Source: Sorangium cellulosum
GTDB taxonomy: Bacteria; Myxococcota_A; Polyangia; Polyangiales; Polyangiaceae
NCBI RefSeq assembly: GCF_004135735.1
Contig: NZ_CP012670.1
Coordinates: 186,001-250,000, forward strand
Direction of reading: 5' to 3'
DNA: 64,000 nucleotides
The position numbers and the translations under genes are program-made. This document shows positions 1 to 64,000 of this stretch, piece by piece. Below the pieces are notes generated by a model. That model did no database searches. It worked only from the letters and a program-made list of their open reading frames with translations, and was not told the DNA's origin. How positions within the stretch are numbered: the stretch's first letter is position 1; each line of letters opens with the position of its first letter.

Positions 1-359
1 CCCTGCACGACCTCGACCTTGTCGCCGCGGGTCGTCGTGATGCGGTTTCCGTCGGAGTGGTCGCGCCAGCCACCCTTGGTGTGGAGCTTCGCCGTCTCCG
101 CCTTTCGCTCCGCGACCGGGGTGAACTGAGGGCAGCCGTCACGCACGCGGTCGTCGTCCACGAACGACGTGACGAGCGCCGCGAGGTCCTCGCCGGAGGC
201 GCGCGGCGCGCCCGGGCTCGCGGCGATGGACGGGTCCTTCACCGCGCCGAGGCGCAGATACGACGTCATCGCCTCGGCCTCGCTCGGCGCGTTGTTGAAG
301 TTCGGCGCCTCGATGAGGATGTACTTGCCGCTGACGCCTTCGCCCTCTCTCTGGCCCAT
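1..359 (-). CDS. Unknown protein, N-terminal part (runs off window)
   Basis: The frame is open from an ATG to the window edge and gives 119 residues starting MGQREGEGVSGKYILIEAPN. I do not recognise the family. The visible part has no signal peptide or membrane segment. It is hydrophilic, with a YILIEAPNFNN stretch near residues 13-23 and a basic/acidic segment GGWRDHSDGNRITTTRGDKV at the truncated end. Codon use is typical of the window (G/C third positions), which supports it as a real gene. The C-terminus lies outside the window. Confidence 0.6.
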   Translation of the reverse strand, partial: MGQREGEGVSGKYILIEAPNFNNAPSEAEAMTSYLRLGAVKDPSIAASPGAPRASGEDLAALVTSFVDDDRVRDGCPQFTPVAERKAETAKLHTKGGWRDHSDGNRITTTRGDKVEVVQ

Positions 360-506
360 GCGCGCTAGGAGACCGAGGGGAACATCGCTTGTCAAGGGCG
401 CGCGCCCCCGTCGCAGCGCCTGGCTCCCGGCGGCGCCGAGGTGGAGCGCGAGCGGTTTGCCACGGCGTGCGGGGCGCGCGCGACGGCGCGCCGCAGGTCC
501 GAGCGT

Positions 507-1136
507 TCACTCCTCGCAGAGCTCGAAATGCGTTTGCCTCGCGTCCAGGGACGCGGCGCGTTGCTCGGCGGCCTCGAGCAGCGTCGGGCTGGCGTCGAAG
601 AGCGAGCCCGTCCCCGGCCAGTACAAGGTCGAGCCCGATTCACACAAGGTCACGAGCACGGGCCCTCCGGGCAACGAGCTCGATTCGCCTCGTTCGACCG
701 CGGCGATGTAGCTGAGCCGGCTGCGGGGCGAGCCGCGGAGCGTGCGGAGCACCTCGGCGTGGTAGGTCAGCAGATCTCCGTCGGCCGTAGACGCTCGCTC
801 GACCTTGATGTGCCGAACGAGCGCGGTGACCGGGGTCTGCGCCATGGCCGTCCTCAGCCCTTCGAGCTCCAGCGCCGCGCGCGACGCCGGCGCGTCGACG
901 GCCGGCGCTGGCGCGCTGGCTCGACGAGGCGCCGGGGGCATCGGCGAGACAGCGGGAGGCGCGTCGATGGACGGTGCGTCAACGGACGTTCCGGCGACAG
1001 GGGACGGGTGGGCAGAGCCCTCGTGAGCGGCGGGATCCTCGCCTGCGGCCTCGGCCATGGGAGACTTCGTGGCGCATGGTCGACCACATGACGCTCCCAT
1101 GAGCACGGTGAGCAGCGCCCATCGCGTCAAGCTCAT
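507..1136 (-). CDS. Predicted lipoprotein of unknown function
   Basis: This is a 209-residue protein with a classical lipoprotein signal: hydrophobic stretch WALLTVLMGASC with Cys17 as the predicted lipidated residue. A Pro/Ala-rich linker covers roughly residues 25-90. A small C-terminal domain follows (LVRHIKVERAS, LLTYHAEVLRTLRG, GPVLVTLCESGSTLYWPGTG). The domain is not one I recognise. The protein is probably anchored to a membrane facing the periplasm or outside. It sits downstream of the serpin gene on the same strand with a gap of about 60 bp, so co-expression is possible. Confidence 0.75.
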   Translation of the reverse strand: MSLTRWALLTVLMGASCGRPCATKSPMAEAAGEDPAAHEGSAHPSPVAGTSVDAPSIDAPPAVSPMPPAPRRASAPAPAVDAPASRAALELEGLRTAMAQTPVTALVRHIKVERASTADGDLLTYHAEVLRTLRGSPRSRLSYIAAVERGESSSLPGGPVLVTLCESGSTLYWPGTGSLFDASPTLLEAAEQRAASLDARQTHFELCEE

Positions 1137-1198
1137 CTCCTCGACAGCCTACCACGTCCGGCGGTGTCCCGGGGACCCTTCAAGGCGGGGCGCGCGGA

Positions 1199-2542
1199 TC
1201 AGCTCGCGCTGGGGTCGGCGACGCGGCCGATGAACAGGACGCTGCCCGTCGCGTTGTCGCGGATGAGGAACAGGAAAGGATTCACGAGCGCGAGCGACGC
1301 CGGCGGGGGCGCCGACTCGTCGCCGACGATGACCGCGGTCGCGGCCGCCGCCTCGGTGCCGGCCTCGTTCACGCCGACGAACGCCTTGTGGATGACGTCC
1401 TGGATGTAGGGCCGTCCCGTGGCGTTGATCCCGGTGAAGTCCGCGGCGCCGGACGTGAACGCGATCTCCATCCCCATTTCCTTCAGCGTGTCCTTGAGGC
1501 TCAGCGCGTATTCGAACTTGAACCTGGGCATCGTGGTGTCGACCTGGTGCTCGCTCATCGCGCCGACGATGCCGTCGACCTTCGCCGCGTCGAGCGACGC
1601 CTCGAACGCGTCGAGCGTGCCCTCCTCCGGCAGGAGGATCACCATCGACAGCTCGTTCCCGTCGTAGGGCATCGCGACCGCCTGGTAGCCGTCGCCCTCG
1701 GCGTACGGCATCTCCAGGCTGCCGTGCATCAGGGGCACGGTCACGTCGGTCCCGTCGGCCCTCACGAACCGGCCGTCCTCCGTCGCGGCGGGCTCGAACG
1801 GGGTGCGCCACGCGGCGTTGAAGTAGATGGCGTTCGTGAGGATCAGCACCGTCTCGGGGGTGATCGCCTCGACGGGCACCAGATCTTCGATCTTGCCCTC
1901 GGTCTGCTCGCTGACCCAGCCGTTGACGAGATCGACCGCCTCCCGCGGGTGCCCCAAGAAGTCCACGACGCGCATGCCAGCGCCGTAGTTCAGCGCGAGC
2001 GTGTCGAGGAAGGGCGCCTCGAACGGGTAGCCGATCTGCCCCCAGAGCGCGTTCACGACGTGGAGGCGGAAGCCCTCTCCGTCGGCGCCCTGGGCGCCCT
2101 GACCGCGGCTCTCGAGCTCCTGGTCGAGCCAGTTGAGCGCCGGGTGGAGCCTGTCCTGCCCGAGGTCGAAGCGCATCGTGTCGGCCATGGCCGTCTCGGT
2201 CTCGCCCTTCGCGCCGGCCCACGTCATCGCGAGCGCCGTCGAGATGCTGTAGGGCGAATAGAAGACGTTGCCCGGCTCCTTCCGGAGCTGCTGGTAGAGG
2301 TCGAGCGCGAACGCGGAGTTGCCCGCGACGAGCGCGGTCCTGTCCGCCGGAGGCACGTCCGGGGTCGAGATGCGCTGTTTGTCGGAGGCGACCACGCATC
2401 CGGGCTTGTCCCCGTCGCGGCACGCCTCGCCCCCGGGATCGGGGCCCGGGTCTTCGTTCGGCTCGGTGGACATCTCGCAACCGAGGATCGCGGCCAGAGA
2501 CAGGAGAAAGGGCGGAGCGCAGGTTCGAACGGTTCGCAGCAT
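1199..2542 (-). CDS. Serpin (proteinase inhibitor family I4), lipoprotein
   Basis: Secreted serine- or cysteine-protease inhibitor of the serpin fold, 447 residues. The start was placed at the ATG that gives a signal peptide with a lipobox-like LAAILGC (Cys22); an in-frame upstream extension is Arg/Gly-rich and unlikely to be translated. A DPGPDPGGE linker follows, then a full serpin domain with the late-strand motif NPFLFLIRDNATGSVLFIGR. The reactive-loop hinge EAGTEAAAATAVIV (from about residue 393) has the Thr at P14 and small residues P12-P9 expected of inhibitory serpins. Counting 17 residues from the hinge puts P1-P1' at Glu409-Ser410, although loop length makes this uncertain. The gene diverges from the bacteriophytochrome gene. 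Confidence 0.93.
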   Translation of the reverse strand: MLRTVRTCAPPFLLSLAAILGCEMSTEPNEDPGPDPGGEACRDGDKPGCVVASDKQRISTPDVPPADRTALVAGNSAFALDLYQQLRKEPGNVFYSPYSISTALAMTWAGAKGETETAMADTMRFDLGQDRLHPALNWLDQELESRGQGAQGADGEGFRLHVVNALWGQIGYPFEAPFLDTLALNYGAGMRVVDFLGHPREAVDLVNGWVSEQTEGKIEDLVPVEAITPETVLILTNAIYFNAAWRTPFEPAATEDGRFVRADGTDVTVPLMHGSLEMPYAEGDGYQAVAMPYDGNELSMVILLPEEGTLDAFEASLDAAKVDGIVGAMSEHQVDTTMPRFKFEYALSLKDTLKEMGMEIAFTSGAADFTGINATGRPYIQDVIHKAFVGVNEAGTEAAAATAVIVGDESAPPPASLALVNPFLFLIRDNATGSVLFIGRVADPSAS

Positions 2543-2774
2543 GCCGCTCCACCGAGCATTCGCCGTGCCGCGCGGGCCCCCGAGCCTGCGCCTCCGAGGC
2601 GGTGCGCGCGGGGCGTCCGAGCCGCCGCGCGCCGCGCGCGCCCGGACCCTGACATCCGGCGAAGGCGCTGGCCCGGTCTGGCACACGACGCCCCCTCCGC
2701 TTCGCGCTCCCGCCGCCCACGGCACAGGCCGGCGCCACCGTTGCGGTTGCATCACCGTTCCTTACAAAGACGGC

Positions 2775-5018
2775 ATGGGCAAGGCCCACATCCACGGCAC
2801 GACGGCGGCGCCGGCGAAGCTCACCTCGGACCTCACCCGCTGCGATCAGGAGCCCATTCACGTCCCGGGCGCCATCCAGCCGCACGGCGCGCTGCTCGTC
2901 CTCGACGAGCCAGATCTCACGATCACGCAGGCGAGCGAGAACGCCGGCGAGCACCTGGGGCAGCCGCTCGAGCGCGTCCTCGACCAGCCGCTCTCGGCCG
3001 TGCTCGGGGAGGCGTCGGCGGCCGAGGTGCGGGCGGCGCTCGACGGGGATCGCTGGAAGGAGCTGAATCCGCTCTCCATCGCCGCGCGCGGCCGGCGCTT
3101 CGACGGCATCGTCCACCGCCACGCCGGGGCCACGATCCTCGAGCTCGAGCCGATCCTCCCGGCCGCGACGGAGGCCACCGTGCATCACCCGCTGCGGCGG
3201 GCGCTCCTTCGCGTGCAGTCGGCGGGGACCCTCGGCGAGCTCTACGAGGTCGTCGTGCACGAGGTGCGGCGCTTGACCGGCTTCGAGCGCGTGATGCTCT
3301 ATCAGTTCGACGACGAGGGGCACGGCGCCGTGATCGCGGAGGCCAGGGGACCGTCGCTCGAGCCGTACCTCGGCCTGCATTACCCCGCCTCCGACATCCC
3401 GCGGCAGGCGCGCGCGCTTTACCTCGCGAACCCGCTCCGCATCATCCCCGACGCCCGCTACACGCCGGCGCGCCTCGTCCCCGGCGCGAGGCGAGAGCGC
3501 GCGGCGCCCCTCGACCTCAGCTTCGCCGTGCTGCGCAGCGTCTCGCCGGTGCACCTCGAATACATGGCCAACATGGGGGTGCTCGCCTCGATGAGCGTCT
3601 CGCTCCGCGTGCATGACGGCCTCTGGGGGCTCATCAGCTGCGCGAACCACAGCGGGCCTCGACGGCTGCCTTACGAGCTCCGGTCCGCCTGCGAGGTGCT
3701 GGGGCTCCTGACCTCGCTCGAGATCGCCGCGTTCGAGGATCGCGAGGCGGCCGCCCGGCGCGACGCGCGCCGCCTTCCCCTCTCGCTCCTGGTCGACGCG
3801 ATGCGCTCCGGCGATGACGTGCTCGAAGGGCTGCTCGCCCGCCCGGCAGAGCTCCTGGCCCTGGTGGGGGCAGAGGGGGCGGCGGTGGTCCGGGCGGGCG
3901 ATGCGCGGACGTGGGGCCGTACCCCGCCGCTGCCGTTCGTGATGGCCCTGGCGGACTGGCTGGACCAGCGCCCGGATGCATCGCTGTTCTCGACCGCGTC
4001 CCTCGCCGCGATGCTCCCGAGCGCCCTCCCGGTCAAGGACGTCGCGAGCGGGCTCCTCTCGTTCGGGTTGCCCGGGGCCGAGCATCGACGCCTCCTGTGG
4101 TTCCGGCCGGAGATCGTGCAGACGGTCCGCTGGGGAGGGGACCCGCGAGAGCCGGTCGAGACCGACCCTCACATGCGTATCCACCCGCGCCGGTCGTTCG
4201 CGCTGTGGAAGCAGGAGATGCGCTTGCGCTCGCGCCCCTTCAGCGCGTCCGACATCGAGGCGGCGGAGGATCTCCGGCGGTACGCGGTCGAGATCGACCT
4301 GGAGCGGCAGGTCGAGCGCGCGCAGCGGGCCGTGCGCGCGCGCGATGATCTCGTGGCGGTGGTCTCGCACGACCTCAAGAACCCGATCGGCGTCATCCAG
4401 ATGCAGGCCGCCCTGCTCTTGCGCGCGGCGGGCCCCCATGACGAGCCGCAATCGCGCCGCCTCCGCGCCCTGGCCGAGCGCATCCAGCGCTCGGTCGATC
4501 GAATGAACGCGCTCGTCCACGGCTTGCTCGACCTGGCGAAGATCGAGTCGGGGCGGTTCGTGCTCGAGCGTCGGCCCGAGCCGACGCGGGAGCTCGTCGA
4601 GGAGGCGCTGCTCGCGATGCGCCCGCTGGCGGAGTCCAGGCGGATCACGATCGCCGAGCATGTCGTCGAGACGCCGCGCGTGGAGGCCGACCGCGAGCGT
4701 ATTTTCCAGGTGTTCTCGAACCTGCTCGGCAACGCGATCAAGTTCACGCCCGAGGGCGGCGCTGTCACGGTGGAGGTCGCGCTGGAGCGGGACGGGGTCC
4801 GCTTCACGGTCGCCGATACGGGCCCGGGGATCCCCGCCGATCGGCTCCCGCACGTGTTCGAGCGGTACTGGCGAGCGCCCGGGGAGCGGTCCGCGGGCGC
4901 GGGCCTCGGCCTTTACATCGCCCATGGAATCGTCGAGGCGCACGGCGGGCGGCTCTGGGTCGAGTCCACCGTCGGCGTCGGCACCCGGTTCATGTTCACG
5001 TTGCCCCTCTCGTCATGA
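2775..5018 (+). CDS. bphP: Bacteriophytochrome sensor histidine kinase
   Basis: Red/far-red photoreceptor kinase of 747 residues, the usual length for the PAS-GAF-PHY-HisKA-HATPase family. Cys23 near the N-terminus (LTRCDQEPIHVPGAIQPHG) is the expected biliverdin attachment site. The GAF domain has PASDIP with Asp207, His260 in SPVHLEYM and His292 in CANHSG, positions almost identical to the well-studied Deinococcus protein. The PHY tongue motif PRRSF is at about 471-475. The kinase core has His532 in VVSHDLKNP, an N box NLLGNAIKF, and ADTGPGIP and GAGLGLYIAHG glycine boxes. The ATG was chosen because it gives the canonical N-terminus; the open frame extends further upstream. Its stop overlaps the next gene's start (ATGA). 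No response regulator or heme oxygenase gene is adjacent. Confidence 0.95.
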   Translation: MGKAHIHGTTAAPAKLTSDLTRCDQEPIHVPGAIQPHGALLVLDEPDLTITQASENAGEHLGQPLERVLDQPLSAVLGEASAAEVRAALDGDRWKELNPLSIAARGRRFDGIVHRHAGATILELEPILPAATEATVHHPLRRALLRVQSAGTLGELYEVVVHEVRRLTGFERVMLYQFDDEGHGAVIAEARGPSLEPYLGLHYPASDIPRQARALYLANPLRIIPDARYTPARLVPGARRERAAPLDLSFAVLRSVSPVHLEYMANMGVLASMSVSLRVHDGLWGLISCANHSGPRRLPYELRSACEVLGLLTSLEIAAFEDREAAARRDARRLPLSLLVDAMRSGDDVLEGLLARPAELLALVGAEGAAVVRAGDARTWGRTPPLPFVMALADWLDQRPDASLFSTASLAAMLPSALPVKDVASGLLSFGLPGAEHRRLLWFRPEIVQTVRWGGDPREPVETDPHMRIHPRRSFALWKQEMRLRSRPFSASDIEAAEDLRRYAVEIDLERQVERAQRAVRARDDLVAVVSHDLKNPIGVIQMQAALLLRAAGPHDEPQSRRLRALAERIQRSVDRMNALVHGLLDLAKIESGRFVLERRPEPTRELVEEALLAMRPLAESRRITIAEHVVETPRVEADRERIFQVFSNLLGNAIKFTPEGGAVTVEVALERDGVRFTVADTGPGIPADRLPHVFERYWRAPGERSAGAGLGLYIAHGIVEAHGGRLWVESTVGVGTRFMFTLPLSS

Positions 5019-6043
5019 GCCCGCTTGAGCTCGGCGCGGCGTCCTGGTTCCATCGAGATGCCATGAGCGGTGCCGCGCCACGCCGGTGGATCCCACGATG
5101 GCTCGCCGCGCTCGCGATCGTGCCCTGCGCGTGCCATGGCCCCGCAGACGCTCCAGCGAGCAGGCCGGCCCCCGCGCGCGACAGCGTCGCGCCCCGTCCG
5201 CACGACAGCGCCGCGCCCGGCCCGGCGCAGCCCGGCCCGGCGCCTCCGCCGGCCGCCGCCCCGCCCACGAGCGCGCAGGCCGCTCCGACGCCGTGGCCTC
5301 CGGCGAGGCCGCAGGGCATCGAGACGGACTGGTGCATCGACGGGATCGACGCGCTCGACGAGGAGACCTGTTATGTGCTGCCGGACGCGCCGACCCGCGC
5401 CCTGCTCATCTATCTCCACGGGATCGTCCCGCCGGGGAAGCAGAGCCCGCAGAAGACCAATTTCGAGACCGTCGTGGCGCGCGCCTCCCGCCGCGCCGGC
5501 GTCGCCGCGCTGATGCCGCGCGGCAAGGTCGGCCTGGCGCCCCGGGGGTTCGCGCGCTGGTGGGGCTGGCCGACGGGCGACTCGACGTACCGGGAGCACG
5601 CCGCCGGGCTCGTGGCGGCGTTCGCGGAGAAGCGGCGCAAGCTCGAGGAGCTGACCGGCGCGCCGTTCTCGCGGGTGTACGTCGCCGGCTCCTCGTCGGG
5701 CGCGTTCTTCGCCGCCGCGCTCGCGCTGCGCGGCGGCATCGACGCCGACGGGTTCGGCGCGATGTCCGGCGGGGGAGGCCGCGCGACGAAGGAGCTCCCG
5801 GCGCTCGAGCCCAGGCCGTTCTACATCGGCTTCGGCTCGCACGACGCGGCCGGCCGCTCGGCCCGCGCCCTCGCCGACGTCCTGCGCGCCGCGCGCTGGC
5901 CCGTGCGCGTCGCCGAGCACCCGGTCGGCCACGGCGCGAAGGAGGTCTACCTCGATGAGGCCTTCGCCTTCTGGCGCGAGCACGAGATCGATGAGGCCCC
6001 TCGGGGCGCGAGCACGCCACGGGCCTCGGGGACAGGGCGGTGA
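5015..6043 (+). CDS. Alpha/beta-hydrolase (esterase-like), probable lipoprotein
   Basis: A 342-residue protein whose ATG overlaps the phytochrome stop codon by 4 nt, so translation is probably coupled. An internal Met17 is the more likely functional start of an export signal (RRWIPRWLAALAIVPCAC) ending in Cys residues, followed by a Pro/Ala-rich linker to about residue 100. The catalytic domain has an oxyanion-type HGIVPPG near 135, a nucleophile elbow AGSSSGAFF with Ser227, and a C-terminal VGHGAKEV that may supply the His. This resembles the feruloyl-esterase/PHB-depolymerase-like branch. The substrate is unknown and a light-linked role is only inferred from the overlap. Confidence 0.8.
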   Translation: MSPLELGAASWFHRDAMSGAAPRRWIPRWLAALAIVPCACHGPADAPASRPAPARDSVAPRPHDSAAPGPAQPGPAPPPAAAPPTSAQAAPTPWPPARPQGIETDWCIDGIDALDEETCYVLPDAPTRALLIYLHGIVPPGKQSPQKTNFETVVARASRRAGVAALMPRGKVGLAPRGFARWWGWPTGDSTYREHAAGLVAAFAEKRRKLEELTGAPFSRVYVAGSSSGAFFAAALALRGGIDADGFGAMSGGGGRATKELPALEPRPFYIGFGSHDAAGRSARALADVLRAARWPVRVAEHPVGHGAKEVYLDEAFAFWREHEIDEAPRGASTPRASGTGR

Positions 6044-6155
6044 GCCTGCGCCAAGAGCACGTGCTGCGCGCCGGCGAGGGTCGCAGTCAGGCGTGGGTCG
6101 AGCGCTGCGTCGCGCCGATGTCCGACGCGCTCGATCTCCCGGACGAGGGCGCGGC

Positions 6156-7163
6156 TCAGGAGCGCGACGCGCTCGCCGGCGGCCGGGGGCGACGCGGCGC
6201 GCGGGGGCGAGCCCTCGCGCCCGTGGCCCTCGTCCCGAGCGCCTCGCGCACGGACGTGGCCGTGGCGGCGCGCGCGATCCATCGATCGAGCTTCGCCGCG
6301 TCGGTGCAGGCCAGGATGCGCGCCTCGTCGTCCTGCGAGGGCGAGAGCCCGCGCGCGCGCAGCAGCGTCATCAGCGCTTGCTGCCGGCCCCTGGCCTCGC
6401 CCTCGGCCCGTCCCTTGGCCTCGCCCTCGGCCCGTCCCTTGGCCTCGCCCTCGGCGCGGCCCTTCTTCCGTCCCTGCGCTTCGAGAAAGAGGCGGAGCTT
6501 CCTGGCAGCAGGGGTTTCCGGGATCTTGTCGGGGTTCATCGAGGCCTCCCTGAGGAGCGCCAGCATGCGCTCGCTGAGCACGGACAGGATCGCACGCTGC
6601 TGCGCGCGTCGCAACGCGGGGGGCAGCCGCTCGGTCAGCTCGAACGCCCGCTCGACGACGGCGCGCGCCCTGGGCCCGTGGCGGTGCTGCATGGCCCACG
6701 CCGCGAAGAGCGCGAGCTCCGGGTGGCGCTCGTCGAGCAGCGCCTTGCTCTCGGCGGCGCCGAGGTGGAGCACGACCGGCTTGAGCTGGAGCACGGTGCC
6801 GAGGCGCGTGCGCACGCAGGCCACGCGCTCGGCCCAGCGGGCGACGGCGCGGCGGGCGGTGATGACGAGCACGTCGCCGGCCACGCCGGTCTGATCGTGG
6901 AGCAGGCTGGCCGCGAGGGGCCATCGGCGGCGCTTGGCCGGGTCGACGCCGCGCTGCAGCTCGACCAGGACCCAGCGCCGCTGGCCCCCGCGGTAGACGA
7001 GATCCAGCCGCAGCTCGGCGGGCTTGACGAAGCGGAGCGTGGCGTCGGACGGCTTGAGGCTCCGCGGCAGCTTCACGCCGGTGAGCGTGGAGACGAGCGC
7101 GCCGAGCAGCCCGGGCTGCTCGCGCAACGCGACGATCAGGACCTCGTGCGACGTGCCCGGCAC
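6156..7163 (-). CDS. Rpn-like PD-(D/E)XK nuclease family protein
   Basis: A 335-residue protein starting at GTG. The N-terminal half reads as a PD-(D/E)XK fold: RLDLVYRGGQ followed by WVLVELQR gives Asp54, Glu68 and Gln70 in the D...ExQ arrangement seen in Rpn/transposase-like nucleases. A helical middle region contains RAFELTERLPPALRRAQQ. It is followed by tandem GRAEGEAK octapeptides (three near-identical 24-bp units) and a basic Pro/Arg-rich tail. Similar repeated basic linkers are common in this family. It converges with the hydrolase gene. The role is unknown; a DNA end-cleaving or recombination function follows only from the family. Confidence 0.72.
   Translation of the reverse strand: MPGTSHEVLIVALREQPGLLGALVSTLTGVKLPRSLKPSDATLRFVKPAELRLDLVYRGGQRRWVLVELQRGVDPAKRRRWPLAASLLHDQTGVAGDVLVITARRAVARWAERVACVRTRLGTVLQLKPVVLHLGAAESKALLDERHPELALFAAWAMQHRHGPRARAVVERAFELTERLPPALRRAQQRAILSVLSERMLALLREASMNPDKIPETPAARKLRLFLEAQGRKKGRAEGEAKGRAEGEAKGRAEGEARGRQQALMTLLRARGLSPSQDDEARILACTDAAKLDRWIARAATATSVREALGTRATGARARPRAPRRPRPPASASRS
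6393..6464. repeat. Three 24-bp tandem repeats inside the Rpn-like gene
   Basis: Three consecutive 24-bp units, two identical and the third slightly diverged, encode GRAEGEAK octapeptides on the minus strand. The in-frame length means copy-number change would lengthen or shorten the linker without breaking the protein. Confidence 0.9.
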
Positions 7164-7719
7164 GACGCCGTGACTACGACGGGAGGAGGGGAGTCGGCCA
7201 AGTTCTCACCTCATCGCGCGCGGACATGGGCTGTCGCGCCATATGGTAGTCAGAGACCGAAATGGGCGCCGACGTCTGTCCGCAATAGATCGTCCTCCGC
7301 CGTGCGCTCGACCGTGAGCTTCTTCACCCTTCTCTTCGCGCGACGACAGCTCCTCGACCGGCCCAGGCGTCCGCAGCGGCCACACCGGAAAACGCGAGCA
7401 CCCAGGAGCACGCGAGCGCGCAGCGCAGCGTGAGCCCTCAGGAGAATGCGAGCCTTCAGGAAAACGTGAGACGTAAGGAGAGCGTAGGCGCGCGGGAGGG
7501 CACGAGTCCGCAAGAGAGCGCGAGCGCGCGAGAACGAGAGCACACAGGCTGAGCTCGCCATCGCGTCCCGAGCGCTGTCACGCGCACGACCGCGATGCGA
7601 GCTCAGCGTGTAACAATGAAGCTCCCTGCGCGCCGTCCGCCCATGGAAGCGCATCATCAGGACAGTCCTTACGATATCCATCGTGGACGCCCTCGACCGA
7701 TCCAGATTACGCTCCTCGC
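7164..7719. other. Intergenic gap with a degenerate 18-bp tandem array
   Basis: No convincing gene is visible in this gap between the Rpn-like gene and the oxidoreductase operon. Its centre is an array of eight 18-bp units. A 143-codon minus-strand frame spans it, but its product is a low-complexity Leu/Ala/Arg hexapeptide repeat created by the array, and I do not call it. The last 100 bp before the operon are less GC-rich and probably hold the operon promoter, but no clear -35/-10 pair was found. Confidence 0.5.
7394..7537. repeat. Eight degenerate 18-bp tandem repeats
   Basis: Eight head-to-tail 18-bp units share the pattern GYGAGNNNNCAGGAGANC with much divergence. On the plus strand they read as a hydrophilic six-residue repeat (ENASxQ-like) that lacks a start codon. 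On the minus strand they read as a Leu/Ala/Arg repeat. Confidence 0.8.
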
Positions 7720-8445
7720 GTGTCGAGCCGCAGCAAGGAGGATCCGCGCTCCCCGACCGGGGGCGCTCCCAGCGAGGGCCGCGGCGCCGGCGACGGCGCG
7801 CAGGCCCTGCTCACCCGTCGCCGCTTCCTCGCCGGCACGGGGCTCACGGCCGCGACCTCCGTGGCCATCGAGGCGTGCAGCCCTGCCGAGCCGCAGGCGC
7901 CGCGCGGCCAGGGCAAGGGGACCGAGGTCCTCGGGCCCGATCGCGTGCCCATCACCCTGCAGGTCAACGGCGTGGAGCGGAAGCTCACCGTGGACCCCCG
8001 CGCCACGCTCGCCGACGCCCTCCGCGTCGACCTCGGGCTCACCGGGACCAAGGTGGTGTGCGATCGCGGCGCCTGCTCCGCCTGCACGGTGTGGCTCGAC
8101 GGCACCCCCGTGTGCTCGTGCATGACCTTCGCGCTCGACGCGGTCGGGCGCGCGGTCGTCACCGTCGAGGGGCTCGCGCGCGGCGGCGCCCTGCACCCCG
8201 TCCAGCAGGCGTTCATCGAGCACGACGCCGCGCAGTGCGGCTTCTGCACCCCGGGCATGGTCATGAGCTGCGCCGCGCTGCTCCAGCGCAACCCGTCGCC
8301 GACCCTCGACGACGTGCGCGCGGCCACGAGCGGCAACCTCTGCCGCTGCGGCACCTACCCCAAGGTCTTCGAGGCGACCCTCGCGGCGGCGCGGGGCGGC
8401 GCGCGGCCGCCCCAGGGGCCGGCCGGCGGGCGGAAGGAGGGCTAG
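7720..8445 (+). CDS. Aldehyde oxidoreductase, [2Fe-2S] subunit (PaoA/YagT-like)
   Basis: Small iron-sulfur subunit of a xanthine-oxidase-family molybdoenzyme, 241 residues from a GTG. A twin-arginine signal (LTRRRFLAGTGL, Arg33-35) indicates folded export to the periplasm, as in E. coli PaoA. A ferredoxin-like domain carries the first [2Fe-2S] site (VVCDRGACSACTVW plus CSC). The helical domain carries the second (CGFCTPGM and CRCGTY). It passes electrons from the molybdenum centre toward the FAD subunit. The next gene starts 2 nt after the stop, so this is the first gene of a tight operon. Confidence 0.93.
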   Translation: MSSRSKEDPRSPTGGAPSEGRGAGDGAQALLTRRRFLAGTGLTAATSVAIEACSPAEPQAPRGQGKGTEVLGPDRVPITLQVNGVERKLTVDPRATLADALRVDLGLTGTKVVCDRGACSACTVWLDGTPVCSCMTFALDAVGRAVVTVEGLARGGALHPVQQAFIEHDAAQCGFCTPGMVMSCAALLQRNPSPTLDDVRAATSGNLCRCGTYPKVFEATLAAARGGARPPQGPAGGRKEG

Positions 8446-8447
8446 CC

Positions 8448-10865
8448 ATGGCCGACGAACAGCGCACGGTGCGGGTCCCGACCGGCATCGTCCACCCGGG
8501 CGGCAGCGAGGTGACCGAGCGCCAGCGCTCCGTGCCCGCCGACGAGCCGCCGCCCTGGCCCGTGAACGCCGCGCTCTCCGCGGTCGGCAAGCGCACGCCG
8601 AGGCTCGACGGCCGGCTCAAGGTCACCGGCGGCGCGACCTACACCGCCGACGTGCGGCTCCCGGGCATGCTCTTCGGCCGCGCCGTCCGCTCGCCGCACC
8701 CGCACGCGCGCGTGCGCGCCGTCGACGTCTCCGCGGCCGAGCGGCACCCCGGCGTGCACGCGGTCCACGTGCTCGAGCGGCTGCGCGGGAGCGCCGTGCT
8801 CCGCGATCCCTCGAAGGAGCTCCCCTCGAAGTACCCCGTGGTGCGCTACGCCGGGCAGCCCGTCGCCGCGGTCGCCGCCGTGACCCAGGCCGACGCGGAC
8901 GAGGCGGCGCGGCTCATCCGGGTCGAGTACGAGCCGCTGCCGTTCGTCGTGGACCTCGACGAGGCGCGCGAGCCGGGCGCGCCGCTCGTGTTCCCGGGGC
9001 CCGCGGACCAGGCCGCGACCGCGGGCGGCGGCGGCGGGCCCGCGGGCGTGCCCCAGAGGGGCAACGTGCGCGGCCCGATGAAGAGCGGTCCGCTCGGCCC
9101 GCCGCGCGGCGACGTGCAGAAGGGCCTCGCCGAGGCCGACGTCCGGGTCGAGGCCACCTACCGCACCCAGGTGCAGACCCACTCGGCCCTGGAGCCCCAC
9201 GGCGTGGTGGCCGACTGGAAGCCCGAGCTCCTGACCGTGTACGCGTCCACCCAGGGCACCGGCACCGTGCGCGACGAGCTCGCCGAGGTGTTCGGCCTGC
9301 CCAAGAGCCGCGTCCGCGTCGTCACGGAGTTCATGGGCGGCGGCTTCGGCGCCAAGTTCGGCATCGGCAACTACGGGGCGCTCGCGGTGCACCTCTCGAA
9401 GAAGGCCGGCGCGCCGGTGCGGCTGATGCTCGACCGCAAGGAGGAGCACGTCGCCGGCGGCAACCGGCCCAGCTCGGTGCAGGAGCTCCGGATCGGCGCC
9501 AGGAAGGACGGCACCCTCACCGCCATCCACCTCGTCTGCCACGGCACCGGCGGGACGGGCACGGGCTCCGGCGCCGGCGGGCCGGCCAAGAACCTCTACC
9601 CGTGCCCGAACCTGCTCGTCGAGGAGAGCGACGTGTTCACCCACGCGGCGCCGGCCGCGGCGTTCCGCGCTCCGGGCCACCCGCAGGGCGCCTTCGCCCT
9701 GGAGCAGGCGATCGACGAGCTCGCCGAGAAGCTCGGGATGGATCCGGTCGCGCTGCGCGACAAGATCGACGTCGACGAGGACCAGGGCGGCCGCAACGTC
9801 GACAGCGCGGCGCGCCGGGTGGAGCGACGGATCGGGGCCGAGAAGATCGGCTGGTCGCGGCGGCGGCCGCCCGGCTCCGACCCGGGCCCGGTGAAGCGCG
9901 GCCTCGGGATGGCGCAGTCGATCTGGTACCGCATCGTCGACCTGGACGCCTCGTGCGAGGTCCGCGTGGTGCGCGACGGGTCGGTGGAGCTGCGCTCGGC
10001 GGTGCAGGACATCGGCACCGGCATCCGCACCGCGCTGGCCCAGGTCGTGGCCGAGGAGCTCGGGCTCCGGCCCTCCGACATCCACGTGCGCATCGGCGAC
10101 ACGGAGTTCCCGTCGGGCGTCGCCTCGGGCGGGAGCAAGACCACGGGCTCGATGACCCCGGCCGCGCGCAACGCGGCCCACCAGGTGCGCAGGCGCTTCC
10201 TCGCCGAGGTGGCCGCCGCGCTCGGCGAAAAGCCCGAGGCCCTCGCGCTGCGCGACGGCAAGGTCGTGGTGTCGAGCGACGGCGGCCGCTCGCTCTCGTT
10301 CCGGGCCGCCGCGGCGAAGCTCCGGACCGAGCAGATCGCCGCCACCGCGAGCCGCCCCGAGGACTACGGCGGCTTCGCCACGGGCCGGCCCCGGGGCGGC
10401 ATCGGCATCGGCGGCTGCGGCGGGGTGCAGTTCGCGGAGGTCAGCGTCGACACCGAGACCGGGATCGTCCGGGTGGAGCGGGTCGTGGCGGTGCACGACT
10501 GCGGCCGGCCGATCAACCCGCTCGCGCTGGAGAGCCAGATCAACGGCGGCATCCTCCAGGGCATCTCGTACGCGCTCTACGAGGACCGGGTGCTCGACCG
10601 CCGCGCCGGGCGGATGCTCAACACGAACTTCGAGCAATACAAGATCCTCGGCGCCCGCGAGACGCCGAGGATCGACGTCACGATCCTGGAAGAGTACCAC
10701 GGCCGGAGCTCCACGGACGCGGGCGGCATCGGGGAGCCGGCCACGGTGCCCACGGCGGCCGCGGTCGCCAACGCCGTCTACAACGCCACGGGCGCGCGGG
10801 TGCGCGAGCTGCCGATGACGCCCGCGCGGGTGCTCGAGGCGCTCGCCCGGAAGGAGGCGCGATGA
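8448..10865 (+). CDS. Aldehyde oxidoreductase, molybdopterin-binding subunit (PaoC/YagR-like)
   Basis: Large catalytic subunit of 805 residues, about 70 longer than E. coli PaoC, partly because of an N-terminal extension before RLDGRLKVTGGATYTADV. Molybdenum cofactor motifs are present: EFMGGGFGAKFG, AFRAPGHPQG, QDIGTGIRTAL, GGSKTTGSM and NGGILQGISYAL. The C-terminal GIGEPATVP contains the glutamate that acts as catalytic base in the family. It oxidises aldehydes or N-heterocycles with water as the oxygen source. It has no signal of its own and is presumably co-exported with the Tat-bearing small subunit. Its stop overlaps the next ATG (ATGA). The gene order here is 2Fe-2S, Mo, FAD, unlike E. 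coli. Confidence 0.93.
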   Translation: MADEQRTVRVPTGIVHPGGSEVTERQRSVPADEPPPWPVNAALSAVGKRTPRLDGRLKVTGGATYTADVRLPGMLFGRAVRSPHPHARVRAVDVSAAERHPGVHAVHVLERLRGSAVLRDPSKELPSKYPVVRYAGQPVAAVAAVTQADADEAARLIRVEYEPLPFVVDLDEAREPGAPLVFPGPADQAATAGGGGGPAGVPQRGNVRGPMKSGPLGPPRGDVQKGLAEADVRVEATYRTQVQTHSALEPHGVVADWKPELLTVYASTQGTGTVRDELAEVFGLPKSRVRVVTEFMGGGFGAKFGIGNYGALAVHLSKKAGAPVRLMLDRKEEHVAGGNRPSSVQELRIGARKDGTLTAIHLVCHGTGGTGTGSGAGGPAKNLYPCPNLLVEESDVFTHAAPAAAFRAPGHPQGAFALEQAIDELAEKLGMDPVALRDKIDVDEDQGGRNVDSAARRVERRIGAEKIGWSRRRPPGSDPGPVKRGLGMAQSIWYRIVDLDASCEVRVVRDGSVELRSAVQDIGTGIRTALAQVVAEELGLRPSDIHVRIGDTEFPSGVASGGSKTTGSMTPAARNAAHQVRRRFLAEVAAALGEKPEALALRDGKVVVSSDGGRSLSFRAAAAKLRTEQIAATASRPEDYGGFATGRPRGGIGIGGCGGVQFAEVSVDTETGIVRVERVVAVHDCGRPINPLALESQINGGILQGISYALYEDRVLDRRAGRMLNTNFEQYKILGARETPRIDVTILEEYHGRSSTDAGGIGEPATVPTAAAVANAVYNATGARVRELPMTPARVLEALARKEAR

Positions 10866-11842
10866 ACCGGTTCGCATGGGTCAACCCGGGCTCGGTCGAG
10901 GAGGCCGTCGCCGCGCTGGGCGCGAGGGCGGCGCTCAAGGCCGGCGGCGTCGACCTGATGGACCTGCTCAAGGAGCGGCTGATCGCGCCCGAGCGCCTGG
11001 TCAACCTGCGCGCGATCCCCGGGCTCGACGGCATCGAGGAGCGCGCGGACGGGCTGCACATCGGCCCGCTGGCCACGCTCGCGCGCCTCGCGGAGGCGCA
11101 GGCCGTGCGCCTCCGCTACCGCGCGCTCGCCGACGCCGCGGGCCGCGCCGCCACGCCGCAGATCCGCAACGTGGCCACGGTCGGCGGCAACCTGCTGCAG
11201 CGGCCGCGCTGCTGGTATTTCCGCAGCGAGGACTTCCTGTGCAAGAAGAAGGGCGGGGCGCGCTGCTTCGCGCAGGACGGCGAGAACGCTTACCACGCCT
11301 TCCTCGGCAACGCGGTGTGCGCCGCGGTGCACCCGTCGGCGATGGCGGTCGCGCTGCTCGCGCTCGGCGGGAAGCTCCGCATCGTGGGGCCGCGGGGCGA
11401 GCGCGAGGCGCCGCTCGAGGGGTTCTTCGTGACGCCGGAGCAGGACGTGCTGCGCGAGCACGCGCTCGGCCCGCAGGAGATCGTCACCGAGGTCCTGGTG
11501 CCGCCGCCCGCGCCGGGGGCGAGCTCGGCCTACCTGAAGCAGGGCGAGAAGGAGTCGTACGACTGGCCGCTCGCCGAGGTGGCCGTGCTGCTCGAGCGCG
11601 AGGGCGGGCGGTGCCGGCGGGCGTCGATCGTGCTCGGCGCGGCGGCGCCGGTGCCGCACAGGGCGCGGGCGGCCGAGGCGGCGCTCGCCGGCAAGGCGGT
11701 CGACGAGGCGGCCGCGCGCGCGGCCGCCCGGGCCGCGGTGGAGGGCGCGACGCCGCTCGCGGACAACGGGTACAAGGTGACGATCGCCGAGGTGATCGTG
11801 CGGCGGACGATCCTCGCGGCGGCCCAGGGGAGCGGGACATGA
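10862..11842 (+). CDS. Aldehyde oxidoreductase, FAD subunit with [4Fe-4S] insert (PaoB/YagS-like)
   Basis: A 326-residue FAD-binding subunit. The flavin motifs TVGGNLLQRPRCWYF and the N-terminal LKAGGVDLMDLLKE match the CO-dehydrogenase flavoprotein fold. Cysteines in RCWYF, FLCKKK, GARCFA and GNAVCAA match the extra [4Fe-4S] cluster insert that marks the PaoB branch. Electrons leave the complex here to an external acceptor. It overlaps both neighbours by 4 nt, so translation of the three subunits and the following small gene is probably coupled. Confidence 0.92.
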   Translation: MNRFAWVNPGSVEEAVAALGARAALKAGGVDLMDLLKERLIAPERLVNLRAIPGLDGIEERADGLHIGPLATLARLAEAQAVRLRYRALADAAGRAATPQIRNVATVGGNLLQRPRCWYFRSEDFLCKKKGGARCFAQDGENAYHAFLGNAVCAAVHPSAMAVALLALGGKLRIVGPRGEREAPLEGFFVTPEQDVLREHALGPQEIVTEVLVPPPAPGASSAYLKQGEKESYDWPLAEVAVLLEREGGRCRRASIVLGAAAPVPHRARAAEAALAGKAVDEAAARAAARAAVEGATPLADNGYKVTIAEVIVRRTILAAAQGSGT

Positions 11843-12159
11843 TCGACGACAGGGCGAGGGGCGGAGCCGGCGACGGGGCGGAGGCGCCGGCGGGCGAGGG
11901 CCCCGGTCCGGGCGCGGCCGAGCGGCCGCCGGTCGTGTGCAGGAAGCTCCGGACGAAGGTGGCCTTCGGCTCGATGCACCCCGGCCTGCGCGACTGGCGC
12001 TATGGCGCGTCGAGCACGGCCGTGTACTGGTGCCTCGCGACCCTGGAGACCGCCGGGCCGGACGACGGCTACGCGCACCCGCACTGCTGCTGCGCGGGCC
12101 GCTCCTGCTTCGTGGCGCCGGCGGACGACGGCGCCGACGAGCGCGCGCCGATCGCGTGA
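11839..12159 (+). CDS. Small Cys-rich protein coupled to the aldehyde oxidoreductase operon
   Basis: A 106-residue protein whose ATG overlaps the FAD-subunit stop. I do not recognise the family. After a Gly/Ala/Pro-rich first third it contains RKLRTKVAFGSMHPGLRDWR, then YWCLATLETAGPDDGYAHPH with a CCCAGRSC cluster. Several Cys and His residues in about 30 positions suggest metal or Fe-S binding. It has no signal peptide. Its place as the fourth gene in the operon suggests a maturation, electron-acceptor or regulatory part. It is not a PaoD/XdhC-type chaperone, as it is too short and lacks that fold's motifs. Confidence 0.75.
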   Translation: MIDDRARGGAGDGAEAPAGEGPGPGAAERPPVVCRKLRTKVAFGSMHPGLRDWRYGASSTAVYWCLATLETAGPDDGYAHPHCCCAGRSCFVAPADDGADERAPIA

Positions 12160-12174
12160 GGCGGGCTCCTGCGA

Positions 12175-12456
12175 TCAGAGGAACTCGCAGAAGTACCCTG
12201 ACGGCAGCGACACCCTGACGTCGAAACCGCTCTTGCCGGGCACCTCGAACGAGGTCCCCGCCGGGTAGGCGCGCCACTCCGGCGAGCCGTCGAGGCGGAT
12301 CGCGAGCTCGCCCGCGACGACGGTCATCCGCTCCGGCGCGTCCGTCGAGAAGTGGTATTCGCCCGCGTCGATGACGCCCATCGTCTGCCTTCGCCCGTGG
12401 CGCTCGAAGCCGAGGCTCTGGACGTTGCCGTTGAAGTAGCTGTTGTGCTTGAGCAT
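12175..12456 (-). CDS. ppnP: Pyrimidine/purine nucleoside phosphorylase
   Basis: A 93-residue single-domain cupin, the usual size of the PpnP (DUF1255/YaiE) family. It carries family motifs: N-terminal HNSYFNGNVQSLGF, TMGVIDAGEYHFST, PERMTVVAGEL, and FEVPGKSGFDVRV ending SGYFCEFL. It splits purine and pyrimidine nucleosides with phosphate into base plus ribose-1-phosphate in the cytosol. The gene is monocistronic and converges on the oxidoreductase operon. Confidence 0.93.
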   Translation of the reverse strand: MLKHNSYFNGNVQSLGFERHGRRQTMGVIDAGEYHFSTDAPERMTVVAGELAIRLDGSPEWRAYPAGTSFEVPGKSGFDVRVSLPSGYFCEFL

Positions 12457-12881
12457 GGCGCCCTCCTACCGCGTCCCCCCCTGAGAGACCAGCGCCGCCG
12501 CGCCCGCTCGCGCGAGCGCGACGCTGGTGAGGAGCGCACGGGCGCGGCGCGCGGAGGGGGCGGGCGCGGCCGCCGGCCGGACGGCGTGGCGGCGCGGCCG
12601 CGGCGGTGTGCGGCGGACGAGCAGGCAATGGGCAGCGACAGCGCGCCGGGGCGGCGCGGCCTCGCGACGCGCGCGCACGCCCCGCACGGCCTCTCTCTTG
12701 CCTTGCACGGGCGCAACCCAGCGCAGAGCGACAGGGAGCGCGCGAGGGCACAGGAGCGCGCGAGGGCCGCGAGCCTGTTGGACCGCGCATGAGCGCGCCT
12801 GTCCTCGAGGGAGCCACAGGACAGGCTCTCCATTGGCGGATGGGAGCAAGAGGGAACGAGACAGGAGCAAGGAGAAAGGCA
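12457..12881. other. Intergenic gap, no gene seen
   Basis: This stretch separates divergent ppnP and the lectin gene. Open frames here are Arg/Ala-rich shadows with no family motifs. The only functional signal seen is a purine-rich ribosome-binding site (GGAGAAAGG) just ahead of the lectin start. Confidence 0.5.
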
Positions 12882-13337
12882 ATGAACGGAGTCGTGCAGT
12901 TCGTCCGGCGGGCGACCTTGCCTGCCGCCGGCCTCGGCGTCGCGCTGGCGCTGGCCGGAGACGCGAGCGCCCAGGCCGTGAAGGTCGTCTGGGCGAGCAA
13001 CACCTACCAGAGCGACGAGCACTGCGATCCGCAGAGCAAGATGCTCGGGGGCGAGCAGCTCAACCGCGGTTATGCGCTCTACTCGACCAACCGCAAGTAC
13101 CAGCTCATCCTGCAGGACGACGGCAACCTCGTGCTGTACCAGGTCCCGTCGCAGCCCCTGTGGGCCAGCGGCACCGACGGGCTGGCGATCAAGCACGCCA
13201 TCCTGCAGACGGACGGCAATCTCGTGCTGTACGACTACGCGGGCAATGCGAGATGGGCGACCAACACGCAAGGACACCGGGGGGCGTTCCTGGTGGTCCA
13301 GTGTGACGGCAACCTGGTCCTCTACGCACCCACATAG
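12882..13337 (+). CDS. Secreted bulb-type mannose-binding lectin (B-lectin)
   Basis: A 151-residue secreted protein with a signal peptide ending AGDASAQA. The mature part is one GNA-type beta-prism with three copies of the mannose-binding consensus QxDxNxVxY (QDDGNLVLY, QTDGNLVLY, QCDGNLVLY), so all three sugar sites look intact. The ATG was chosen because it has a GGAGAAAGG ribosome-binding site and gives a clean signal peptide; the longer upstream frame is low-complexity. It could bind prey or self surface glycans. It is followed 78 bp later by an unrelated gene. Confidence 0.92.
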   Translation: MNGVVQFVRRATLPAAGLGVALALAGDASAQAVKVVWASNTYQSDEHCDPQSKMLGGEQLNRGYALYSTNRKYQLILQDDGNLVLYQVPSQPLWASGTDGLAIKHAILQTDGNLVLYDYAGNARWATNTQGHRGAFLVVQCDGNLVLYAPT

Positions 13338-13415
13338 CGCCTGAAGCCCGCCCCGGCGAGCGGCGCGCCAGGAGATCGGCGCCCTCGCTGCGACGCGAGG
13401 GTGTACGCTCCATGA

Positions 13416-14414
13416 ATGGCCTGGAGCTTCCTGCCACCCTGGATCGATCTCGAGTCCGTCTCGCTCTCGCTCGACCTCCCCGCGCGCACCACGCTGAAGC
13501 GCGTGGCCGTCGCCACCCTCGCGACCTCGGCCGCGACCGGGGCCACGGCGCTCCGCCTGACGCTCGCGCCGGCGCTCCTGCGCGTCGCGTTCGAGCCCTA
13601 CCTCGTCATCGATCTGCCGCCGCCGCTCGGCGACATGGGGTTACAGCAGGTCGAGTACGACCTCCGCTCGGGCGCCATGACTCCCAACGTCTTCTACACG
13701 GGGGGGCTCGTCCGGGTCGGCAAGGAGGCGGCCGAGGACGAGGCCCGCGCCTTCCTGCGGGGGCTCGTCACCTCGACGCCGATGGCCATCCCCCCGTACG
13801 ATCCCACGACCGATCCCGATCTCGTCCTGACGGTGCGTCAGGTGCTCTCGAACCTCGAGGCCGAGGGCGGCGGCGTCGCCTTCCGCGGCGCGAGCCTCTC
13901 GGCGCGGGCCACGCTGCGCGAGGAGCTCGCGGGCGCGGTGGGGCGGGACGGGTTCCGCATCCCGGCCGGCGCGACGATCGTGGCCCGCGTCGACGTCGAG
14001 GGCACCACCCGGGCGGAGCTCGAGGCCTCTCCGCGCGTGAAGCGCATCCAGGTCGACTGCTCCTCCGTGGTGCTCCGCAAGGATGGAGTCGACCAGGCCG
14101 ATGTCCGCCGCTTCATCGTGCGGCGCGGCGGGGAGATCACCGTCGAGCAGGTCGAGCCGCTGGGGGCGCTCGGCCAGGCCGCCGGCCTCGAGTCGCTCGT
14201 GCGCCTCTTCGGCGCCCTGGCCACGGGCGGCGACGCCGCGGCGCTCGATCCGCGGCGCATCGAGCCGAGCGTCGTCGAGGGGCTGGTCAAGGAGGAGATC
14301 GCCCGCGCCCTGCGGCCCGCGCTCGTCGACTGGGTGCAGCAGAACGCCGAGATCGTGGTGGGGATGGACCTGCGGCAGGTACTCGGCATCACCGACGGCG
14401 CCGGCGTGGCGTGA
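13416..14414 (+). CDS. Unknown protein with an N-terminal hydrophobic segment
   Basis: A 332-residue protein I cannot assign. It opens with MAWSFLPPWIDLESVSLSL and a hydrophobic stretch (VAVATLATSAATGATALRLTLAPALL) that could be a membrane segment. Beta-rich sequence follows (LVIDLPPPLGDMGLQQVEYDLRSG, FRIPAGATIVARVDVEGT), and then a helical C-terminus rich in acidic and basic residues. There is no Cys pattern or catalytic motif. Codon use supports a real gene. It is probably envelope-associated. Confidence 0.7.
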   Translation: MAWSFLPPWIDLESVSLSLDLPARTTLKRVAVATLATSAATGATALRLTLAPALLRVAFEPYLVIDLPPPLGDMGLQQVEYDLRSGAMTPNVFYTGGLVRVGKEAAEDEARAFLRGLVTSTPMAIPPYDPTTDPDLVLTVRQVLSNLEAEGGGVAFRGASLSARATLREELAGAVGRDGFRIPAGATIVARVDVEGTTRAELEASPRVKRIQVDCSSVVLRKDGVDQADVRRFIVRRGGEITVEQVEPLGALGQAAGLESLVRLFGALATGGDAAALDPRRIEPSVVEGLVKEEIARALRPALVDWVQQNAEIVVGMDLRQVLGITDGAGVA

Positions 14415-14514
14415 GGGGGAGAGGGCGGAGGGGATGAGGCCGAGGGGATGAGGCCGAGGGGATGAGCCGGCGCGCCCTCGGATAGCGCACAGCGGTGTGT
14501 GCTATAGGCCACCG

Positions 14515-15330
14515 ATGCGAGTCACCGCCCTTCACATCTACCCTGTCAAAGGCTGCCGCGGCATCGCCGTCGACGCGGCGGCGGTCGACGACCTCGGCCT
14601 CGCCGGGGATCGACGGTTCATGATCGTCGACACCGACGGCAAGGCGCTCACACAGCGCCCGTTGCCGCGCATGGCGCTCATCGAGACCCGGCTCTCCGAC
14701 GACCTGCTCACGCTCGGGGCCGCCGGCCGCTCGCCGGTCAGCGTGCCGCGCTCGGGGCAGGGCGCGCGCCTGCTCACGGTGGAGATCTGGAAGAGCACCG
14801 GTCTCCTGGCCGAGGACTGCGGCGACGAGGTCGCCGGGTGGCTCAGCGACTTCCTGGAGCACCCCGCGCGGCTCGTCCGCATCGGCGCGGCGTTCCGCCG
14901 GCCGGTCAAGTCCCCGGCGGCAGGCCAGGGAGACGTCGTGTCGTTCGCGGACGAGTATCCGTTGCTCGTGATCTCCGAGGCCTCGCTCGCCGACCTGAAC
15001 GAGCACCTCGTCGCGAACGGCGCCGAGCCGGTGCCGATGAACCGCTTCCGGCCGAGCGTCGTCGTGAGCGGCTGCGCGGCGTTCGACGAGGACCGGTGGG
15101 AGCGCGTCCGCGTCGGCGACGTGGTGCTGCGCGCCGGCGGCCCGTGCGCGCGTTGCGTGGTCACCACGACCGATCAATTCACCGCGGCGCGCGGCCCGGA
15201 GCCGCTGCGCACGCTCGCCACGTACCGGCGCGACCCCGAGCAGCCCGGTAACCTCAATTTCGGTCAGAACTACATCAACGAATCCAAGTCCGGCGCGCTG
15301 CGCGTCGGGGACGAGCTCGCCCTCGCGTGA
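14515..15330 (+). CDS. MOSC domain protein (YcbX/mARC-like)
   Basis: A 271-residue MOSC protein with an N-terminal beta-barrel domain (ALHIYPVKGCRGIAVDAA, GDRRFMIVD) and a C-terminal MOSC domain. The conserved segments MNRFRPSVVVSG and RVGDVVLRAGGPCARCVVTT contain the Cys that binds the sulfurated molybdenum cofactor in YcbX and mARC proteins. These reduce N-hydroxylated compounds. The later ATG was preferred because it gives the canonical N-terminus. Unlike E. coli YcbX there is no fused ferredoxin domain, so an external donor is needed. Confidence 0.88.
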   Translation: MRVTALHIYPVKGCRGIAVDAAAVDDLGLAGDRRFMIVDTDGKALTQRPLPRMALIETRLSDDLLTLGAAGRSPVSVPRSGQGARLLTVEIWKSTGLLAEDCGDEVAGWLSDFLEHPARLVRIGAAFRRPVKSPAAGQGDVVSFADEYPLLVISEASLADLNEHLVANGAEPVPMNRFRPSVVVSGCAAFDEDRWERVRVGDVVLRAGGPCARCVVTTTDQFTAARGPEPLRTLATYRRDPEQPGNLNFGQNYINESKSGALRVGDELALA

Positions 15331-15348
15331 GCGCCCTCGCCGGCGCCC

Positions 15349-16155
15349 TCATCGCGCCTCCTGGCCCAGGCGGATCGCGATCTCCACCGGCGAGGGCTCG
15401 CCGTCCGCGCGGTGGAGCGGCGACGGTCCCGCCGGAGCGAGCGGCGGCTGCGCCAGGAAGCGCGGCCTTCTGCCGCGGTGCGGCTGGGCCGCGTGCGCGA
15501 GGAAGGGGTGGCAGAGGTACACGGTCCCGGCCTCTCCGGTCGCCAGCGCTTCCGGCCGGCTCGCGGTGATATCGAGCCTTCCGGCGAGCTCCATGAACGA
15601 CATGCCGGCCTCGCCGGCCGGCAGGAGGAGCCGGGCCACGTCCAGGTGAGAGCCCCTCCGGAGCCGCGTCGGCGCGTCGTCCTCGCCCACGTCGGAGAAC
15701 AGAAAGAGCATCAGGAGCGCGCGGCCCCGGGAGCTCCCGTTGATGCGCCAGGAGAGATAATCGCCCTCGTCGTCCCCGGGAAAGCTCGCGTCCACGTGCC
15801 AGCCGGTGTCGCCTGGATCGTCCGGGCTCGGAAACCGCACGGGGAACGTGCCGAGGACGGGCCGAGGGATCCATCGTCCTCTGCCGACGAGCCGATCGAG
15901 CGCCGCGCGCAGGACGGGGGTGTTCGCCGCGCTCTTGAAGGGCTCCTGTCCATACTGGCCCAGCCGGATGACCGGCCGCGTCCACGTCGCGGGATTGTCC
16001 GGATCGCACCCGGTGTCGCGCCACAGGATCGCGCGGCCCTGATCGGCGAGCTCCCGAGGAAAGGCGCGCTCGAGGCGGACGAAGCCTTCCTCGACGAAGT
16101 GCCGCACGTCGGCGTCGCTCAGGACGCGAATCGCGTCATGGTCGGGAGCGGTCAT
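15349..16155 (-). CDS. Phytanoyl-CoA dioxygenase (PhyH) family protein
   Basis: A 268-residue Fe(II)/2-oxoglutarate dioxygenase-like protein. The metal triad reads as His120 and Asp122 (GWHVDASF) and a distal His in CHPFLAHAAQPH (216/221). An Arg in HRGRRPRF would bind 2-oxoglutarate. The internal ATG gives a natural N-terminus, and the 12 residues upstream are Arg-rich. The substrate is unknown; family members hydroxylate fatty acyl groups or small metabolites. It converges with the MOSC gene, their stops 18 bp apart. Confidence 0.85.
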   Translation of the reverse strand: MTAPDHDAIRVLSDADVRHFVEEGFVRLERAFPRELADQGRAILWRDTGCDPDNPATWTRPVIRLGQYGQEPFKSAANTPVLRAALDRLVGRGRWIPRPVLGTFPVRFPSPDDPGDTGWHVDASFPGDDEGDYLSWRINGSSRGRALLMLFLFSDVGEDDAPTRLRRGSHLDVARLLLPAGEAGMSFMELAGRLDITASRPEALATGEAGTVYLCHPFLAHAAQPHRGRRPRFLAQPPLAPAGPSPLHRADGEPSPVEIAIRLGQEAR

Positions 16156-16279
16156 GGAAAGCGCCCTATCGCGGCGCCCGGGCCGGGGCAATGGGGGGAC
16201 GCGCGGGGGCGAGGGCGCGCGCCCGGGTTCTGGGAGACACGGGCCCGCGCCGCCCCGCGGGCGAGCCCGCGGCTCCGGA

Positions 16280-16693
16280 TCAGCTGAGCAGGATCATCGC
16301 GGCGGTCGCCGCGTAGTCGACGCGCGGCGCGCGGTACGGGAACGTCGGCGGGAAGCGCTCGAGCGCCGCGCGGAGCCGCCGGCTCGACGCGCCGTCGAGC
16401 GGATCGAAGCAGAGGCCCACGGCGCGGCACGGATCGCCCGTCCGCCGGCCGTGGATCGTGCGCGCGATGGTCGCTGTCGCGTCGATCCAGGTGTCCGTGT
16501 CCGGGATCCGGAAGCTGACGATCACCGGCTCGCCCGTGAGCGCGGGCACCTCGGTCAGCACGAGCATCCCGTCCGTCGAGAGGTCGATCGCCCGGGTCCC
16601 GAGCAGCCGGAAGCCCCGCTCGCGCACGGCGTGGCACTCCACGATGACGGCGCGCCGCGCGACGCGACGCTCGCTGGCGAGCAGCATCTCCAT
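16280..16693 (-). CDS. PilZ-domain protein
   Basis: A 137-residue single-domain protein. The N-terminal RRVARRAV together with AIDLSTDGML fits the PilZ c-di-GMP signature (RxxxR plus DxSxxG). A beta-barrel pattern follows (EPVIVSFRIPDTDTWIDATATI, AVGLCFDPL). It is probably a cytosolic c-di-GMP receptor or a divergent PilZ. The ATG adjoining MEMLLASERR was chosen over a longer Pro/Arg-rich frame. The gene stands alone between the dioxygenase and the surface operon. Confidence 0.8.
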   Translation of the reverse strand: MEMLLASERRVARRAVIVECHAVRERGFRLLGTRAIDLSTDGMLVLTEVPALTGEPVIVSFRIPDTDTWIDATATIARTIHGRRTGDPCRAVGLCFDPLDGASSRRLRAALERFPPTFPYRAPRVDYAATAAMILLS

Positions 16694-16877
16694 GGTGGTC
16701 CTCCTCGGCGTCGTACCGTACGGAGGCAGGTCGTGTGGGGGCAAAAAAGCCGCGTGGCTGTGGAGAGCCTTGCGAACGGGCCCGGTGAACGGGCCCTGTG
16801 AACGAGCCCACGGCCGCGTGGGGAGCGCCGCGCCGCCCGACGGGGCGGCGGACGCGCGGCCGTGGGCCTCTCGTGCG

Positions 16878-18441
16878 CTAGCCGTTCGTGCGACGCCGGC
16901 GGCGCAGGGCGAGGCCGGCGAGCGCGGCGAACATGGGCAGGAGCGTCGCCGCGCCCGGGCCGCTGCCCGCGGGCGTGGGCCGCGCCGCGCAGAGGCCGTT
17001 GCCCTCGGCGACGATGTCGTCGGGGTTCACGGTGGACTCCGGCGCGCAGGTGCCCGGCGCGCTGTCCTCCGAGCTGCACACCTGCCCCGCCGGGCAGCCG
17101 TTGCCGTCCTCGCCGCGGCAGCCGTCGACGCAGGTGCGCGTCGCCTCATCGCAGATCTTCCCGCTCGTCGGGCCGCCGCACGCGGCGTCCTCCTCGCAGC
17201 CCGCGTCATCGTCCGCGGGATCCCTGGGGTCGGTCTCGCCCTCGTCGATGGCGCCGTTGTGGTTCGCGTCCTCCTGGCCGTCGGGCACGCCGCCGTCGTC
17301 CGTGTCCGGATCGAGCGGGTTCGTGGTCGTCTCGGGATCCGCGTCCGGGATGCAGGTCCCCGCGCCCTCGTCGGTGGCCGCGTTGTCGCAGGGCAGGCCG
17401 AGCTCGGTGCCGTCGAACAGCCCGTCGTCGTCGCTGTCGGGGTCGAGCGCGTTGACGCGATCGTCGCCGTCGTGGTCGTCGCTGAAGTTCGGCTCCTGGC
17501 CGTCGAGCACGCCGTCGTCGTCGCTGTCGGCGTCGTTCGGGTCGGTGCCGATCTCGCCCTCGACCGCGTCGCTCAGGCCGTCGCCGTCGCTGTCCGTCGG
17601 CGTCCCGTCGTCGTCGCCGTTGTTGGGATCGGTCTCGCCCTCGTCGATGGCGCCGTTGAAGTTGATGTCCTCCTGGCCATCGGGCACGCCGCCGTCGTCC
17701 GTGTCCGGATCGATCGGCGAGGTCTTGGTCGCCCCCTCGTCGGCGTCGGGGCGGCAGTGGCCCGCGGCCGCGTCGGTGGCCTCGTGGTCGCAGGGCAGGC
17801 CGAGCTCGGTGCCGTCGAAGATCCCGTCGTTGTCGCTGTCGACGTCGAGCACGTTGACGAGCCCGTCGTCGTCGCTGTCCTCGCCGGGGTTGACCTCCGC
17901 CCCGTCGATGACGCCGTCGTCGTCCGTGTCGGCGTCGTTCGGATCGCTGCCCAGCGTCTCCTCCAGCGCGTCGCCGAGCCCGTCGCCGTCGGTGTCCGTC
18001 GGCAGCGCGTCGTCGGCGCCGTCGTTCGGGTCGGTCTCGCTCTCGTCGACGGCGCCGTTGTGGTTCGCGTCCTCCTGGCCGTCGGGCACGCCGCCGTCGT
18101 CCGTGTCCGGATCGAGCGGGCCCGTGGTCGACGCGGGATCCGCGTCCGGGATGCAGCTCGCCGCGTCCGGCGCGGTCGCCGGGCTGGAGCAGTCGCGGCC
18201 GAGCTCGGTGCCGTCGAACAGCCCGTCGCCGTCGCTGTCGGGGTCGAGCGCGTTGATGCGATCGTCGCCGTCGTGATCGTCGCTGAAGTTCGGCTCCTCG
18301 CCGTCGAGCACGCCGTCGTCGTCGCTGTCGGCGTCGTTCGGATCGGTGCCGATCTCGGCCTCGACCGCGTCGCTCAGGCCGTCGCCGTCGCTGTCGTCGA
18401 GCGGCGCGTCGTCGGACCGGTCGTTCGGATCGGACTCGCCC
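16878..18441 (-). CDS. C-terminal part of frameshifted TSP3-repeat surface protein, with sorting tail
   Basis: This frame continues the giant protein after a one-base deletion near 18441 and has no start codon of its own at the junction. It encodes about two and a half more units of calcium-binding thrombospondin type-3 repeat (DTDGDGLSDAVE, GTDPNDADSDDDG). A Cys-rich module follows (CEEDAACGGPTSGKICDEAT, CRGEDGNGCPAGQVC). The end is a sorting-type tail: Gly/Pro linker, hydrophobic ATLLPMFAALAGLAL, then RRRRR, matching the MYXO-CTERM architecture. Because repeats and tail are intact on both sides of the shift, either the mutation is recent or it is a sequencing error. Confidence 0.75.
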
Positions 18442-19200
18442 CGTCGATGGCGCCGTCGAGGTTGATGTCCTCCTGCCCGTCGGGCACCCCGCCGTCGTCG
18501 GTGTCCGGATCGAGCGCCGAGGTCGTGGTCGCCCCCTCGTCGGCGTCGGCGCGGCAGTGGCCCGCGGCCGCGTTGGTGGCCGCGTGGTCGCAGGGCAGGC
18601 CGAGCTCGGTGCCGTCGAACAGCCCGTCGTTGTCGCTGTCGACGTCGAGCACGTTGATGAGCCCGTCGCCGTCGGTGTCGTCGGCCGGGTTCGGCTCCTG
18701 CCCGTCGATGACGCCGTCGTCGTCCGTGTCGGCGTCGTTCGGATCGCTGCCGAGCGTCTCCTCCAGCCCGTCGCTGAGCCCATCGCCGTCGGTGTCCGCC
18801 GGGGTCCCGTCGTCGTCGCCGTTGTTCGGGTCGGTCTCGCCGTCGTCGATGGCGCCGTCGAGATCGACGTCCTCCTGGCCGTCGGGCACGCCGCCGTCGT
18901 CGCTGTCGGCGTCGAGCGGATCGGTCTTGGTCGCCCCCTCGTCGGCGTCGGCGCGGCAGTGGCCCGCGGCCGCGCTGGTGGCCTCGTGGTCGCAGGGCAG
19001 GCCGAGCTCGGTGCCGTCGTAGAGCCCGTCGTTGTCGCTGTCGGGGTCGAGCGCGTTGATGAGGCCGTCGCCGTCCGTGTCCTCGTCGAAGCGCGGCTCG
19101 TCGCCGTCGGGCACGCCGTCGTCGTCGCTGTCGGCGTCGTTCGGGTCGGTGCCGGCGGCGATCTCGTCGGGATCCTCGATCCCGTCCTCGTCCGTGTCGC
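17200..19200. repeat. Five tandem repeats of about 400 bp (TSP3 super-units)
   Basis: The phrase encoding DDGGVPDGQED recurs at about 17270, 17670, 18070, 18470 and 18870, giving a period near 400 bp. Units starting EETLGSD (2nd and 4th) alternate with those starting A/GEIGTD (3rd and 5th), which points to duplication of an 800-bp two-unit block. Confidence 0.88.
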
Positions 19201-21046
19201 AGCCGTTGTCGATGACGCCGTTGCAGTCGTTGTCGATCCCGTCCCCGCACGCGTCGGTCGCCTCGGGCACGCAGACGCAGGCGTTCGCGTCGGGATCGCA
19301 CTGCGGGGCCAGCGGCCCGCAGTGCGCGTCGGTGAGGCACTCGACGCACGCGTTGGGCGTCGTCTCCGTCTGGCAGTACGGCGTCGGCGCGGCGCACTGC
19401 GCGTCGGTCGCGCAGTCGTCGACGACGACGTCGGTCGGCGGGACGCCACCGGCCGGGCCGTTGCCGTCGGTCGGCGTCTCCTCGGCCGGCGAGCCCTGCT
19501 CTCCGGCGGCGGTCACGATCGCCTGGTTGGAGATCAGCCCCTCCGCGCCGGCGTCCACCGTGACCTGGAAGGTCACGGTCGTCGCCCCGGTGACGGCGGC
19601 GAGCGTGCCGCCCTCGTCCGCGTTCGCGCCCTCGCCGAGCCGCACGCGCACGGTGCGCGTGGCGGCGTCGTACTCGCCCTGATCGTCGCCGGCCGCGTCC
19701 GTCATCGCGCCCGCGTTCGGGCCCGATTCGATCGCCAGCGAGCCCGGCACGTAGGTCACGCCCGGGGGCAGGGGATCGGTGAGCACGGTGTCGACCGACG
19801 CGTCGTTGCCCGTGTTGACGACCTCGACCGTGTACCGGAGCACGTCGCCCGCGAGCAGCGGCTCGCCGTTCACGTCGACGGCCGTCTTCGTGGACGACGT
19901 GAAGTCCGGCTTGAAGGTCGAGATCGAGGTGACGAAGCCGGCGAGGAAATACAGATCGCCGTCGGTCGCCGCCTCGATGGGCGCCGAGGTCTGGCCTGCG
20001 GACACCATGTCCGTGATGTCGAGGACATCCATGTCGATGCCGGCCATGGCCCCGGGGAGCCCCCTCATCTGCGGCAGGTCCCCGACGGTCGACACCGGTA
20101 TGCCGAGGTACGAGCGCGTGCCGTTGAAGAAGTTGTCGGCGGGGTTCAGCGTGTTCTCGAGCACCTCGTCGTTGAAGAGGAAGCGGTCTCCGTCGATCGA
20201 CGCGTCCCCCTCGAACGTGATCATGCCGATCTTCGCGTCGTAGCCCGCGTTCGGCACCACGAACCCCGAGAGCGTGGCCGTCACGCCCTGGTCGGGCTGA
20301 CCAGCGGGCGGGGTGTTGACCCGGTCCAGCCCGTGGAAGAGCGCGAGGTGGCGCGGCGGCTCGGAGGCGAGCTGGTAGAACACGACCATCCACCAACCGG
20401 CGAAGTTGTTGTGGTCGAAGCTGGTGCCGCTCGCGGCGAAATCCTTGCTGTGGACGCCGCCCACCCGGTACGCGCCGGTCCCGTGCGCCTGCACGATCGC
20501 GGTGACGTCGGCGAACGACTGGTAGTACTCCGTCGTCGTGGGGTCCTCGTCCGGGGTGAACGACCCCCCGAGCGGGGCCACGGCGTGCACCTCCTCGGAG
20601 AAGCCGCTCGCGCCGGGGCGGTCCAGGGTCACCGTGGTGTCCACGGGCTCGCCGGGCGAGATGTGCGCGCCCCAGTAGAGGTAGGCGTGCGTGACCGTGG
20701 CGCCGGCCGGCACCTCGAGCCAGGCGGTGCTCCGCGCCTCGCTCGCGGTGATGGTGGTGTTCGCCTCCGCCTGCCCGTCCTCGGGCGAGTCGGCGCGCCA
20801 GTAGACGTCCGGCGCGCTGTCGCCGAGGCCGGTGCTCCCGCACTGCTCGGGGTCGGCGTTGCCCACCACGGGCGTCGCCGGCTCCAGGTCCCCACCGCAC
20901 TCGTAGCCGAGCGTGTTGCCGATCAGGAGGAAGTCGCCCCGCTGGCTGACCTCCACGTGCATCACGGGCGCGGCGTGCGCGGCGCCGCCCGGCCCGCCCA
21001 CCCAGGCGAGCCCGACAAGACCACCTATGATCAGACGTCTCTTCAC
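18374..21046 (-). CDS. Giant DUF11/thrombospondin type-3 surface protein, N-terminal part (frameshifted)
   Basis: The open frame is 890 residues from a GTG that overlaps the OmpA-gene stop (GTGA). It has a signal peptide (LIIGGLVGLAWVGGPGGAAHA), then a large beta domain with VTHAYLYWGAHI and SFDHNNFAGWWMVVFYQ as in myxobacterial surface proteins. A DUF11-like domain follows (LRYTVEVVNTGNDASVDTVL). Next come Cys-rich EGF-like segments, then thrombospondin type-3 Asp-rich calcium repeats. The last 30 residues (ASPIRTTGPTTRRST...) are out of frame. Comparison with sister repeats shows one missing base near 18441, after which the minus-strand frame resumes to 16878. The full product would be about 1,390 residues. 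Confidence 0.85.
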   Translation of the reverse strand: MKRRLIIGGLVGLAWVGGPGGAAHAAPVMHVEVSQRGDFLLIGNTLGYECGGDLEPATPVVGNADPEQCGSTGLGDSAPDVYWRADSPEDGQAEANTTITASEARSTAWLEVPAGATVTHAYLYWGAHISPGEPVDTTVTLDRPGASGFSEEVHAVAPLGGSFTPDEDPTTTEYYQSFADVTAIVQAHGTGAYRVGGVHSKDFAASGTSFDHNNFAGWWMVVFYQLASEPPRHLALFHGLDRVNTPPAGQPDQGVTATLSGFVVPNAGYDAKIGMITFEGDASIDGDRFLFNDEVLENTLNPADNFFNGTRSYLGIPVSTVGDLPQMRGLPGAMAGIDMDVLDITDMVSAGQTSAPIEAATDGDLYFLAGFVTSISTFKPDFTSSTKTAVDVNGEPLLAGDVLRYTVEVVNTGNDASVDTVLTDPLPPGVTYVPGSLAIESGPNAGAMTDAAGDDQGEYDAATRTVRVRLGEGANADEGGTLAAVTGATTVTFQVTVDAGAEGLISNQAIVTAAGEQGSPAEETPTDGNGPAGGVPPTDVVVDDCATDAQCAAPTPYCQTETTPNACVECLTDAHCGPLAPQCDPDANACVCVPEATDACGDGIDNDCNGVIDNGCDTDEDGIEDPDEIAAGTDPNDADSDDDGVPDGDEPRFDEDTDGDGLINALDPDSDNDGLYDGTELGLPCDHEATSAAAGHCRADADEGATKTDPLDADSDDGGVPDGQEDVDLDGAIDDGETDPNNGDDDGTPADTDGDGLSDGLEETLGSDPNDADTDDDGVIDGQEPNPADDTDGDGLINVLDVDSDNDGLFDGTELGLPCDHAATNAAAGHCRADADEGATTTSALDPDTDDGGVPDGQEDINLDGAIDGASPIRTTGPTTRRSTTATATA

Positions 21047-22899
21047 GGTGCCTCCTGCTGCTGCTTCGGCTTCTTCTCGAGGATCTTGAACTGCACGCGG
21101 CGGTTCTTCTGGCGCCCCTCGGCGGTGTCGTTGTCGGCGATCGGGACGTCGGGCCCGTAGCCCTTCGGCGTGAGCCGCTCGGCCTCGACGCCGCGCTGGA
21201 CCAGCGCCTTGACCACGGACTCGGCGCGGGCCTGGCTCAGCTTCATGTTATACGCGCGTCCGCCGCGCGGATCGGTGTGCCCTTGCACCTCGACCTTGAG
21301 GATCTCCGGGTGCTCCTTCAGCACACCCGCGACCTCCTCGAGGAGCTCGTCGCTCGCCTTCTTGATGGTCGCCTTGTTGGTGTCGAACTGCACCTGCTGC
21401 AGGATGACGATCTCGGTCTCGGTCATCCGCACCGCGACGGGGCAGCCGTTCTTCGCCGGATCCGGATCGACCTTGCCCTTCTCGTCGGGGCAGGCGTCCT
21501 GATCGTCGCGCACCGTGTCGCCGTCGCGGTCGCCGGGGCAGCCGTTCGTGGCCGGGTCCGCTGTGCGGATGCCGGCGATGTTGGGGCAGGCGTCCTCCGC
21601 GTCGATCACCCCGTCGCCGTCCGTGTCGGGCGGCGGCGGGCAGCCGTGCTGCTTCGGGTCCTCGTTGGTCGGGCCGGGCTGCTCCGGGCACGCGTCGACG
21701 TCGTCGGTGATGCCGTCCTTGTCGCGGTCCCCGGGCGGCGGGCAGCCGTGCTTCTTCGGATCGTCGTTCGCGACGCCGGCCGTGTCGGGGCACGCGTCGA
21801 CCTCGTCGAGGATGCCGTCCTTGTCGCGATCGGACGGCGGGCAGCCGTGCTTCTTCGGATCGTCGCTCGCGACGCCGGCCGTGTCGGGGCAGGCGTCCTG
21901 CTCGTTCAGGATGCGATCCTTGTCGCGATCCGGGTCCTCGCGCCGCACCTCGGGCGAGTACGCGAGCATGGCCACGGCGCGGACGTCCGGCGTGCCGAGC
22001 CCCGACGTGAAGCCGGGGCCGACGCCGGCGCCGATCTCGAAATCGCGGAGCGCGGGCGCGAAGCGGTACCGCACGCCGAGCAGCGCCTCGACGTTGGTGT
22101 TGCGCGCCTCGGGCCCCTCCAGCACCGTGGTCACGTTCACCTCGGGGCCGATCTGGAGCTGCTCCTCGGGCAGGAGGAGGAAGCCGAGGCCCGCGCCGGT
22201 GTTGAGCGAGAGGCCCTGCTGCACCTGCGCGAACGTCTGCGAGGGGCGCAGCTCGACGCCGGCCGAGAGCGACCAGACGAGGTTCGGGATCCGGCCGCCG
22301 GCGATGATCTGCGGCATGCCGCGCACCGAGCCCTCGCCCACGAACGAGCCGGGCTCGCCGTCGCCGGTCGGCAGCCAGACGTAGCCACCGACGGCGAGCT
22401 GGAACGGATCGAAGTAGTCGCCGAGCAGGCGCAGCCTGAGCCCGAGCCGGAGATCGCCGATCTCCGCCCCGCTCGGCGACGCGAAGGCGAGGCCCTCGGC
22501 GGCGGGGCTCTCGCCCTGCTGCAGCACGGCGAGCGGCACGTCGAGGTTGACGTGCAGCCGGTCCCAGACCGTGAACGAGCCGTTCAGGTGCAGGAACATC
22601 TGGTGCTCCACGATGGAGCCGATGCGCTCGTCGGAGCTCTTGCGCGTGAGCACGAGCGGGTTGTGCGCGTAATCGCCGAGCAGCATCAGGTGGAGGGTCG
22701 GGCTGCCGTCCTGATTGGGCGAGGCCGCATAGGGCGACGGCACACCGAACATGCGGTCGCCGGCGGGCGCGGGGCTGAAGCGATCGAGGGCGAGGCCGCG
22801 CGTTGCGTCCGCCTGCTGAGCGAACGCCGGCGCGGCCCACGCCGCCGCGGCCAGCGCGGCGGCTCCGCATATCCATTGAGGGGGGGAATGGGCTCTCAT
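21043..22899 (-). CDS. OmpA-family outer-membrane protein with TSP3 repeats
   Basis: A 618-residue protein with a signal peptide ending AAPAFAQ. Residues ~30-340 form a beta-rich outer-membrane barrel (LHLMLLGDYAHNPLVL, LRLGLRLRLLGDYFDPF). Five calcium-binding TSP3-type segments follow (DRDKDGILDEVDACPDTAG...HGCPP). The C-terminal OmpA/MotB peptidoglycan-binding domain has VQFDTNKATIKK, VEVQGHTDPRGG and NMKLSQARAESV. It ties the outer membrane to the cell wall. The chosen ATG removes a basic 21-residue extension. It is the first gene of an operon with the giant TSP3 protein; both carry Asp-rich calcium motifs, so a physical partnership is plausible. Confidence 0.92.
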   Translation of the reverse strand: MRAHSPPQWICGAAALAAAAWAAPAFAQQADATRGLALDRFSPAPAGDRMFGVPSPYAASPNQDGSPTLHLMLLGDYAHNPLVLTRKSSDERIGSIVEHQMFLHLNGSFTVWDRLHVNLDVPLAVLQQGESPAAEGLAFASPSGAEIGDLRLGLRLRLLGDYFDPFQLAVGGYVWLPTGDGEPGSFVGEGSVRGMPQIIAGGRIPNLVWSLSAGVELRPSQTFAQVQQGLSLNTGAGLGFLLLPEEQLQIGPEVNVTTVLEGPEARNTNVEALLGVRYRFAPALRDFEIGAGVGPGFTSGLGTPDVRAVAMLAYSPEVRREDPDRDKDRILNEQDACPDTAGVASDDPKKHGCPPSDRDKDGILDEVDACPDTAGVANDDPKKHGCPPPGDRDKDGITDDVDACPEQPGPTNEDPKQHGCPPPPDTDGDGVIDAEDACPNIAGIRTADPATNGCPGDRDGDTVRDDQDACPDEKGKVDPDPAKNGCPVAVRMTETEIVILQQVQFDTNKATIKKASDELLEEVAGVLKEHPEILKVEVQGHTDPRGGRAYNMKLSQARAESVVKALVQRGVEAERLTPKGYGPDVPIADNDTAEGRQKNRRVQFKILEKKPKQQQEAP

Positions 22900-23377
22900 G
22901 CGCAAGATCACCTCTGGGTGCTTGGGGCGAGCGGCCGGCCATCGGCTCCGGCGCGCAGGCACGTTGGGGGGAACGCCGCGCCTCGGGGGGAGGGGCGGCG
23001 AGCGACCGCGAAACCCAGGGCCGTCTTACACTTCTTCGCCGGACGGCGTCGATGTACTTTTCGTCGCGGCTCGGCCCGGGCTGCCTCGGCCTCGGCGGCG
23101 AGGATCCTCGCTGCGAAGCGCGAGCTCACCGTCGAGCGATCCCCCTGGCTGGCGCTCCGCGGCGGGCGGCGGGCGTGGGGCGGGCGTGGCGTGGTGGGAT
23201 GCGTATCGCCGGGCGTGAATCGGCCGGACCTCACGACCGCGCGCGAGGTCCAGGCCGCGCGCGCGGGTATCGGGCCGCACCGCGGCCGCAGAGAGGCCCC
23301 GGGCTCGGGAGGGGGGCGTGCGCGCCGTCACGCCGGCGCGACGAGGCGCGCTGTCGCCCCGGCGCGGGGCGTCGCCG
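22900..23377. other. Intergenic gap, no gene seen
   Basis: This stretch lies between the 3' end of the small ADH-linked gene and the start of the OmpA operon. Frames here are Arg/Gly-rich shadows without motifs. It must carry the OmpA-operon promoter, but I could not identify one. Confidence 0.45.
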
Positions 23378-23770
23378 TCACGCGCCCATCGGCGCCGCGC
23401 TCCCGGGCCGATCGGCCCTTCGGGCCCGTCGCTTGAGCCGGAGAGGCAGGCTCGCGATGACGTCGAGCCGATCGGCGAGGCCCAGCGCGAGCCAGTGGGA
23501 GAGCCGGTGATCCGGGATCGCGTAGGCCACGCGGCGCAGCGCGCCGCGCACGCCCCTCGGCGGCAGCGCCGTGCTGAACACCGGCGTCGGGCGGGCGAGG
23601 CCCGGGTGCGTGAGCACCCGTCCCTCGATGGGCTGCCGCGCGGGCTCTATCCAGTGCGCGTCGGGCAACAGGTGCGGCGGCGCCTCCCTCGGGACACCGG
23701 GCCTGTCCTCCGGACACAGGTCCGCGCCCCAGAATGGCAGATCCCTGGGAAGCATGATCTCGATATCCAT
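23378..23770 (-). CDS. Small conserved-looking protein downstream of Zn alcohol dehydrogenase
   Basis: A 130-residue protein of unknown function. The N-terminus MDIEIMLPRDLPFWGADLCP precedes a middle section VLTHPGLARPTPVFSTALPP and RVAYAIPDHRLSHWLALGLADRLDV. The C-terminus is very basic. It has no signal peptide. It lies 29 bp downstream of the dehydrogenase on the same strand, so it is almost certainly co-transcribed and may serve the same pathway. Confidence 0.72.
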   Translation of the reverse strand: MDIEIMLPRDLPFWGADLCPEDRPGVPREAPPHLLPDAHWIEPARQPIEGRVLTHPGLARPTPVFSTALPPRGVRGALRRVAYAIPDHRLSHWLALGLADRLDVIASLPLRLKRRARRADRPGSAAPMGA

Positions 23771-23799
23771 GGTCGCCTCCTCCTCTCCCGTCGAGAAGC

Positions 23800-24951
23800 T
23801 CACCCGGCCTCGCCCGGGATGAGCACGGCCTTGATGATCCCGTCGGTGCGCGCCGCGAACAGGCGGTACATCTCCGGCGCCGACTCGAGCGGGACGCGGT
23901 GGGTGATGAGCGCCCTGGGATCGAGGTTCCCCTTGCGGATGTGCTGGAGCAGGTGCGGCATGTACCGCTTCACGTCGCACTGACCGGCCTTGAGCGTCAG
24001 GCCCTTGTTCATGGCCGCGCCGACGTCGATGAGGTTCCACGGCGGCCCGTAGACGCCGACGATCGAGACCCTGCCGCCGCGGCGGACCGACTGGATCGCC
24101 CAGTTGAGGGCGACCGGCGAGCCGGCCTCCAGCCGGAGCCGCTTGCCGAGGAGATCGCGCGCCAGCGAGCCGCTCGCCTCGAGGCCCACCGCCTCGATGC
24201 ACACGTCCGGCCCGCGGCCGTCGGTCATGTCGCGGAGGACGGTCACGACGTCGGGGACCTTGCTGAAGTCGACGGTCTCCGCGCGGGCGTAGCAGCGCGC
24301 GAACGCCAGGCGGTAATCGACCGAGTCGACGGCGATGACCCGGCGCGCGCCGAGCAGCCAGGCGCACCGCTGGGCGATCAGGCCGACCGGCCCGCAGCCG
24401 AAGACCGCCACGGTGTCCGCGGGGGTGATGTCCCCCATCTCCGCGGCCTGATAGCCCGTGGGGAGGATGTCCGAGAGGAAGAGCACGTCCTCCTCGGAGA
24501 GGTCGTCCGGGATCTTCATGGGCCCGACGTCCGCGAAGGGGACGCGGACGCGCTCGGCCTGGCCGCCCTGGTATCCGCCGGTCGTGTGCGAGTAGCCGAA
24601 CATGCCGCTGGCGAGGGTGGAGAGCGGGTTGGTGTTCTCGCAGGCGGAGGTGCGCTCCCGCTGGCAGAAGAAGCAGGTGCCGCAGGCGATGTTGAACGGG
24701 ACGACGACGCGGTCGCCGCGTCGCAGCGTCTGCACGCAGGGGCCGACCTCCTCGACGACCCCGGTGAACTCGTGACCGAAGATGGTGCCGACGCGCGTGT
24801 CGGGCACGTATCCGTGATAGAGGTGCAGATCGGAGCCGCAGATCGCCGCGCGCGTCACGCGCAGGATCACGTCGTTCGGGTGTTGAATCCGGGGCTCCGG
24901 GGCCTTCTCGACACGGACGCAACGCGGGCCATGGTACGTGAGCGCGAGCAT
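23800..24951 (-). CDS. Zinc-dependent alcohol dehydrogenase (MDR; formaldehyde dehydrogenase-like)
   Basis: A 383-residue medium-chain dehydrogenase. Catalytic zinc ligands are Cys38 (AAICGSDLHLYHG) and His60-Glu61 (GHE). The structural zinc loop has Cys90, Cys93, Cys96 and Cys104 (CGTCFFCQRERTSAC). The Rossmann motif is VAVFGCGPVGL followed by VIAVDS, which favours NAD over NADP. Length and the HLYHGYVPDTRVG substrate loop place it near glutathione-independent formaldehyde dehydrogenase and related threonine/alcohol dehydrogenases. It is the first gene of a two-gene unit with the small downstream protein and probably serves aldehyde or alcohol detoxification. Confidence 0.9.
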   Translation of the reverse strand: MLALTYHGPRCVRVEKAPEPRIQHPNDVILRVTRAAICGSDLHLYHGYVPDTRVGTIFGHEFTGVVEEVGPCVQTLRRGDRVVVPFNIACGTCFFCQRERTSACENTNPLSTLASGMFGYSHTTGGYQGGQAERVRVPFADVGPMKIPDDLSEEDVLFLSDILPTGYQAAEMGDITPADTVAVFGCGPVGLIAQRCAWLLGARRVIAVDSVDYRLAFARCYARAETVDFSKVPDVVTVLRDMTDGRGPDVCIEAVGLEASGSLARDLLGKRLRLEAGSPVALNWAIQSVRRGGRVSIVGVYGPPWNLIDVGAAMNKGLTLKAGQCDVKRYMPHLLQHIRKGNLDPRALITHRVPLESAPEMYRLFAARTDGIIKAVLIPGEAG

Positions 24952-25260
24952 GCGGTTATCCCTCCACTCGGCTCGACGAGCAATGCAAGGGGCGAACCGG
25001 CCGGGGGCGCGCCTGGGTGCACCCGGCGTGAGCGCTCCGGTGTGCGCCCGGCGTGAGCCTCGGGTGCGCGGAACTCCTGGCGAGCGGCGACAGCAGGGCG
25101 AGCGGCGACAGCAGGGCGAGCGGCGACAGCAGGGCGAACGGCGCGGGGGCGCGAACCTGGGAGGAGCGGGCGTGTCAGCGCGGCCGGATCGGCGCCGCGC
25201 GCGCGTGATCGACGGACGCCGCGGGCCGCAGGGGAGCCCGCGGCGAGGCGCTGGGCCCCC
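24952..25260. other. Intergenic gap with three 18-bp tandem repeats
   Basis: The gap between the dehydrogenase start and the VOC gene end contains no credible gene. Its only structure is three identical 18-bp units at 25082-25135. The dehydrogenase promoter should lie near 24960-25020, but no consensus is evident. Confidence 0.5.
25082..25135. repeat. Three perfect 18-bp tandem repeats
   Basis: Three identical copies of GAGCGGCGACAGCAGGGC lie head to tail in non-coding DNA, followed by a degraded partial fourth copy. Identity of the copies suggests recent slippage. Confidence 0.92.
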
Positions 25261-25761
25261 TCACTCCTGCTCGGGCACGCGCCCCGGGACGCGCGGGGAC
25301 AGCGGGAGCTGGACGCCCTCGGACAGGTTGCCCTTGCCGGGGACGTGGTTGATCTCGAGCCGGATGCCGTCCGGATCCTCGAACAGGATCGAGTAGTAGC
25401 CGGCCGCCCACGCGCCCTCCCGCGGCGCGTGCACGAGCTTGCCGCCGAGCGCGGCCAGGGTGCTCTGGAAGAACGCGTGGAACGCGTCGATGTCCTCGCG
25501 GCCGCGGGCGCGGAAGCACAGGTGGTGCAGGCCGGGCCTGTACTGGTGAAAGCGGGCGCCGGCGTGCTCCGGGTTCACGGGGCGAATCAGCAGGCCGGTC
25601 TTGCCGCCGATGTAATAGAGCGCGGGCCGCTCGTCCTCGTCGCCCGGATCGTCGTACTGGCACTGCATCTCGAAGTGCTCGCACAGCGCGCGATAGAACG
25701 CGCGGCTGCGCGGGAAGTCAGTGACCGAGAGCTGGATATGGGCAATTCCGGCGAGGTTCAT
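25261..25761 (-). CDS. VOC (glyoxalase/dioxygenase superfamily) protein
   Basis: A 166-residue vicinal-oxygen-chelate protein with paired beta-alpha-beta-beta-beta modules. The N-terminal GIAHIQLSVTDFPRSRAFYR supplies the first metal-side His. HQYRPGLHHLCFRAR and the closing SILFEDPDGIRLEINHVP supply the later His and Glu ligands. It is probably a metal-dependent lyase, isomerase or antibiotic-resistance-type enzyme; the substrate cannot be told from sequence. It stands alone, convergent to no close partner. Confidence 0.87.
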   Translation of the reverse strand: MNLAGIAHIQLSVTDFPRSRAFYRALCEHFEMQCQYDDPGDEDERPALYYIGGKTGLLIRPVNPEHAGARFHQYRPGLHHLCFRARGREDIDAFHAFFQSTLAALGGKLVHAPREGAWAAGYYSILFEDPDGIRLEINHVPGKGNLSEGVQLPLSPRVPGRVPEQE

Positions 25762-25822
25762 GCGATCACGATAGCCCAGGTCCGCCCGGTGGATGGGCCC
25801 GCCGCGGCGCGCGCGCCGCTCT

Positions 25823-26425
25823 CTATGCGGCGCGCCGCGCGAGGGCGACGGCGCGGCGGCCGCGGTCGGTCAGGGCGAAGTGGCCGTCGACGAGGCCCTC
25901 GGCGACGAGCTCGCGCGCCCAGCGCCAGGGCGGCTCGGTGTCCGGGCGCTCGACCCAGGCGCGCAGGGCGTCGAGCGCCTCGGCGGGCAGCTCGAAGCGC
26001 TCGCGGAACGGCGGGAGCGTGCCGACCCGGAGCTCCGTGCCCGCCGGGTCGGCCGCGAGGTCGAGGCCGCGTCGCCGATCGTACACGGCGCCGTCGACCT
26101 CGATGTGGATGCCGCCGGCCCTCTCGCGCGCGATGGCCTCGGAGCCGACCTCGGAGCGGCCGCGGAAGACGAGCGGCGACACCGGCGGCGGCTCGTCCGG
26201 CGCCGGCCCGCGCCGGTGCAGGTGATCGCGCCAGGCTCGCCGGAGCGCCTCGTCGGGGATCGCCTCGGCGAGCGCGCGCTCGAAGCGGTCCTCGATCTCG
26301 AGGACGCGCGCGTCGAGCTTGCGCCGGACCGACTCGGCGGTGGTCCGCCGGTGCTCGTTGTGAACGTGGTTGTGCTCGTGGACGAGCGCCAGCAGGTCGT
26401 CGCGGCTGAGCGGTGGCTTGATCAT
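25823..26425 (-). CDS. Unknown protein
   Basis: A 200-residue cytosolic protein I do not recognise. The N-terminal helix MIKPPLSRDDLLALVHEHNHVHNEHRR is rich in His. A middle part carries LEIEDRFERALAEAIPDEALRRAWRDHL. A beta-rich part follows (GIHIEVDGAVYDRRRGLDL), and the C-terminus resembles a small winged-helix unit (WARELVAEGLVDGHFALTDRGRRAVALAR). The ATG was selected because it begins the region of normal codon use; the frame extends far upstream through low-complexity sequence. Confidence 0.65.
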   Translation of the reverse strand: MIKPPLSRDDLLALVHEHNHVHNEHRRTTAESVRRKLDARVLEIEDRFERALAEAIPDEALRRAWRDHLHRRGPAPDEPPPVSPLVFRGRSEVGSEAIARERAGGIHIEVDGAVYDRRRGLDLAADPAGTELRVGTLPPFRERFELPAEALDALRAWVERPDTEPPWRWARELVAEGLVDGHFALTDRGRRAVALARRAA

Positions 26426-26813
26426 GGGTGCCTCCGTTCCCTCCCTGGGGTCGGCGATCGCGCTCCGCGAGGGAGGATGCGTGAGGACCGGGGGAGGAGC
26501 TTCCAGCCTCCATCGAACGCGGCCACGCGCTCGCCGAGCGGGCCGCGCCGGCGGGCTCACCGCGCGCGTGGGGGCGGGCGGCCAGGCGACCCGACCGAGG
26601 TCGGGGTAACGCCTGGAAACAACGGTTTGGCGGGCGGTCGCCTCAGGCCGTCTGGGCCTGAACGGATGATCCGTGGTACAGGCGCCCTCGCGCCGCCTCC
26701 CGTTCCACGATGTATACCGGAGCTCGGGCGTTGATACGATGAAAAATCGCGTCCGCGGTGCCACCGTCGCCGCCGTCATCCACGCGACGCGCGTGGTGGA
26801 AGGGAGATGGACG
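26426..26813. other. Intergenic gap between divergent genes
   Basis: No gene is seen. A perfect 7-bp inverted repeat with a 5-nt loop (26643-26661, TCAGGCC...GGCCTGA) lies about 150 bp upstream of the glycosyltransferase. The region from 26700 to 26760 is less GC-rich and is the likely promoter. Confidence 0.45.
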
Positions 26814-28013
26814 ATGCGGGTATTGCTGACGGGCGTGGGGACGCGCGGTGACGTGCAACCCGTGGTGGCCCTGGCGGCCGAGGTGCGGCGCCGGGGGCAC
26901 GACGTGAGGCTGTGCGTTCCGCCGAACTTCATCGAATGGGTGGGCGGCCTGGGCTTCGCGGCGACCCCGATCGGAATCGCGATGCGTCCACCGAGCGGGG
27001 CCGCCGCCGCGCACGCCTCCACGCCGACGCCGGAGCAGGTCCGAGCGCTGGTCGAGCACCTCGTGAGAGACCAGTTCGACGCGACCGCGTCGGCCGCCGA
27101 GGGGTGCGACGTGATCGTGGCCGGCGGAGCGCACCAGTACGCCGCGCGGTCCATCGCGGAGCGGCTGGGCATCCCGTCCGTGGTCGCCGTGTACGCGCCG
27201 GTGGCCCTGCCGTCGCCGGATCATGCGCCCGGCGGGGAGCCCGGGGGCGACGCGGAGTCCAACCTCCGAGGCTGGCAGGACGAATCGCGGCGCTGGAACG
27301 AGCGCATCCTCGAGCGGCTCGACGACAACCGGAGGCGGCTGGGCCTGGGGCCGCTGAGCGACGCCCTCGGCCACGTCCTGGGCGAGGCTCCGTGGCTCGC
27401 GGCGGACCCGGTCCTCGGGCCGCCGCCGGCGACGCCCGGCCTGCGGGTCACGCAGACGGGCGCCTGGATCCTCCCCGACCCGACGCCGCTCGCCCCCGCG
27501 CTGGAAGCGTTCCTCTCCGCCGGCGCGCCGCCCGTCTACGTCGGCTTCGGCAGCATGCCTGCGGACCCGCAGACCGGCCGCGTCGTCGTCGAGGCCGTGC
27601 GGGCCGCGGGGCGCCGCGTCGTCCTGTCGCAGGGGTGGGCCGAGCTCGCGCTGGTCGACGACGCCCCGGACTGCATTGCGATCGGCGACGTCAACCAGCA
27701 GGCGCTGTTCCCGAGGGTCGCCGCGGTGGTGCACCACGGCGGGGCGGGGACGACCGTGGTCGCGGCGCGCGCGGGCGCCCCGCAGGTGATCGTCCCGATG
27801 TTCGCCGATCAGCCCTACTGGGCCTCGCGCGTCCGGGCGCTCGGGATCGGGGCGTCCGTGCCTCGTCGCGCGCTGAGCGCGGAGTCCCTCCGGGCCGCGC
27901 TGGGGGACGCCCTCGAGCCCGGTGTCGCCGCGCGCGCGGCCGCGATCGCCGGCGCCGTGGCGGTGAATGGCACGGCCGTCGCCGCCGACCTGATCGAGCG
28001 GGCCTCCGCGTGA
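26814..28013 (+). CDS. UDP-type glycosyltransferase (GT1 family, YjiC/Gtf-like)
   Basis: A 399-residue GT-B enzyme. The N-terminal acceptor domain starts MRVLLTGVGTRGDVQPVVAL, typical of GT1 enzymes that glycosylate natural products or sterols. The C-terminal donor domain has YVGFGSMPADPQ and the signature VVHHGGAGTTVVAARAGAPQVIVPMFADQPYWA with the HHGGAGT nucleotide-binding stretch. The ATG used has a purine-rich site (GGAAGGGAG) just upstream; an alternative in-frame Met lies 75 bp earlier. No biosynthetic cluster surrounds it, so it may modify or detoxify a small molecule. Confidence 0.9.
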   Translation: MRVLLTGVGTRGDVQPVVALAAEVRRRGHDVRLCVPPNFIEWVGGLGFAATPIGIAMRPPSGAAAAHASTPTPEQVRALVEHLVRDQFDATASAAEGCDVIVAGGAHQYAARSIAERLGIPSVVAVYAPVALPSPDHAPGGEPGGDAESNLRGWQDESRRWNERILERLDDNRRRLGLGPLSDALGHVLGEAPWLAADPVLGPPPATPGLRVTQTGAWILPDPTPLAPALEAFLSAGAPPVYVGFGSMPADPQTGRVVVEAVRAAGRRVVLSQGWAELALVDDAPDCIAIGDVNQQALFPRVAAVVHHGGAGTTVVAARAGAPQVIVPMFADQPYWASRVRALGIGASVPRRALSAESLRAALGDALEPGVAARAAAIAGAVAVNGTAVAADLIERASA

Positions 28014-28082
28014 ACCTGGGCTGATCGCCTCGACGCCAACACGCCGGCGCCGCGCGCCTCCTCCTCGACCTGGCGGCGTGGC

Positions 28083-28127
28083 GCGGGCGGCGGCGCAGCG
28101 GGCGGCGGCGCAGCGGGCGGCGGCGCG
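28083..28127. repeat. Three 15-bp tandem repeats, GC-rich
   Basis: Three nearly identical 15-bp units (GCGGGCGGCGGCGCA) lie where a Gly/Ala linker after a signal peptide would be expected, ahead of the GH43 domain. Confidence 0.85.
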
Positions 28128-28155
28128 CCGGCGACGCCGAGCTGCATGGGAGCGT

Positions 28156-29217
28156 CAAGAAGAAGCAGCCGCTCGTGACCGACCTGTACACGGCCGATCC
28201 TTCGGCGCACGTGTTCGACGGCAAGCTCTACTTCTATCCGTCGCACGACGTCAAGAACAACAACCCGGAGGACAACGGGGCTCTCACTTCGACATGAGGG
28301 ATTACCACGTGTATTCCTTCGACGATGTGACCTGCGAGGTCATCGACCACGGCGTCGCGCTCGCCCTCGGCGACGTGCCGTGGGCGCAGAAGCAGCTCTG
28401 GGCGCCCGACGCCGCGTACAAGAGCGGCACGTATTACCTGGTGTTCCCCGCCAAGGACTCGAGCGGGATCTTCCGCATCGGCGTCGCGATGTCCTCGTCT
28501 CCGACCGGGCCGATCAAGGCGGAGCCGGAGCCGATCGCCGGCAGCTTCAGCATCGATCCGACGGTGTTCATCGACGACGACGGGACCGCATATCTCTACT
28601 TCGGCGGCCTGATGGGCGGGCAGCTCGAGCGCTGGCGCACGGGCACGTACGACGCCGGCGGCAGGGGGCCGGGCAGCAACGAGCCGGCGCTCGGCCCGCG
28701 CATGGCCAAGCTCTCGGCGGATCTCACGAGCATCGACGGCGACGTGAGCGAGATCCGCATCAACGACGCCAGCGGCAACGCGCTCACGGCCGGCGATACC
28801 AACCGGCGCTTCTTCGAGGCGGCCTGGCTGCACAAGTACAACGGCACCTACCATCTCTCGTACTCGACGGGCGATACGCACTACCTCGTGTACGCCACGA
28901 GCGACAGCCCGACCGGGCCGTTCACCTACCGTGGTCGCCTGCTCAACCCGCCCTCCGGCTGGACGACCCACCACTCGATCATGCAGTTCAAGGGCGTGCA
29001 GTTCAAGGGCGTGCAGTTCAAGGGCGTGCAGTTCAAGGGCGTGCAGTTCAAGGGCGTGCAGTTCAAGGGCGTGCAGTTCAAGGGCGTGCAGTTCAAGGGC
29101 GACTGGTTCCTCTTCTATCACGAGAACGCGCTCTCCGGGAAAACCCACCTCCGCTCCGTGGAGATCGCCGACCTCACCCACAGCGCCGACGGCACCATTC
29201 CGACGATCGATCCCTGA
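28156..29217 (+). pseudogene. Frameshifted GH43 glycoside hydrolase with expanded QFKG repeat
   Basis: A five-bladed beta-propeller GH43 enzyme (arabinofuranosidase/xylosidase type). The start of the domain (PLVTDLYTADPSAHVFDGK), with the general-base Asp, is in one frame. Near 28277 (after PEDNG) the sequence switches frame, and the rest (GSHFDMRDYHVYSF onward) continues open to the stop. The pK-modulating Asp (SIDPTVFIDDDG) and the general-acid Glu (RRFFEAAWLHKYNG) are present downstream. The downstream frame alone therefore lacks the base and any signal peptide. Near the C-terminus a QFKG strand is copied eight times. It is unlikely to be active as sequenced; the frame also continues upstream through Arg/Ala-rich shadow. 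Confidence 0.75.
28981..29100. repeat. Eight 15-bp tandem repeats encoding (M/V)QFKG
   Basis: Eight head-to-tail 15-bp units GTGCAGTTCAAGGGC (the first begins with A) fill exactly 120 bp. All are in frame inside the GH43 catalytic domain, where relatives have a single QFKG strand before WFLFYH. The copies are identical, which points to recent slippage expansion. Confidence 0.97.
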
Positions 29218-29388
29218 CCCGAGCAGCGGGCGGCGCCGCCCCGCTCGATGAGCTCCCCTCTCCCCCTCGCTCCCCCCTCGCCCCCCTGGCTTCGCTCTCG
29301 GCGAGCGCCTGCGCGGCGCGGTCTCGCGCCGCGGAGGGCACGGACAGGGGCGCCGGGCTATGCTGGCGCGGCGCCAGCACGACAGCTC

Positions 29389-31071
29389 ATGACCAGCCCC
29401 ACGACACCCTCCGCGCCGGCGGGCCCCGCCGCGCCCGCCCTGCGCCCTTACCAGCGCGCCGCCGTCGACGCGGTCCTCGCGGCCCGCAGGCGCGGCGTCC
29501 GGCGCATGGTCGTGTGCCTCCCCACCGGCGCGGGCAAGACGGTCATCTTCTCCCATCTCGCCCGCCTCGCCAGGCGGCAGGTGCTCGTCCTCGCCCACCG
29601 CGAAGAGCTCCTGTTCCAGGCCAGGGACAAGATCGAGCGCGCCCTCGGCGGACAGGCCGCGGTCGCCGTCGAGCAGGGCGAGCTCCGCGCCTCGTCGGAC
29701 GCGCGCGTCATCGTCTGTTCCATTCGCTCCCTCCACGAGAGGCGGCTGGAGCAGGTCAAGAGCGGCCGCGACATCGGCCTCGTGATCTACGACGAATGCC
29801 ACCACGCCCCCGCCGAGGACAACCGCCGCGTCCTCCGCCAGCTCGGCGCCTTCGACCCCGCGTGGACCGGCACCCTGCTCGGGTTCACGGCCACGACGGC
29901 CCGCGGCGACGGCAAGGGCCTCGACGAGGTCTTCGAGGCGATCGTCTACAGCCGCACCCTCCCCGAGATGATCGCGGACGGCTACCTCGTCCCCCTCGCC
30001 GGCTACCGCGTCGCCACCGCCACCGACCTCTCCCGCCTCGACTCCCGCCTCGACGCCGGCGGCCTCGACTTCGCCACCGACGAGCTCGCGGAGGCCGTCG
30101 ACCTGGAGGAGCGCAATGCGCTCGTCGCCCGATCCATTCAAGAGCTCGCCCGCGACCGCCGCACCATCGCCTTCTGCGTCACGGTCGCGCACGCCAGGAA
30201 CCTCTCGAAGGCGCTCAACCACCTCGGCGTCCGGGCCGCGACCGTCCACGGCGACATGCCTTCCGACCTCCGCGGCCGGATCCTCGCCGATTTCCGGGCA
30301 GAGCGCGTCCAGGTCCTCACCAACGTCGCTGTCCTCACCGAGGGCTTCGACGATCCTGGCGTCTCGTGCGTGGCGATGGCCCGCCCCACCCGCTCGGAGG
30401 GGCTCTATGCCCAGTGCGTCGGGCGCGGCACGCGCCTCCATCCGGGCAAGAGGGATTGCCTCATCCTCGATTTCGTCGACCTCTCCTCGCTCGCGCTGTG
30501 CACGCTCCCCTCGCTCTTCGGCATGCCGCGCGACCTCGATCTCGAGGGCAGGGACGCCGCGGAGGCGAGCCGCTTCTACCGGCAGGTGACCTTCGATTAC
30601 GCCGGGTTCGAGGTCGAGGCGGGCCGCATCACGCTGCGCGAGATCCAGGAGCGCGCCGCCCGCTTCGATCCGCTGAGCCTCCGCGTCGACCCCGAGGTGA
30701 TGGCCATCTCGCGCAATGCGTGGGCCTCTCTCGGCCGCTTCGGGCTCGCGCTCCATTTCGAGAGGAAGCCTGGAGCGATCAGCGAGGTCGTCGTCCTCGC
30801 CCGCGGCGGTCGCGGCAAGCGGTGGCACGTCCTCCTGGATGGCGAGCTGGTCGAGCGCTTCTCCACCGTCGAGGAGGCGGTGGCCGCGGTCGATTACGAG
30901 GTCGCGCGCCGCGGCCCCGCGGCCGGGGCCTCGGCGCGCCACGACGCGCCGTGGCGCCGGGGAAAGCCCCCCGCGCCGCTGCCGGCCGAGCCCCCGAGGG
31001 GCTATCCCCCGCCGAGCACCCTGGAACAGGCCATGATCCTCGCGGTGTGGGCCAGGGTCACCGCGCCGTAG
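29389..31071 (+). CDS. DEAD/DEAH-box superfamily 2 helicase
   Basis: A 560-residue SF2 helicase of the RAD25/UvrB-like branch. It has RPYQRAAVDAVL (Q-like), Walker A PTGAGKTVIF, DECH box IYDECHHAP, motif III LGFTATTARGDG, then the second RecA domain with TIAFCVTVAHA, VLTNVAVLTEGFDDP and the motif VI stretch QCVGRGTRLHPGK. An accessory C-terminal domain of about 150 residues follows, with GRGKRWHVLLDGELVERFS. The internal ATG was chosen since the 47 residues before it are low-complexity. It probably unwinds nucleic acid in repair; it stands alone. Confidence 0.9.
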   Translation: MTSPTTPSAPAGPAAPALRPYQRAAVDAVLAARRRGVRRMVVCLPTGAGKTVIFSHLARLARRQVLVLAHREELLFQARDKIERALGGQAAVAVEQGELRASSDARVIVCSIRSLHERRLEQVKSGRDIGLVIYDECHHAPAEDNRRVLRQLGAFDPAWTGTLLGFTATTARGDGKGLDEVFEAIVYSRTLPEMIADGYLVPLAGYRVATATDLSRLDSRLDAGGLDFATDELAEAVDLEERNALVARSIQELARDRRTIAFCVTVAHARNLSKALNHLGVRAATVHGDMPSDLRGRILADFRAERVQVLTNVAVLTEGFDDPGVSCVAMARPTRSEGLYAQCVGRGTRLHPGKRDCLILDFVDLSSLALCTLPSLFGMPRDLDLEGRDAAEASRFYRQVTFDYAGFEVEAGRITLREIQERAARFDPLSLRVDPEVMAISRNAWASLGRFGLALHFERKPGAISEVVVLARGGRGKRWHVLLDGELVERFSTVEEAVAAVDYEVARRGPAAGASARHDAPWRRGKPPAPLPAEPPRGYPPPSTLEQAMILAVWARVTAP

Positions 31072-31113
31072 GCTCGGCCTGCCACGCCGGAGCCGCCCGG
31101 CGGCGTCGGCGCG

Positions 31114-32148
31114 TCAAGCGTCGGCGACGCGCACCACGAGCTTGCCGAAGTTGCGCCCCTCGAGCAGGCCGATGAAGGCCGCCGGCGCGTTCTCCAGCCC
31201 GTCGACCAGGTCCTCGCGCAGCTTGACCCGGCCGTCGGCGACCCACGCGCCCATGTCGCGGCGGAACGCGTCGTAGCGGTCGGCGTAGTGGTCGAGGATG
31301 ACCAGGCCCTGCATGCGAATGCGCTTCTGCAGCACCGCCGTCATCAGCAGCGGCAGCCGGTTCGGGCCGGGCGGCAGCGTCTCGTCGTTGTAATGCGCGA
31401 TCAGGCCGACCACCGGCACGCGCGCGCCGATGTTGAGCAGCGGCAGCACCGCGTCGAACACCGGGCCGCCGACGTTCTCGTAATAGACGTCGATGCCGTC
31501 CGGGCAGGCGACCGCGAGGCGCTCGGCCAGCCGCGGATCGCGGCGGTCGAGGCAGACGTCGAAGCCGAGCTCCTCGACCGCGTGGCGGCACTTGTCGGCG
31601 CCGCCGGCGATGCCGACCACGCGCGCGCCCTCGAGCTTGGCGAGCTGCCCGACCACCGCGCCGACCGCGCCGGTCGCCGCGGCCAGGACCACGGTTTCGC
31701 CCGGCGCGGGCCGGCCGATCTCGAGCAGGCCGACGTAGGCGGTGAACGCGGGCATGCCGAGCACGCCCAGCGCCAGCGACGGCCGCGCCATCTCACCGAG
31801 CTGGACCAGGTCCTGACCGTTCGAGAGCGCGTAGTCCTGCCAGCCGGCGTTGCCGAGCACCAGATCGCCGGCGCGGAACTGCGGATGCCCGGAGGCGACG
31901 ACGCGGCTCACCGTGCCGCCCACCATGGGCTCGCCCAGCCCCACCGACGGCGCGTAGACCGGCGGGATTTCGTCCATCACCTGGCGCATGTACGGATCGA
32001 GCGAGAGGTACAGCGTGCGCAGCAGCACCTGACCTTCGCCTGGCGTCGGTATGGCGGCTTCGTCGAGACGGAAGTCTCGCGGCGTCGGCAGGCCGCGTGG
32101 ACGCGCGGCGAGGATGACGCGGCGATTGACGGGTTCGCGTTGAGGCAT
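31114..32148 (-). CDS. NADP-dependent MDR oxidoreductase (leukotriene B4 dehydrogenase/CurA-like)
   Basis: A 344-residue zinc-free medium-chain reductase. It starts MPQREPVNRRVILAARPRG, the usual opening of the family, with LYLSLDPYMR, the Rossmann site AAATGAVGAVVGQLAKLEGARVVGIAGG and YYENVGG. It reduces the double bond of alpha,beta-unsaturated ketones or aldehydes with NADPH. It lies downstream of a TetR gene on the same strand, and the same 15-bp palindrome occurs in front of both genes, so it is very probably repressed by that TetR protein. Confidence 0.9.
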   Translation of the reverse strand: MPQREPVNRRVILAARPRGLPTPRDFRLDEAAIPTPGEGQVLLRTLYLSLDPYMRQVMDEIPPVYAPSVGLGEPMVGGTVSRVVASGHPQFRAGDLVLGNAGWQDYALSNGQDLVQLGEMARPSLALGVLGMPAFTAYVGLLEIGRPAPGETVVLAAATGAVGAVVGQLAKLEGARVVGIAGGADKCRHAVEELGFDVCLDRRDPRLAERLAVACPDGIDVYYENVGGPVFDAVLPLLNIGARVPVVGLIAHYNDETLPPGPNRLPLLMTAVLQKRIRMQGLVILDHYADRYDAFRRDMGAWVADGRVKLREDLVDGLENAPAAFIGLLEGRNFGKLVVRVADA

Positions 32149-32266
32149 GGGCTACTCCTGTGCTGTGGCGTGGTGTGAGGCGGAAGTGTTCTGCTGGATC
32201 GCTCCGGCGCGCCGCTGGCGCGGTCGAGCGCGGATGAGGCGAGCGCGGCGCGCAACCACGCACGAG

Positions 32267-32281
32267 TAGACCGGTCGTCTA
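32267..32281. promoter_or_regulatory. Probable TetR operator upstream of the MDR reductase
   Basis: TAGACCGGTCGTCTA, a palindrome with 5-bp arms TAGAC/GTCTA around CGGTC. The identical 15 bp (18 bp counting flanks GTAGACCGGTCGTCTA) occurs upstream of the TetR gene at 32952. The site lies about 120 bp upstream of the reductase start. Confidence 0.82.
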
Positions 32282-32326
32282 GAGCCCCGGCGCGAACAAG
32301 GCGGAAGAGCATGCACCTCTCCCGCC

Positions 32327-32947
32327 TCAGGCGGCGTGCGCCAGACCCAGCAGTTGCCGCGTGACGGCCATGGCCGTGTCCAGCGGCGCGCGGTCGCGGG
32401 CGATCTTGGCCAGCAGACTGGCGCCGAGCCAGCTCTGGTAGAGCGCGACCGCGACGGCCTGCGCGTCCTGCCCGGCCGGCAGCGAGCCGTCCGCCCTGCC
32501 GGCCTCGATGCCGCGCGCCAGGCGTTCGACGATGCCGCGGGTGCCGCGCTCCAGCGCCGCGCGCATGTTCTCGGACAGATCGCAGACCTCCGCGCCGAGC
32601 TTGACCACGAGGCAACGCCGCTGCGCCTCGTCGCCGGTCTGCGAGTCGAGCCAGTCGCGGAAATAGCCGATCAGCCGCTCTGCGGCCGTGCCCGGCTGCG
32701 CCAGGAGCGCGTCCATGCGCGCCAGGTAGCCGGCGAAATAGGCCTCGAGCACCGCCTCGCCGAAGGACTCCTTGGAACCGAAGTAGTGATAGAACGAGCC
32801 CTTCGGCACCTGCGCCGCCGCCAGCACCTCGGCCAGGCCGACCGCCGTGAAGCCCTTCCGCAACAGCAGCGGATGGGCCACTTCGAGGATGTGCCGACGG
32901 ACGTCGGTAGTGGCGGCGGTCGCGTTCAACAAGCCGCACGGTAGCAC
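32327..32947 (-). CDS. TetR/AcrR-family transcriptional repressor
   Basis: A 206-residue regulator. The N-terminal HTH is clear: DVRRHILEVAHPLLLRKGFTAVGLAEVLAAAQVPKGSFYHYFGSKES. The ligand domain contains GYFRDWLDSQTGDEAQRRCLVVKLGAE, as in the YcdC/NemR-like subgroup that responds to electrophiles and often controls adjacent reductases. The start is a GTG; TTG codons five and six codons later are alternatives. A perfect copy of the putative operator sits 5 nt upstream of the start, implying autorepression. Confidence 0.9.
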   Translation of the reverse strand: MLPCGLLNATAATTDVRRHILEVAHPLLLRKGFTAVGLAEVLAAAQVPKGSFYHYFGSKESFGEAVLEAYFAGYLARMDALLAQPGTAAERLIGYFRDWLDSQTGDEAQRRCLVVKLGAEVCDLSENMRAALERGTRGIVERLARGIEAGRADGSLPAGQDAQAVAVALYQSWLGASLLAKIARDRAPLDTAMAVTRQLLGLAHAA

Positions 32948-32951
32948 CTAG

Positions 32952-32966
32952 TAGACCGGTCGTCTA
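32952..32966. promoter_or_regulatory. Probable TetR operator upstream of the regulator gene
   Basis: Second exact copy of TAGACCGGTCGTCTA, placed directly in front of the TetR start. Two identical palindromes ahead of the two genes of one pair strongly suggest the repressor's binding site. Confidence 0.85.
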
Positions 32967-33127
32967 TGAAGAACTGGACGGCCGCGAGGCGACCCGTCTC
33001 GTGCTGCGCCGGCGAGCCGTGCTCCAGCGGATCGAAGAGCGGCTCATGATCGATACGGCCCTGGATCCCGCCGCTGTTCGCGTCCGCGATCTGCCACTCG
33101 CTGTTGCGGTCGTCGTGATTGGCCACG

Positions 33128-33211
33128 TCAGCGCAGCGCTCGCCTCATCTCCGAGAGCAGGAAGTCCCAGACCGCCGCGACGCGCGGAGCGTCGCTCGCG
33201 GAGGGGCGTGC
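33128..33211 (-). pseudogene. LysR-type regulator remnant (last 25 or so codons)
   Basis: The minus strand reads RPSASDAPRVAAVWDFLLSE then MRRALR and a stop. That is the typical C-terminal helix and end of a LysR-family regulator. Nothing upstream in this frame resembles the rest of such a protein, so only the 3' end survives. Confidence 0.55.
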
Positions 33212-33333
33212 GGTTTCGAGCGATGGTCCGCGCGCCGGAGCGCTCGCCTCGCTGCCGGGCGTCGAGCTCGTGGGCGGCGACTTCGACGATCGGGAGACGC
33301 TCGCGCGAGCGCTCGCGGGCGTGGAGCGCGCAG
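33196..33333 (+). pseudogene. NmrA-like NAD(P)-binding protein remnant, frameshifted
   Basis: RRGVRFRAMVRAPERS in one frame and ALASLPGVELVGGDFDD then RETLARALAGVERA in the next frame together match residues ~20-60 of NmrA/SDRa5-type Rossmann proteins (second and third strands). A one-base shift lies near 33238. Both ends of the gene are missing. Confidence 0.55.
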
Positions 33334-33397
33334 GGGCGGCTCGCGCAGGGGCCGCGCGCGACCCTCCCTGCGCTGCGTCGCTGTCCCGGCGAGGAGG

Positions 33398-34633
33398 CTA
33401 CGCCACGAGGTGCTCGAGCGGCCCTGTCTCGGCCTCCTCCCACGCGGGGAACGGATCGTCGAGCCGGCGCCAGCCGGAGGGGCCCTCGGCCATCTCGTCC
33501 GGGGTGAGCAGGCAGGCGTCGAGTCCGCGCGTGAGCGCCTCACGATTCATGTCGACGCCGATGAAGACGATCTCCTGCCGCCGGTCGCCCCAGGTCGGGT
33601 CCCACGCGGCGTCGATGGCGGCGCGCGTCTCCTCGTCTCCGGGCCACTCCGCCTCCGGCAGGGCCGCGTACCACCTGCCCGCGGCCTCGAAGGAGGCCGC
33701 GCCGCCGGCCTGCGACCAGGCGCCGGTGACGCTCATGCGCGTCGCGAGCCAGAAGAACCCCTTGGAGCGGAGCACTCCATCCCAGGCGCTCGCGCCGTGA
33801 AGGAGCTGCCAGAGCCGCCCCGGGTGCATCGGGCGGCGGGCGCGGTAAACGAAGCTCTGGATCCCGTACTCCTCGGTCTCGGGAACGTGCTCGCCGCGCA
33901 GCTCCCTCATCCAGCCGGGCGCGCGCGCCGCCTCCTCGAAATCGAAGCGCGCGGTGCCGAGGATCTCGCGCGGATCGACCTGACCCCGGAGGGACCTGAG
34001 GATGCGGGCGCCGGGGTTCAGGTGCCGGAGCATCGCCGTGAGCCGCTCGACCTCGTCCTCGCCCACGAGATCCGTCTTGTTGACGACGAGGACGTTGGCG
34101 AACTCGACCTGCTCGACGAGCAGATCCGCGACCGTGCGCTCGTCGTCGCCGTCCAGCGCGGCCTTGCGCGCGCGGAGGTCGTCGGCGCTCGTCCAGTCCG
34201 CGAGGAACCGCTGCGCGTCGACCACGGTGACGAGCGTGTCGAGCCGGGCGACCTCCGACAGGCCCTCGCCGGTCTCCGGATCCTCGAAGGTGAACGTCTC
34301 CGCGACGGGGAGGGGCTCCGAGATGCCGGTCGACTCGATGAGCAGGTAATCGAAGCGCCGCTCCCGCGCGAGCCGGGCGACCTCGACCAGGAGATCTTCC
34401 CGGAGCGTGCAGCAGATGCAGCCGTTCGACATCTCGACGAGCCGCTCCTCCACCCGGCGGAGCGCCGCGCCCCCGCCCCGGACGAGCGCCGCGTCGACGT
34501 TGACCTCGCTCATGTCGTTGACGATCACGGCGACCCGCAAGCCGTCGCGGTTCGCGAGGACGTGGTTGAGCAGCGTGGTCTTGCCCGCGCCCAGGAAGCC
34601 GGACAGCACGGTGACGGGGAGCTTTCGGGTCAC
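33398..34633 (-). CDS. COG0523/CobW-family GTP-binding metallochaperone
   Basis: A 411-residue G3E GTPase. Walker A is GFLGAGKT (12-19), and the metal-binding CxCC motif is Cys72-Cys74-Cys75 ([11 protein letters not shown]). The switch region is [11 protein letters not shown], and the guanine-specificity motif is NKTD. The C-terminal CobW_C domain has [15 protein letters not shown] and [12 protein letters not shown]. Relatives (YciC/ZigA/ZagA) move zinc to client enzymes when zinc is scarce. A near-perfect 16-bp palindrome in an unusually AT-rich spot 67 bp upstream fits control by a Fur-family metal regulator. Confidence 0.92.
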
Positions 34634-34699
34634 GACAGAGCCCTCTCTACGGTGGGAGCCGCGCGCCGCGGCGTGGGGCGGGGAGGGTTAGTGTACCAA

Positions 34700-34715
34700 T
34701 GATGCAATTGCAACA
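34700..34715. promoter_or_regulatory. Zur/Fur-like operator upstream of the COG0523 gene
   Basis: TGATGCAATTGCAACA is a 16-bp palindrome with one mismatched pair around a perfect TGCAATTGCA core. It sits within about 40 bp of AT-rich DNA that is exceptional in this window. Assignment to Zur rests on the gene's family, not on a known myxobacterial consensus. Confidence 0.5.
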
Positions 34716-34870
34716 AAATTTCATTTGTGACGCCGAGCGTCCGGCCGGGCCCGGTCACGGCCGCGGACGGCGACGGCGGGGGCCGCGCGCGTGGCGGTTC
34801 ATTTCTCGGTCGATGAACGTGGTCGGCGCGCCAGCACTACTGCGGGAAGCTGCCCCGGATCAGCAGAAGA

Positions 34871-34976
34871 GCCGCCAAGGCGGCAGGGCCGCCAAGAGGA
34901 GAGGGGGAGGGCCGTCCCAGCATTTCCCCCCTCCTGTTCCCCTTATTTCTTGGCGCCCTTGGCGGCACGGCGGTTC
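34871..34976. repeat. REP-like inverted repeat, CCGCCAAGG family, copy 1
   Basis: GCCGCCAAGG (34871-34880) pairs with CCTTGGCGGC (34957-34966), and a second GCCGCCAAGA sits inside. The same motif family recurs at 37232 and 61965. It lies at the 3' side of the TonB-like gene and could act as a terminator. Confidence 0.65.
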
Positions 34977-35005
34977 GCTTTCCAGGCCGGCTCCCCGCAG
35001 TAGAG

Positions 35006-36331
35006 CTAGCGCTTCTTCTTCGGCTTCTTCTTGGGCTTCGGCAGCTTCATCTTCTTCGGATCCTTGGGCGCCCAGGGCACGCGCGTGTCGATGGGCAGGA
35101 TGTCCTCGTGGGGCAGGGCGCGCTCGCCCTCGCGCTTCACCGCGAACGACGCGGAGACCACGTTGACCTTGTGCGCCCCGACGTCGGACAGATCGCCTTT
35201 GACGCGCAGCCCGATGGGGATGCAGAAGCGCCTCTTCCGCTCCTCCTCGTCCGCGTCGGCCGGCGACGGCGCCCCGACGCCGGTCGGATCCGACCGAGCG
35301 CCGATCTGACTCGGGTCCTCGATCGCCTGCTGGATCCGCTCGAGCACCTCCTCGGCGCACACGAGCTCCGGCCTGGGCTTCTTCTTGCTGCCCGAGGGAT
35401 ATTGCACCTTGGACTCGACCTTGACCGTCACGGTCACGGGCGCCCGGTCGGGCCCCATCTGCATCGCGCGCCCGGCGAGCGTGCCCCGGGCCGCGCCCAC
35501 GATGCGGTCCCAGGTGGGGCCGTCGCCCGCCGTCGCGCTCACGAGGCGGACGCCGAGGACCTGGCCGTCGGCGCCCAGCTTGACCTCGAAGGTGGCGCGG
35601 GCGTCGAGGGGCGCGGCCGAGGCGCGCACCGCGTCGGCCAGCGTGGTCGCCACCAGGCCCGCGGCCGGGACGCTGATCCCGACGGCCTTGTCCTTGCTGT
35701 GGAGGGTGCCGCTCAGCACCTTGCCCGCGATGGCGAGATCCACGGGCGGAGCAGGCGCGGCGACCGTCGGGGCGGGGCGGGGCGCCTCGGCGCTGGGCAG
35801 GGCGCCGGGGAGGGTCCAGAGGGGCGCGCCGAGCCCGGGCGCGAGCGCGACGACCCCGCCCGCCGCCGGGGGAGGCCCGCCGTACTCGTCGGCGGGCGGC
35901 GCCGTGGCCGCGGCGCCGGGTCCTGCGGCCACCGCCGCCGGCCCCTGGGCCGCGCCCGCAGGCGCCGCGGGCTCGGGGGTGGGCGCCGCGGGCTCGGGGG
36001 TGGGCGCCGCGGGCTCGGGGGCGGGCGCCGGCCTCGCGCGCGCGGCAGAGGCGACCTTGGCGGCCGCGGCCGCCGGCGCGGGCGCCTGCGTCTTCTCGAC
36101 CGGGGCGGCCTTGCTGGCCTCCGCCGGCTCGCCCGCGGCCGGCGGCGCGGCCCCGGGGCCGGCCTGGCGGGCGTCCCCTTCGAGCTCCAGATCGATGCCG
36201 TCCACGAGATCGGGCGGCGCGGACGGGACCTCGACGGCCCGCTCGCGCGCCGGCGCCGCGAGGATCGCGAGGTGCGCCGCGAGCGCCACCACGACCGCCG
36301 CGGCCTCGCGCCCCCGCGACGAGATGCTCAC
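35006..36331 (-). CDS. TonB-like/AgmX-like energy-transducer protein
   Basis: A 441-residue protein with an N-terminal membrane anchor (AAAVVVALAAHLAILAAP), a long Pro/Ala-rich spacer including PAAPTPEPAAPTPEPAAP (about residues 40-200), a periplasmic domain (ARATFEVKLGADGQVLGVRL, DRAPVTVTVKVES) and a Lys-rich tail KLPKPKKKPKKKR. The order fits TonB C-terminal-like proteins that span the periplasm. The domain reading DGQVLGVRLVSATAGDGPTWDRIV resembles the TonB_C strand-helix unit. The partner receptors are not nearby. It probably ends a transcription unit. Confidence 0.68.
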   Translation of the reverse strand: MSISSRGREAAAVVVALAAHLAILAAPARERAVEVPSAPPDLVDGIDLELEGDARQAGPGAAPPAAGEPAEASKAAPVEKTQAPAPAAAAAKVASAARARPAPAPEPAAPTPEPAAPTPEPAAPAGAAQGPAAVAAGPGAAATAPPADEYGGPPPAAGGVVALAPGLGAPLWTLPGALPSAEAPRPAPTVAAPAPPVDLAIAGKVLSGTLHSKDKAVGISVPAAGLVATTLADAVRASAAPLDARATFEVKLGADGQVLGVRLVSATAGDGPTWDRIVGAARGTLAGRAMQMGPDRAPVTVTVKVESKVQYPSGSKKKPRPELVCAEEVLERIQQAIEDPSQIGARSDPTGVGAPSPADADEEERKRRFCIPIGLRVKGDLSDVGAHKVNVVSASFAVKREGERALPHEDILPIDTRVPWAPKDPKKMKLPKPKKKPKKKR

Positions 36332-36429
36332 CGCCTCCTCGATTCAAGGCGACCGCGCATCCCGGGATCCTAGCACCCCTGCGGCAGAGGCTGCCCCCTC
36401 GCAGCAGAAAACCGCCACCCAGCGCGGCA

Positions 36430-37191
36430 TCAGACCGCGCGCGCGTACTGGCCCGGCGTCGTGCCGACGATCCGTCGGAAGTGCCGGTTGAGCTGGCTCT
36501 GATCGTAGAGCCCGACCTGCGGCGCGACGTCGCGCGGCCTCACGCCGGCGGCGAGCAGCGCCTTCGCGCGCATGATCCGCAGGCGCGTGAGGTAGGCGTG
36601 CGGTGGCATCCCGACCTGGGCGCGGAACGCGCGGCACAGATGGTACTTGTCGAGGCCGGCGTGCGCGGCGAGATCGTCGAGCGTGATCGCCTCGGCGAGC
36701 CGCGCGTGAAGGAGCTCCACGGCGCGGCGCACGGGGCGGGTGCGCTCGCTCGGCTGATCGGCGACCGCGCCGAGCGCCGCGATCGCCTCCGCCACCGCGA
36801 CCTCGAGCGCGAGGCGATCGGCGCCGCGCTCCACCGCCGCGTGCAGCCGCTCGAACGGCCGCGCGCGCTCGTCGCCCGCGGAGAGCTGCGGCTCGACGCG
36901 CGCGCGCTTGCCGATGACGCGCTCGACCCCCTGCGCCGGCAGCAAGACGACCTGGAGCACGCCCGGACCGTCGCGCGAGATGTCGCGGTGGACGTCGCCG
37001 GGTTGCTTGAGCTGGAACGAGCCCGGGCCGCTGCGCCAGACCTGGCCGCGGCTCCACCACTCCGAGCGCCCCGCGTCGATCCGGGTGATCGCGTACGCGT
37101 CCTTCATGCAGACGTGGAGCTCGTCGGTCGACCAGCGCATGGCGCGCACGCCGGGAGCCGAGACCGTGAGCTCGTCGGTGTGGATCGTCAT
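36430..37191 (-). CDS. AraC-family transcriptional regulator
   Basis: A 253-residue regulator with an N-terminal cupin-type sensor (WWSRGQVWRSGPGSFQLKQPGDVHRD) and a C-terminal double HTH. The first helix pair is TLDDLAAHAGLDKYHLCRAFRAQVGMPPHAYLTRLR, and the second is VRPRDVAPQVGLYDQSQLNRHFRRIVGTTPGQYARA, both well conserved. The ATG gives a natural sensor-domain start; a longer frame runs into the divergent SDR gene. It probably controls that SDR gene, which is transcribed away from the shared 120-bp region. Confidence 0.9.
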   Translation of the reverse strand: MTIHTDELTVSAPGVRAMRWSTDELHVCMKDAYAITRIDAGRSEWWSRGQVWRSGPGSFQLKQPGDVHRDISRDGPGVLQVVLLPAQGVERVIGKRARVEPQLSAGDERARPFERLHAAVERGADRLALEVAVAEAIAALGAVADQPSERTRPVRRAVELLHARLAEAITLDDLAAHAGLDKYHLCRAFRAQVGMPPHAYLTRLRIMRAKALLAAGVRPRDVAPQVGLYDQSQLNRHFRRIVGTTPGQYARAV

Positions 37192-37231
37192 GCCTCGAGG
37201 ATACCCCCGCGCTCCGGGGCGGGCTTGGGCG

Positions 37232-37271
37232 TTCTTGGCGGCCCGGTGGGGCGTCGTGAAGCCGCCAAGAA
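37232..37271. repeat. REP-like inverted repeat, CCGCCAAGG family, copy 2
   Basis: TTCTTGGCGGC (37232-37242) is the exact reverse complement of GCCGCCAAGAA (37261-37271), with an 18-nt loop and a trailing CCGCCAAGG. It lies between the divergent AraC and SDR genes, so it cannot simply be a terminator. Confidence 0.75.
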
Positions 37272-37312
37272 CCGCCAAGGCGCGAGTCCCGCGCGTCGCC
37301 ATCTGGGGGCGC

Positions 37313-38035
37313 ATGACATCCAAGCTCATCGCCCTGGTCACCGGGGCCAACAAAGGTATCGGTCTGGCGATCGCCCGCGAGCTCGCGCGCCGCGGCGCCC
37401 TCGTCCTCGTCGGCGCGCGCGACCCCGGGCGCGGCGAGGCCGCCGCCGCCCAGATCCGCGAGGAGGGCGGCGACGCGCGCGCGCTCGCGCTCGACGTCAC
37501 CCGCGCCGATTCGATCGCCGCCGCCGCCGCGCGGATCCGCGCGGAGCTCGGCCGCCTCGACGTGCTCGTCAACAACGCCGGCATCGCCAGGGTGGGCGCG
37601 CCGAGCGCCACGGCGCTCGCGGACGTCCGCGCCGTGTTCGAGACCAACGTGTTCGGCGTGATCGCCGTGACCCAGGCGATGCTGCCGCTCTTGCGCGAGG
37701 CGCCGGCCGGGCGGATCGTCAACGTGTCGAGCCGCCTCGGCTCGCTCACCGCGATCGGCGACCCCGCGTTTCCGAATCGCGGGGTCGGCGGCGTCGCCTA
37801 CGGCCCGTCGAAGAGCGCGCTCAACGCGGTCACGGTCGCGTTCGCCCAGGAGCTCGCCGGCACGCCGATCAAGGTCAACGCCGCGTGCCCCGGCTACACC
37901 GCGACCGATCTCACCAACCACAAGGGGCCGCGCAGCGTCGCCGAGGGCGCGCGCGAGCCGGTGCGGCTCGCGCTGCTCGGTCCCGACGGGCCGACCGGCA
38001 CGTTCTCGGACGACGACGGCCCGATCCCCTGGTGA
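37313..38035 (+). CDS. Short-chain dehydrogenase/reductase
   Basis: A 240-residue classical SDR. The cofactor site is LVTGANKGIGLAIAREL, the structural motif is NNAG, and the catalytic Ser is in IVNVSSRLGS. YGPSKSA supplies the Tyr and Lys. An Arg after the first strand (GARDPGRG) suggests NADPH preference. The sequence resembles carbonyl reductase-like SDRs with the NKGIG variant. The substrate is unknown. It diverges from the AraC gene. Confidence 0.92.
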   Translation: MTSKLIALVTGANKGIGLAIARELARRGALVLVGARDPGRGEAAAAQIREEGGDARALALDVTRADSIAAAAARIRAELGRLDVLVNNAGIARVGAPSATALADVRAVFETNVFGVIAVTQAMLPLLREAPAGRIVNVSSRLGSLTAIGDPAFPNRGVGGVAYGPSKSALNAVTVAFAQELAGTPIKVNAACPGYTATDLTNHKGPRSVAEGAREPVRLALLGPDGPTGTFSDDDGPIPW

Positions 38036-38329
38036 GGCCGCGCGCGCCCCGCGCAGCGCCAGACCAGGTGAACCCATCCGCTGCGCTCGTCGGCGACGAT
38101 GTGGCACGGCGGCTCCGCAGGGGGCCGCCCCGGCGGGTGATGATTTCCTGAAGGCGCGGCGCCCGTGCCGTCATCCAAGATGAGGCCATGGGCGCGATCT
38201 CGACGAAGTGCGCGTTTTGCAGCGCCCCTGCACCATGAGCCGCCGATCACGACCGGTGGCGCGTGCGCCTGGCCGACTCCACTCCATCGCGCCTGGGCCG
38301 ATGGACATCGCCAGAAAGAGGTGCTGTTG

Positions 38330-40072
38330 ATGGGATCACAACCGAGATCTTCGCGGGGCGACCAGCAGAGGACGCGACCGGCAGCGCGCCGGCGCGCGGC
38401 GCCCCTCGCCGCGAGGGCGGGCCTCCAGGCATGCGGCTTCCGCCTCGCGTCGCTGGCCGTCGTCGTCCTGTGCCTCGCGTGCCATCCCGGCGAGAGCCTC
38501 GCCGCCACGACCGACTTCACCGTTCACTACGCCAACTACGACGCGGCCGCCCCGAACGACACCATCATCGAGGCCGGCATCCGCGTGCGCAACAACACCA
38601 CACGGTCGGTGCCGCTGAGCAGCATCGTCGTGCGGTACTGGTTCACGAAGAACGGCGCCGCGACGGTGACCCCGGCGTGCTGGTGGTGGAGCCCGTCGTG
38701 CAGCAACATCACGCTGGCGACCGGCACCGTCTCGCTGTCCGGCGCCGATCGCTACGTGGAGATCCGCTTCTCGAGCGGGGCCGGGAGCCTGGCCCCGGGG
38801 GCCACGACCCAGCCGATCGACCTCGGGATCCAGCTCGGCGTGAACGTCAGCGAGGCCGACGATTACTCGTACAGGAGCCAGGGCACGTTCTCCGACTGGA
38901 GCCGCATCACCGTGCACGACGCCGGCTCCGCGCCCACGGGCGGCGTGCGCGGCGGGACGCCGCCGAGCGGCAGCGTGGCGGTCCCCGCGGCGCCGACGTC
39001 GCTCACGGCCACGGCGGCGAGCTCGAGCGCGATCGCCCTGAGCTGGTCCGCGAGCGGCGGCGCGACGAGCTACAGCGTCTATCGCTCGACCACGCCGGGC
39101 TTCACGCCCGGGGGGAGAAACCGGATCGCCTCCGGCGTGACCTCGACCAGCTACGACAACGCTGGCCTCGCGGCGTCCACCACCTACTACTACAAGGTCA
39201 CCGCCTCGAACGCGGGAGGCGAGTCGACGGCGTCCAGCCAGGCGAGCGCGACGACGCTCGCCGGGAACCCTGTCACCGCCGAGTTCTTCGACGATTTCAG
39301 CTATACAGGCACCGGCGACAGCAGGTTCCGCGACGGGTGGGCGCTGCGGACCTGGTCGGGCGGCCCCGGCGTGAAAGGCGCGCAGTGGCTGTCGTCGAAC
39401 ATCTCGCTGATCACCGACCCCCAGGACCCTGCCAACAAGCTGATGCGGCTCCAGGGGACCACGGACGGCACCGCGGCCGGCAGCTCGCAGGCCGAGGTCA
39501 TGTCGACCTCCGACAAGTTCCGTCTGGGCACCTACGCCGCCCGGGTGAAATTCCACGACACGCCGCTGTCCGGCGCGCGCTTCCTCGCCGACAAGCCGAT
39601 CGAGACGTTCTTCACGATCACCGAGTATGTGGAGGGCGACCCGGACTACTCGGAGCAGGATTTCGAGTACATGCCGAACGGCGGCTGGGGGCAGGGCAAC
39701 GACAGCACGATGTGGCTGACCTCGTGGGAGACGACGGCCGACAAGCGTTCGACCCTCGTCCCCGGGAGCCATGACGGCTGGCACACGCTCGTCCTCCAGG
39801 TCACCAGCTCGTCGATCCGCTACTACATCGACGGCGTGGAGGTGCCGGGCGCGACGCACCCCGAGAAGTTCGCCCCGGAGGCGGGCCAGTATCTGAGCTT
39901 CCAGGTCTGGTTCGACGAGCTCGACGCGGCCCAGCGCAGCTCGCGCACGTACCACGAGGACGCCGACTGGGTGTACTTCGCCAAGGACGCGATCCTGTCG
40001 CCCGCCGAGGTCGACGCGAAGATCGCCGCCCTGCGCGCCTCGTCGGTCGCCCGCAAGGACACGGTGCCCTGA
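38330..40072 (+). CDS. Secreted CBM3-Fn3-GH16 glucanase/galactanase
   Basis: A 580-residue exported polysaccharide hydrolase. It has a basic N-terminus, then a hydrophobic signal (LASLAVVVLCLACHPGESLAA; the Cys may be lipidated). A family 3 cellulose-binding module follows (FTVHYANYDAAAPNDTIIEA, VRYWFTKNG, SDWSRITVHDAG), then a fibronectin type III domain (PTSLTATAASSSAIALSWSA). The GH16 domain has the active-site signature Glu442-x-Asp444-x-Glu446 in SEQDFEYMPNG. It probably cleaves beta-1,3/1,4-glucan or a related plant or algal glycan. The ATG has an AAAGAGGTG ribosome site. It stands alone. Confidence 0.92.
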   Translation: MGSQPRSSRGDQQRTRPAARRRAAPLAARAGLQACGFRLASLAVVVLCLACHPGESLAATTDFTVHYANYDAAAPNDTIIEAGIRVRNNTTRSVPLSSIVVRYWFTKNGAATVTPACWWWSPSCSNITLATGTVSLSGADRYVEIRFSSGAGSLAPGATTQPIDLGIQLGVNVSEADDYSYRSQGTFSDWSRITVHDAGSAPTGGVRGGTPPSGSVAVPAAPTSLTATAASSSAIALSWSASGGATSYSVYRSTTPGFTPGGRNRIASGVTSTSYDNAGLAASTTYYYKVTASNAGGESTASSQASATTLAGNPVTAEFFDDFSYTGTGDSRFRDGWALRTWSGGPGVKGAQWLSSNISLITDPQDPANKLMRLQGTTDGTAAGSSQAEVMSTSDKFRLGTYAARVKFHDTPLSGARFLADKPIETFFTITEYVEGDPDYSEQDFEYMPNGGWGQGNDSTMWLTSWETTADKRSTLVPGSHDGWHTLVLQVTSSSIRYYIDGVEVPGATHPEKFAPEAGQYLSFQVWFDELDAAQRSSRTYHEDADWVYFAKDAILSPAEVDAKIAALRASSVARKDTVP

Positions 40073-40170
40073 GCCGGCCACCGTCGATACGCCCTCGGCG
40101 CCTGCTTCGGCCGCGATGGCCCTCGACGCCGGGAAGGCGCTGCTCGCTGCGCCGAGGTACCTTCGGCTCC

Positions 40171-42159
40171 ATGCGCCCCCGCCTCCTCTGGCTCGCCATC
40201 GCCACGCTCGCCGGGGCCGCCTTCGCCGGATGCTCGCGACGGCCGCCCGAGCCGCCGTCCGCTCCGGGTCACGACCCCGCGAGGGCAGGGGTCGCGCCCG
40301 CTGCCGCGTCCGCCCCCGCCTCCGCGCAGCGAGCGTCCCACCCATCTCACCCTCCCGACGGCGCGCCGCCGCCCCCCGCGGCGCAACACGACCCGTCGCC
40401 GCCCGGGCGCCCCGCGCTGCTCATCACCGATCGCCTGGTGCTCGCCGCGCTCGAGGCCTCCGGGCTCGACTTCGCCACGGTGCTGACAGGCGCCCCGCGC
40501 GCGCCCGCCTCCCTCGCCGCGCTGTCCCGCACCGGCGCGTTCGCCTCGATCGCCCAGGTGCTCGCCGGCGATCTGCGCGCGATCCAGCGCGCCGATCCCC
40601 GGAGCGGCACCAGCATCGCCCGCCACGCGCACCGCCTCTTCGACGCGCGGTGGCTCTCCGCGGAGCGCGCCCGCTTCGAGCTCATCGGCGTGGTGAACCG
40701 CATGGACCGGCGCCCCTTCCACGCCGGCACCTGCGGCGAGACCCGCCTCGTGTACCGGCTCGCCTACGCCTCGCCGGCGTCGCTCGACGCGACCTCGCGG
40801 CTCCCGATGACCCTCGGCTTCGAGCTCCTCGCGCCCGCGCGGGACCCGCGCTCGTGCCAGCGGCTCGCGCGCGCCTGGACGCGCGCCGCGGGGCTCTCCG
40901 GGGCCGAGCTCGCCCGCTACCTCACCTCGGCCGAGGGCCCGCTCGCGCCCCCCGCCACGGATCGCGCGAACCTCGCCCAGCTCGTGGTCAACCTGCAGAG
41001 CGTCCGCTGGCCCTCCACCGTTCGCCCGGATCTCGGCGGCCACGCCGAGTACCTGCTCCGCGCCTTCCGCTGGGACGAGCGCGCGGGGCGCTACCTGCCC
41101 CGACCCCTCGAGAACACGCCCGACGTCGCCCGGCTCTCGCGCGATCCACGGCTGCGGGCGCGGCTGCGCGCGTGGCTGTCCGCCCCGGAGAACCTCGCGC
41201 GCCTGGATCGGGGGACGGCGCTCCTGCCCGACGAGTTCCTCGCCGAAAAGGCGCTCTCGGCGACGCCGCACGGGCTCGCCCGGCGGGTCAACCGCCCGTT
41301 TCGCGTCCTGTTCGCGCCGCGCGACCTCGGCGGCCTGGACTTCAGCGCCCTCTCCCGCGTCCGCTCCCCCGAGGGGCTGCTCCGCCGGCTGGATCAGCTC
41401 ACCTGCCCGGGCTGCCACCAGAGCGGCTCCGTGGCCGGCTTTCACCTGCTCGGCGCGGAGGACCCCGCCCGCCTCCACGACGCGCTGGTCGCCGCCGAGT
41501 CCCCGCACCTCGTCGAGGACCTGCCGCGCCGGCGCGCGCTGGTCGAGGCGCTCGGCCGGGGCGCGCCGCCCGACGACCAGGTGCCGTTCCCCGAGCGAGG
41601 CGACGCGAGCCCCGGCGGCTACGGCGCGCGCTGCGGGCTCGGCGACGAGAGCTTCGCGGCGTGGACCTGCGCCGAGGGCCTGTCGTGCTCCGCGTACGAC
41701 GTGCCGCGGGAGGACCGGACGACCGTCGGTGTCTGCCTCCCGGCCGAGCCGCAGATCGGCGACCCCTGCCAGGTGGCCTCCCTCGTCGCCCACCCGGATC
41801 CCCACCGCGACCGCGCCACGGCGCCCGAGGTCGGCGCCTGCCCGCCCGCGGCGGTGTGCAACTCGAGCCCTGTCGGCTTCCCCGGCGGCATGTGCACCGG
41901 GCGCTGCGGCGCGCTCCCGGACGAGGTCGTGTGCGGCGCCATCGCCGTGCTCGACCCGTTCAACCGGTGCCTCGCCCGAGGCACGCTGTTCACCGAGTGC
42001 CTGAGCCGCCACGTGATGCCCGCCGGCCTGCGCCGCTGCGCGCGCGAGGTGCCCTGTCGCGAAGACTACGTGTGCGCCAGGACGGGCGCGGGCGAGGGGG
42101 CCTGCATCCCGCCGTATTTCCTGTTCCAGCTCCGGGTCGACGGGCACTCGGTGCAATGA
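40171..42159 (+). CDS. Large Cys-rich lipoprotein with one CxxCH motif
   Basis: A 662-residue lipoprotein: signal LLWLAIATLAGAAFAGC with lipidated Cys22 or nearby, followed by a Pro/Ala linker to about residue 85. The body has FELIGVVNRMDRRPFHAGTCGE, a central TCPGCHQSGSVAGFHLL that looks like a c-type heme site, and many Cys pairs toward the C-terminus (CGLGDESFAAWTCAEGLSC, CREDYVCARTGAGEGAC). It resembles large secreted myxobacterial proteins of unknown role. A redox or binding function is suggested only by the CxxCH motif. Confidence 0.78.
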   Translation: MRPRLLWLAIATLAGAAFAGCSRRPPEPPSAPGHDPARAGVAPAAASAPASAQRASHPSHPPDGAPPPPAAQHDPSPPGRPALLITDRLVLAALEASGLDFATVLTGAPRAPASLAALSRTGAFASIAQVLAGDLRAIQRADPRSGTSIARHAHRLFDARWLSAERARFELIGVVNRMDRRPFHAGTCGETRLVYRLAYASPASLDATSRLPMTLGFELLAPARDPRSCQRLARAWTRAAGLSGAELARYLTSAEGPLAPPATDRANLAQLVVNLQSVRWPSTVRPDLGGHAEYLLRAFRWDERAGRYLPRPLENTPDVARLSRDPRLRARLRAWLSAPENLARLDRGTALLPDEFLAEKALSATPHGLARRVNRPFRVLFAPRDLGGLDFSALSRVRSPEGLLRRLDQLTCPGCHQSGSVAGFHLLGAEDPARLHDALVAAESPHLVEDLPRRRALVEALGRGAPPDDQVPFPERGDASPGGYGARCGLGDESFAAWTCAEGLSCSAYDVPREDRTTVGVCLPAEPQIGDPCQVASLVAHPDPHRDRATAPEVGACPPAAVCNSSPVGFPGGMCTGRCGALPDEVVCGAIAVLDPFNRCLARGTLFTECLSRHVMPAGLRRCAREVPCREDYVCARTGAGEGACIPPYFLFQLRVDGHSVQ

Positions 42160-42241
42160 CCCGCGCCGGGCCTGGCCCGTCGGCCCGTGCCGCCGGCGCG
42201 CGCGCCAGGAACGACCCCGGGGCGAGCGTGCGGACGCCGTA

Positions 42242-42637
42242 CTAGCTGGAGTGCGCGACGGCGCGGATCTCGATCAGTTGATGGGGGAACGCCAGCCCCG
42301 AAACGCCGATGAGGGTGCCTGCCGGACGATGTTGCCCAACATATTCCTTGTACAGAGCAACGCACCGCTCGAAATGCTCACTCGGGTTCGTTAGGTAAAT
42401 TACCACCTCGGCGAGGTTGGACCTCGTGACGTTGAACCCCGCCAGCACCCGATCGAGGTTCTCCAGCGTCTTCCGGGCCTGTGCCTCGAAATCGCCCTCA
42501 CCGATGAACGCGCCCTGCATGTCGTGGGAAAATTGCCCCGAAATGTAGATGGTGCCATGGATGCTGTAACCCTGGGTGACGCCGAAGCCGTCTTCCCACG
42601 GAACGCCGTGGTTGTAGGTGGTGGCCTTCTGTGTCAT
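42242..42637 (-). CDS. RidA family (reactive intermediate deaminase)
   Basis: A 131-residue YjgF/YER057c/UK114-fold protein. GYSIHGTIYISGQFSHDMQG, QARKTLENLDRVLAGF, NLAEVVIYLTN and a C-terminal PHQLIEIRAVAHSS match the family. The canonical Arg of RidA that holds the imine carboxylate lies in the final motif, where IEIRAVA is intact. It hydrolyses enamine/imine intermediates or a related substrate. The start chosen (MTQKATTYNHG) has a GGGAGCTC ribosome site. It diverges from a LysR gene that probably controls it. Confidence 0.9.
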   Translation of the reverse strand: MTQKATTYNHGVPWEDGFGVTQGYSIHGTIYISGQFSHDMQGAFIGEGDFEAQARKTLENLDRVLAGFNVTRSNLAEVVIYLTNPSEHFERCVALYKEYVGQHRPAGTLIGVSGLAFPHQLIEIRAVAHSS

Positions 42638-42801
42638 GTGAGCTCCCTTGCTGTTTGTGGTTCCTCGTCGCGACATCGCCGCGGCGTCGAGAACCGTAGC
42701 CAGCCCATTGACGAACGGAGGTCTACACAGACGCGAAGAAAATTCTTGACGGTTTCCATGCGCCCTGCTCATCCCAGCGCCGGAGCAGGTGGAGTTGCAA
42801 C

Positions 42802-43698
42802 ATGCTGCGCGCGAACCTGAACGAGATCCTCGTCTTCATGGCCGTCGTGGAGGAAGGGAGCTTCATCGCCGGGGGGCAGGCGATGGGCCTGACCAGGTCG
42901 GCGGCGGGCAAAGCCGTGAACCGCCTGGAAGACAGGCTGGGCGTGCGTCTCCTCAACCGCACGACAAGGGCGCTGAGCCTCACCGATGAAGGTCGGGTGT
43001 TCTACGACCGGGGGTTGCAGATCCTCGCAGCCGTCGACGAAGCAGAGGCGAGCGTGGCGGGGCGCTCCGGCACGCCACGGGGGCTTCTGCGGCTCACCGT
43101 CCCCGACGCCTTCGGGCGGCTCGTCGTTCTGCCGCTGCTGCGGAAGTATCTCGAGGCCTGGCCCGACATCCAGGTGGAGGTGAGCTTCACCGATCGCCAG
43201 GCCGACATCGTCGAGGAAGGCTTCGATCTGGCCGTGCGGATCGGAGAGGCACCCCCGGACACGCGGCTGGTCTCCCGACTGGTCGCCAGGTACAAGGCCG
43301 TGCTTTGTGCCTCGCCGTCCTACATCGCCAGGCGCGGCGAACCGATGAACACCGATGAGCTCGCTGGCCATGATTGCCTGATCTTCAGCAGCCGCAATCG
43401 GAGGCAGAGCTGGCGCTTCCTCGGCGACGATGGAGCCTGGGTGAAGGCGCAAGGACGAAGCCGCTTGCGGCTGGATAGCGGAGAGGCCATCCGGGATGCT
43501 GCCGTCGCAGGGCTCGGCATCGCGTTTCTTCCGGACTTTCTGGTGGCCGCGGACCTGGCCGCCGGTCGCCTCCAGCAGGTGCTACCCGACCTCGATGCCG
43601 GGGACGTGAAGATCGTGGCGATCTACCCGACGCGACGTCTCCTGGAGCCCCGCGTCAGGCGCTTGATCGATCTCATGGTCGAAGAGCTCGGGACCTGA
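42802..43698 (+). CDS. LysR-family transcriptional regulator
   Basis: A 298-residue regulator. The N-terminal winged HTH is intact (LNEILVFMAVVEEGSFIAGGQAMGLTRSAAGKAVNRLEDRLGVRLLNRTTR). A periplasmic-binding-type effector domain has GLLRLTVPDAFGRLVVLPLL, DLAVRIGEAPPDTRLVSR and AAVAGLGIAFLPDFLV, as in the CrgA-like subgroup. Its third codon positions are less GC-biased than neighbouring genes, so the RidA/LysR pair may have been acquired. It probably regulates divergent ridA and itself. Confidence 0.92.
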   Translation: MLRANLNEILVFMAVVEEGSFIAGGQAMGLTRSAAGKAVNRLEDRLGVRLLNRTTRALSLTDEGRVFYDRGLQILAAVDEAEASVAGRSGTPRGLLRLTVPDAFGRLVVLPLLRKYLEAWPDIQVEVSFTDRQADIVEEGFDLAVRIGEAPPDTRLVSRLVARYKAVLCASPSYIARRGEPMNTDELAGHDCLIFSSRNRRQSWRFLGDDGAWVKAQGRSRLRLDSGEAIRDAAVAGLGIAFLPDFLVAADLAAGRLQQVLPDLDAGDVKIVAIYPTRRLLEPRVRRLIDLMVEELGT

Positions 43699-43762
43699 CG
43701 CCGCTGACATTCAGGCGACTGAGGACCTGCTGCTCGCGGCGCCGTTCCCCGAATGACCGCGA

Positions 43763-45478
43763 TCAGTCCCGGAGTCCTGCGCCCGGGCCTTCCCCGCCCG
43801 CGCCCCCTGCGCCCGGGCCTTCGCCGCCCGCGCCTGCGCTGCCCGAGTCCTCCCCGCCCGCGCCCCCTGCGCCCGGGTCTTTCCCGCCCGCGCCGCCCGC
43901 GCCCGGGTCTTCCCCGCCCGGGCCTCCACCGCCCGCGCCGCACTCCGGGGGATAAGCGCAGTAGCCGCCGCAATCGACCAGGGGAGGCAAGCAGAGCTGC
44001 GGCTGCTCACGGTTGCTCTCCAGCTCCGCCGGCAGCGCCTCGATGCGCTCCGTGAGCCAGGCGTCCAGAGCGCGGTATCGCTCCTCGTCGCCCGGACGGA
44101 GCATGCCCTCGTCCGACAGAGCTTCGTGGATGCCCTTCAGCACGGCGCTGGGGTCCAGCGCGGCGAAGTCCTCGATCACCTCCTCGCACGCCGCGATCGT
44201 GTCGTCCCAGCAGGCCGGATCGCTCTGGCATCCGCGCGCCAGCGCGCTCGTGCCGGGCAGGGGGACCTGCGCGTACCAGCTTTGCCCCAGGCTGATGTCG
44301 ACCGAGTACGGCAAGTACTGGAACAGACCATCGGCCCGCTCGACCAGCACGACGTTGTTGCTGTTGTGGATCGTGTCGTCCCCGGTGGCGAGCACCCACG
44401 ACAGGCACTGGAACCGATGGAAGGCCGGCCAGTCGATCCAGCTCGCGAGCGCGTCCTTGAACCCCTCGCCGTGCGGCGTGTCGGCGATCGTCTCCTCGAG
44501 CTCCTTCACGCGGGTGTTGTCACACGTCCTGAGCTGGCAGCTCCCCGGATCGTCGAAGACGCTGCCGCCGACCGGGAACACGTCGAGCGGGATCGGGCCG
44601 CCCCACGGGTCGTTGCCGGCGAAGTCCCCGGCGAACTCCCACATGTTCGCGCAGCCACCGCCGAGCTTGCCCTCGAGGCGCTCACAGAACCCCTTCTTGT
44701 AGCGCTCGACCACGATGTACGGGATGGACACCTCCGGCCCCCAGACGTTGCTCGACACCCAGGCGTAGCCGGCCAGGGGAGCCGGATAATCGAGGCGAGC
44801 GTAGAGCTCGAGCGCGAGGCGCTCGCGGAAGATGCTGCCGACCTGGCCGTTGTTGAAGCGCAGGTGCTCGAAGCCGCCGAGCCGTTGCTCCTCGACGAAC
44901 TCGTCCGTGTCGATGTTGAGGTTGGGGATCGTGCGCTTCGTCCAGGGCCGCATCGTCGACTGTCCGGCGACCCCCACCTGGACCTTGCCGTAGTCGGCCG
45001 TCTTGCCCTCGGCGCCGGCCGTGGTCACCCACAGGTGATCCACGAAGGTCGCGTCCTCCCCGGTCGGTGAATAGATGTCTCCGGATCCCGGCATGCCGGG
45101 GATCCCGATTCCGCTGCTCCCTTCGTTCATGATCTCGAGCTGCTCTTCCGGGACAGCGAACCAGTAGCGGTTCCCGAGGGGGCCGAAGACGTCGAGCGCG
45201 AGCTCCGTCACCTCGGTGTCCGCGACGGGCGCTCCCGGGTACTCCTCTCCGGGCGCGCCGCCGTCGCCCCCGGCCGCCCCGGCGCCGCCGCCCCCCCCGG
45301 CGCCCCCGGTCCCGCCCTCCCCGATCGTGTAATAGTAGTTGTGGTGAATGTCCGGCTCATCGGCGCAGCCCGCCAGGAAGGCGACAGACGGGGCGGCGCA
45401 GAGGGCGAGCAGGGAGATCGCTCGCGTGCGGAGCGACCTTGACCGAACAGAAGGACGAGACGGTAGCTGACTGGACAT
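43763..45478 (-). CDS. CotH-kinase-like secreted lipoprotein with Gly-rich ends
   Basis: A 571-residue lipoprotein: basic N-terminus, then LLALCAAPSVAFLAGC with lipobox LAGC, and a Gly/Ala-rich spacer. The core resembles the spore-coat CotH kinase fold: VQVGVAGQSTMRPWTKRTIP, FEHLRFNN, FRERLALELYARLDYPAPLAGYAWV, IPYIVVERYKKGF, and the metal/catalytic-like DDTIHNSNNVVLVERADGLFQYLPYSVDISLGQ. A C-terminal tail holds five ten-residue GGAGGEDPGA units (30-bp DNA repeats). CotH proteins phosphorylate secreted proteins; kinase activity here is inferred. The later ATG was chosen because it adjoins a clean signal. Confidence 0.85.
   Translation of the reverse strand: MSSQLPSRPSVRSRSLRTRAISLLALCAAPSVAFLAGCADEPDIHHNYYYTIGEGGTGGAGGGGGAGAAGGDGGAPGEEYPGAPVADTEVTELALDVFGPLGNRYWFAVPEEQLEIMNEGSSGIGIPGMPGSGDIYSPTGEDATFVDHLWVTTAGAEGKTADYGKVQVGVAGQSTMRPWTKRTIPNLNIDTDEFVEEQRLGGFEHLRFNNGQVGSIFRERLALELYARLDYPAPLAGYAWVSSNVWGPEVSIPYIVVERYKKGFCERLEGKLGGGCANMWEFAGDFAGNDPWGGPIPLDVFPVGGSVFDDPGSCQLRTCDNTRVKELEETIADTPHGEGFKDALASWIDWPAFHRFQCLSWVLATGDDTIHNSNNVVLVERADGLFQYLPYSVDISLGQSWYAQVPLPGTSALARGCQSDPACWDDTIAACEEVIEDFAALDPSAVLKGIHEALSDEGMLRPGDEERYRALDAWLTERIEALPAELESNREQPQLCLPPLVDCGGYCAYPPECGAGGGGPGGEDPGAGGAGGKDPGAGGAGGEDSGSAGAGGEGPGAGGAGGEGPGAGLRD
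43770..43930. repeat. About five 30-bp repeats encoding a Gly-rich tail
   Basis: Imperfect 30-bp units of CCC/GCCCG-rich DNA encode GGAGG(E/K)(D/G)PGA decapeptides at the C-terminus of the CotH-like protein. Confidence 0.8.
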
Positions 45479-45838
45479 GGTGGCGTGACCTTTCCGCGAC
45501 ACGTCCCTGGCCCATGGCAAGAATCGCACCGTTCACGGCAAACCGCATGACCGCCCAGGCGTCGATGCCCTGGAGCCCGGTCCGCCGTGCAGGCCCGGTG
45601 AGGTCTTCGAGCAGCGCAGCCCCTTCGCCCCGCAGGTCGGTGGACGCGCGGTAAGCGCCCCCTCATGACACCGGGATCAGATCCTGGCACAGACAGCGTT
45701 CGCGGATCCATCCGCCTCGCGGACGGAGGCGGGGGTGGGCGCCCGCCTCCTTTGCGGTGTGGGACGGCGCGGAGGCGGGCGCCCCGAGCGCGCCGCCCCT
45801 CGCCGCCGCGCCCCCGGGCACACCGCCGCGGCGCCGCG
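45479..45838. other. Intergenic gap with terminator-like hairpin
   Basis: No gene is seen between the CotH-like start and the M20 peptidase stop. A strong stem-loop at 45737-45784 probably ends the peptidase transcript. The CotH promoter must lie near 45490-45560. Confidence 0.5.
45737..45784 (-). terminator. Strong stem-loop 3' of the M20 peptidase gene
   Basis: GGGCGCCCGCCTCC (45737-45750) is the exact reverse complement of GGAGGCGGGCGCCC (45771-45784): a 14-bp all-G/C-rich stem with a 20-nt loop. It lacks a T-run, as is usual in such GC-rich genomes. Confidence 0.6.
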
Positions 45839-47263
<1,425 letters not shown>

Positions 47264-47548
47264 GGACCTCTCCAGGGGGTGAGAACGGGGCGGCTCGTGG
47301 ACGGACGGCCGCGGACGCCACGGCAGGAGGCCCGCAGGTTGTAACACCGCGCGGGGGCGCGGCGAACGCTCTTCAGAACCGCCGTCCCCCGCGCGCCTCG
47401 CGCTCGCCTGCCGCGGCCGGGGGTGGCCGGTCGCGGCGGTCGCGAGCGCGCTCCCGCCAGGCGGCGACGGCCCGCGCTCGCTCCGCCACGACGGCGCGGC
47501 GGCCGACCAGCCCGGCGCCGCCGCCTCGCCGCGTCGCGCCGCTCCCGC

Positions 47549-48223
47549 TCATTGACCGAAGCGCGGCGCGAGGACGTGGTTCTCCAGGTGAACGTGCCGG
47601 AAGGTGTCCTGCTCGATCGCCTGGAGCTCGCCGAACAGCGCGCGATAGCTGCCGCACGCCCAGCCGGGCAGCGCGAAGTCGTCGCTCGCGTCTCGAATGG
47701 TCTCGAGGAGCTTCGCCACCGCGAGGTGCTCCTCGCGCATCGCCGCGAGCGCGCGCGCCGTCTCCGGGGCGACGCGCGCGCCCGCCGAGCGGAGCGCCGG
47801 GAACAGGTTCGCCTCCTCGTCGTCGAGGTGCGCGAGCAGGGCGTCCGAGAGCTCGCCCACCGCGCCGTCGAGGGCGCGGAGCTTCGGGTTGCGCTCGCCG
47901 TGGACCCGCGCGACCTTCGCCGCGAGCGCGCGCACGAAGGGCAGCGCCCTTCGCAGGTACGCGTGGTGCTTGCCCACGATGTGGTCGATGAGCGCGGGCG
48001 TCGAGGCGTCGCGCATCGCGTCCGGCGCGGCGCCTTGCCGCTCCGCGATGGCTCGCTCGAGCTCCCCCAGGAGCGCAGGGAGCTCGACCCCGCGCTCGCT
48101 GGCGGCCCGCTCCAGGCTGAGCTCCCCGCGGCAGCAGAAGTCGATTCGGTGCTGCTGGAAGACCTGGGCGCACTCGGAGTGGTCGAGGACGATGTTGGCG
48201 ACCGATTGGGCTGGGCTCAGCAT
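47549..48223 (-). CDS. ric: Iron-sulfur cluster repair di-iron protein (RIC/ScdA/YtfE)
   Basis: A 224-residue protein repairing Fe-S clusters after nitric oxide or peroxide damage. The N-terminal ScdA_N domain carries the signature HSECAQVFQQHRIDFCCRGE (Cys30-Cys31). The hemerythrin-like half supplies His/Glu ligands: IDHIVGKHHAYLRR, LLAHLDDEEANLFPAL, MREEHLAVAKLL and FRHVHLENHVLAPRF. The ATG matches the family N-terminus (MLSPAQSVANIVLDH). It diverges from a small Cys-protein/hemerythrin operon, making a compact di-iron stress locus. Confidence 0.93.
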   Translation of the reverse strand: MLSPAQSVANIVLDHSECAQVFQQHRIDFCCRGELSLERAASERGVELPALLGELERAIAERQGAAPDAMRDASTPALIDHIVGKHHAYLRRALPFVRALAAKVARVHGERNPKLRALDGAVGELSDALLAHLDDEEANLFPALRSAGARVAPETARALAAMREEHLAVAKLLETIRDASDDFALPGWACGSYRALFGELQAIEQDTFRHVHLENHVLAPRFGQ

Positions 48224-48581
48224 GATGGACCTCCTGTCGTCCGTGGTGAGCAAGGCGCGTGCCGGACGCTCGTCGCGCACGGATTCGCCCGGTTTCGCGC
48301 TCGAAATCGCGGCGCGCGACCGGCGCGCGGAGCGACGCCGAGGACCTCCCGGAGGAGCTGCTCGCGCAACCATCGCCGCCCGGCGCACGCCTTGCGCTCC
48401 GGTCGCGCGCGGGCGTCGAGCGAGAGCGCCGCCTCGGCGTCCTCGATGCCTCTCGCGGCTTCCAGGCGGAGGCCGCGCGCGTGCTGGGATCGGGCGCAAC
48501 ACGCCCTGGCGCGCGCTGCGCGAGGGCAGCGCGAGTTTTTGGCACGTGTCCTGCTCCATCCTCTCGTGAAAGGAGTCGCCC
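48224..48581. other. Intergenic gap between divergent RIC and Cys-protein genes
   Basis: No recognisable gene or NsrR/FNR-type palindrome was found. Frames here are Arg/Ala-rich. Both promoters must lie in this stretch. Confidence 0.45.
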
Positions 48582-49049
48582 ATGATCTCGACCCAGCTCA
48601 CCCACCACCTGTCGCTCGAGGTGTCGTGCCCCGCGTGCCCGGAGACCTACGCGGTCCCGCTCGACGCCGTCGAGCAGAGCCAGTGCCACCTCGACGAGCA
48701 CGGGCCCTGCTCCGGAATGGCCATCCACGAGTGTCCGACCCCGTACCTCGCGTCGCTCGCGCCTCGAGAGGCGATCGCGCACCTGCATGAGGCGGTCCGC
48801 GCGTTCGAGGAAGAAGTCCGGGGCGGCGGCGCGCACGCTGTCTGGGCCGACGACCAGCCCGGCGCGCCAGAGGCAGGAGCGCGCCTCGGCGGCCTGGTGA
48901 AGGCGTTGCTGGCCTCGACGGGCGCGGCGGGCCCGGCGGCGCGCATGGCCGCGCCCGCGAGGCCGCCGTCCGAGGTCGAGGCGGTCGCCGCAGAGCTCAC
49001 GCGCTGGGACGACGACGGCGGCGCGCCGCGGGGACCGGAGCCGTCGTGA
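48582..49049 (+). CDS. Small Cys-containing protein coupled to hemerythrin
   Basis: A 155-residue protein of unknown family. The N-terminal half has SLEVSCPACPETYAVPLDAVEQSQCHL with a CPAC pair and EHGPCSGMAIHEC, a spacing compatible with a zinc or Fe-S site. The C-terminal half is Ala/Pro-rich. Its TGA overlaps the hemerythrin GTG (GTGA), so the two are translated together. An AAAGGAG ribosome site precedes the ATG. It may bind metal or serve as an anti-stress partner of RIC and hemerythrin. Confidence 0.72.
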   Translation: MISTQLTHHLSLEVSCPACPETYAVPLDAVEQSQCHLDEHGPCSGMAIHECPTPYLASLAPREAIAHLHEAVRAFEEEVRGGGAHAVWADDQPGAPEAGARLGGLVKALLASTGAAGPAARMAAPARPPSEVEAVAAELTRWDDDGGAPRGPEPS

Positions 49050-49474
49050 AGCGCGATCGGCGGCTCCGCGGCCTGTCCTCCGAGCACCACCACGCCCTCG
49101 TCCTGGCCCGCGCCGTCGAGCGGCAGATCGACGCCTGGTCGACGTCGGACGGCGCGCGCCTCCGCGACCGGTTCGATCGGCAGCTAGAGCCCCACTTCTT
49201 CGCGGAGGAGCAGGTCCTGCTGCCCGCGCTGCGCGCCGCGGGCCGGCCCGACCTCTGCGAGCGCGTCGAGCGCGACCACGCCCGCCTGCGACGCGCGGTC
49301 ACGCGGGCCTCGGCGGGCGACGCGAGCGCCGCGCGGGCGTTCGGCGCGGAGCTCGCCGAGCACGTGCGCTTCGAGGAGCGGGACCTGTTTCCCGCGTGCG
49401 AGGCGCTCCTCGCCGGCGAGATCCTCGACGAGGTCGCGCGCCGCGCGCCCGGCGAAAGTTCGCCCGAATCGTGA
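49046..49474 (+). CDS. Hemerythrin HHE-domain protein
   Basis: A 142-residue four-helix-bundle di-iron protein starting at GTG. Ligand motifs are LSSEHHHALVLARAVE, LEPHFFAEEQVLLPAL (HxxxE), VERDHARLRRAV and LAEHVRFEERDLFPACE (HxxxE). Such proteins bind oxygen, NO or store iron. The overlap with the upstream Cys protein and the divergent RIC gene tie it to NO/oxidant stress. Confidence 0.88.
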   Translation: MKRDRRLRGLSSEHHHALVLARAVERQIDAWSTSDGARLRDRFDRQLEPHFFAEEQVLLPALRAAGRPDLCERVERDHARLRRAVTRASAGDASAARAFGAELAEHVRFEERDLFPACEALLAGEILDEVARRAPGESSPES

Positions 49475-49554
49475 CCCCTCGGTCGCGGGAGGCGGCGCCC
49501 CGCGGACGGCCGACCTCGCCCGCCGCGCGCCTGAACAGGCCGCTTGCTCGCCGC

Positions 49555-51993
49555 TCAGCCGCGCTGGCCGACGCCGCGGCCGCGGGTCCTGGCCAGCGCG
49601 TAGCGGAAGCCGCGCGCCAGGTTGGGCTGCGTCACCATCGAGCCGACGTCGAGGCCCTGATCGACCATCGTCTGCGCGGCGTCCGGCCTCAGGCCGACGA
49701 GCACCGCCTCGGCCCCGAGCAGCGCGGCCGCCTGCGCCGCCCGGACGAGCTGCGACGCCGCCGCCGCGTCCACGACCGCCATCCCGGTGACGTCGATCAG
49801 CACGATCCGCGCCCCCTGCGCGTCGATCGCCCGCAACATCGACTCGATGAAATGGCTCGAGCGCTGGGCGTCCATGACGCCGATCACGGGCATCACCAGG
49901 ATGCCCTCCGCGATCGGCACGACGGGGCTCGAGAGCGCGCGGATCGTCTGGAGCATCGACTCCCGCTGCACGCCGGCGCGCTCGAGCGCCGCGCTCCGCT
50001 CGGAGATCCGGCGGAACAGCCGGGCGTTCTCGATGCCGACCGCCGCCGTGCCGGCGACGCGGACGAGGAACGACACGTCGCCTGGCCCGCACGCCTGCCG
50101 CCGGTCGCTGCTCAGGACGAGGGCGCCGAGGACGCTGCCCCGGGCCTGCAGGGGCAGGGCGACGACCGTGCGCGCGCCGGCGTGGGCCGGGGGCAGGGCG
50201 GCGTCCGCGCGCCCGTCGCCGTCGGCCGGGTCGAGCACGAGCGGGCGACCCGCCTCGATCGCGCGGCCCACGGGCGAGCGCGCCGGGATCGCGACCTCGG
50301 CCTCGACGACGGAGCGCTCGGGCGGCGAGAGGCCGATCAGCAGGATCTCGGCGGGATGCGCGACGGAGGGGGGCCGAGCGTCCTGCCCGCTCGCGGCCCG
50401 GCGGGCCGCGTCGAGCGTGAGGTAATCGGCCAGCGGCGTGGACCACGGCGTCCGCTCGAGGGTGACGCAGTCGACGCCGGTGTGGAGGACGCGCGAGGGC
50501 GGCAGCTCCGCGAGGATCGGCGCGATGCCGCGCGTCATCATGCGATGGATCACCTCGACGGCGCGGAAGCCCATGTCGTACTCGCGCTGGACGATCGTCG
50601 CGTGGATCGTGCCCTGCCGGAGCAGGGCGACCGTGCTGGCGATGAGATCGAACCCGACGATCTTGAGATCGCCGCGCCGGCCGAGCTCCTTCGCCGAGAG
50701 GCCCCAGGAGGGCCCGTTGTCGGCGGCGATCCCGAACGCGCCGCCGATGTCCGGCCGCGCCCTGAGCGCCGCGGCGGCGAGCCTCGTCCCGGCCGCCTGA
50801 TCCCAGTCGCACGCGGTGGTCGGCAGCACCGTGAGGTTCGACCCGAGGGTCGCGGCGCGGAAGCCCTCGATGCGCTCGCGGGCGTTCAGCGCGAGCTCGA
50901 CGGGGCCGAGGGGCGCGACGACGCCGCCGCCGGGGAGCAGCCGCAGCATCATCTCGCCCGCCATCCGGCCCGCCGCCACGTTGTCGGTGCCGATGTACAG
51001 CGGCGCCAGGCTGCCCGGCACGGGCGGCGTGTCGATCACGACGACCGGGATGTCCGCCTCCGCCGCCCGCCGGAGCCCCTCCTCGACGATCTCGGGCGTG
51101 CAGGGCGCGATGACGATGCCGGGCACGCGCCGGTCGATCGCGTCGTCGAGCAGCTCGCTCTGCGAGCCCGCGCCGTATCCGCCGCCGCCGGTCCGGAGAT
51201 CCACGCTGAGACCCAGCTCGCGCCCGGCGCTGGCGGCGCCGGCGTGAACGTTCTGCCAGTACGTCGTCGGCTCGGACCGCGGGGCCCGGTACACGCGGGC
51301 GCGGCGGTCCCCCCCCGCGCCCGCCGCGCGCTCTCCGGGGTCGTCGTCCTCGAGCAGCCAGAGCTCCACCGTCTTCCAGTCCGGCTCGAGCTGCACGCTC
51401 CGGATCCCGTGGGCGATGATCTCGATGAGGTGACGCAGCTCGACGGTGGTGCCCACCGCGTTCAGCATCCGCTCGAACAGGCGGATCTCCTGCGCCGATC
51501 TCGCCTTGTCGTCATAGAGCCTGTTGCGCTCCAGCGCGTCCGCGGCGGCGTCCGCGAAGACCTCGATGAGGGCGCGGCGGTCCTCGTCCGGAGGCTCCGG
51601 GGTCGGCTGCTCGACGGCGAGGTAGCCCACCGGCTCGCCGCCCAGCGAGATGGGCGCGATCAGCACGCCGGCGCCTTCAGGGATGGCGCCGTCGAGCTCG
51701 ATCGCGGAGGGCAGGTACGCCCGGTACCACGCGCGCGCATCGACGACGCGGGGCCCCCGCGCCGCCTCGAGCGCCGCCTCCGGGGCGAGCGGGCCGCGCG
51801 CGCCGTCGGGCTCCGCGGCCGCCGAGCGCTGCGGCAGGGGAGGAGGCGTCGCGCCGAACCCGGCCAGCGCTCGAGCCACGAGGCGCTCGCCCTCGCGGAG
51901 GAAGACGCCGCCGCGCGGCGCGCGCGGCGGGACGGCCATGGCCCGACGCACGATCTGCTGCAACACGGCAAGGAGGTCGGGCACCTTGAGCAT
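49555..51993 (-). CDS. GAF / periplasmic-binding-protein / GAF / STAS fusion
   Basis: An 812-residue protein without signal peptide or membrane segment. Order: GAF-like domain (about 10-170, GVLIAPISLGGEPVGYLAVEQ); linker helix; a complete type-1 sugar-binding-protein domain (about 235-495: YWQNVHAGAASAGRELGLSV, VPGIVIAPCTPEIVEEGLRR, IPVVVIDTPP, YIGTDNVAAGRMAGEMML, IVGFDLIASTVALLRQGTI, ATIVQREYDMGFRAVEVI); a second GAF (about 525-680); a C-terminal STAS domain (695-805, with RIVLIDVTGMAVVDAAAASQLV). The DVTG Thr736 sits where RsbR proteins are phosphorylated. It is inferred to be a cytosolic ligand-sensing stressosome-type protein. No RsbS/RsbT genes are beside it. Confidence 0.9.
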   Translation of the reverse strand: MLKVPDLLAVLQQIVRRAMAVPPRAPRGGVFLREGERLVARALAGFGATPPPLPQRSAAAEPDGARGPLAPEAALEAARGPRVVDARAWYRAYLPSAIELDGAIPEGAGVLIAPISLGGEPVGYLAVEQPTPEPPDEDRRALIEVFADAAADALERNRLYDDKARSAQEIRLFERMLNAVGTTVELRHLIEIIAHGIRSVQLEPDWKTVELWLLEDDDPGERAAGAGGDRRARVYRAPRSEPTTYWQNVHAGAASAGRELGLSVDLRTGGGGYGAGSQSELLDDAIDRRVPGIVIAPCTPEIVEEGLRRAAEADIPVVVIDTPPVPGSLAPLYIGTDNVAAGRMAGEMMLRLLPGGGVVAPLGPVELALNARERIEGFRAATLGSNLTVLPTTACDWDQAAGTRLAAAALRARPDIGGAFGIAADNGPSWGLSAKELGRRGDLKIVGFDLIASTVALLRQGTIHATIVQREYDMGFRAVEVIHRMMTRGIAPILAELPPSRVLHTGVDCVTLERTPWSTPLADYLTLDAARRAASGQDARPPSVAHPAEILLIGLSPPERSVVEAEVAIPARSPVGRAIEAGRPLVLDPADGDGRADAALPPAHAGARTVVALPLQARGSVLGALVLSSDRRQACGPGDVSFLVRVAGTAAVGIENARLFRRISERSAALERAGVQRESMLQTIRALSSPVVPIAEGILVMPVIGVMDAQRSSHFIESMLRAIDAQGARIVLIDVTGMAVVDAAAASQLVRAAQAAALLGAEAVLVGLRPDAAQTMVDQGLDVGSMVTQPNLARGFRYALARTRGRGVGQRG

Positions 51994-52250
51994 GCGGTTC
52001 GTTCGGGGAGGCCGTCACGGAGCGTGGCGAGCCGGCCCAGAAAGCGCGAAGAGGCGCTCCGCTGTCAAGGACGCTCTCTTCGCCTGCGATGGTAACGAGA
52101 GCAGCGGTCGGTCAGGATCGTTGCGCGCCTCGAGCCGCTCGAGCGCGGTCAGGCCGGACTGGCTGCCTTGTGGATGAATTATTCTCTTCCGACGCGAATG
52201 CGCGGGCCCGGGGCGAGCGTGCGCTCGTGACGAAACCGAACGGGGGGCGG

Positions 52251-53831
52251 TCAGGGGTAGACGTAGGGCGCGTCCAGCCCGAGCGGGAGCCCGAGCTGCC
52301 AGTAGACGAGGAGAAACAGGGTCCACGCGGTGAGGAGGGTGAGGGAATAAGGCACCATCAGCGCGACGAGCGTGCCGATCCCCGTGCTCTTCACGTACTT
52401 CTGGCAGAAGACCACGACCAGGGGGAAATAGACCATGAGCGGCGTGATGATGTTCGTGGTCGAGTCCCCGACGCGATAGGCCGCCTGGGTGAGCTCCGGC
52501 GAGATGCCGAGCGACATGAGCATGGGCACGAGGATCGGGGCGAGCAGCGCCCATTTGGCCGACGCGGAGCCGATGAGGAGGTTCACCGCCGCCGTGAGCA
52601 GGATGGCGCCCACGATGGTCACCGTGCTCGGGAGCGCCATGGCCTTGAGCGCCCCGGCGCCCTTGAGGGCCAGGAGCGCGCCGAGGTTCGACTTGTTGAA
52701 GAGGTAGATGAACTGGGCGGCGAAGAAGGCCATGACCAGGTAATAGGCCATGGTGCTCATCGTCTTGCTCATGCCGCCGATCACGTCGCGGTGGCTCTTG
52801 AAGGCGCCGGACGCGTAGCCGTAGACCAGCCCCGGGGCGAGGAAGAACAGGAAGATGAGCGGCACGATCGCGCGCATGAGCGGCGCGGCGCTGGCCGTGA
52901 GCTCCCCGCTCGGCGCGCGCAGCGGCGAGGACGCGGGCGCGCTCGCCGCGACGAGCAACGCGACGCAGGCCAGGAGGGCCCCGAGGGCCAGCCAGAGCGC
53001 GCGCGCCTCGCGCGGCGTGAGCGCCGCCATGCGCTGCGGCTCCTGCTCCGGCTCGGGCGCGGCGTCGACGGGCGTCCGGGCGAGGCGCGGCTCGATCACG
53101 CGATCGGTGATGAACCAGCCGAGCCCCATGACCAGCAAGCAGGAGGCGCCGCAGAAGAACCAGTTGCAGAGCGGGTTGACGGTGCGCTCCGGGTCGAGGA
53201 TGCCGGCGCCGGCCTGGGTCAGGCCCTGGAGCAGCGGGTCGAGGCTCGACGGGATGAAGTTGGCGCTGAAGCCGCCGGAGACGCCCGCGAACGCGGCGGC
53301 GATGCCGGCGAGCGGGTGCCGGCCGGCGGCCTGGAAGATGACGGCGCCGAGCGGGATGACGAGCACGTAGCCCGCGTCCGCGGCGGTGTGGCTCACGATG
53401 GCCACGAGGATCAGCATCGGCGTGAGCAGCGCTCTCGGCGTGATCGCGAGGAGCTTTTTCAGGCCGGCGTTGATGAACCCGGAGTGCTCGGCGATGCCGA
53501 CGCCGAGCAGCGCCACGAGCACCACGCCCAGCGGGTGGAAGCCCGTGAAGGTCGGGACCATGGCCGAGAGGAACTCGGTGATGGCCTTGCCCGAGAGCTG
53601 GCTCTGGACCTGGATCGGCTGCTTGGTCCGGGGGTCGATCTCGGCGAACTGGAGGGGCGCGAGCGCCGCGGACAGGACCAGGACCACGGCGGCGAGCACG
53701 ACGAAGAGCAGCGCCGGATCGGGCAGCCGGTTGCCCGCCTTTTCGAGGGCGTCGAGGGCGCGGCTCGCCCATCCGGCCGGGGCGCGGGGCAGGGGCGGGG
53801 GCGGGGATTGCTCCGGTTGCTTGCTGGACAT
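52251..53831 (-). CDS. AbgT-family transporter
   Basis: A 526-residue inner-membrane transporter with about 11-12 hydrophobic helices. Family motifs include GFHPLGVVLVALLGVGIAEHSGFI, IVSHTAADAGYVLVIPLGAVIF, AGIAAAFAGVSGGFSANFIPSSLDPLLQGLTQ and, near the end, RVGDSTTNIITPLMVYFPLVV. Relatives take up p-aminobenzoyl-glutamate or export sulfonamides with proton or sodium coupling. The N-terminus is cytosolic and Pro-rich. The gene is monocistronic. Confidence 0.92.
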   Translation of the reverse strand: MSSKQPEQSPPPPLPRAPAGWASRALDALEKAGNRLPDPALLFVVLAAVVLVLSAALAPLQFAEIDPRTKQPIQVQSQLSGKAITEFLSAMVPTFTGFHPLGVVLVALLGVGIAEHSGFINAGLKKLLAITPRALLTPMLILVAIVSHTAADAGYVLVIPLGAVIFQAAGRHPLAGIAAAFAGVSGGFSANFIPSSLDPLLQGLTQAGAGILDPERTVNPLCNWFFCGASCLLVMGLGWFITDRVIEPRLARTPVDAAPEPEQEPQRMAALTPREARALWLALGALLACVALLVAASAPASSPLRAPSGELTASAAPLMRAIVPLIFLFFLAPGLVYGYASGAFKSHRDVIGGMSKTMSTMAYYLVMAFFAAQFIYLFNKSNLGALLALKGAGALKAMALPSTVTIVGAILLTAAVNLLIGSASAKWALLAPILVPMLMSLGISPELTQAAYRVGDSTTNIITPLMVYFPLVVVFCQKYVKSTGIGTLVALMVPYSLTLLTAWTLFLLVYWQLGLPLGLDAPYVYP

Positions 53832-54480
53832 GCCAGCATCTTAAAGCGACGGCGCCCGGAGCGGAGCGGGTTCCGACGTGAACGGGCGGTGAACGGGCGG
53901 TGAACGGGTAGAGAGAGGGCGCGCGAGCGATAACCCCATTCCGTTCCAGGGCGTTCCGTTCTGATCTGCGGCGCTCTGGGCGCCGTTGCCTGGCTCGGTC
54001 CGGTTGTACGGGAAAGGTCTCGCCGGGCTGCCCGGCCCGAGGAGAGGGGGTCGTCGCGCGCGGCGGGGCCCCGCCGACCTCGCCTGGACCATCTCTCCTC
54101 CGGCGCTGCCGGAGGAGAGATGGCAAACGGGCTCAGACACGGCCCGGCCCCACCGCGCGCGACGACCCCCTCTCCTCGGGCCTACCGTCGACTCCTGTTC
54201 AACCAGCGCAGGGCTTGGCCCTCCGCGAGACGAACATGGGCACCTGTCTGCAGAACGAGGAGAGAGGCCACGGGGTGAGCGCGCGGATCCAATCCCGACA
54301 GGGATCGTCGCGATCCGAGCGCTCAGCATCTGCCGGGGATCCCTCGCCGGATCTGCCGAGGACTCCTCGCTGGCCTCCCAGGAGGGCACGCATGGAATAC
54401 GCGCGTGGATTGGCGTCCAGCGCCCACGTGCTGCTCGATCCCGATCGCGCTGAGTGCCCCTTGGTATAGCTTCCGCCGCC
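53832..54480. other. Intergenic gap with nested palindromic element
   Basis: A 649-bp space between divergent transporter and peptidase genes. Near 53880 an 11-bp GTGAACGGGCG motif repeats three times. A 149-bp nested palindrome fills 54034-54182. The rest shows no gene. Confidence 0.55.
54034..54182. mobile_element. Nested palindrome, MITE-like (149 bp)
   Basis: Terminal arms of 37 bp (54034-54070 and 54146-54182) are inverted copies differing at one position, starting GGCCCGAGGAGAGGGGG. Inside lies a perfect 15-bp stem (54089-54103 with 54109-54123, CCATCTCTCCTCCGG) with a 5-nt loop. No transposase is encoded and no clear target duplication flanks it, so mobility is only a guess. It would fold as a cruciform or a long RNA hairpin. 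Confidence 0.6.
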
Positions 54481-56049
54481 ATGCGCACGCCTCTCCTCGT
54501 ATGGCTCACCATCAACCTGCTCTCCGCGTCGATCGCCGCCTGCGGGGACGACGCCGGTAGCGGCCCGCTCCCAGGCATAGGTGGCGCAGGCGGCGCCGCG
54601 GAAGGCAGCGACGGCGCAGGCGGCGCCGCGGAAGGCAGCGACGGCGCAGGCGGCGCCGCGGAAGGCAGCGGCGCCGCGGAGAGCGCAGGCGGCGCCGCGG
54701 AAGGCAGCGGCGGCGCAGGCGGCGCCGCGGAGGGCGGCGTGGAGGCGGCCGGCGCGGGCGACCTCGTGGAGCAGCTCAGGGCCATACCGGGCCTCACCGT
54801 CGAGGAGCAGGACTCGGACCTTCCAGGCTATCGCTATCTCGTGATGGAGATCGAGCAGCCGGCTGATCACGGCGAGCCCGATGGGGCGCGGTTCCAGCAG
54901 CGCCTGGTGCTCCATCACCGAGATCCCGCCGCGCCGGTGGTGCTCGTCACCGAGGGATACTCCATCTACCCGGAGTCCCAGTGGCTCGACGAGCCCGCCG
55001 AGCTGCTCGCCGCCAACCAGATCCGGGTCGAGCACCGCTTCTTCACCCCCTCCCGCCCCGCGCCCGCAGACTGGTCGATGCTCACCATCGAGCAGGCCGC
55101 CGCGGACCTGCACCACGTCATCGCGTCGATCCGGCCGCTCTACCAGGGCAAATGGATCTCCACCGGCGTAAGCAAAGGCGGGATGACCTCGGTCTATCAC
55201 CGCCGCTTCTTCCCCGCCGACGTGGACGGCACCGTGGCCTACGTGGCCCCGCACAGCCTCGGGGGCCCCGACCCGCGCTACCTCGATTTCGTGGCCGAGC
55301 GCGGCGAGCCGGCGTGCCGACAGGCCCTGCAGGACTTCCAGCGCGAGGCGCTGCTGCGGCGCTCGGCCATGGTGGAGCGCATGGAGGACGAGGCCGCGGA
55401 GGAAGGCTTCACCTACGATGTCCTCGGCGTCGAGCGGACCCTGGAGGTCGCTGTGCTCGATACCGTCTTCTCCTTCTGGCAGTACCAGCGCGCGAGCCTG
55501 TGCGCCGACGTCCCGACCGCCGCGTCGAGCGACGAGGAAGTCTGGGCCTTCCTCGAGCAGGTCGCCTCTCCCTCGCTGTGGTCCGATCCCTACCTCCTCG
55601 CGTTCGAGCCGTACCACTGGCAGGCGGCGACGCAGCTCGGCTATCCGGGCGTGGCCGAGGCGCACCTCGCCGACCTCCTGAGGCACCCGGGCACCGACGT
55701 GCCCCCGGCGTTCCTCCTGCCCGGCCCCGGCAAGACCCCGGCCTACGATCCCGGCGCGATGCAGGACGTCTCCCGCTGGCTCACCTCCGAGGGCGAGCGG
55801 CTCCTCTTCATCTACGGCGAGAACGACCCCTACACGGCCGCGGCCTTCGAGCTCGGGCACGCGCGGGACACACACCGCTTCATCGCGCCGGAAGGAAACC
55901 ACGGCGCCGTCATCGGCGATCTCGCGCCCGCCGATCGGGAGCAGGCCCTGAAGGCGCTGGAAGCCTGGACCGGCGTCGCGCCGAGCCCGCACGCCCCGAC
56001 GTCGTTCCGGAGGCCGCTCCGGGATCCGCGCTGGAGGATGCGCCTTTAG
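54481..56049 (+). CDS. S37-family tripeptidyl aminopeptidase (PS-10 type), lipoprotein
   Basis: A 522-residue secreted serine peptidase. Signal WLTINLLSASIAACGDD ends at a lipidated Cys. A 50-residue spacer of GAGGAAEGSD decapeptides follows. The catalytic domain matches family S37: RFQQRLVLHHRDPAAPVVLVTEGY, nucleophile Ser231 in STGVSKGGMTSVYHRRFFPADVDGTVAYVAP, and late segments LLFIYGENDPYTAAAF (Asp) and EGNHGAVIG (His). It would trim peptides outside the cell. The ATG has its own start after a short non-coding leader. Confidence 0.9.
   Translation: MRTPLLVWLTINLLSASIAACGDDAGSGPLPGIGGAGGAAEGSDGAGGAAEGSDGAGGAAEGSGAAESAGGAAEGSGGAGGAAEGGVEAAGAGDLVEQLRAIPGLTVEEQDSDLPGYRYLVMEIEQPADHGEPDGARFQQRLVLHHRDPAAPVVLVTEGYSIYPESQWLDEPAELLAANQIRVEHRFFTPSRPAPADWSMLTIEQAAADLHHVIASIRPLYQGKWISTGVSKGGMTSVYHRRFFPADVDGTVAYVAPHSLGGPDPRYLDFVAERGEPACRQALQDFQREALLRRSAMVERMEDEAAEEGFTYDVLGVERTLEVAVLDTVFSFWQYQRASLCADVPTAASSDEEVWAFLEQVASPSLWSDPYLLAFEPYHWQAATQLGYPGVAEAHLADLLRHPGTDVPPAFLLPGPGKTPAYDPGAMQDVSRWLTSEGERLLFIYGENDPYTAAAFELGHARDTHRFIAPEGNHGAVIGDLAPADREQALKALEAWTGVAPSPHAPTSFRRPLRDPRWRMRL
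54583..54740. repeat. 30-bp tandem repeats encoding a Gly/Ala linker
   Basis: About five imperfect 30-bp units (GGCGCAGGCGGCGCCGCGGA-type) encode GAGGAAEGSD decapeptides between the lipid anchor and the S37 catalytic domain. Confidence 0.88.
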
Positions 56050-56308
56050 GGGGCGAGCCCCTCACCTCCGGGCCCGGGCGGCGCCTCGAGGCGCGTTGCA
56101 GACGAGGACCTGCTCGATCGCCTCGACGAGGACCTGCTCGACCACCCACGTCGCCGGATCCCGGTCCGGTGCGGACAGGGCCGCACGTCCCGCGTGCGTG
56201 CGCCGGACTGGCCCTTTTTCCAGCGGCGGCGGTCGCGGGCCGGGGGCGCGGCGACGCGGCCGCGCGGGGCGTTGCCTGCCCTCGCCGTTTCGTGCTGTCC
56301 TGCTCGAT

Positions 56309-57652
56309 ATGATGGCTTCCTGGCGCACGGCCCTCCCCCCTTGTCTCCTCGTGCTGACGGCCGCCGCGGCCGCGGGCTGCTCGACCTCGGTGGAGGCCGA
56401 TCAGGCGCAAGCGGCCGACGACTGCTCGACGGTGGGGCAGAACCGGTTCCTGTTCGAGCTGATGAAGGACGTCTATCTCTGGCACGACCTCGTGCCCGAC
56501 GTGGCGTACGAGGATTACCCCTCTCCCGAGGCGCTGCTCCAGGACCTCGTCCACGAGGAGCGCGATCGCTGGAGCTACATCATGAGCAAGAGCGACCAGG
56601 AGGCGTATTACGACGAGGCGCGCATGCTCGGGTTCGGCTTCCGGTGGATGTTCGACGAGGAGGACAGCGTCCGGTTCGCGATGATCTATCCCGGCTCGCC
56701 GGTCAGCGAGGCGGGCCTGCGCCGGGGCGACAAGGTGCTGGAGATCAACGGGCTCACGATCGACCAGATCGCGAAGGACGACCTCTGGGAGGAGGTGAGC
56801 GGCCCCGACGAGGAAGGCTACGAGATGACGCTGACGATCGAGCGCGCCGGCGCCGAGGTCTTCACGAGCGCCGTTCGAAAGGCGTGGTTCACCCTCACCT
56901 CCGTGCTGAGCCCGCGGGTCGTGCAGGCCGGGTCCAGGAAGGCCGGCTACTTCATGCTCACGAGCTTCGTCGAGCCCACGAGGGCAGAGCTCGACAGCGC
57001 CTTCGCGATGTTCCGGGAGGAGGAGATCGACGATCTCATCCTCGACCTGCGCTACAACGGCGGCGGGCGCCTCGACGTCGAGCGGCACCTCGCGAGCCTG
57101 ATCCACCAGCCCGAGCAGGTGGGCGCGCTGCTCGACCTCACCACGCACAACGAGCGGCACCGCGAGTGGGACAAGCGGACCGTGTTCGAGGAGCTCGACC
57201 AGGTCCCCGCCGTGTCGCGCCTGGTCGTCATCACCTCCGGCGGGACGGCCTCCGCGAGCGAGGTGCTGATCAACAGCCTGCGTCCGTACCTGGACGTCAC
57301 GCTCGTCGGCTCGACGACCCACGGGAAGCCCGTCGGCATGTACGGCTGGCATCACTGCGACAAGACGATCAACCCGATCGCGTTCCGGGTGGTCAACGCG
57401 GACGGAGAGGGCGACTACTTCGACGGCATGGCCCCCGACTGCGTCGCCGAGGACGCGCTCGGGGTGGAGCTCGGCGACGCGAGCGAGGCGTCCCTCGCCG
57501 AGGCGCTGCACGTCCTCGAGCACGGGGCCTGCTCGGCCTCCGCGGCGCCCGCCGGGGCGGGCGAGCGGCGCGCCGTGCTGAGCGAGCGGCGCGCCGCCCC
57601 GCGACGCGAGATCCCCTGGCGCGGCTTCCGGCGCGAGGTCGGCGCGCTCTGA
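56309..57652 (+). CDS. S41-family C-terminal processing-type peptidase, lipoprotein
   Basis: A 447-residue exported protease. The signal LLVLTAAAAAGCSTS has a lipobox, Cys near 22. A helical N-domain (FELMKDVYLWHDLVPDV) precedes a PDZ domain (GFGFRWMFDEEDSVRFAMIYPGSPVSEAGLRRGDKVLEIN) and an S41 core: LILDLRYNGGG and the nucleophile Ser315 in GTASASEVLINSL with Lys340 in HGKPVGMYG. The 25-residue Ser-Lys spacing equals that of the plant D1 protease. It probably processes envelope proteins. It lies 259 bp after the S37 gene. Confidence 0.92.
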   Translation: MMASWRTALPPCLLVLTAAAAAGCSTSVEADQAQAADDCSTVGQNRFLFELMKDVYLWHDLVPDVAYEDYPSPEALLQDLVHEERDRWSYIMSKSDQEAYYDEARMLGFGFRWMFDEEDSVRFAMIYPGSPVSEAGLRRGDKVLEINGLTIDQIAKDDLWEEVSGPDEEGYEMTLTIERAGAEVFTSAVRKAWFTLTSVLSPRVVQAGSRKAGYFMLTSFVEPTRAELDSAFAMFREEEIDDLILDLRYNGGGRLDVERHLASLIHQPEQVGALLDLTTHNERHREWDKRTVFEELDQVPAVSRLVVITSGGTASASEVLINSLRPYLDVTLVGSTTHGKPVGMYGWHHCDKTINPIAFRVVNADGEGDYFDGMAPDCVAEDALGVELGDASEASLAEALHVLEHGACSASAAPAGAGERRAVLSERRAAPRREIPWRGFRREVGAL

Positions 57653-57736
57653 GCGCGGCGCCGGGCGGGCGCACCTCGCGGCGCTCTCGTCCGGCAGGTG
57701 GCTGCACGGCGGGGCCGCCGGCGCCGAGCCGCGCCG

Positions 57737-58492
57737 TCAGTGCTGCGCGAGCACGCCCAGCATCTCGAACGGATTCGCCTCGTACTCCTGCTCTGTCATG
57801 AAGCCCTCGAGGTCGAGCCACTCCACGAGAGGTCGGCACGCTTGCACACGCCAGGGCCCGAGGAGCGCCGTCATCTCGTCGAGCGTGCGCGGGTAGGCGT
57901 TCACCCTGGCGAGGGTCGCGGCGTCGCTGAGCTGGCCGCCCGCGGCGGGGTCGCGCAGCGCGACGAAGCTGAGGGCCAGCACGCTGCCGCGAGCGCAGAA
58001 CGCGTGCATCTGCTGAAGGAGATCGCGCGCGTCCTCGTCGTTCATCATGTACACGATACCGATGCAGCCCACCGCGATGCGGCGATCGGCGCCGAAGAAC
58101 TGCGCCGCCGCCGCGAGCAGCGGCGCCGGCGCGCGCACGTCGGCCTGGACATAGCGCATGTTCGGCCTGTCCGAGAGGAGCCGCTCGCCGTAGATCACGC
58201 TCACCGGATCGTTGTCCGAGAACAGGATGCGCGCCTCGGGCAGGTGGTCGTTGAGGTGGCCCTGCGTCGGCAGCCCCGAGGCGAGATCGAGCACGTTCGT
58301 GATCCCCGCGTCCAACCATTGCTCCGCCACGAGCTGGATGAACCAGCGGTTGAGCCTCGCCCATTTCGGATAGGTCGGCAGGATCTTCAAGATCGCCGCG
58401 GCGGCGTTGCGATCCACCGCGAAGTTGTGGTGCCCTCCGAGGACGTAATCGTAAACCCGACCGATGTGCGGCTTGCTGGTGTCGATCTCCAT
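57737..58492 (-). CDS. SAM-dependent methyltransferase (DUF574/Methyltransf_19)
   Basis: A 251-residue protein of the DUF574 methyltransferase family, common in actinomycetes. DTSKPHIGRVYDYVLGGHHNFAVDR is the family opening, and NVLDLASGLPTQGHLND is the SAM-binding loop. It also has ARILFSDNDPVSVIYG, VGCIGIVYMMNDEDARDLL and AFCARGSVLALSFV. The substrate is unknown. It starts 34 bp after the STAS gene stop on the same strand, so it is probably part of a stress-signalling operon. Confidence 0.9.
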   Translation of the reverse strand: MEIDTSKPHIGRVYDYVLGGHHNFAVDRNAAAAILKILPTYPKWARLNRWFIQLVAEQWLDAGITNVLDLASGLPTQGHLNDHLPEARILFSDNDPVSVIYGERLLSDRPNMRYVQADVRAPAPLLAAAAQFFGADRRIAVGCIGIVYMMNDEDARDLLQQMHAFCARGSVLALSFVALRDPAAGGQLSDAATLARVNAYPRTLDEMTALLGPWRVQACRPLVEWLDLEGFMTEQEYEANPFEMLGVLAQH

Positions 58493-58526
58493 GGTCCCCT
58501 CCGGGTGCGAGCGCGCGGCGCGCACG

Positions 58527-59399
58527 TCAGCGGCCGCGGTACGAGCGGCTGGATCCGTCCTTCGGCGGCGCGACCCTGCGCACGTCGAGCCCTTCGCGTC
58601 GCAGCGCGTGGACGACGCCGCTCTGCAGGTTGGCCAGGACGACGATGCCCCCGAGCTCGGCGCCGTGATGGCACAGCGCGCGGGCGAGCTCGGGGCGGAT
58701 GCCGACCAGCACCGGGTGGGCCCCGACGAGGTCGAGGGCGCGCGCGGTGCGCACCAGCGCGGCGACGACCTCCGCGTCCACGGCCGGCACGCCGGTCACG
58801 TCGATGATGACGGTGCGCGCTTGCCGGTCCACCACGTCCCGCAGCAAGGACTCCGTGATCCTGCCGGCGCGCTCGATGTCGAGCTCCCCGATGAGCGGCA
58901 GCACCAGGATGTGGTCGTACACGGGCATGATCGGCGTCGAGAGCTCCAGGATCACGCGGCGCAGCTCGCCCTCGCGGTCCTGTATCGCCCGCTCGAGCGC
59001 GCGCTGTATCTCGTCGCGCTGGATGCCAATCTCGAGCCGCTCCTCTTCTGCCACCGCGTCCACGAGCAGCGTCAGGTAGTCGTTCACGCGCGCCACCTCC
59101 TCCAGCGCGTCGGTCGTCCTCTCCGGCAGGCGCTGCAGCACCTCGCGCACGAGGGCGCGGCTCATCCCGAGGAGGGCGCGCAGCCCGAGCCCCTGCTGCC
59201 CGAGCGCGCGTCCGAGCGACAGGACGGGCGCCGCGTCGCCGGAGCCGAGGAACTGGAGCAGCCCGGCGAGGATCTGCTGCGCGACCTGCGGCAATCGGAA
59301 CGGGGGGAGGCCGCTGCGGTTGTGCGCGACGTTGTCCTTCAGCGCCTTCGCCGCGCTCCTCGCCAGCGCCTGATGCTCCGGGTCGATCCAGCTCTGCAT
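58527..59399 (-). CDS. RsbR-like STAS-domain stressosome protein
   Basis: A 290-residue RsbR-type protein. The N-terminal helical sensor (residues 1-145) resembles non-heme globin-like RsbR sensors. The STAS domain follows: ILELSTPIMPVYDHILVLPLIGELD, RTVIIDVTGVPAVDAEVVAALVRTARALDLVG and VLVGIRPELARAL. Thr202 in the DVTG motif is where RsbT phosphorylates RsbR. RsbS and RsbT are not nearby. It lies in an operon with a DUF574 methyltransferase. Confidence 0.9.
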   Translation of the reverse strand: MQSWIDPEHQALARSAAKALKDNVAHNRSGLPPFRLPQVAQQILAGLLQFLGSGDAAPVLSLGRALGQQGLGLRALLGMSRALVREVLQRLPERTTDALEEVARVNDYLTLLVDAVAEEERLEIGIQRDEIQRALERAIQDREGELRRVILELSTPIMPVYDHILVLPLIGELDIERAGRITESLLRDVVDRQARTVIIDVTGVPAVDAEVVAALVRTARALDLVGAHPVLVGIRPELARALCHHGAELGGIVVLANLQSGVVHALRREGLDVRRVAPPKDGSSRSYRGR

Positions 59400-60046
59400 A
59401 GAATCCCCGCTTCCTCGGCCTCATGCCTCGTATGGGTGACCAGGGGATGAACGGATCCGCTCGTCTTCCGCCGCGCGCGCCCGCCACCGGGCCACGCTGG
59501 AGTGGACCTCGGCGCCATGCCGCGACCCGCTCGTCACGGAGACGAAACTTTGATGACTTCGCAAGATATCTCCCCCGCGAGATGTCGTCTCGCGCCCCCG
59601 CCCGGCGCCTCTACATTATCAGTATTCTCGCCGCGTGTGCTCGATCGCGAGCGCCGCGCGTGGCGGCGCGATCCTCTCGCGAGGTGGGCTCCGCGCCTCA
59701 TGAGAGGATTGCGCCGCTCCCCCGAGAGGACGAGCCTACTGCGCTTCCGCCTCGGGATAAAACCGATCTCGATGGCCGCGAGGACCTCCGTGTCGGCGGC
59801 CGTTCCGGGCGGCGGCGCGCGAAGTCGACAGGGACAGACCGGCTCCGCCGGAGGTCGCGCCGCGCGCCCCCGGCGAGCGGCGCCAGCGCGTGGCCGAGCA
59901 CCTCCGCCCGACGGCCGCCGGATCCCTCCGCGCCGGCGCGGCGCGGCGTCAGCGCCCGGGACGCAGCGATCGGCTTGACACCCTGCCCATCATGACAGAC
60001 AGTCCTCCAGCATAACGGACGAACCATCGTCTCAAGGAGGAACGCC
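59400..60046. other. Intergenic gap, promoter of the peroxiredoxin gene
   Basis: No gene is credible here; the 190-codon frame across it is Arg/Pro/Ser-rich. The 59540-59630 stretch is less GC-rich and probably carries the divergent STAS-operon promoter. A TTGACA (59975-59980) precedes the peroxiredoxin, but no good -10 pairs with it. Confidence 0.5.
60034..60040 (+). promoter_or_regulatory. Strong Shine-Dalgarno of the peroxiredoxin gene
   Basis: AAGGAGG with a 6-nt spacer to ATG fixes the peroxiredoxin start and implies high translation. Confidence 0.85.
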
Positions 60047-60685
60047 ATGAGCCTGCAACTCGGCAGCATCGCACCCGATTTCGAGCAAGCTTCCACGGAG
60101 GGGACCCTCCGGTTCCACGAGTGGGCCGGGAGCTCGTGGGTCATCCTGTTCTCCCACCCGAAAGATTTCACGCCGGTCTGCACGACGGAGCTCGGCGTGG
60201 TGGCGCAGCTCAAGCCGGAGTTCGACAAGCGCGGCGTGAAGCCCATCGCCCTCAGCGTCGACGACGTCGACTCGCACAAGCGCTGGACCGTGGATATCGA
60301 GGAGACGCAGCGCACGAAGCTGAACTATCCGATCCTCGCCGACGTGGACCGGAAGGTCTCGACCCTTTACGGGATGATCCACCCGCAGGCGAGCGACACG
60401 CTGACGGTCCGCTCGGTGTTCATCATCGACCCGAACAAGAAGATCCGCTTGACGCTCACCTATCCGGCGAGCACCGGGCGCAATTTCGACGAGCTCCTGC
60501 GCGTCATCGACTCGCTCCAGCTCACGGACAACCACGCGGTCGCGACGCCCGCCAACTGGAAGGACGGCGACGAGGTGGTGATCGTCCCCTCGATCCAGGA
60601 CCCGGAGGTCCTCGCGCAGAAGTTCCCGAAGGGCTACAACGCGGTCCGGCCCTACCTGCGCCTCACCCCGCAGCCCAACCGCTGA
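60047..60685 (+). CDS. 1-Cys peroxiredoxin (Prx6/AhpC-TSA family)
   Basis: A 212-residue peroxidase. The peroxidatic Cys45 lies in HPKDFTPVCTTELG; no second conserved resolving Cys is seen, which fits the Prx6 group. It has LTVRSVFIIDPNKKIRLTLTYPASTGRNFDELLRVIDSLQ and the long C-terminal extension (TPANWKDGDEVVIVPSI) that pairs subunits. It reduces peroxides in the cytosol. An exceptionally strong AAGGAGG ribosome site sits 6 nt before the ATG. Confidence 0.95.
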   Translation: MSLQLGSIAPDFEQASTEGTLRFHEWAGSSWVILFSHPKDFTPVCTTELGVVAQLKPEFDKRGVKPIALSVDDVDSHKRWTVDIEETQRTKLNYPILADVDRKVSTLYGMIHPQASDTLTVRSVFIIDPNKKIRLTLTYPASTGRNFDELLRVIDSLQLTDNHAVATPANWKDGDEVVIVPSIQDPEVLAQKFPKGYNAVRPYLRLTPQPNR

Positions 60686-60913
60686 GGCGATGATCGACAC
60701 GCCCCCGCGCCGCGGCGCGAGGGCGCACGGCGACCCGGCGCGCCGGGCGAACGCCGCGCCGGGCGAGGCGTCGCCGGGCCGCGAGGTCGGCGCGGCGCGC
60801 GAGCGCACACCGCGCCGCCCCGGACCTCGCCGCGCTTGAACCCTCTGAGCGTTTTGATGTAATGACCGGAACATTCCGGAGACGGCAGGGTGTCCGTCTG
60901 GAGGGGAGGAATC

Positions 60914-61930
60914 GTGTCGCGACGCCGGTCTGTCTGGATTGCTGCGGGAGTCGTTGTGCTCGGTCTCGGCGCGCCCGCGGTGGGCGTCGTCGCCCCCGCG
61001 CCGGCCGCCGCCGAGGAGCAGCCCGCCGCGCCGGGCGCCGCCGCGCCGGCGGGCGGCGCTGCCGCGGGGACGGCTGCGCCCGGGCCGCCGGGGGGCGGGG
61101 AGCAGGAGCCGACCGCGGCGGAGATCGCCGCGGCGATGCAGCGGTTCGATGCCGGGCTGAACCTCCGGAGCGGGAAGGTGACGGTCGGCGACGACCTGGC
61201 CGAGCTCGACGTGCCGGAGGCCTTCCGGTTCACGGGCCCCGAGGGCGCCGAGAAGGTGCTCATGGCCTGGGGCAACCCGCCCGGCTCGGAGGCGCTCGGC
61301 ATGCTGTTCCCGGCCGGCGTGAGCCCGATCGCCGACGACTCGTGGGGGGTCGTCATCAGCTACGTGGAGGAGGGCCACGTCGAGGACGACGACGCGAAAG
61401 AGATCGACTTCGGAGAGCTCCTGGCCGAGATGCAGAAGGAGACCAGCGACGAGAACCCGGAGCGAAAGAAGGCGGGCTTCCCGGCGGTGCGCCTCGTCGG
61501 CTGGGCCGAGCCGCCGCACTACGACGCTGCGACGAGGAAGCTGTTCTGGGCCAAGGAGCTCGAGTTCGAGGGCAACGAGGACCGCACGCTCAACTACTCC
61601 ATCCGCGTGCTCGGGCGCAAAGGCGTGCTCGAGCTGAACGCGGTCTCCGGCATGAAGCAGCTCACGACGGTGCGGAGCGAGATGCAGCGCGTGCTCGGCT
61701 TCGTCGAATTCAAGCCCGGCAACCGGTACGAGGACTTCAACCCGGACATCGACCAGGTCGCCGCCTACGGCATCGGCGCCCTGGTCGCCGGCAAGGTGGC
61801 GGCCAAGGCGGGGCTGTTCAAGGGGCTGCTCGCCTTCCTGGTCGCCAGCAAGAAGCTGGTCATCGCGGGCCTCTTGGCGGCCGTCGGCGGCGCCAAGGTG
61901 ATCTGGGACAGGGTCCGCGGCCGCGCCTAG
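60914..61930 (+). CDS. DUF2167 membrane-anchored protein
   Basis: A 338-residue protein from a GTG that has GGAGGGGAGGA just upstream; another GTG 24 nt earlier lacks this. The signal VWIAAGVVVLGLGAPAVGVV is followed by a Pro/Ala linker. The DUF2167 domain has FDAGLNLRSGKVTVGDDLAELDVPEAFRF, WGVVISYVEEGHVEDDDAKEIDF and GWAEPPHYDAATRKLFWAKEL. Near the C-terminus a hydrophobic segment (KLVIAGLLAAVGGAKVIW) and a basic end anchor it. The function is unknown in the family. Confidence 0.88.
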   Translation: MSRRRSVWIAAGVVVLGLGAPAVGVVAPAPAAAEEQPAAPGAAAPAGGAAAGTAAPGPPGGGEQEPTAAEIAAAMQRFDAGLNLRSGKVTVGDDLAELDVPEAFRFTGPEGAEKVLMAWGNPPGSEALGMLFPAGVSPIADDSWGVVISYVEEGHVEDDDAKEIDFGELLAEMQKETSDENPERKKAGFPAVRLVGWAEPPHYDAATRKLFWAKELEFEGNEDRTLNYSIRVLGRKGVLELNAVSGMKQLTTVRSEMQRVLGFVEFKPGNRYEDFNPDIDQVAAYGIGALVAGKVAAKAGLFKGLLAFLVASKKLVIAGLLAAVGGAKVIWDRVRGRA

Positions 61931-61964
61931 AGGACCGATCACGTTGAACAAGCGAGAGCTCAAC

Positions 61965-62009
61965 CGCCAAGGACGCCAACGAGAGAATCAATTCTTGGCG
62001 TCCTTGGCG
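61965..62009. repeat. REP-like inverted repeat, CCGCCAAGG family, copy 3
   Basis: CGCCAAGGACGCCAA (61965-61979) pairs perfectly with TTGGCGTCCTTGGCG (61995-62009) across a 15-nt loop. It lies 35 bp after the DUF2167 stop, where it could terminate transcription, and matches the motif at 34871 and 37232. Confidence 0.82.
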
Positions 62010-62106
62010 CCTTGACGGTTCAAAAGACCCCTCCTTCAGCCAAGGTACCACCACCCAGCCGAGCTCGGCCTGGACGGCGGCTCCGTTGTGGGCTATACCA
62101 GAAGTC

Positions 62107-62121
62107 GGAACGCAATTCCGA
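62107..62121. promoter_or_regulatory. Probable IclR operator
   Basis: CGGAACGCAATTCCG: perfect 5-bp arms CGGAA/TTCCG around five bases, ending 3 nt before the IclR start codon. The form resembles IclR-family sites (GGAA...TTCC) and suggests autoregulation. Confidence 0.6.
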
Positions 62122-62124
62122 ATA

Positions 62125-62838
62125 ATGGAACGGTCGGGAACGGTCGACAAGGCGGTGCGCGCCCTCGAGGCGCTGCGCTCGAGCGGCGGCGTCGCGTCCC
62201 TCGCGGAGCTCGCGGAGCGCCTCCGCATGCCCAAGGCCACGCTGCACCGGCTGCTCGCGTCGCTCGCCGCGCACGCGCTGGTCGAGCAGGACGGGGAGGG
62301 GCGCTACCGGCTCGGCGTCGGCCTCATCCGGCTCGGCCTCGGGGCCCAGGCGATCGACGCGGTCGCGCGCGTGGCCAGGCCCGAGCTGGAGCGGGCGACG
62401 GCCGCCTTCGGCGAGACGTTCTTCCTCGTCGCCGCGCGCGGGGGGCGGCTCGTCGTGCTCGACAAGGTCGAGGGCACGGGGCTGCTCCGCGCGGCGCCCA
62501 CCGTCGGCGCCGAGGTCCCGGTCGACGTCACGGCGAGCGGCCGGCTCTACCTCGCGCACGCGCCCGAGCTCGTGGGCGCCGCGGCCGCGGGCCGCGCCGC
62601 GCCGCGGGCCGTGCGGGAGGCGCGGCGGCGCGGCTACGACATCAACGAGGCGGAGTGGATCGACGGGCTCACCGTGATCGCGGCCCCGGTGCTCGCGCAC
62701 GGCGCCCTCCACGGCTGCATCGCCTGCGCCGCGGCGGCGCCCAGCCTGCGCGGCGAGCGCCTGGACGCGGCGGTGCGCCACACGCGCGACGCCGCCGGGC
62801 GCGTCGCGCGCTCTCTCGAGGGGGGAACCAGGAGGTGA
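62125..62838 (+). CDS. IclR-family transcriptional regulator
   Basis: A 237-residue regulator. The N-terminal winged HTH (TVDKAVRALEALRSSGGVASLAELAERLRMPKATLHRLLASLAAHALVEQDG) leads to an effector domain (RRGYDINEAEWIDGLTVIAAPVL). The ATG chosen is preceded directly by the candidate operator, and its N-terminus MERSGTVDKAVRAL matches relatives. The next gene starts 4 nt after its stop, so the aminotransferase is its likely target. Confidence 0.92.
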   Translation: MERSGTVDKAVRALEALRSSGGVASLAELAERLRMPKATLHRLLASLAAHALVEQDGEGRYRLGVGLIRLGLGAQAIDAVARVARPELERATAAFGETFFLVAARGGRLVVLDKVEGTGLLRAAPTVGAEVPVDVTASGRLYLAHAPELVGAAAAGRAAPRAVREARRRGYDINEAEWIDGLTVIAAPVLAHGALHGCIACAAAAPSLRGERLDAAVRHTRDAAGRVARSLEGGTRR

Positions 62839-62842
62839 CGGC

Positions 62843-63727
62843 ATGAAGACATGGATCGATGGGCGGATCGTCGACGCGGCGGACGCCACCGTGAGCGTGA
62901 CCGACCACGGGCTGCTCTACGGGGACGGCGTCTTCGAGGGCATCCGGGTCGCGGCCGGGAGGCTCTTCCGGATCGAGCATCACCTCGCGCGGCTCGCGCT
63001 CGGCGCGAAGGCGCTCGGCCTCGCCTTGCCGCGCCCGCCCGGCGAGCTCCGCGACATCATCGAGCAGACCGTGCGCGCCCACGGCGAGCGCGAGGCCTAC
63101 GTCCGCCTCGTGGTGACGCGCGGCGTCGGCCCGCTCGGCGTGGACCCCACGACCTGCGAGCGCCCCGGGCTGTTCTGCATCGTCGGCTCGATCCGCCTGT
63201 TCAGCGAGGAGCAGCGGCAGCGCGGCCTCGCGCTCATCACGTCGAGCCACCGCCGGCCCAGCGCCGACGCGCTCGACATGCGGGTCAAGAGCCTGAACTA
63301 CCTCGGCTCCGCGCTCGCGAAGCTCGAGGCCCGGCAGCGCGGCGCCGACGACGCGCTGCTGCTCAACGGGCACGGCCACGTGGCCGAGGCCAGCGTGGCC
63401 AACGTGTTCGCGCTGCGCGGCGACGTGCTCTCCACGCCGCCGGCGACCGACGGCTGCCTCGAGGGCATCAACCGCGCGGCCGTCCTGGAGATCGCGCGCA
63501 GCATCGGGCTCGAGGTCCGGGAGCGCTCGCTCGGGCGGCTCGACTTCCTCGGCGCCGACGAGGCGTTCCTGACGGGCTCGGGCGCGGGCATCCTCGCGAT
63601 GCGGAGCCTCGACGGGCGCGTCATCGGCAGCGGGGAGCGCGGCCCCGTCACCGCCCGCCTCGCGTCGCTGCACCGGCGGCTCGCCGAGCGCGAGGGGACC
63701 GAGCTCATCCCGGCGCAGGCCCCGTGA
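62843..63727 (+). CDS. ilvE: Class IV aminotransferase (branched-chain amino acid/D-amino acid type)
   Basis: A 294-residue PLP fold-type IV enzyme. The opening MKTWIDGRIVDAADATVSVTDHGLLYGDGVFEGIR, PLP Lys149 in MRVKSLNYLGSALAKLEA, GHVAEASVANVFAL and EGINRAAVLEIARSIG match branched-chain aminotransferase (IlvE). Annotation as IlvE rather than a D-amino acid or ADC-lyase relative is likely, not proven. It makes Val, Leu and Ile from keto acids. It is coupled to the IclR gene, and its stop is 1 bp from the end of the convergent LysR gene. Confidence 0.9.
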   Translation: MKTWIDGRIVDAADATVSVTDHGLLYGDGVFEGIRVAAGRLFRIEHHLARLALGAKALGLALPRPPGELRDIIEQTVRAHGEREAYVRLVVTRGVGPLGVDPTTCERPGLFCIVGSIRLFSEEQRQRGLALITSSHRRPSADALDMRVKSLNYLGSALAKLEARQRGADDALLLNGHGHVAEASVANVFALRGDVLSTPPATDGCLEGINRAAVLEIARSIGLEVRERSLGRLDFLGADEAFLTGSGAGILAMRSLDGRVIGSGERGPVTARLASLHRRLAEREGTELIPAQAP

Positions 63728-63728
63728 G

Positions 63729-64000
63729 TCAGCACGCGCGGGCGATCTCCGCGAAGATCCCGCGCAGCCAGGCGTGCGCCGGGTCCTTGGCCTGCCGCTC
63801 GTGCCACACCTGATCCAGCGAGAAGCCCCCGAGCTCCACGGGGGGCTTCATGATGCGCAGCGCCTCCATCTCGGCGAAGGCGCGCGCGATGCGCGCCGGC
63901 ACGGTCAGGACCAGATCGGTCTGGGCGACGATGAGCGGCGCCACCAGGAAATGGGGGATCTGCAGCGCCACGCGGCGCGTGAGCCCATGCTCGGCGAGGA
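63729..64000 (-). CDS. LysR-family regulator, C-terminal part (runs off window)
   Basis: About 90 residues of the effector-binding domain of a LysR regulator. EHGLTRRVALQIPHFLVAPLIVAQTDLVLTVPARIARAFAEME is the typical ligand-domain strand-helix pattern, and LDQVWHERQAKDPAHAWLRGIFAEIA is the closing helix, as in the PcpR/NodD-like group. The HTH lies beyond the window. It converges with the aminotransferase gene. Confidence 0.88.
   Translation of the reverse strand, partial: LAEHGLTRRVALQIPHFLVAPLIVAQTDLVLTVPARIARAFAEMEALRIMKPPVELGGFSLDQVWHERQAKDPAHAWLRGIFAEIARAC

Follow-up and report, generated by a model that had tools for sequence, protein, structure and literature searches.

Introduction

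The closest described counterparts of the protein considered here are the RsbR co-antagonists, such as RsbRA of Bacillus subtilis and RsbR1 of Listeria, in which a variable sensor, in their case a globin-like domain, is followed by a long helix and a C-terminal STAS domain carrying two threonine phosphoacceptors, with RsbS, RsbT and phosphatase-type genes present in the same genome. In the blue-light subunits, YtvA and RsbL, the design is varied: the sensor of YtvA is a LOV domain, and YtvA is not known to carry the canonical phospho-sites. The type-1 sugar-binding fold is represented by the glucose/xylose-binding protein of Thermotoga maritima, which is exported and serves as a free sugar-transport protein.

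These two worlds have already been seen to meet in Sorangium cellulosum, for which SpoIIE phosphatases with a periplasmic-binding domain were described in 2010 (PMC2887360); the word ‘periplasmic’ occurs once in the main text of that paper, in the passage on phosphatases. Binding-protein domains have also been noted in c-di-GMP enzymes (PMC8846402). Here we describe an S. cellulosum protein in which a sugar-binding fold is coupled to an RsbR-type STAS domain. We propose that this protein, which has no export signal, is probably a cytosolic binder of a hexose-type sugar, and predict that it signals, without phosphorylation of its own, to a stressosome-like complex, a reading that we would accept or doubt in about equal measure.

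Results

Gene and domain order

The window, a stretch of 64,000 nucleotides of S. cellulosum DNA, contains on the minus strand at 49555-51993 one unbroken open reading frame with an ATG start, encoding 812 amino acids. Its features are as follows.

49555..51993, minus strand: GAF / type-1 sugar-binding (Peripla_BP_4) / GAF / STAS protein, 812 aa (ORF, Pfam, homologs, AlphaFold2 model)
51529..51975, minus strand: N-terminal GAF domain, residues 7-155 (GAF_2 31.9 bits, cut-off 28.6)
51457..51585, minus strand: long helix, residues 137-179, its start overlapping the first GAF span (AlphaFold2 model)
50446..51270, minus strand: sugar-binding-protein domain, residues 242-516
50029..50352, minus strand: second GAF domain, residues 548-655 (GAF_2 41.6 bits; strands and helices in the model)
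49933..50085, minus strand: long helix into the STAS domain, residues 637-687, its start overlapping the second GAF span (AlphaFold2 model)
49576..49926, minus strand: RsbR-type STAS domain, residues 690-806 (Pfam STAS E 9.5e-13; RsbR STAS E 6e-27)
49867..49869, minus strand: Ala709, aligned with the first Thr phosphorylated in RsbR (T171 in B. subtilis; PDB chain residue 175) (alignment, column counts)
49765..49767, minus strand: Ala743, aligned with the second Thr phosphorylated in RsbR (T205 in B. subtilis, T209 in Listeria) (alignment, column counts)

A first-pass annotation had proposed that a whole type-1 sugar-binding domain lies between two GAF domains and that the protein ends in an RsbR-like STAS domain, and this order holds. 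Searched against Pfam, the full-length protein matched Peripla_BP_4 at residues 243-486 (E 2.2e-47), STAS at 690-782 and GAF_2 in two stretches, both of which exceeded the Pfam cut-off when the N-terminal domain was excised (residues 1-180) and the second was searched with residues 517-812. The binding fold, originally placed at residues 235-495, was matched there, and the alignment to solved structures extends slightly further, spanning residues 242-534. In the AlphaFold2 model of the whole protein the mean pLDDT is 83.9, with the binding-protein part mostly above 90. Of the 94 listed homologs, 88 have Peripla_BP_4 and a length of at least 590 amino acids (identity 42-96%; P0088 among them is frameshifted as deposited); since these homologs are long and carry Peripla_BP_4, the junctions are not an artefact of assembly or of ORF joining. 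Three proteins of this type, the focal one included, were found in the source genome; Pfam matched both GAF domains in paralog L051 and the second GAF only in paralog L052. The PBP-GAF-STAS protein is confirmed as genuine; it is conserved and out of the ordinary, and it varies the RsbR-type sensor by placing GAF, sugar-binding and GAF domains where the co-antagonists have a globin-like domain.

The suggestion that the protein lacks an export signal also stands. Within its first 45 residues there is neither a hydrophobic segment nor a lipobox, and the best 12-residue mean hydropathy is 1.52, compared with 2.48 and a lipobox for an exported sugar-binding protein of the same genome. The peak 19-residue hydropathy, 1.83 at residue 691, falls inside the STAS core. 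Of the full-length paralogs, L051 gave no lipobox-like match, and L052 has one at residue 21 without a preceding hydrophobic segment (best 1.16).

STAS domain and phosphorylation sites

In a phmmer search, residues 683-806 matched the RsbR chains of the PDB, presumably those of Listeria, at E 6e-27, far more strongly than the RsbS-type chains (3.5e-10 to 1.2e-7), and the YtvA family model matched the STAS part weakly (66.9 bits, cut-off 250). Whereas the RsbR co-antagonists have threonine at the two phosphorylated positions, the alignment places alanine at both (A709 and A743). In the main clade, Ala stands at position 743 in 87 of 88 rows, the exception having Ser, and at position 709 in 71, where Thr is found in 11, Arg in three, Val in two and Gly in one. 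RsbR chains with alanine at one or other phospho-site, the natural letters of the PBP-STAS family, are present in PDB entries 9o3o and 9o3z. Because both RsbT phosphoacceptor threonines are alanine, the standard RsbR phospho-cycle is impossible at 709 and 743 of this subunit. The idea that the protein feeds stressosome signalling is upheld as regards an RsbR-type STAS domain, is supported indirectly by partner-type modules and paralogs in the genome, and fails as regards the standard phospho-cycle at this subunit.

Phosphorylatable residues are found in other relatives. The 709/743 pair is Ser and Thr in the shorter L105, P0086, P0087 and P0101, all of which lack most of the first GAF domain; it is Gly and Thr in P0102, which has most of that domain and branches beside the main clade, and Thr and Thr, as read off the sequences, in L187 and L188 from the order of L105. 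The tree (split support 96) was rooted by choice on the four Ser/Thr relatives, and for that reason we infer, rather than observe, the loss of the phospho-sites in the main clade. On this reading of the sequences the sensor pocket would have been retained while the phospho-switch was lost.

Alanine at the second site recurs in all five sugar-domain STAS proteins of the source genome, compared with 17 of 50 other STAS sequences examined, an enrichment that is suggestive only, as the five are partly paralogs. STAS proteins with a LacI-type domain (L094:2410-4542, L179:6530-8662, L180:5275-7407), at least two of them encoded in the source genome, resemble the focal protein in combining a sugar-type domain with an RsbR-like STAS domain and alanine at both sites; unlike it, they have an N-terminal Peripla_BP_3 domain and no matched GAF, and represent a separate fusion.

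Partner-switching genes in the genome

Searching the source genome for RsbS and RsbT recovered two candidate modules. The first (L053) encodes a PAS-STAS protein (8727-10073), a protein with STAS only (8308-8727), a HATPase (7545-8237), a SpoIIE protein (6964-7548) and a second HATPase (6488-6967); the second (L054) encodes a STAS-only protein (5261-5812), a SpoIIE protein (5820-6374) and a HATPase (6383-7012). From their domain content we read both as RsbS/RsbT/phosphatase modules, L053 also with an RsbR-type gene. Ser occupies the 743 place in both of the STAS-only, RsbS-type proteins, and the PAS-STAS protein has Ser and Thr at the 709 and 743 places. Also encoded in the genome are at least four SpoIIE phosphatases whose binding domain is of LacI type. 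HATPase_c_2 gave 42 matches at E <= 0.001, of which 21 exceed the curated cut-off; many of the 42 are probably histidine kinases.

The 812-aa protein's gene sits outside the RsbRST-type operons, a difference from the RsbR co-antagonists, and this bears on an alternative that we consider unlikely though worth weighing: that the STAS domain acts outside any stressosome, as a non-phosphorylatable anti-anti-sigma factor that is exposed by sugar and neutralises the anti-sigma kinase of another partner switch. Position 743 also corresponds to the Ser that is phosphorylated in RsbS, a Ser present in both RsbS-type proteins of the genome, and to that of SpoIIAA; the phosphoacceptor Ser/Thr of a SpoIIAA/RsbV-type factor is absent there, being replaced by Ala743. 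Several partner switches may exist, given the HATPase_c_2 matches and the four LacI-type-domain SpoIIE phosphatases. However, of all solved chains those of RsbR are clearly the nearest to the STAS domain, by the margin in E-value given above, and the RsbR-type Ser/Thr pair is kept in six shorter relatives; we continue to prefer a subunit of a stressosome-like complex.

Several further loci were observed. At L191 (source genome 6427500-6437000) two small ORFs of 125 and 178 amino acids, which have no Pfam match and may be an antagonist/kinase pair, lie between two genes for SpoIIE phosphatases with a LacI-type domain. In Chloroflexota, at L190, a LacI-type-domain SpoIIE gene (12023-14296, minus strand) lies two genes upstream of a PBP-STAS gene on the same strand. 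The window itself encodes a second STAS protein of 290 amino acids (58527-59399, minus strand), 6.5 kb from the focal gene, in which the residue equivalent to 743 is Ala; an S-adenosyl methyltransferase gene (57737-58525, minus strand) lies directly downstream of it on the same strand. A 747-aa bacteriophytochrome-type histidine kinase (PAS_2, GAF, PHY, HisKA, HATPase) is encoded at 2775-5018 on the plus strand of the window.

Sugar-binding domain and pocket

The solved structures nearest to the binding domain are glucose/xylose binders; the T. maritima protein (2h3h, 3c6q) has the same fold with 33-37% identity over the domain, although there it is a free transport protein and here the middle domain of a signalling protein. 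The ribose contact residues of E. coli RbsB are tabulated in PMC2630998 (Table 3), and were mapped by aligning the 812-aa protein with RbsB and the Thermotoga protein and counting 93 family rows. The RbsB residues R141, D215 and Q235 correspond to R374, D449 and Q469, each kept in 93 of 93 rows, and D89 to D321, kept in 92; this Asp, Arg, Asp, Gln set is common to the focal and Thermotoga proteins. The stacking residues F15 and F16 correspond to Y245 (Tyr in 75 rows, Phe in 18) and W246 (Trp in 81, Phe in 12), so that Tyr/Phe and Trp/Phe, respectively, fill these columns in every row. In the same alignment F164 corresponds to W397, N13 to T243 and R90 to T322, while N190 is aligned to A423 and lacks a clear partner, for which N426 of a nearby Asn-Gly-Pro is a candidate. 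Judged by these residues, the pocket looks functional and of aldose type.

Sensing might instead fall to the GAF domains, the binding domain having lost its affinity for sugar or recognising a different small molecule or a protein, but this seems to us improbable. The Thr at the R90 place and the missing partner of N190 would fit it, as would the linkage of one family member, paralog C, to tyrosine-degradation-type genes (see below); yet the Thermotoga glucose-binding protein likewise has Thr at the R90 place, and the columns of R374, D449 and Q469 are invariant, and that of D321 nearly so, in an alignment with relatives as distant as 37-42% identity. An aldose-binding domain remains our preferred reading. 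The first-pass annotation had also entertained an autoinducer-2-like ligand. This is not favoured: the LsrB family model scored 13.8 bits on the 812-aa protein (cut-off 384) against 72.7 bits for RbsB, and the closest structures are those of glucose/xylose binders.

Spread of the family and gene neighbourhoods

Full-length copies are present in all six Sorangium genomes examined (17 whole and one, L106 of So ce26, in two pieces). Within the bacterial family they occur in 6 of 108 genomes, all six Sorangium, and in the phylum sample in one of 282, the source genome, with partial matches (E <= 1e-40) in three others. Among named species genomes there are 41 loci, comprising 12 in Sorangium, one in a Roseiflexaceae MAG (Chloroflexota) and 28 where the match is confined to the binding domain; in the order of that MAG the family is present in 3 of 82 genomes, the MAG included.

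The examined neighbours of the focal gene in the window are an AbgT transporter, hemerythrins and peptidases, with no sugar genes among them. In support of the sugar reading, the So ce26 ortholog (L094), 73% identical, has as neighbours a GH43 gene, a STAS gene with a LacI-type domain and a complete convergent CUT2-type SBP-ATPase-permease operon. The source-genome ortholog of this SBP (70%) has its own ATPase and permease near galT, galK, epimerase and aldose epimerase genes. A second So ce26 family member (L101) lies next to an SBP that shares 86% identity with the first and for which neither an ATPase nor a permease gene is predicted nearby, and in genome G282 (L151) an 84-residue remnant of a So ce26-type SBP (81%) lies beside the family ortholog. 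Set against this, 2 of the 18 family loci (L094, L101) have an intact gene for an exported sugar-binding protein as direct neighbour, with the remnant at a third; the 18 are the window, L051, L052, L094 to L104, L106 and L151 to L153, and several of the contigs are short. A ligand common to transporter and focal protein is a guess, as the binding protein of the So ce26 transporter and the focal binding domain share only 26% identity. Direct regulation of a sugar ABC transporter by the STAS domain, a feedback on uptake rather than transcription in the MlaB-MlaF manner, has a precedent in MlaB, a STAS protein that regulates an ABC transporter (PMC7367683), and a possible setting in the So ce26 operon, but is very improbable, since the STAS domain is RsbR-like and no sugar transporter gene lies beside the source-genome copies or most other family loci examined.

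Paralog C instead has an aldehyde dehydrogenase gene in its neighbourhood at six loci (L052, L097, L098, L099, L104, L153), and is linked at four of these (L052, L099, L104, L153) also to FAA hydrolase, glutathione S-transferase-like, glyoxalase-type and homogentisate dioxygenase genes. Elsewhere in the source genome, a 1706-aa kinase-AAA-GAF-STAS protein (L196:3734-8854, minus strand) is encoded just upstream of sugar SBP, ATPase and permease genes on the same strand. Two Chloroflexota PBP-STAS genes have a common neighbour (L105:4375-4902, L189:6691-7215) with a PHB/PHA accumulation regulator domain, matched by Pfam on the L189 copy, the L105 copy beginning alike. Just upstream of the L189 PBP-STAS gene, on the same strand, is a glycosyl hydrolase catalytic core (L189:9798-11933, minus strand; 27.3 bits, cut-off 21).

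Discussion

In the mechanism that we propose, sugar would close the binding domain, a fold for which the hinge motion of the Thermotoga relative is tabulated as 38 degrees (PMC2630998). The movement would pass through the second GAF domain and the helix at 637-687 to the STAS domain, which would share a mixed complex with RsbS and RsbR and would loosen the hold on an RsbT-type kinase, the kinase being released or restrained. As both threonines of the RsbR cycle are alanine, there would be no switch-off by phosphorylation at the second site, and the output would therefore follow sugar occupancy rather than adapt.

Phospho-site mutants of the model systems offer precedents in both directions. 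Phosphorylation of T205 is thought to be inhibitory, and B. subtilis stressosomes with RsbRA-T171A as sole co-antagonist and RsbS-S59A give a response of 21% of wild type (PMC3944199), while T209A in Listeria RsbR raises sigmaB-dependent transcription in exponential growth (PMC9237128). By analogy with these cases, a subunit that has lost the phospho-sites could still signal. The T171A-S59A pair gives, however, 0.2% of the response with all four co-antagonists present, and RsbRA-T171A alone effectively blocks signalling when all four RsbR paralogs are present (PMC3944199), so that site loss can also silence a mixed complex, and a site-less subunit might act as a brake.

The combination had been thought undescribed. 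By titles and partial abstracts, we found no report of a sugar-binding-domain STAS protein in the open PubMed Central literature, and for PBP-STAS proteins the claim is kept. It is too broad for sugar-binding-type domains feeding the same kind of partner-switching network, since the S. cellulosum SpoIIE proteins cited above were already known; there the output is a phosphatase and the sensor a LacI-type domain (Peripla_BP_3/1), as opposed to a STAS antagonist here. A wider view, which we offer tentatively and hold as somewhat less probable than the mechanism itself, is that Sorangium has a nutrient arm of the stressosome or partner switch, in which sugar folds would have been captured onto STAS antagonists (five found) and SpoIIE phosphatases (four found), a megadalton stress hub would read cytosolic sugar directly, and sensor subunits without the Thr switch would signal by conformation alone.

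In conclusion, this is a natural RsbR-type STAS protein with a predictable ligand class, a fold whose hinge is known and phospho-sites that are already gone. Titration with sugars could reveal whether ligand binding alone moves the STAS output, and the protein allows a direct test of what stress-signalling complexes sense and how they switch. Given the 71 COG1366 (STAS) proteins counted in one S. cellulosum genome (PMC2887360), it suggests that Sorangium may use partner switching for carbon sensing.
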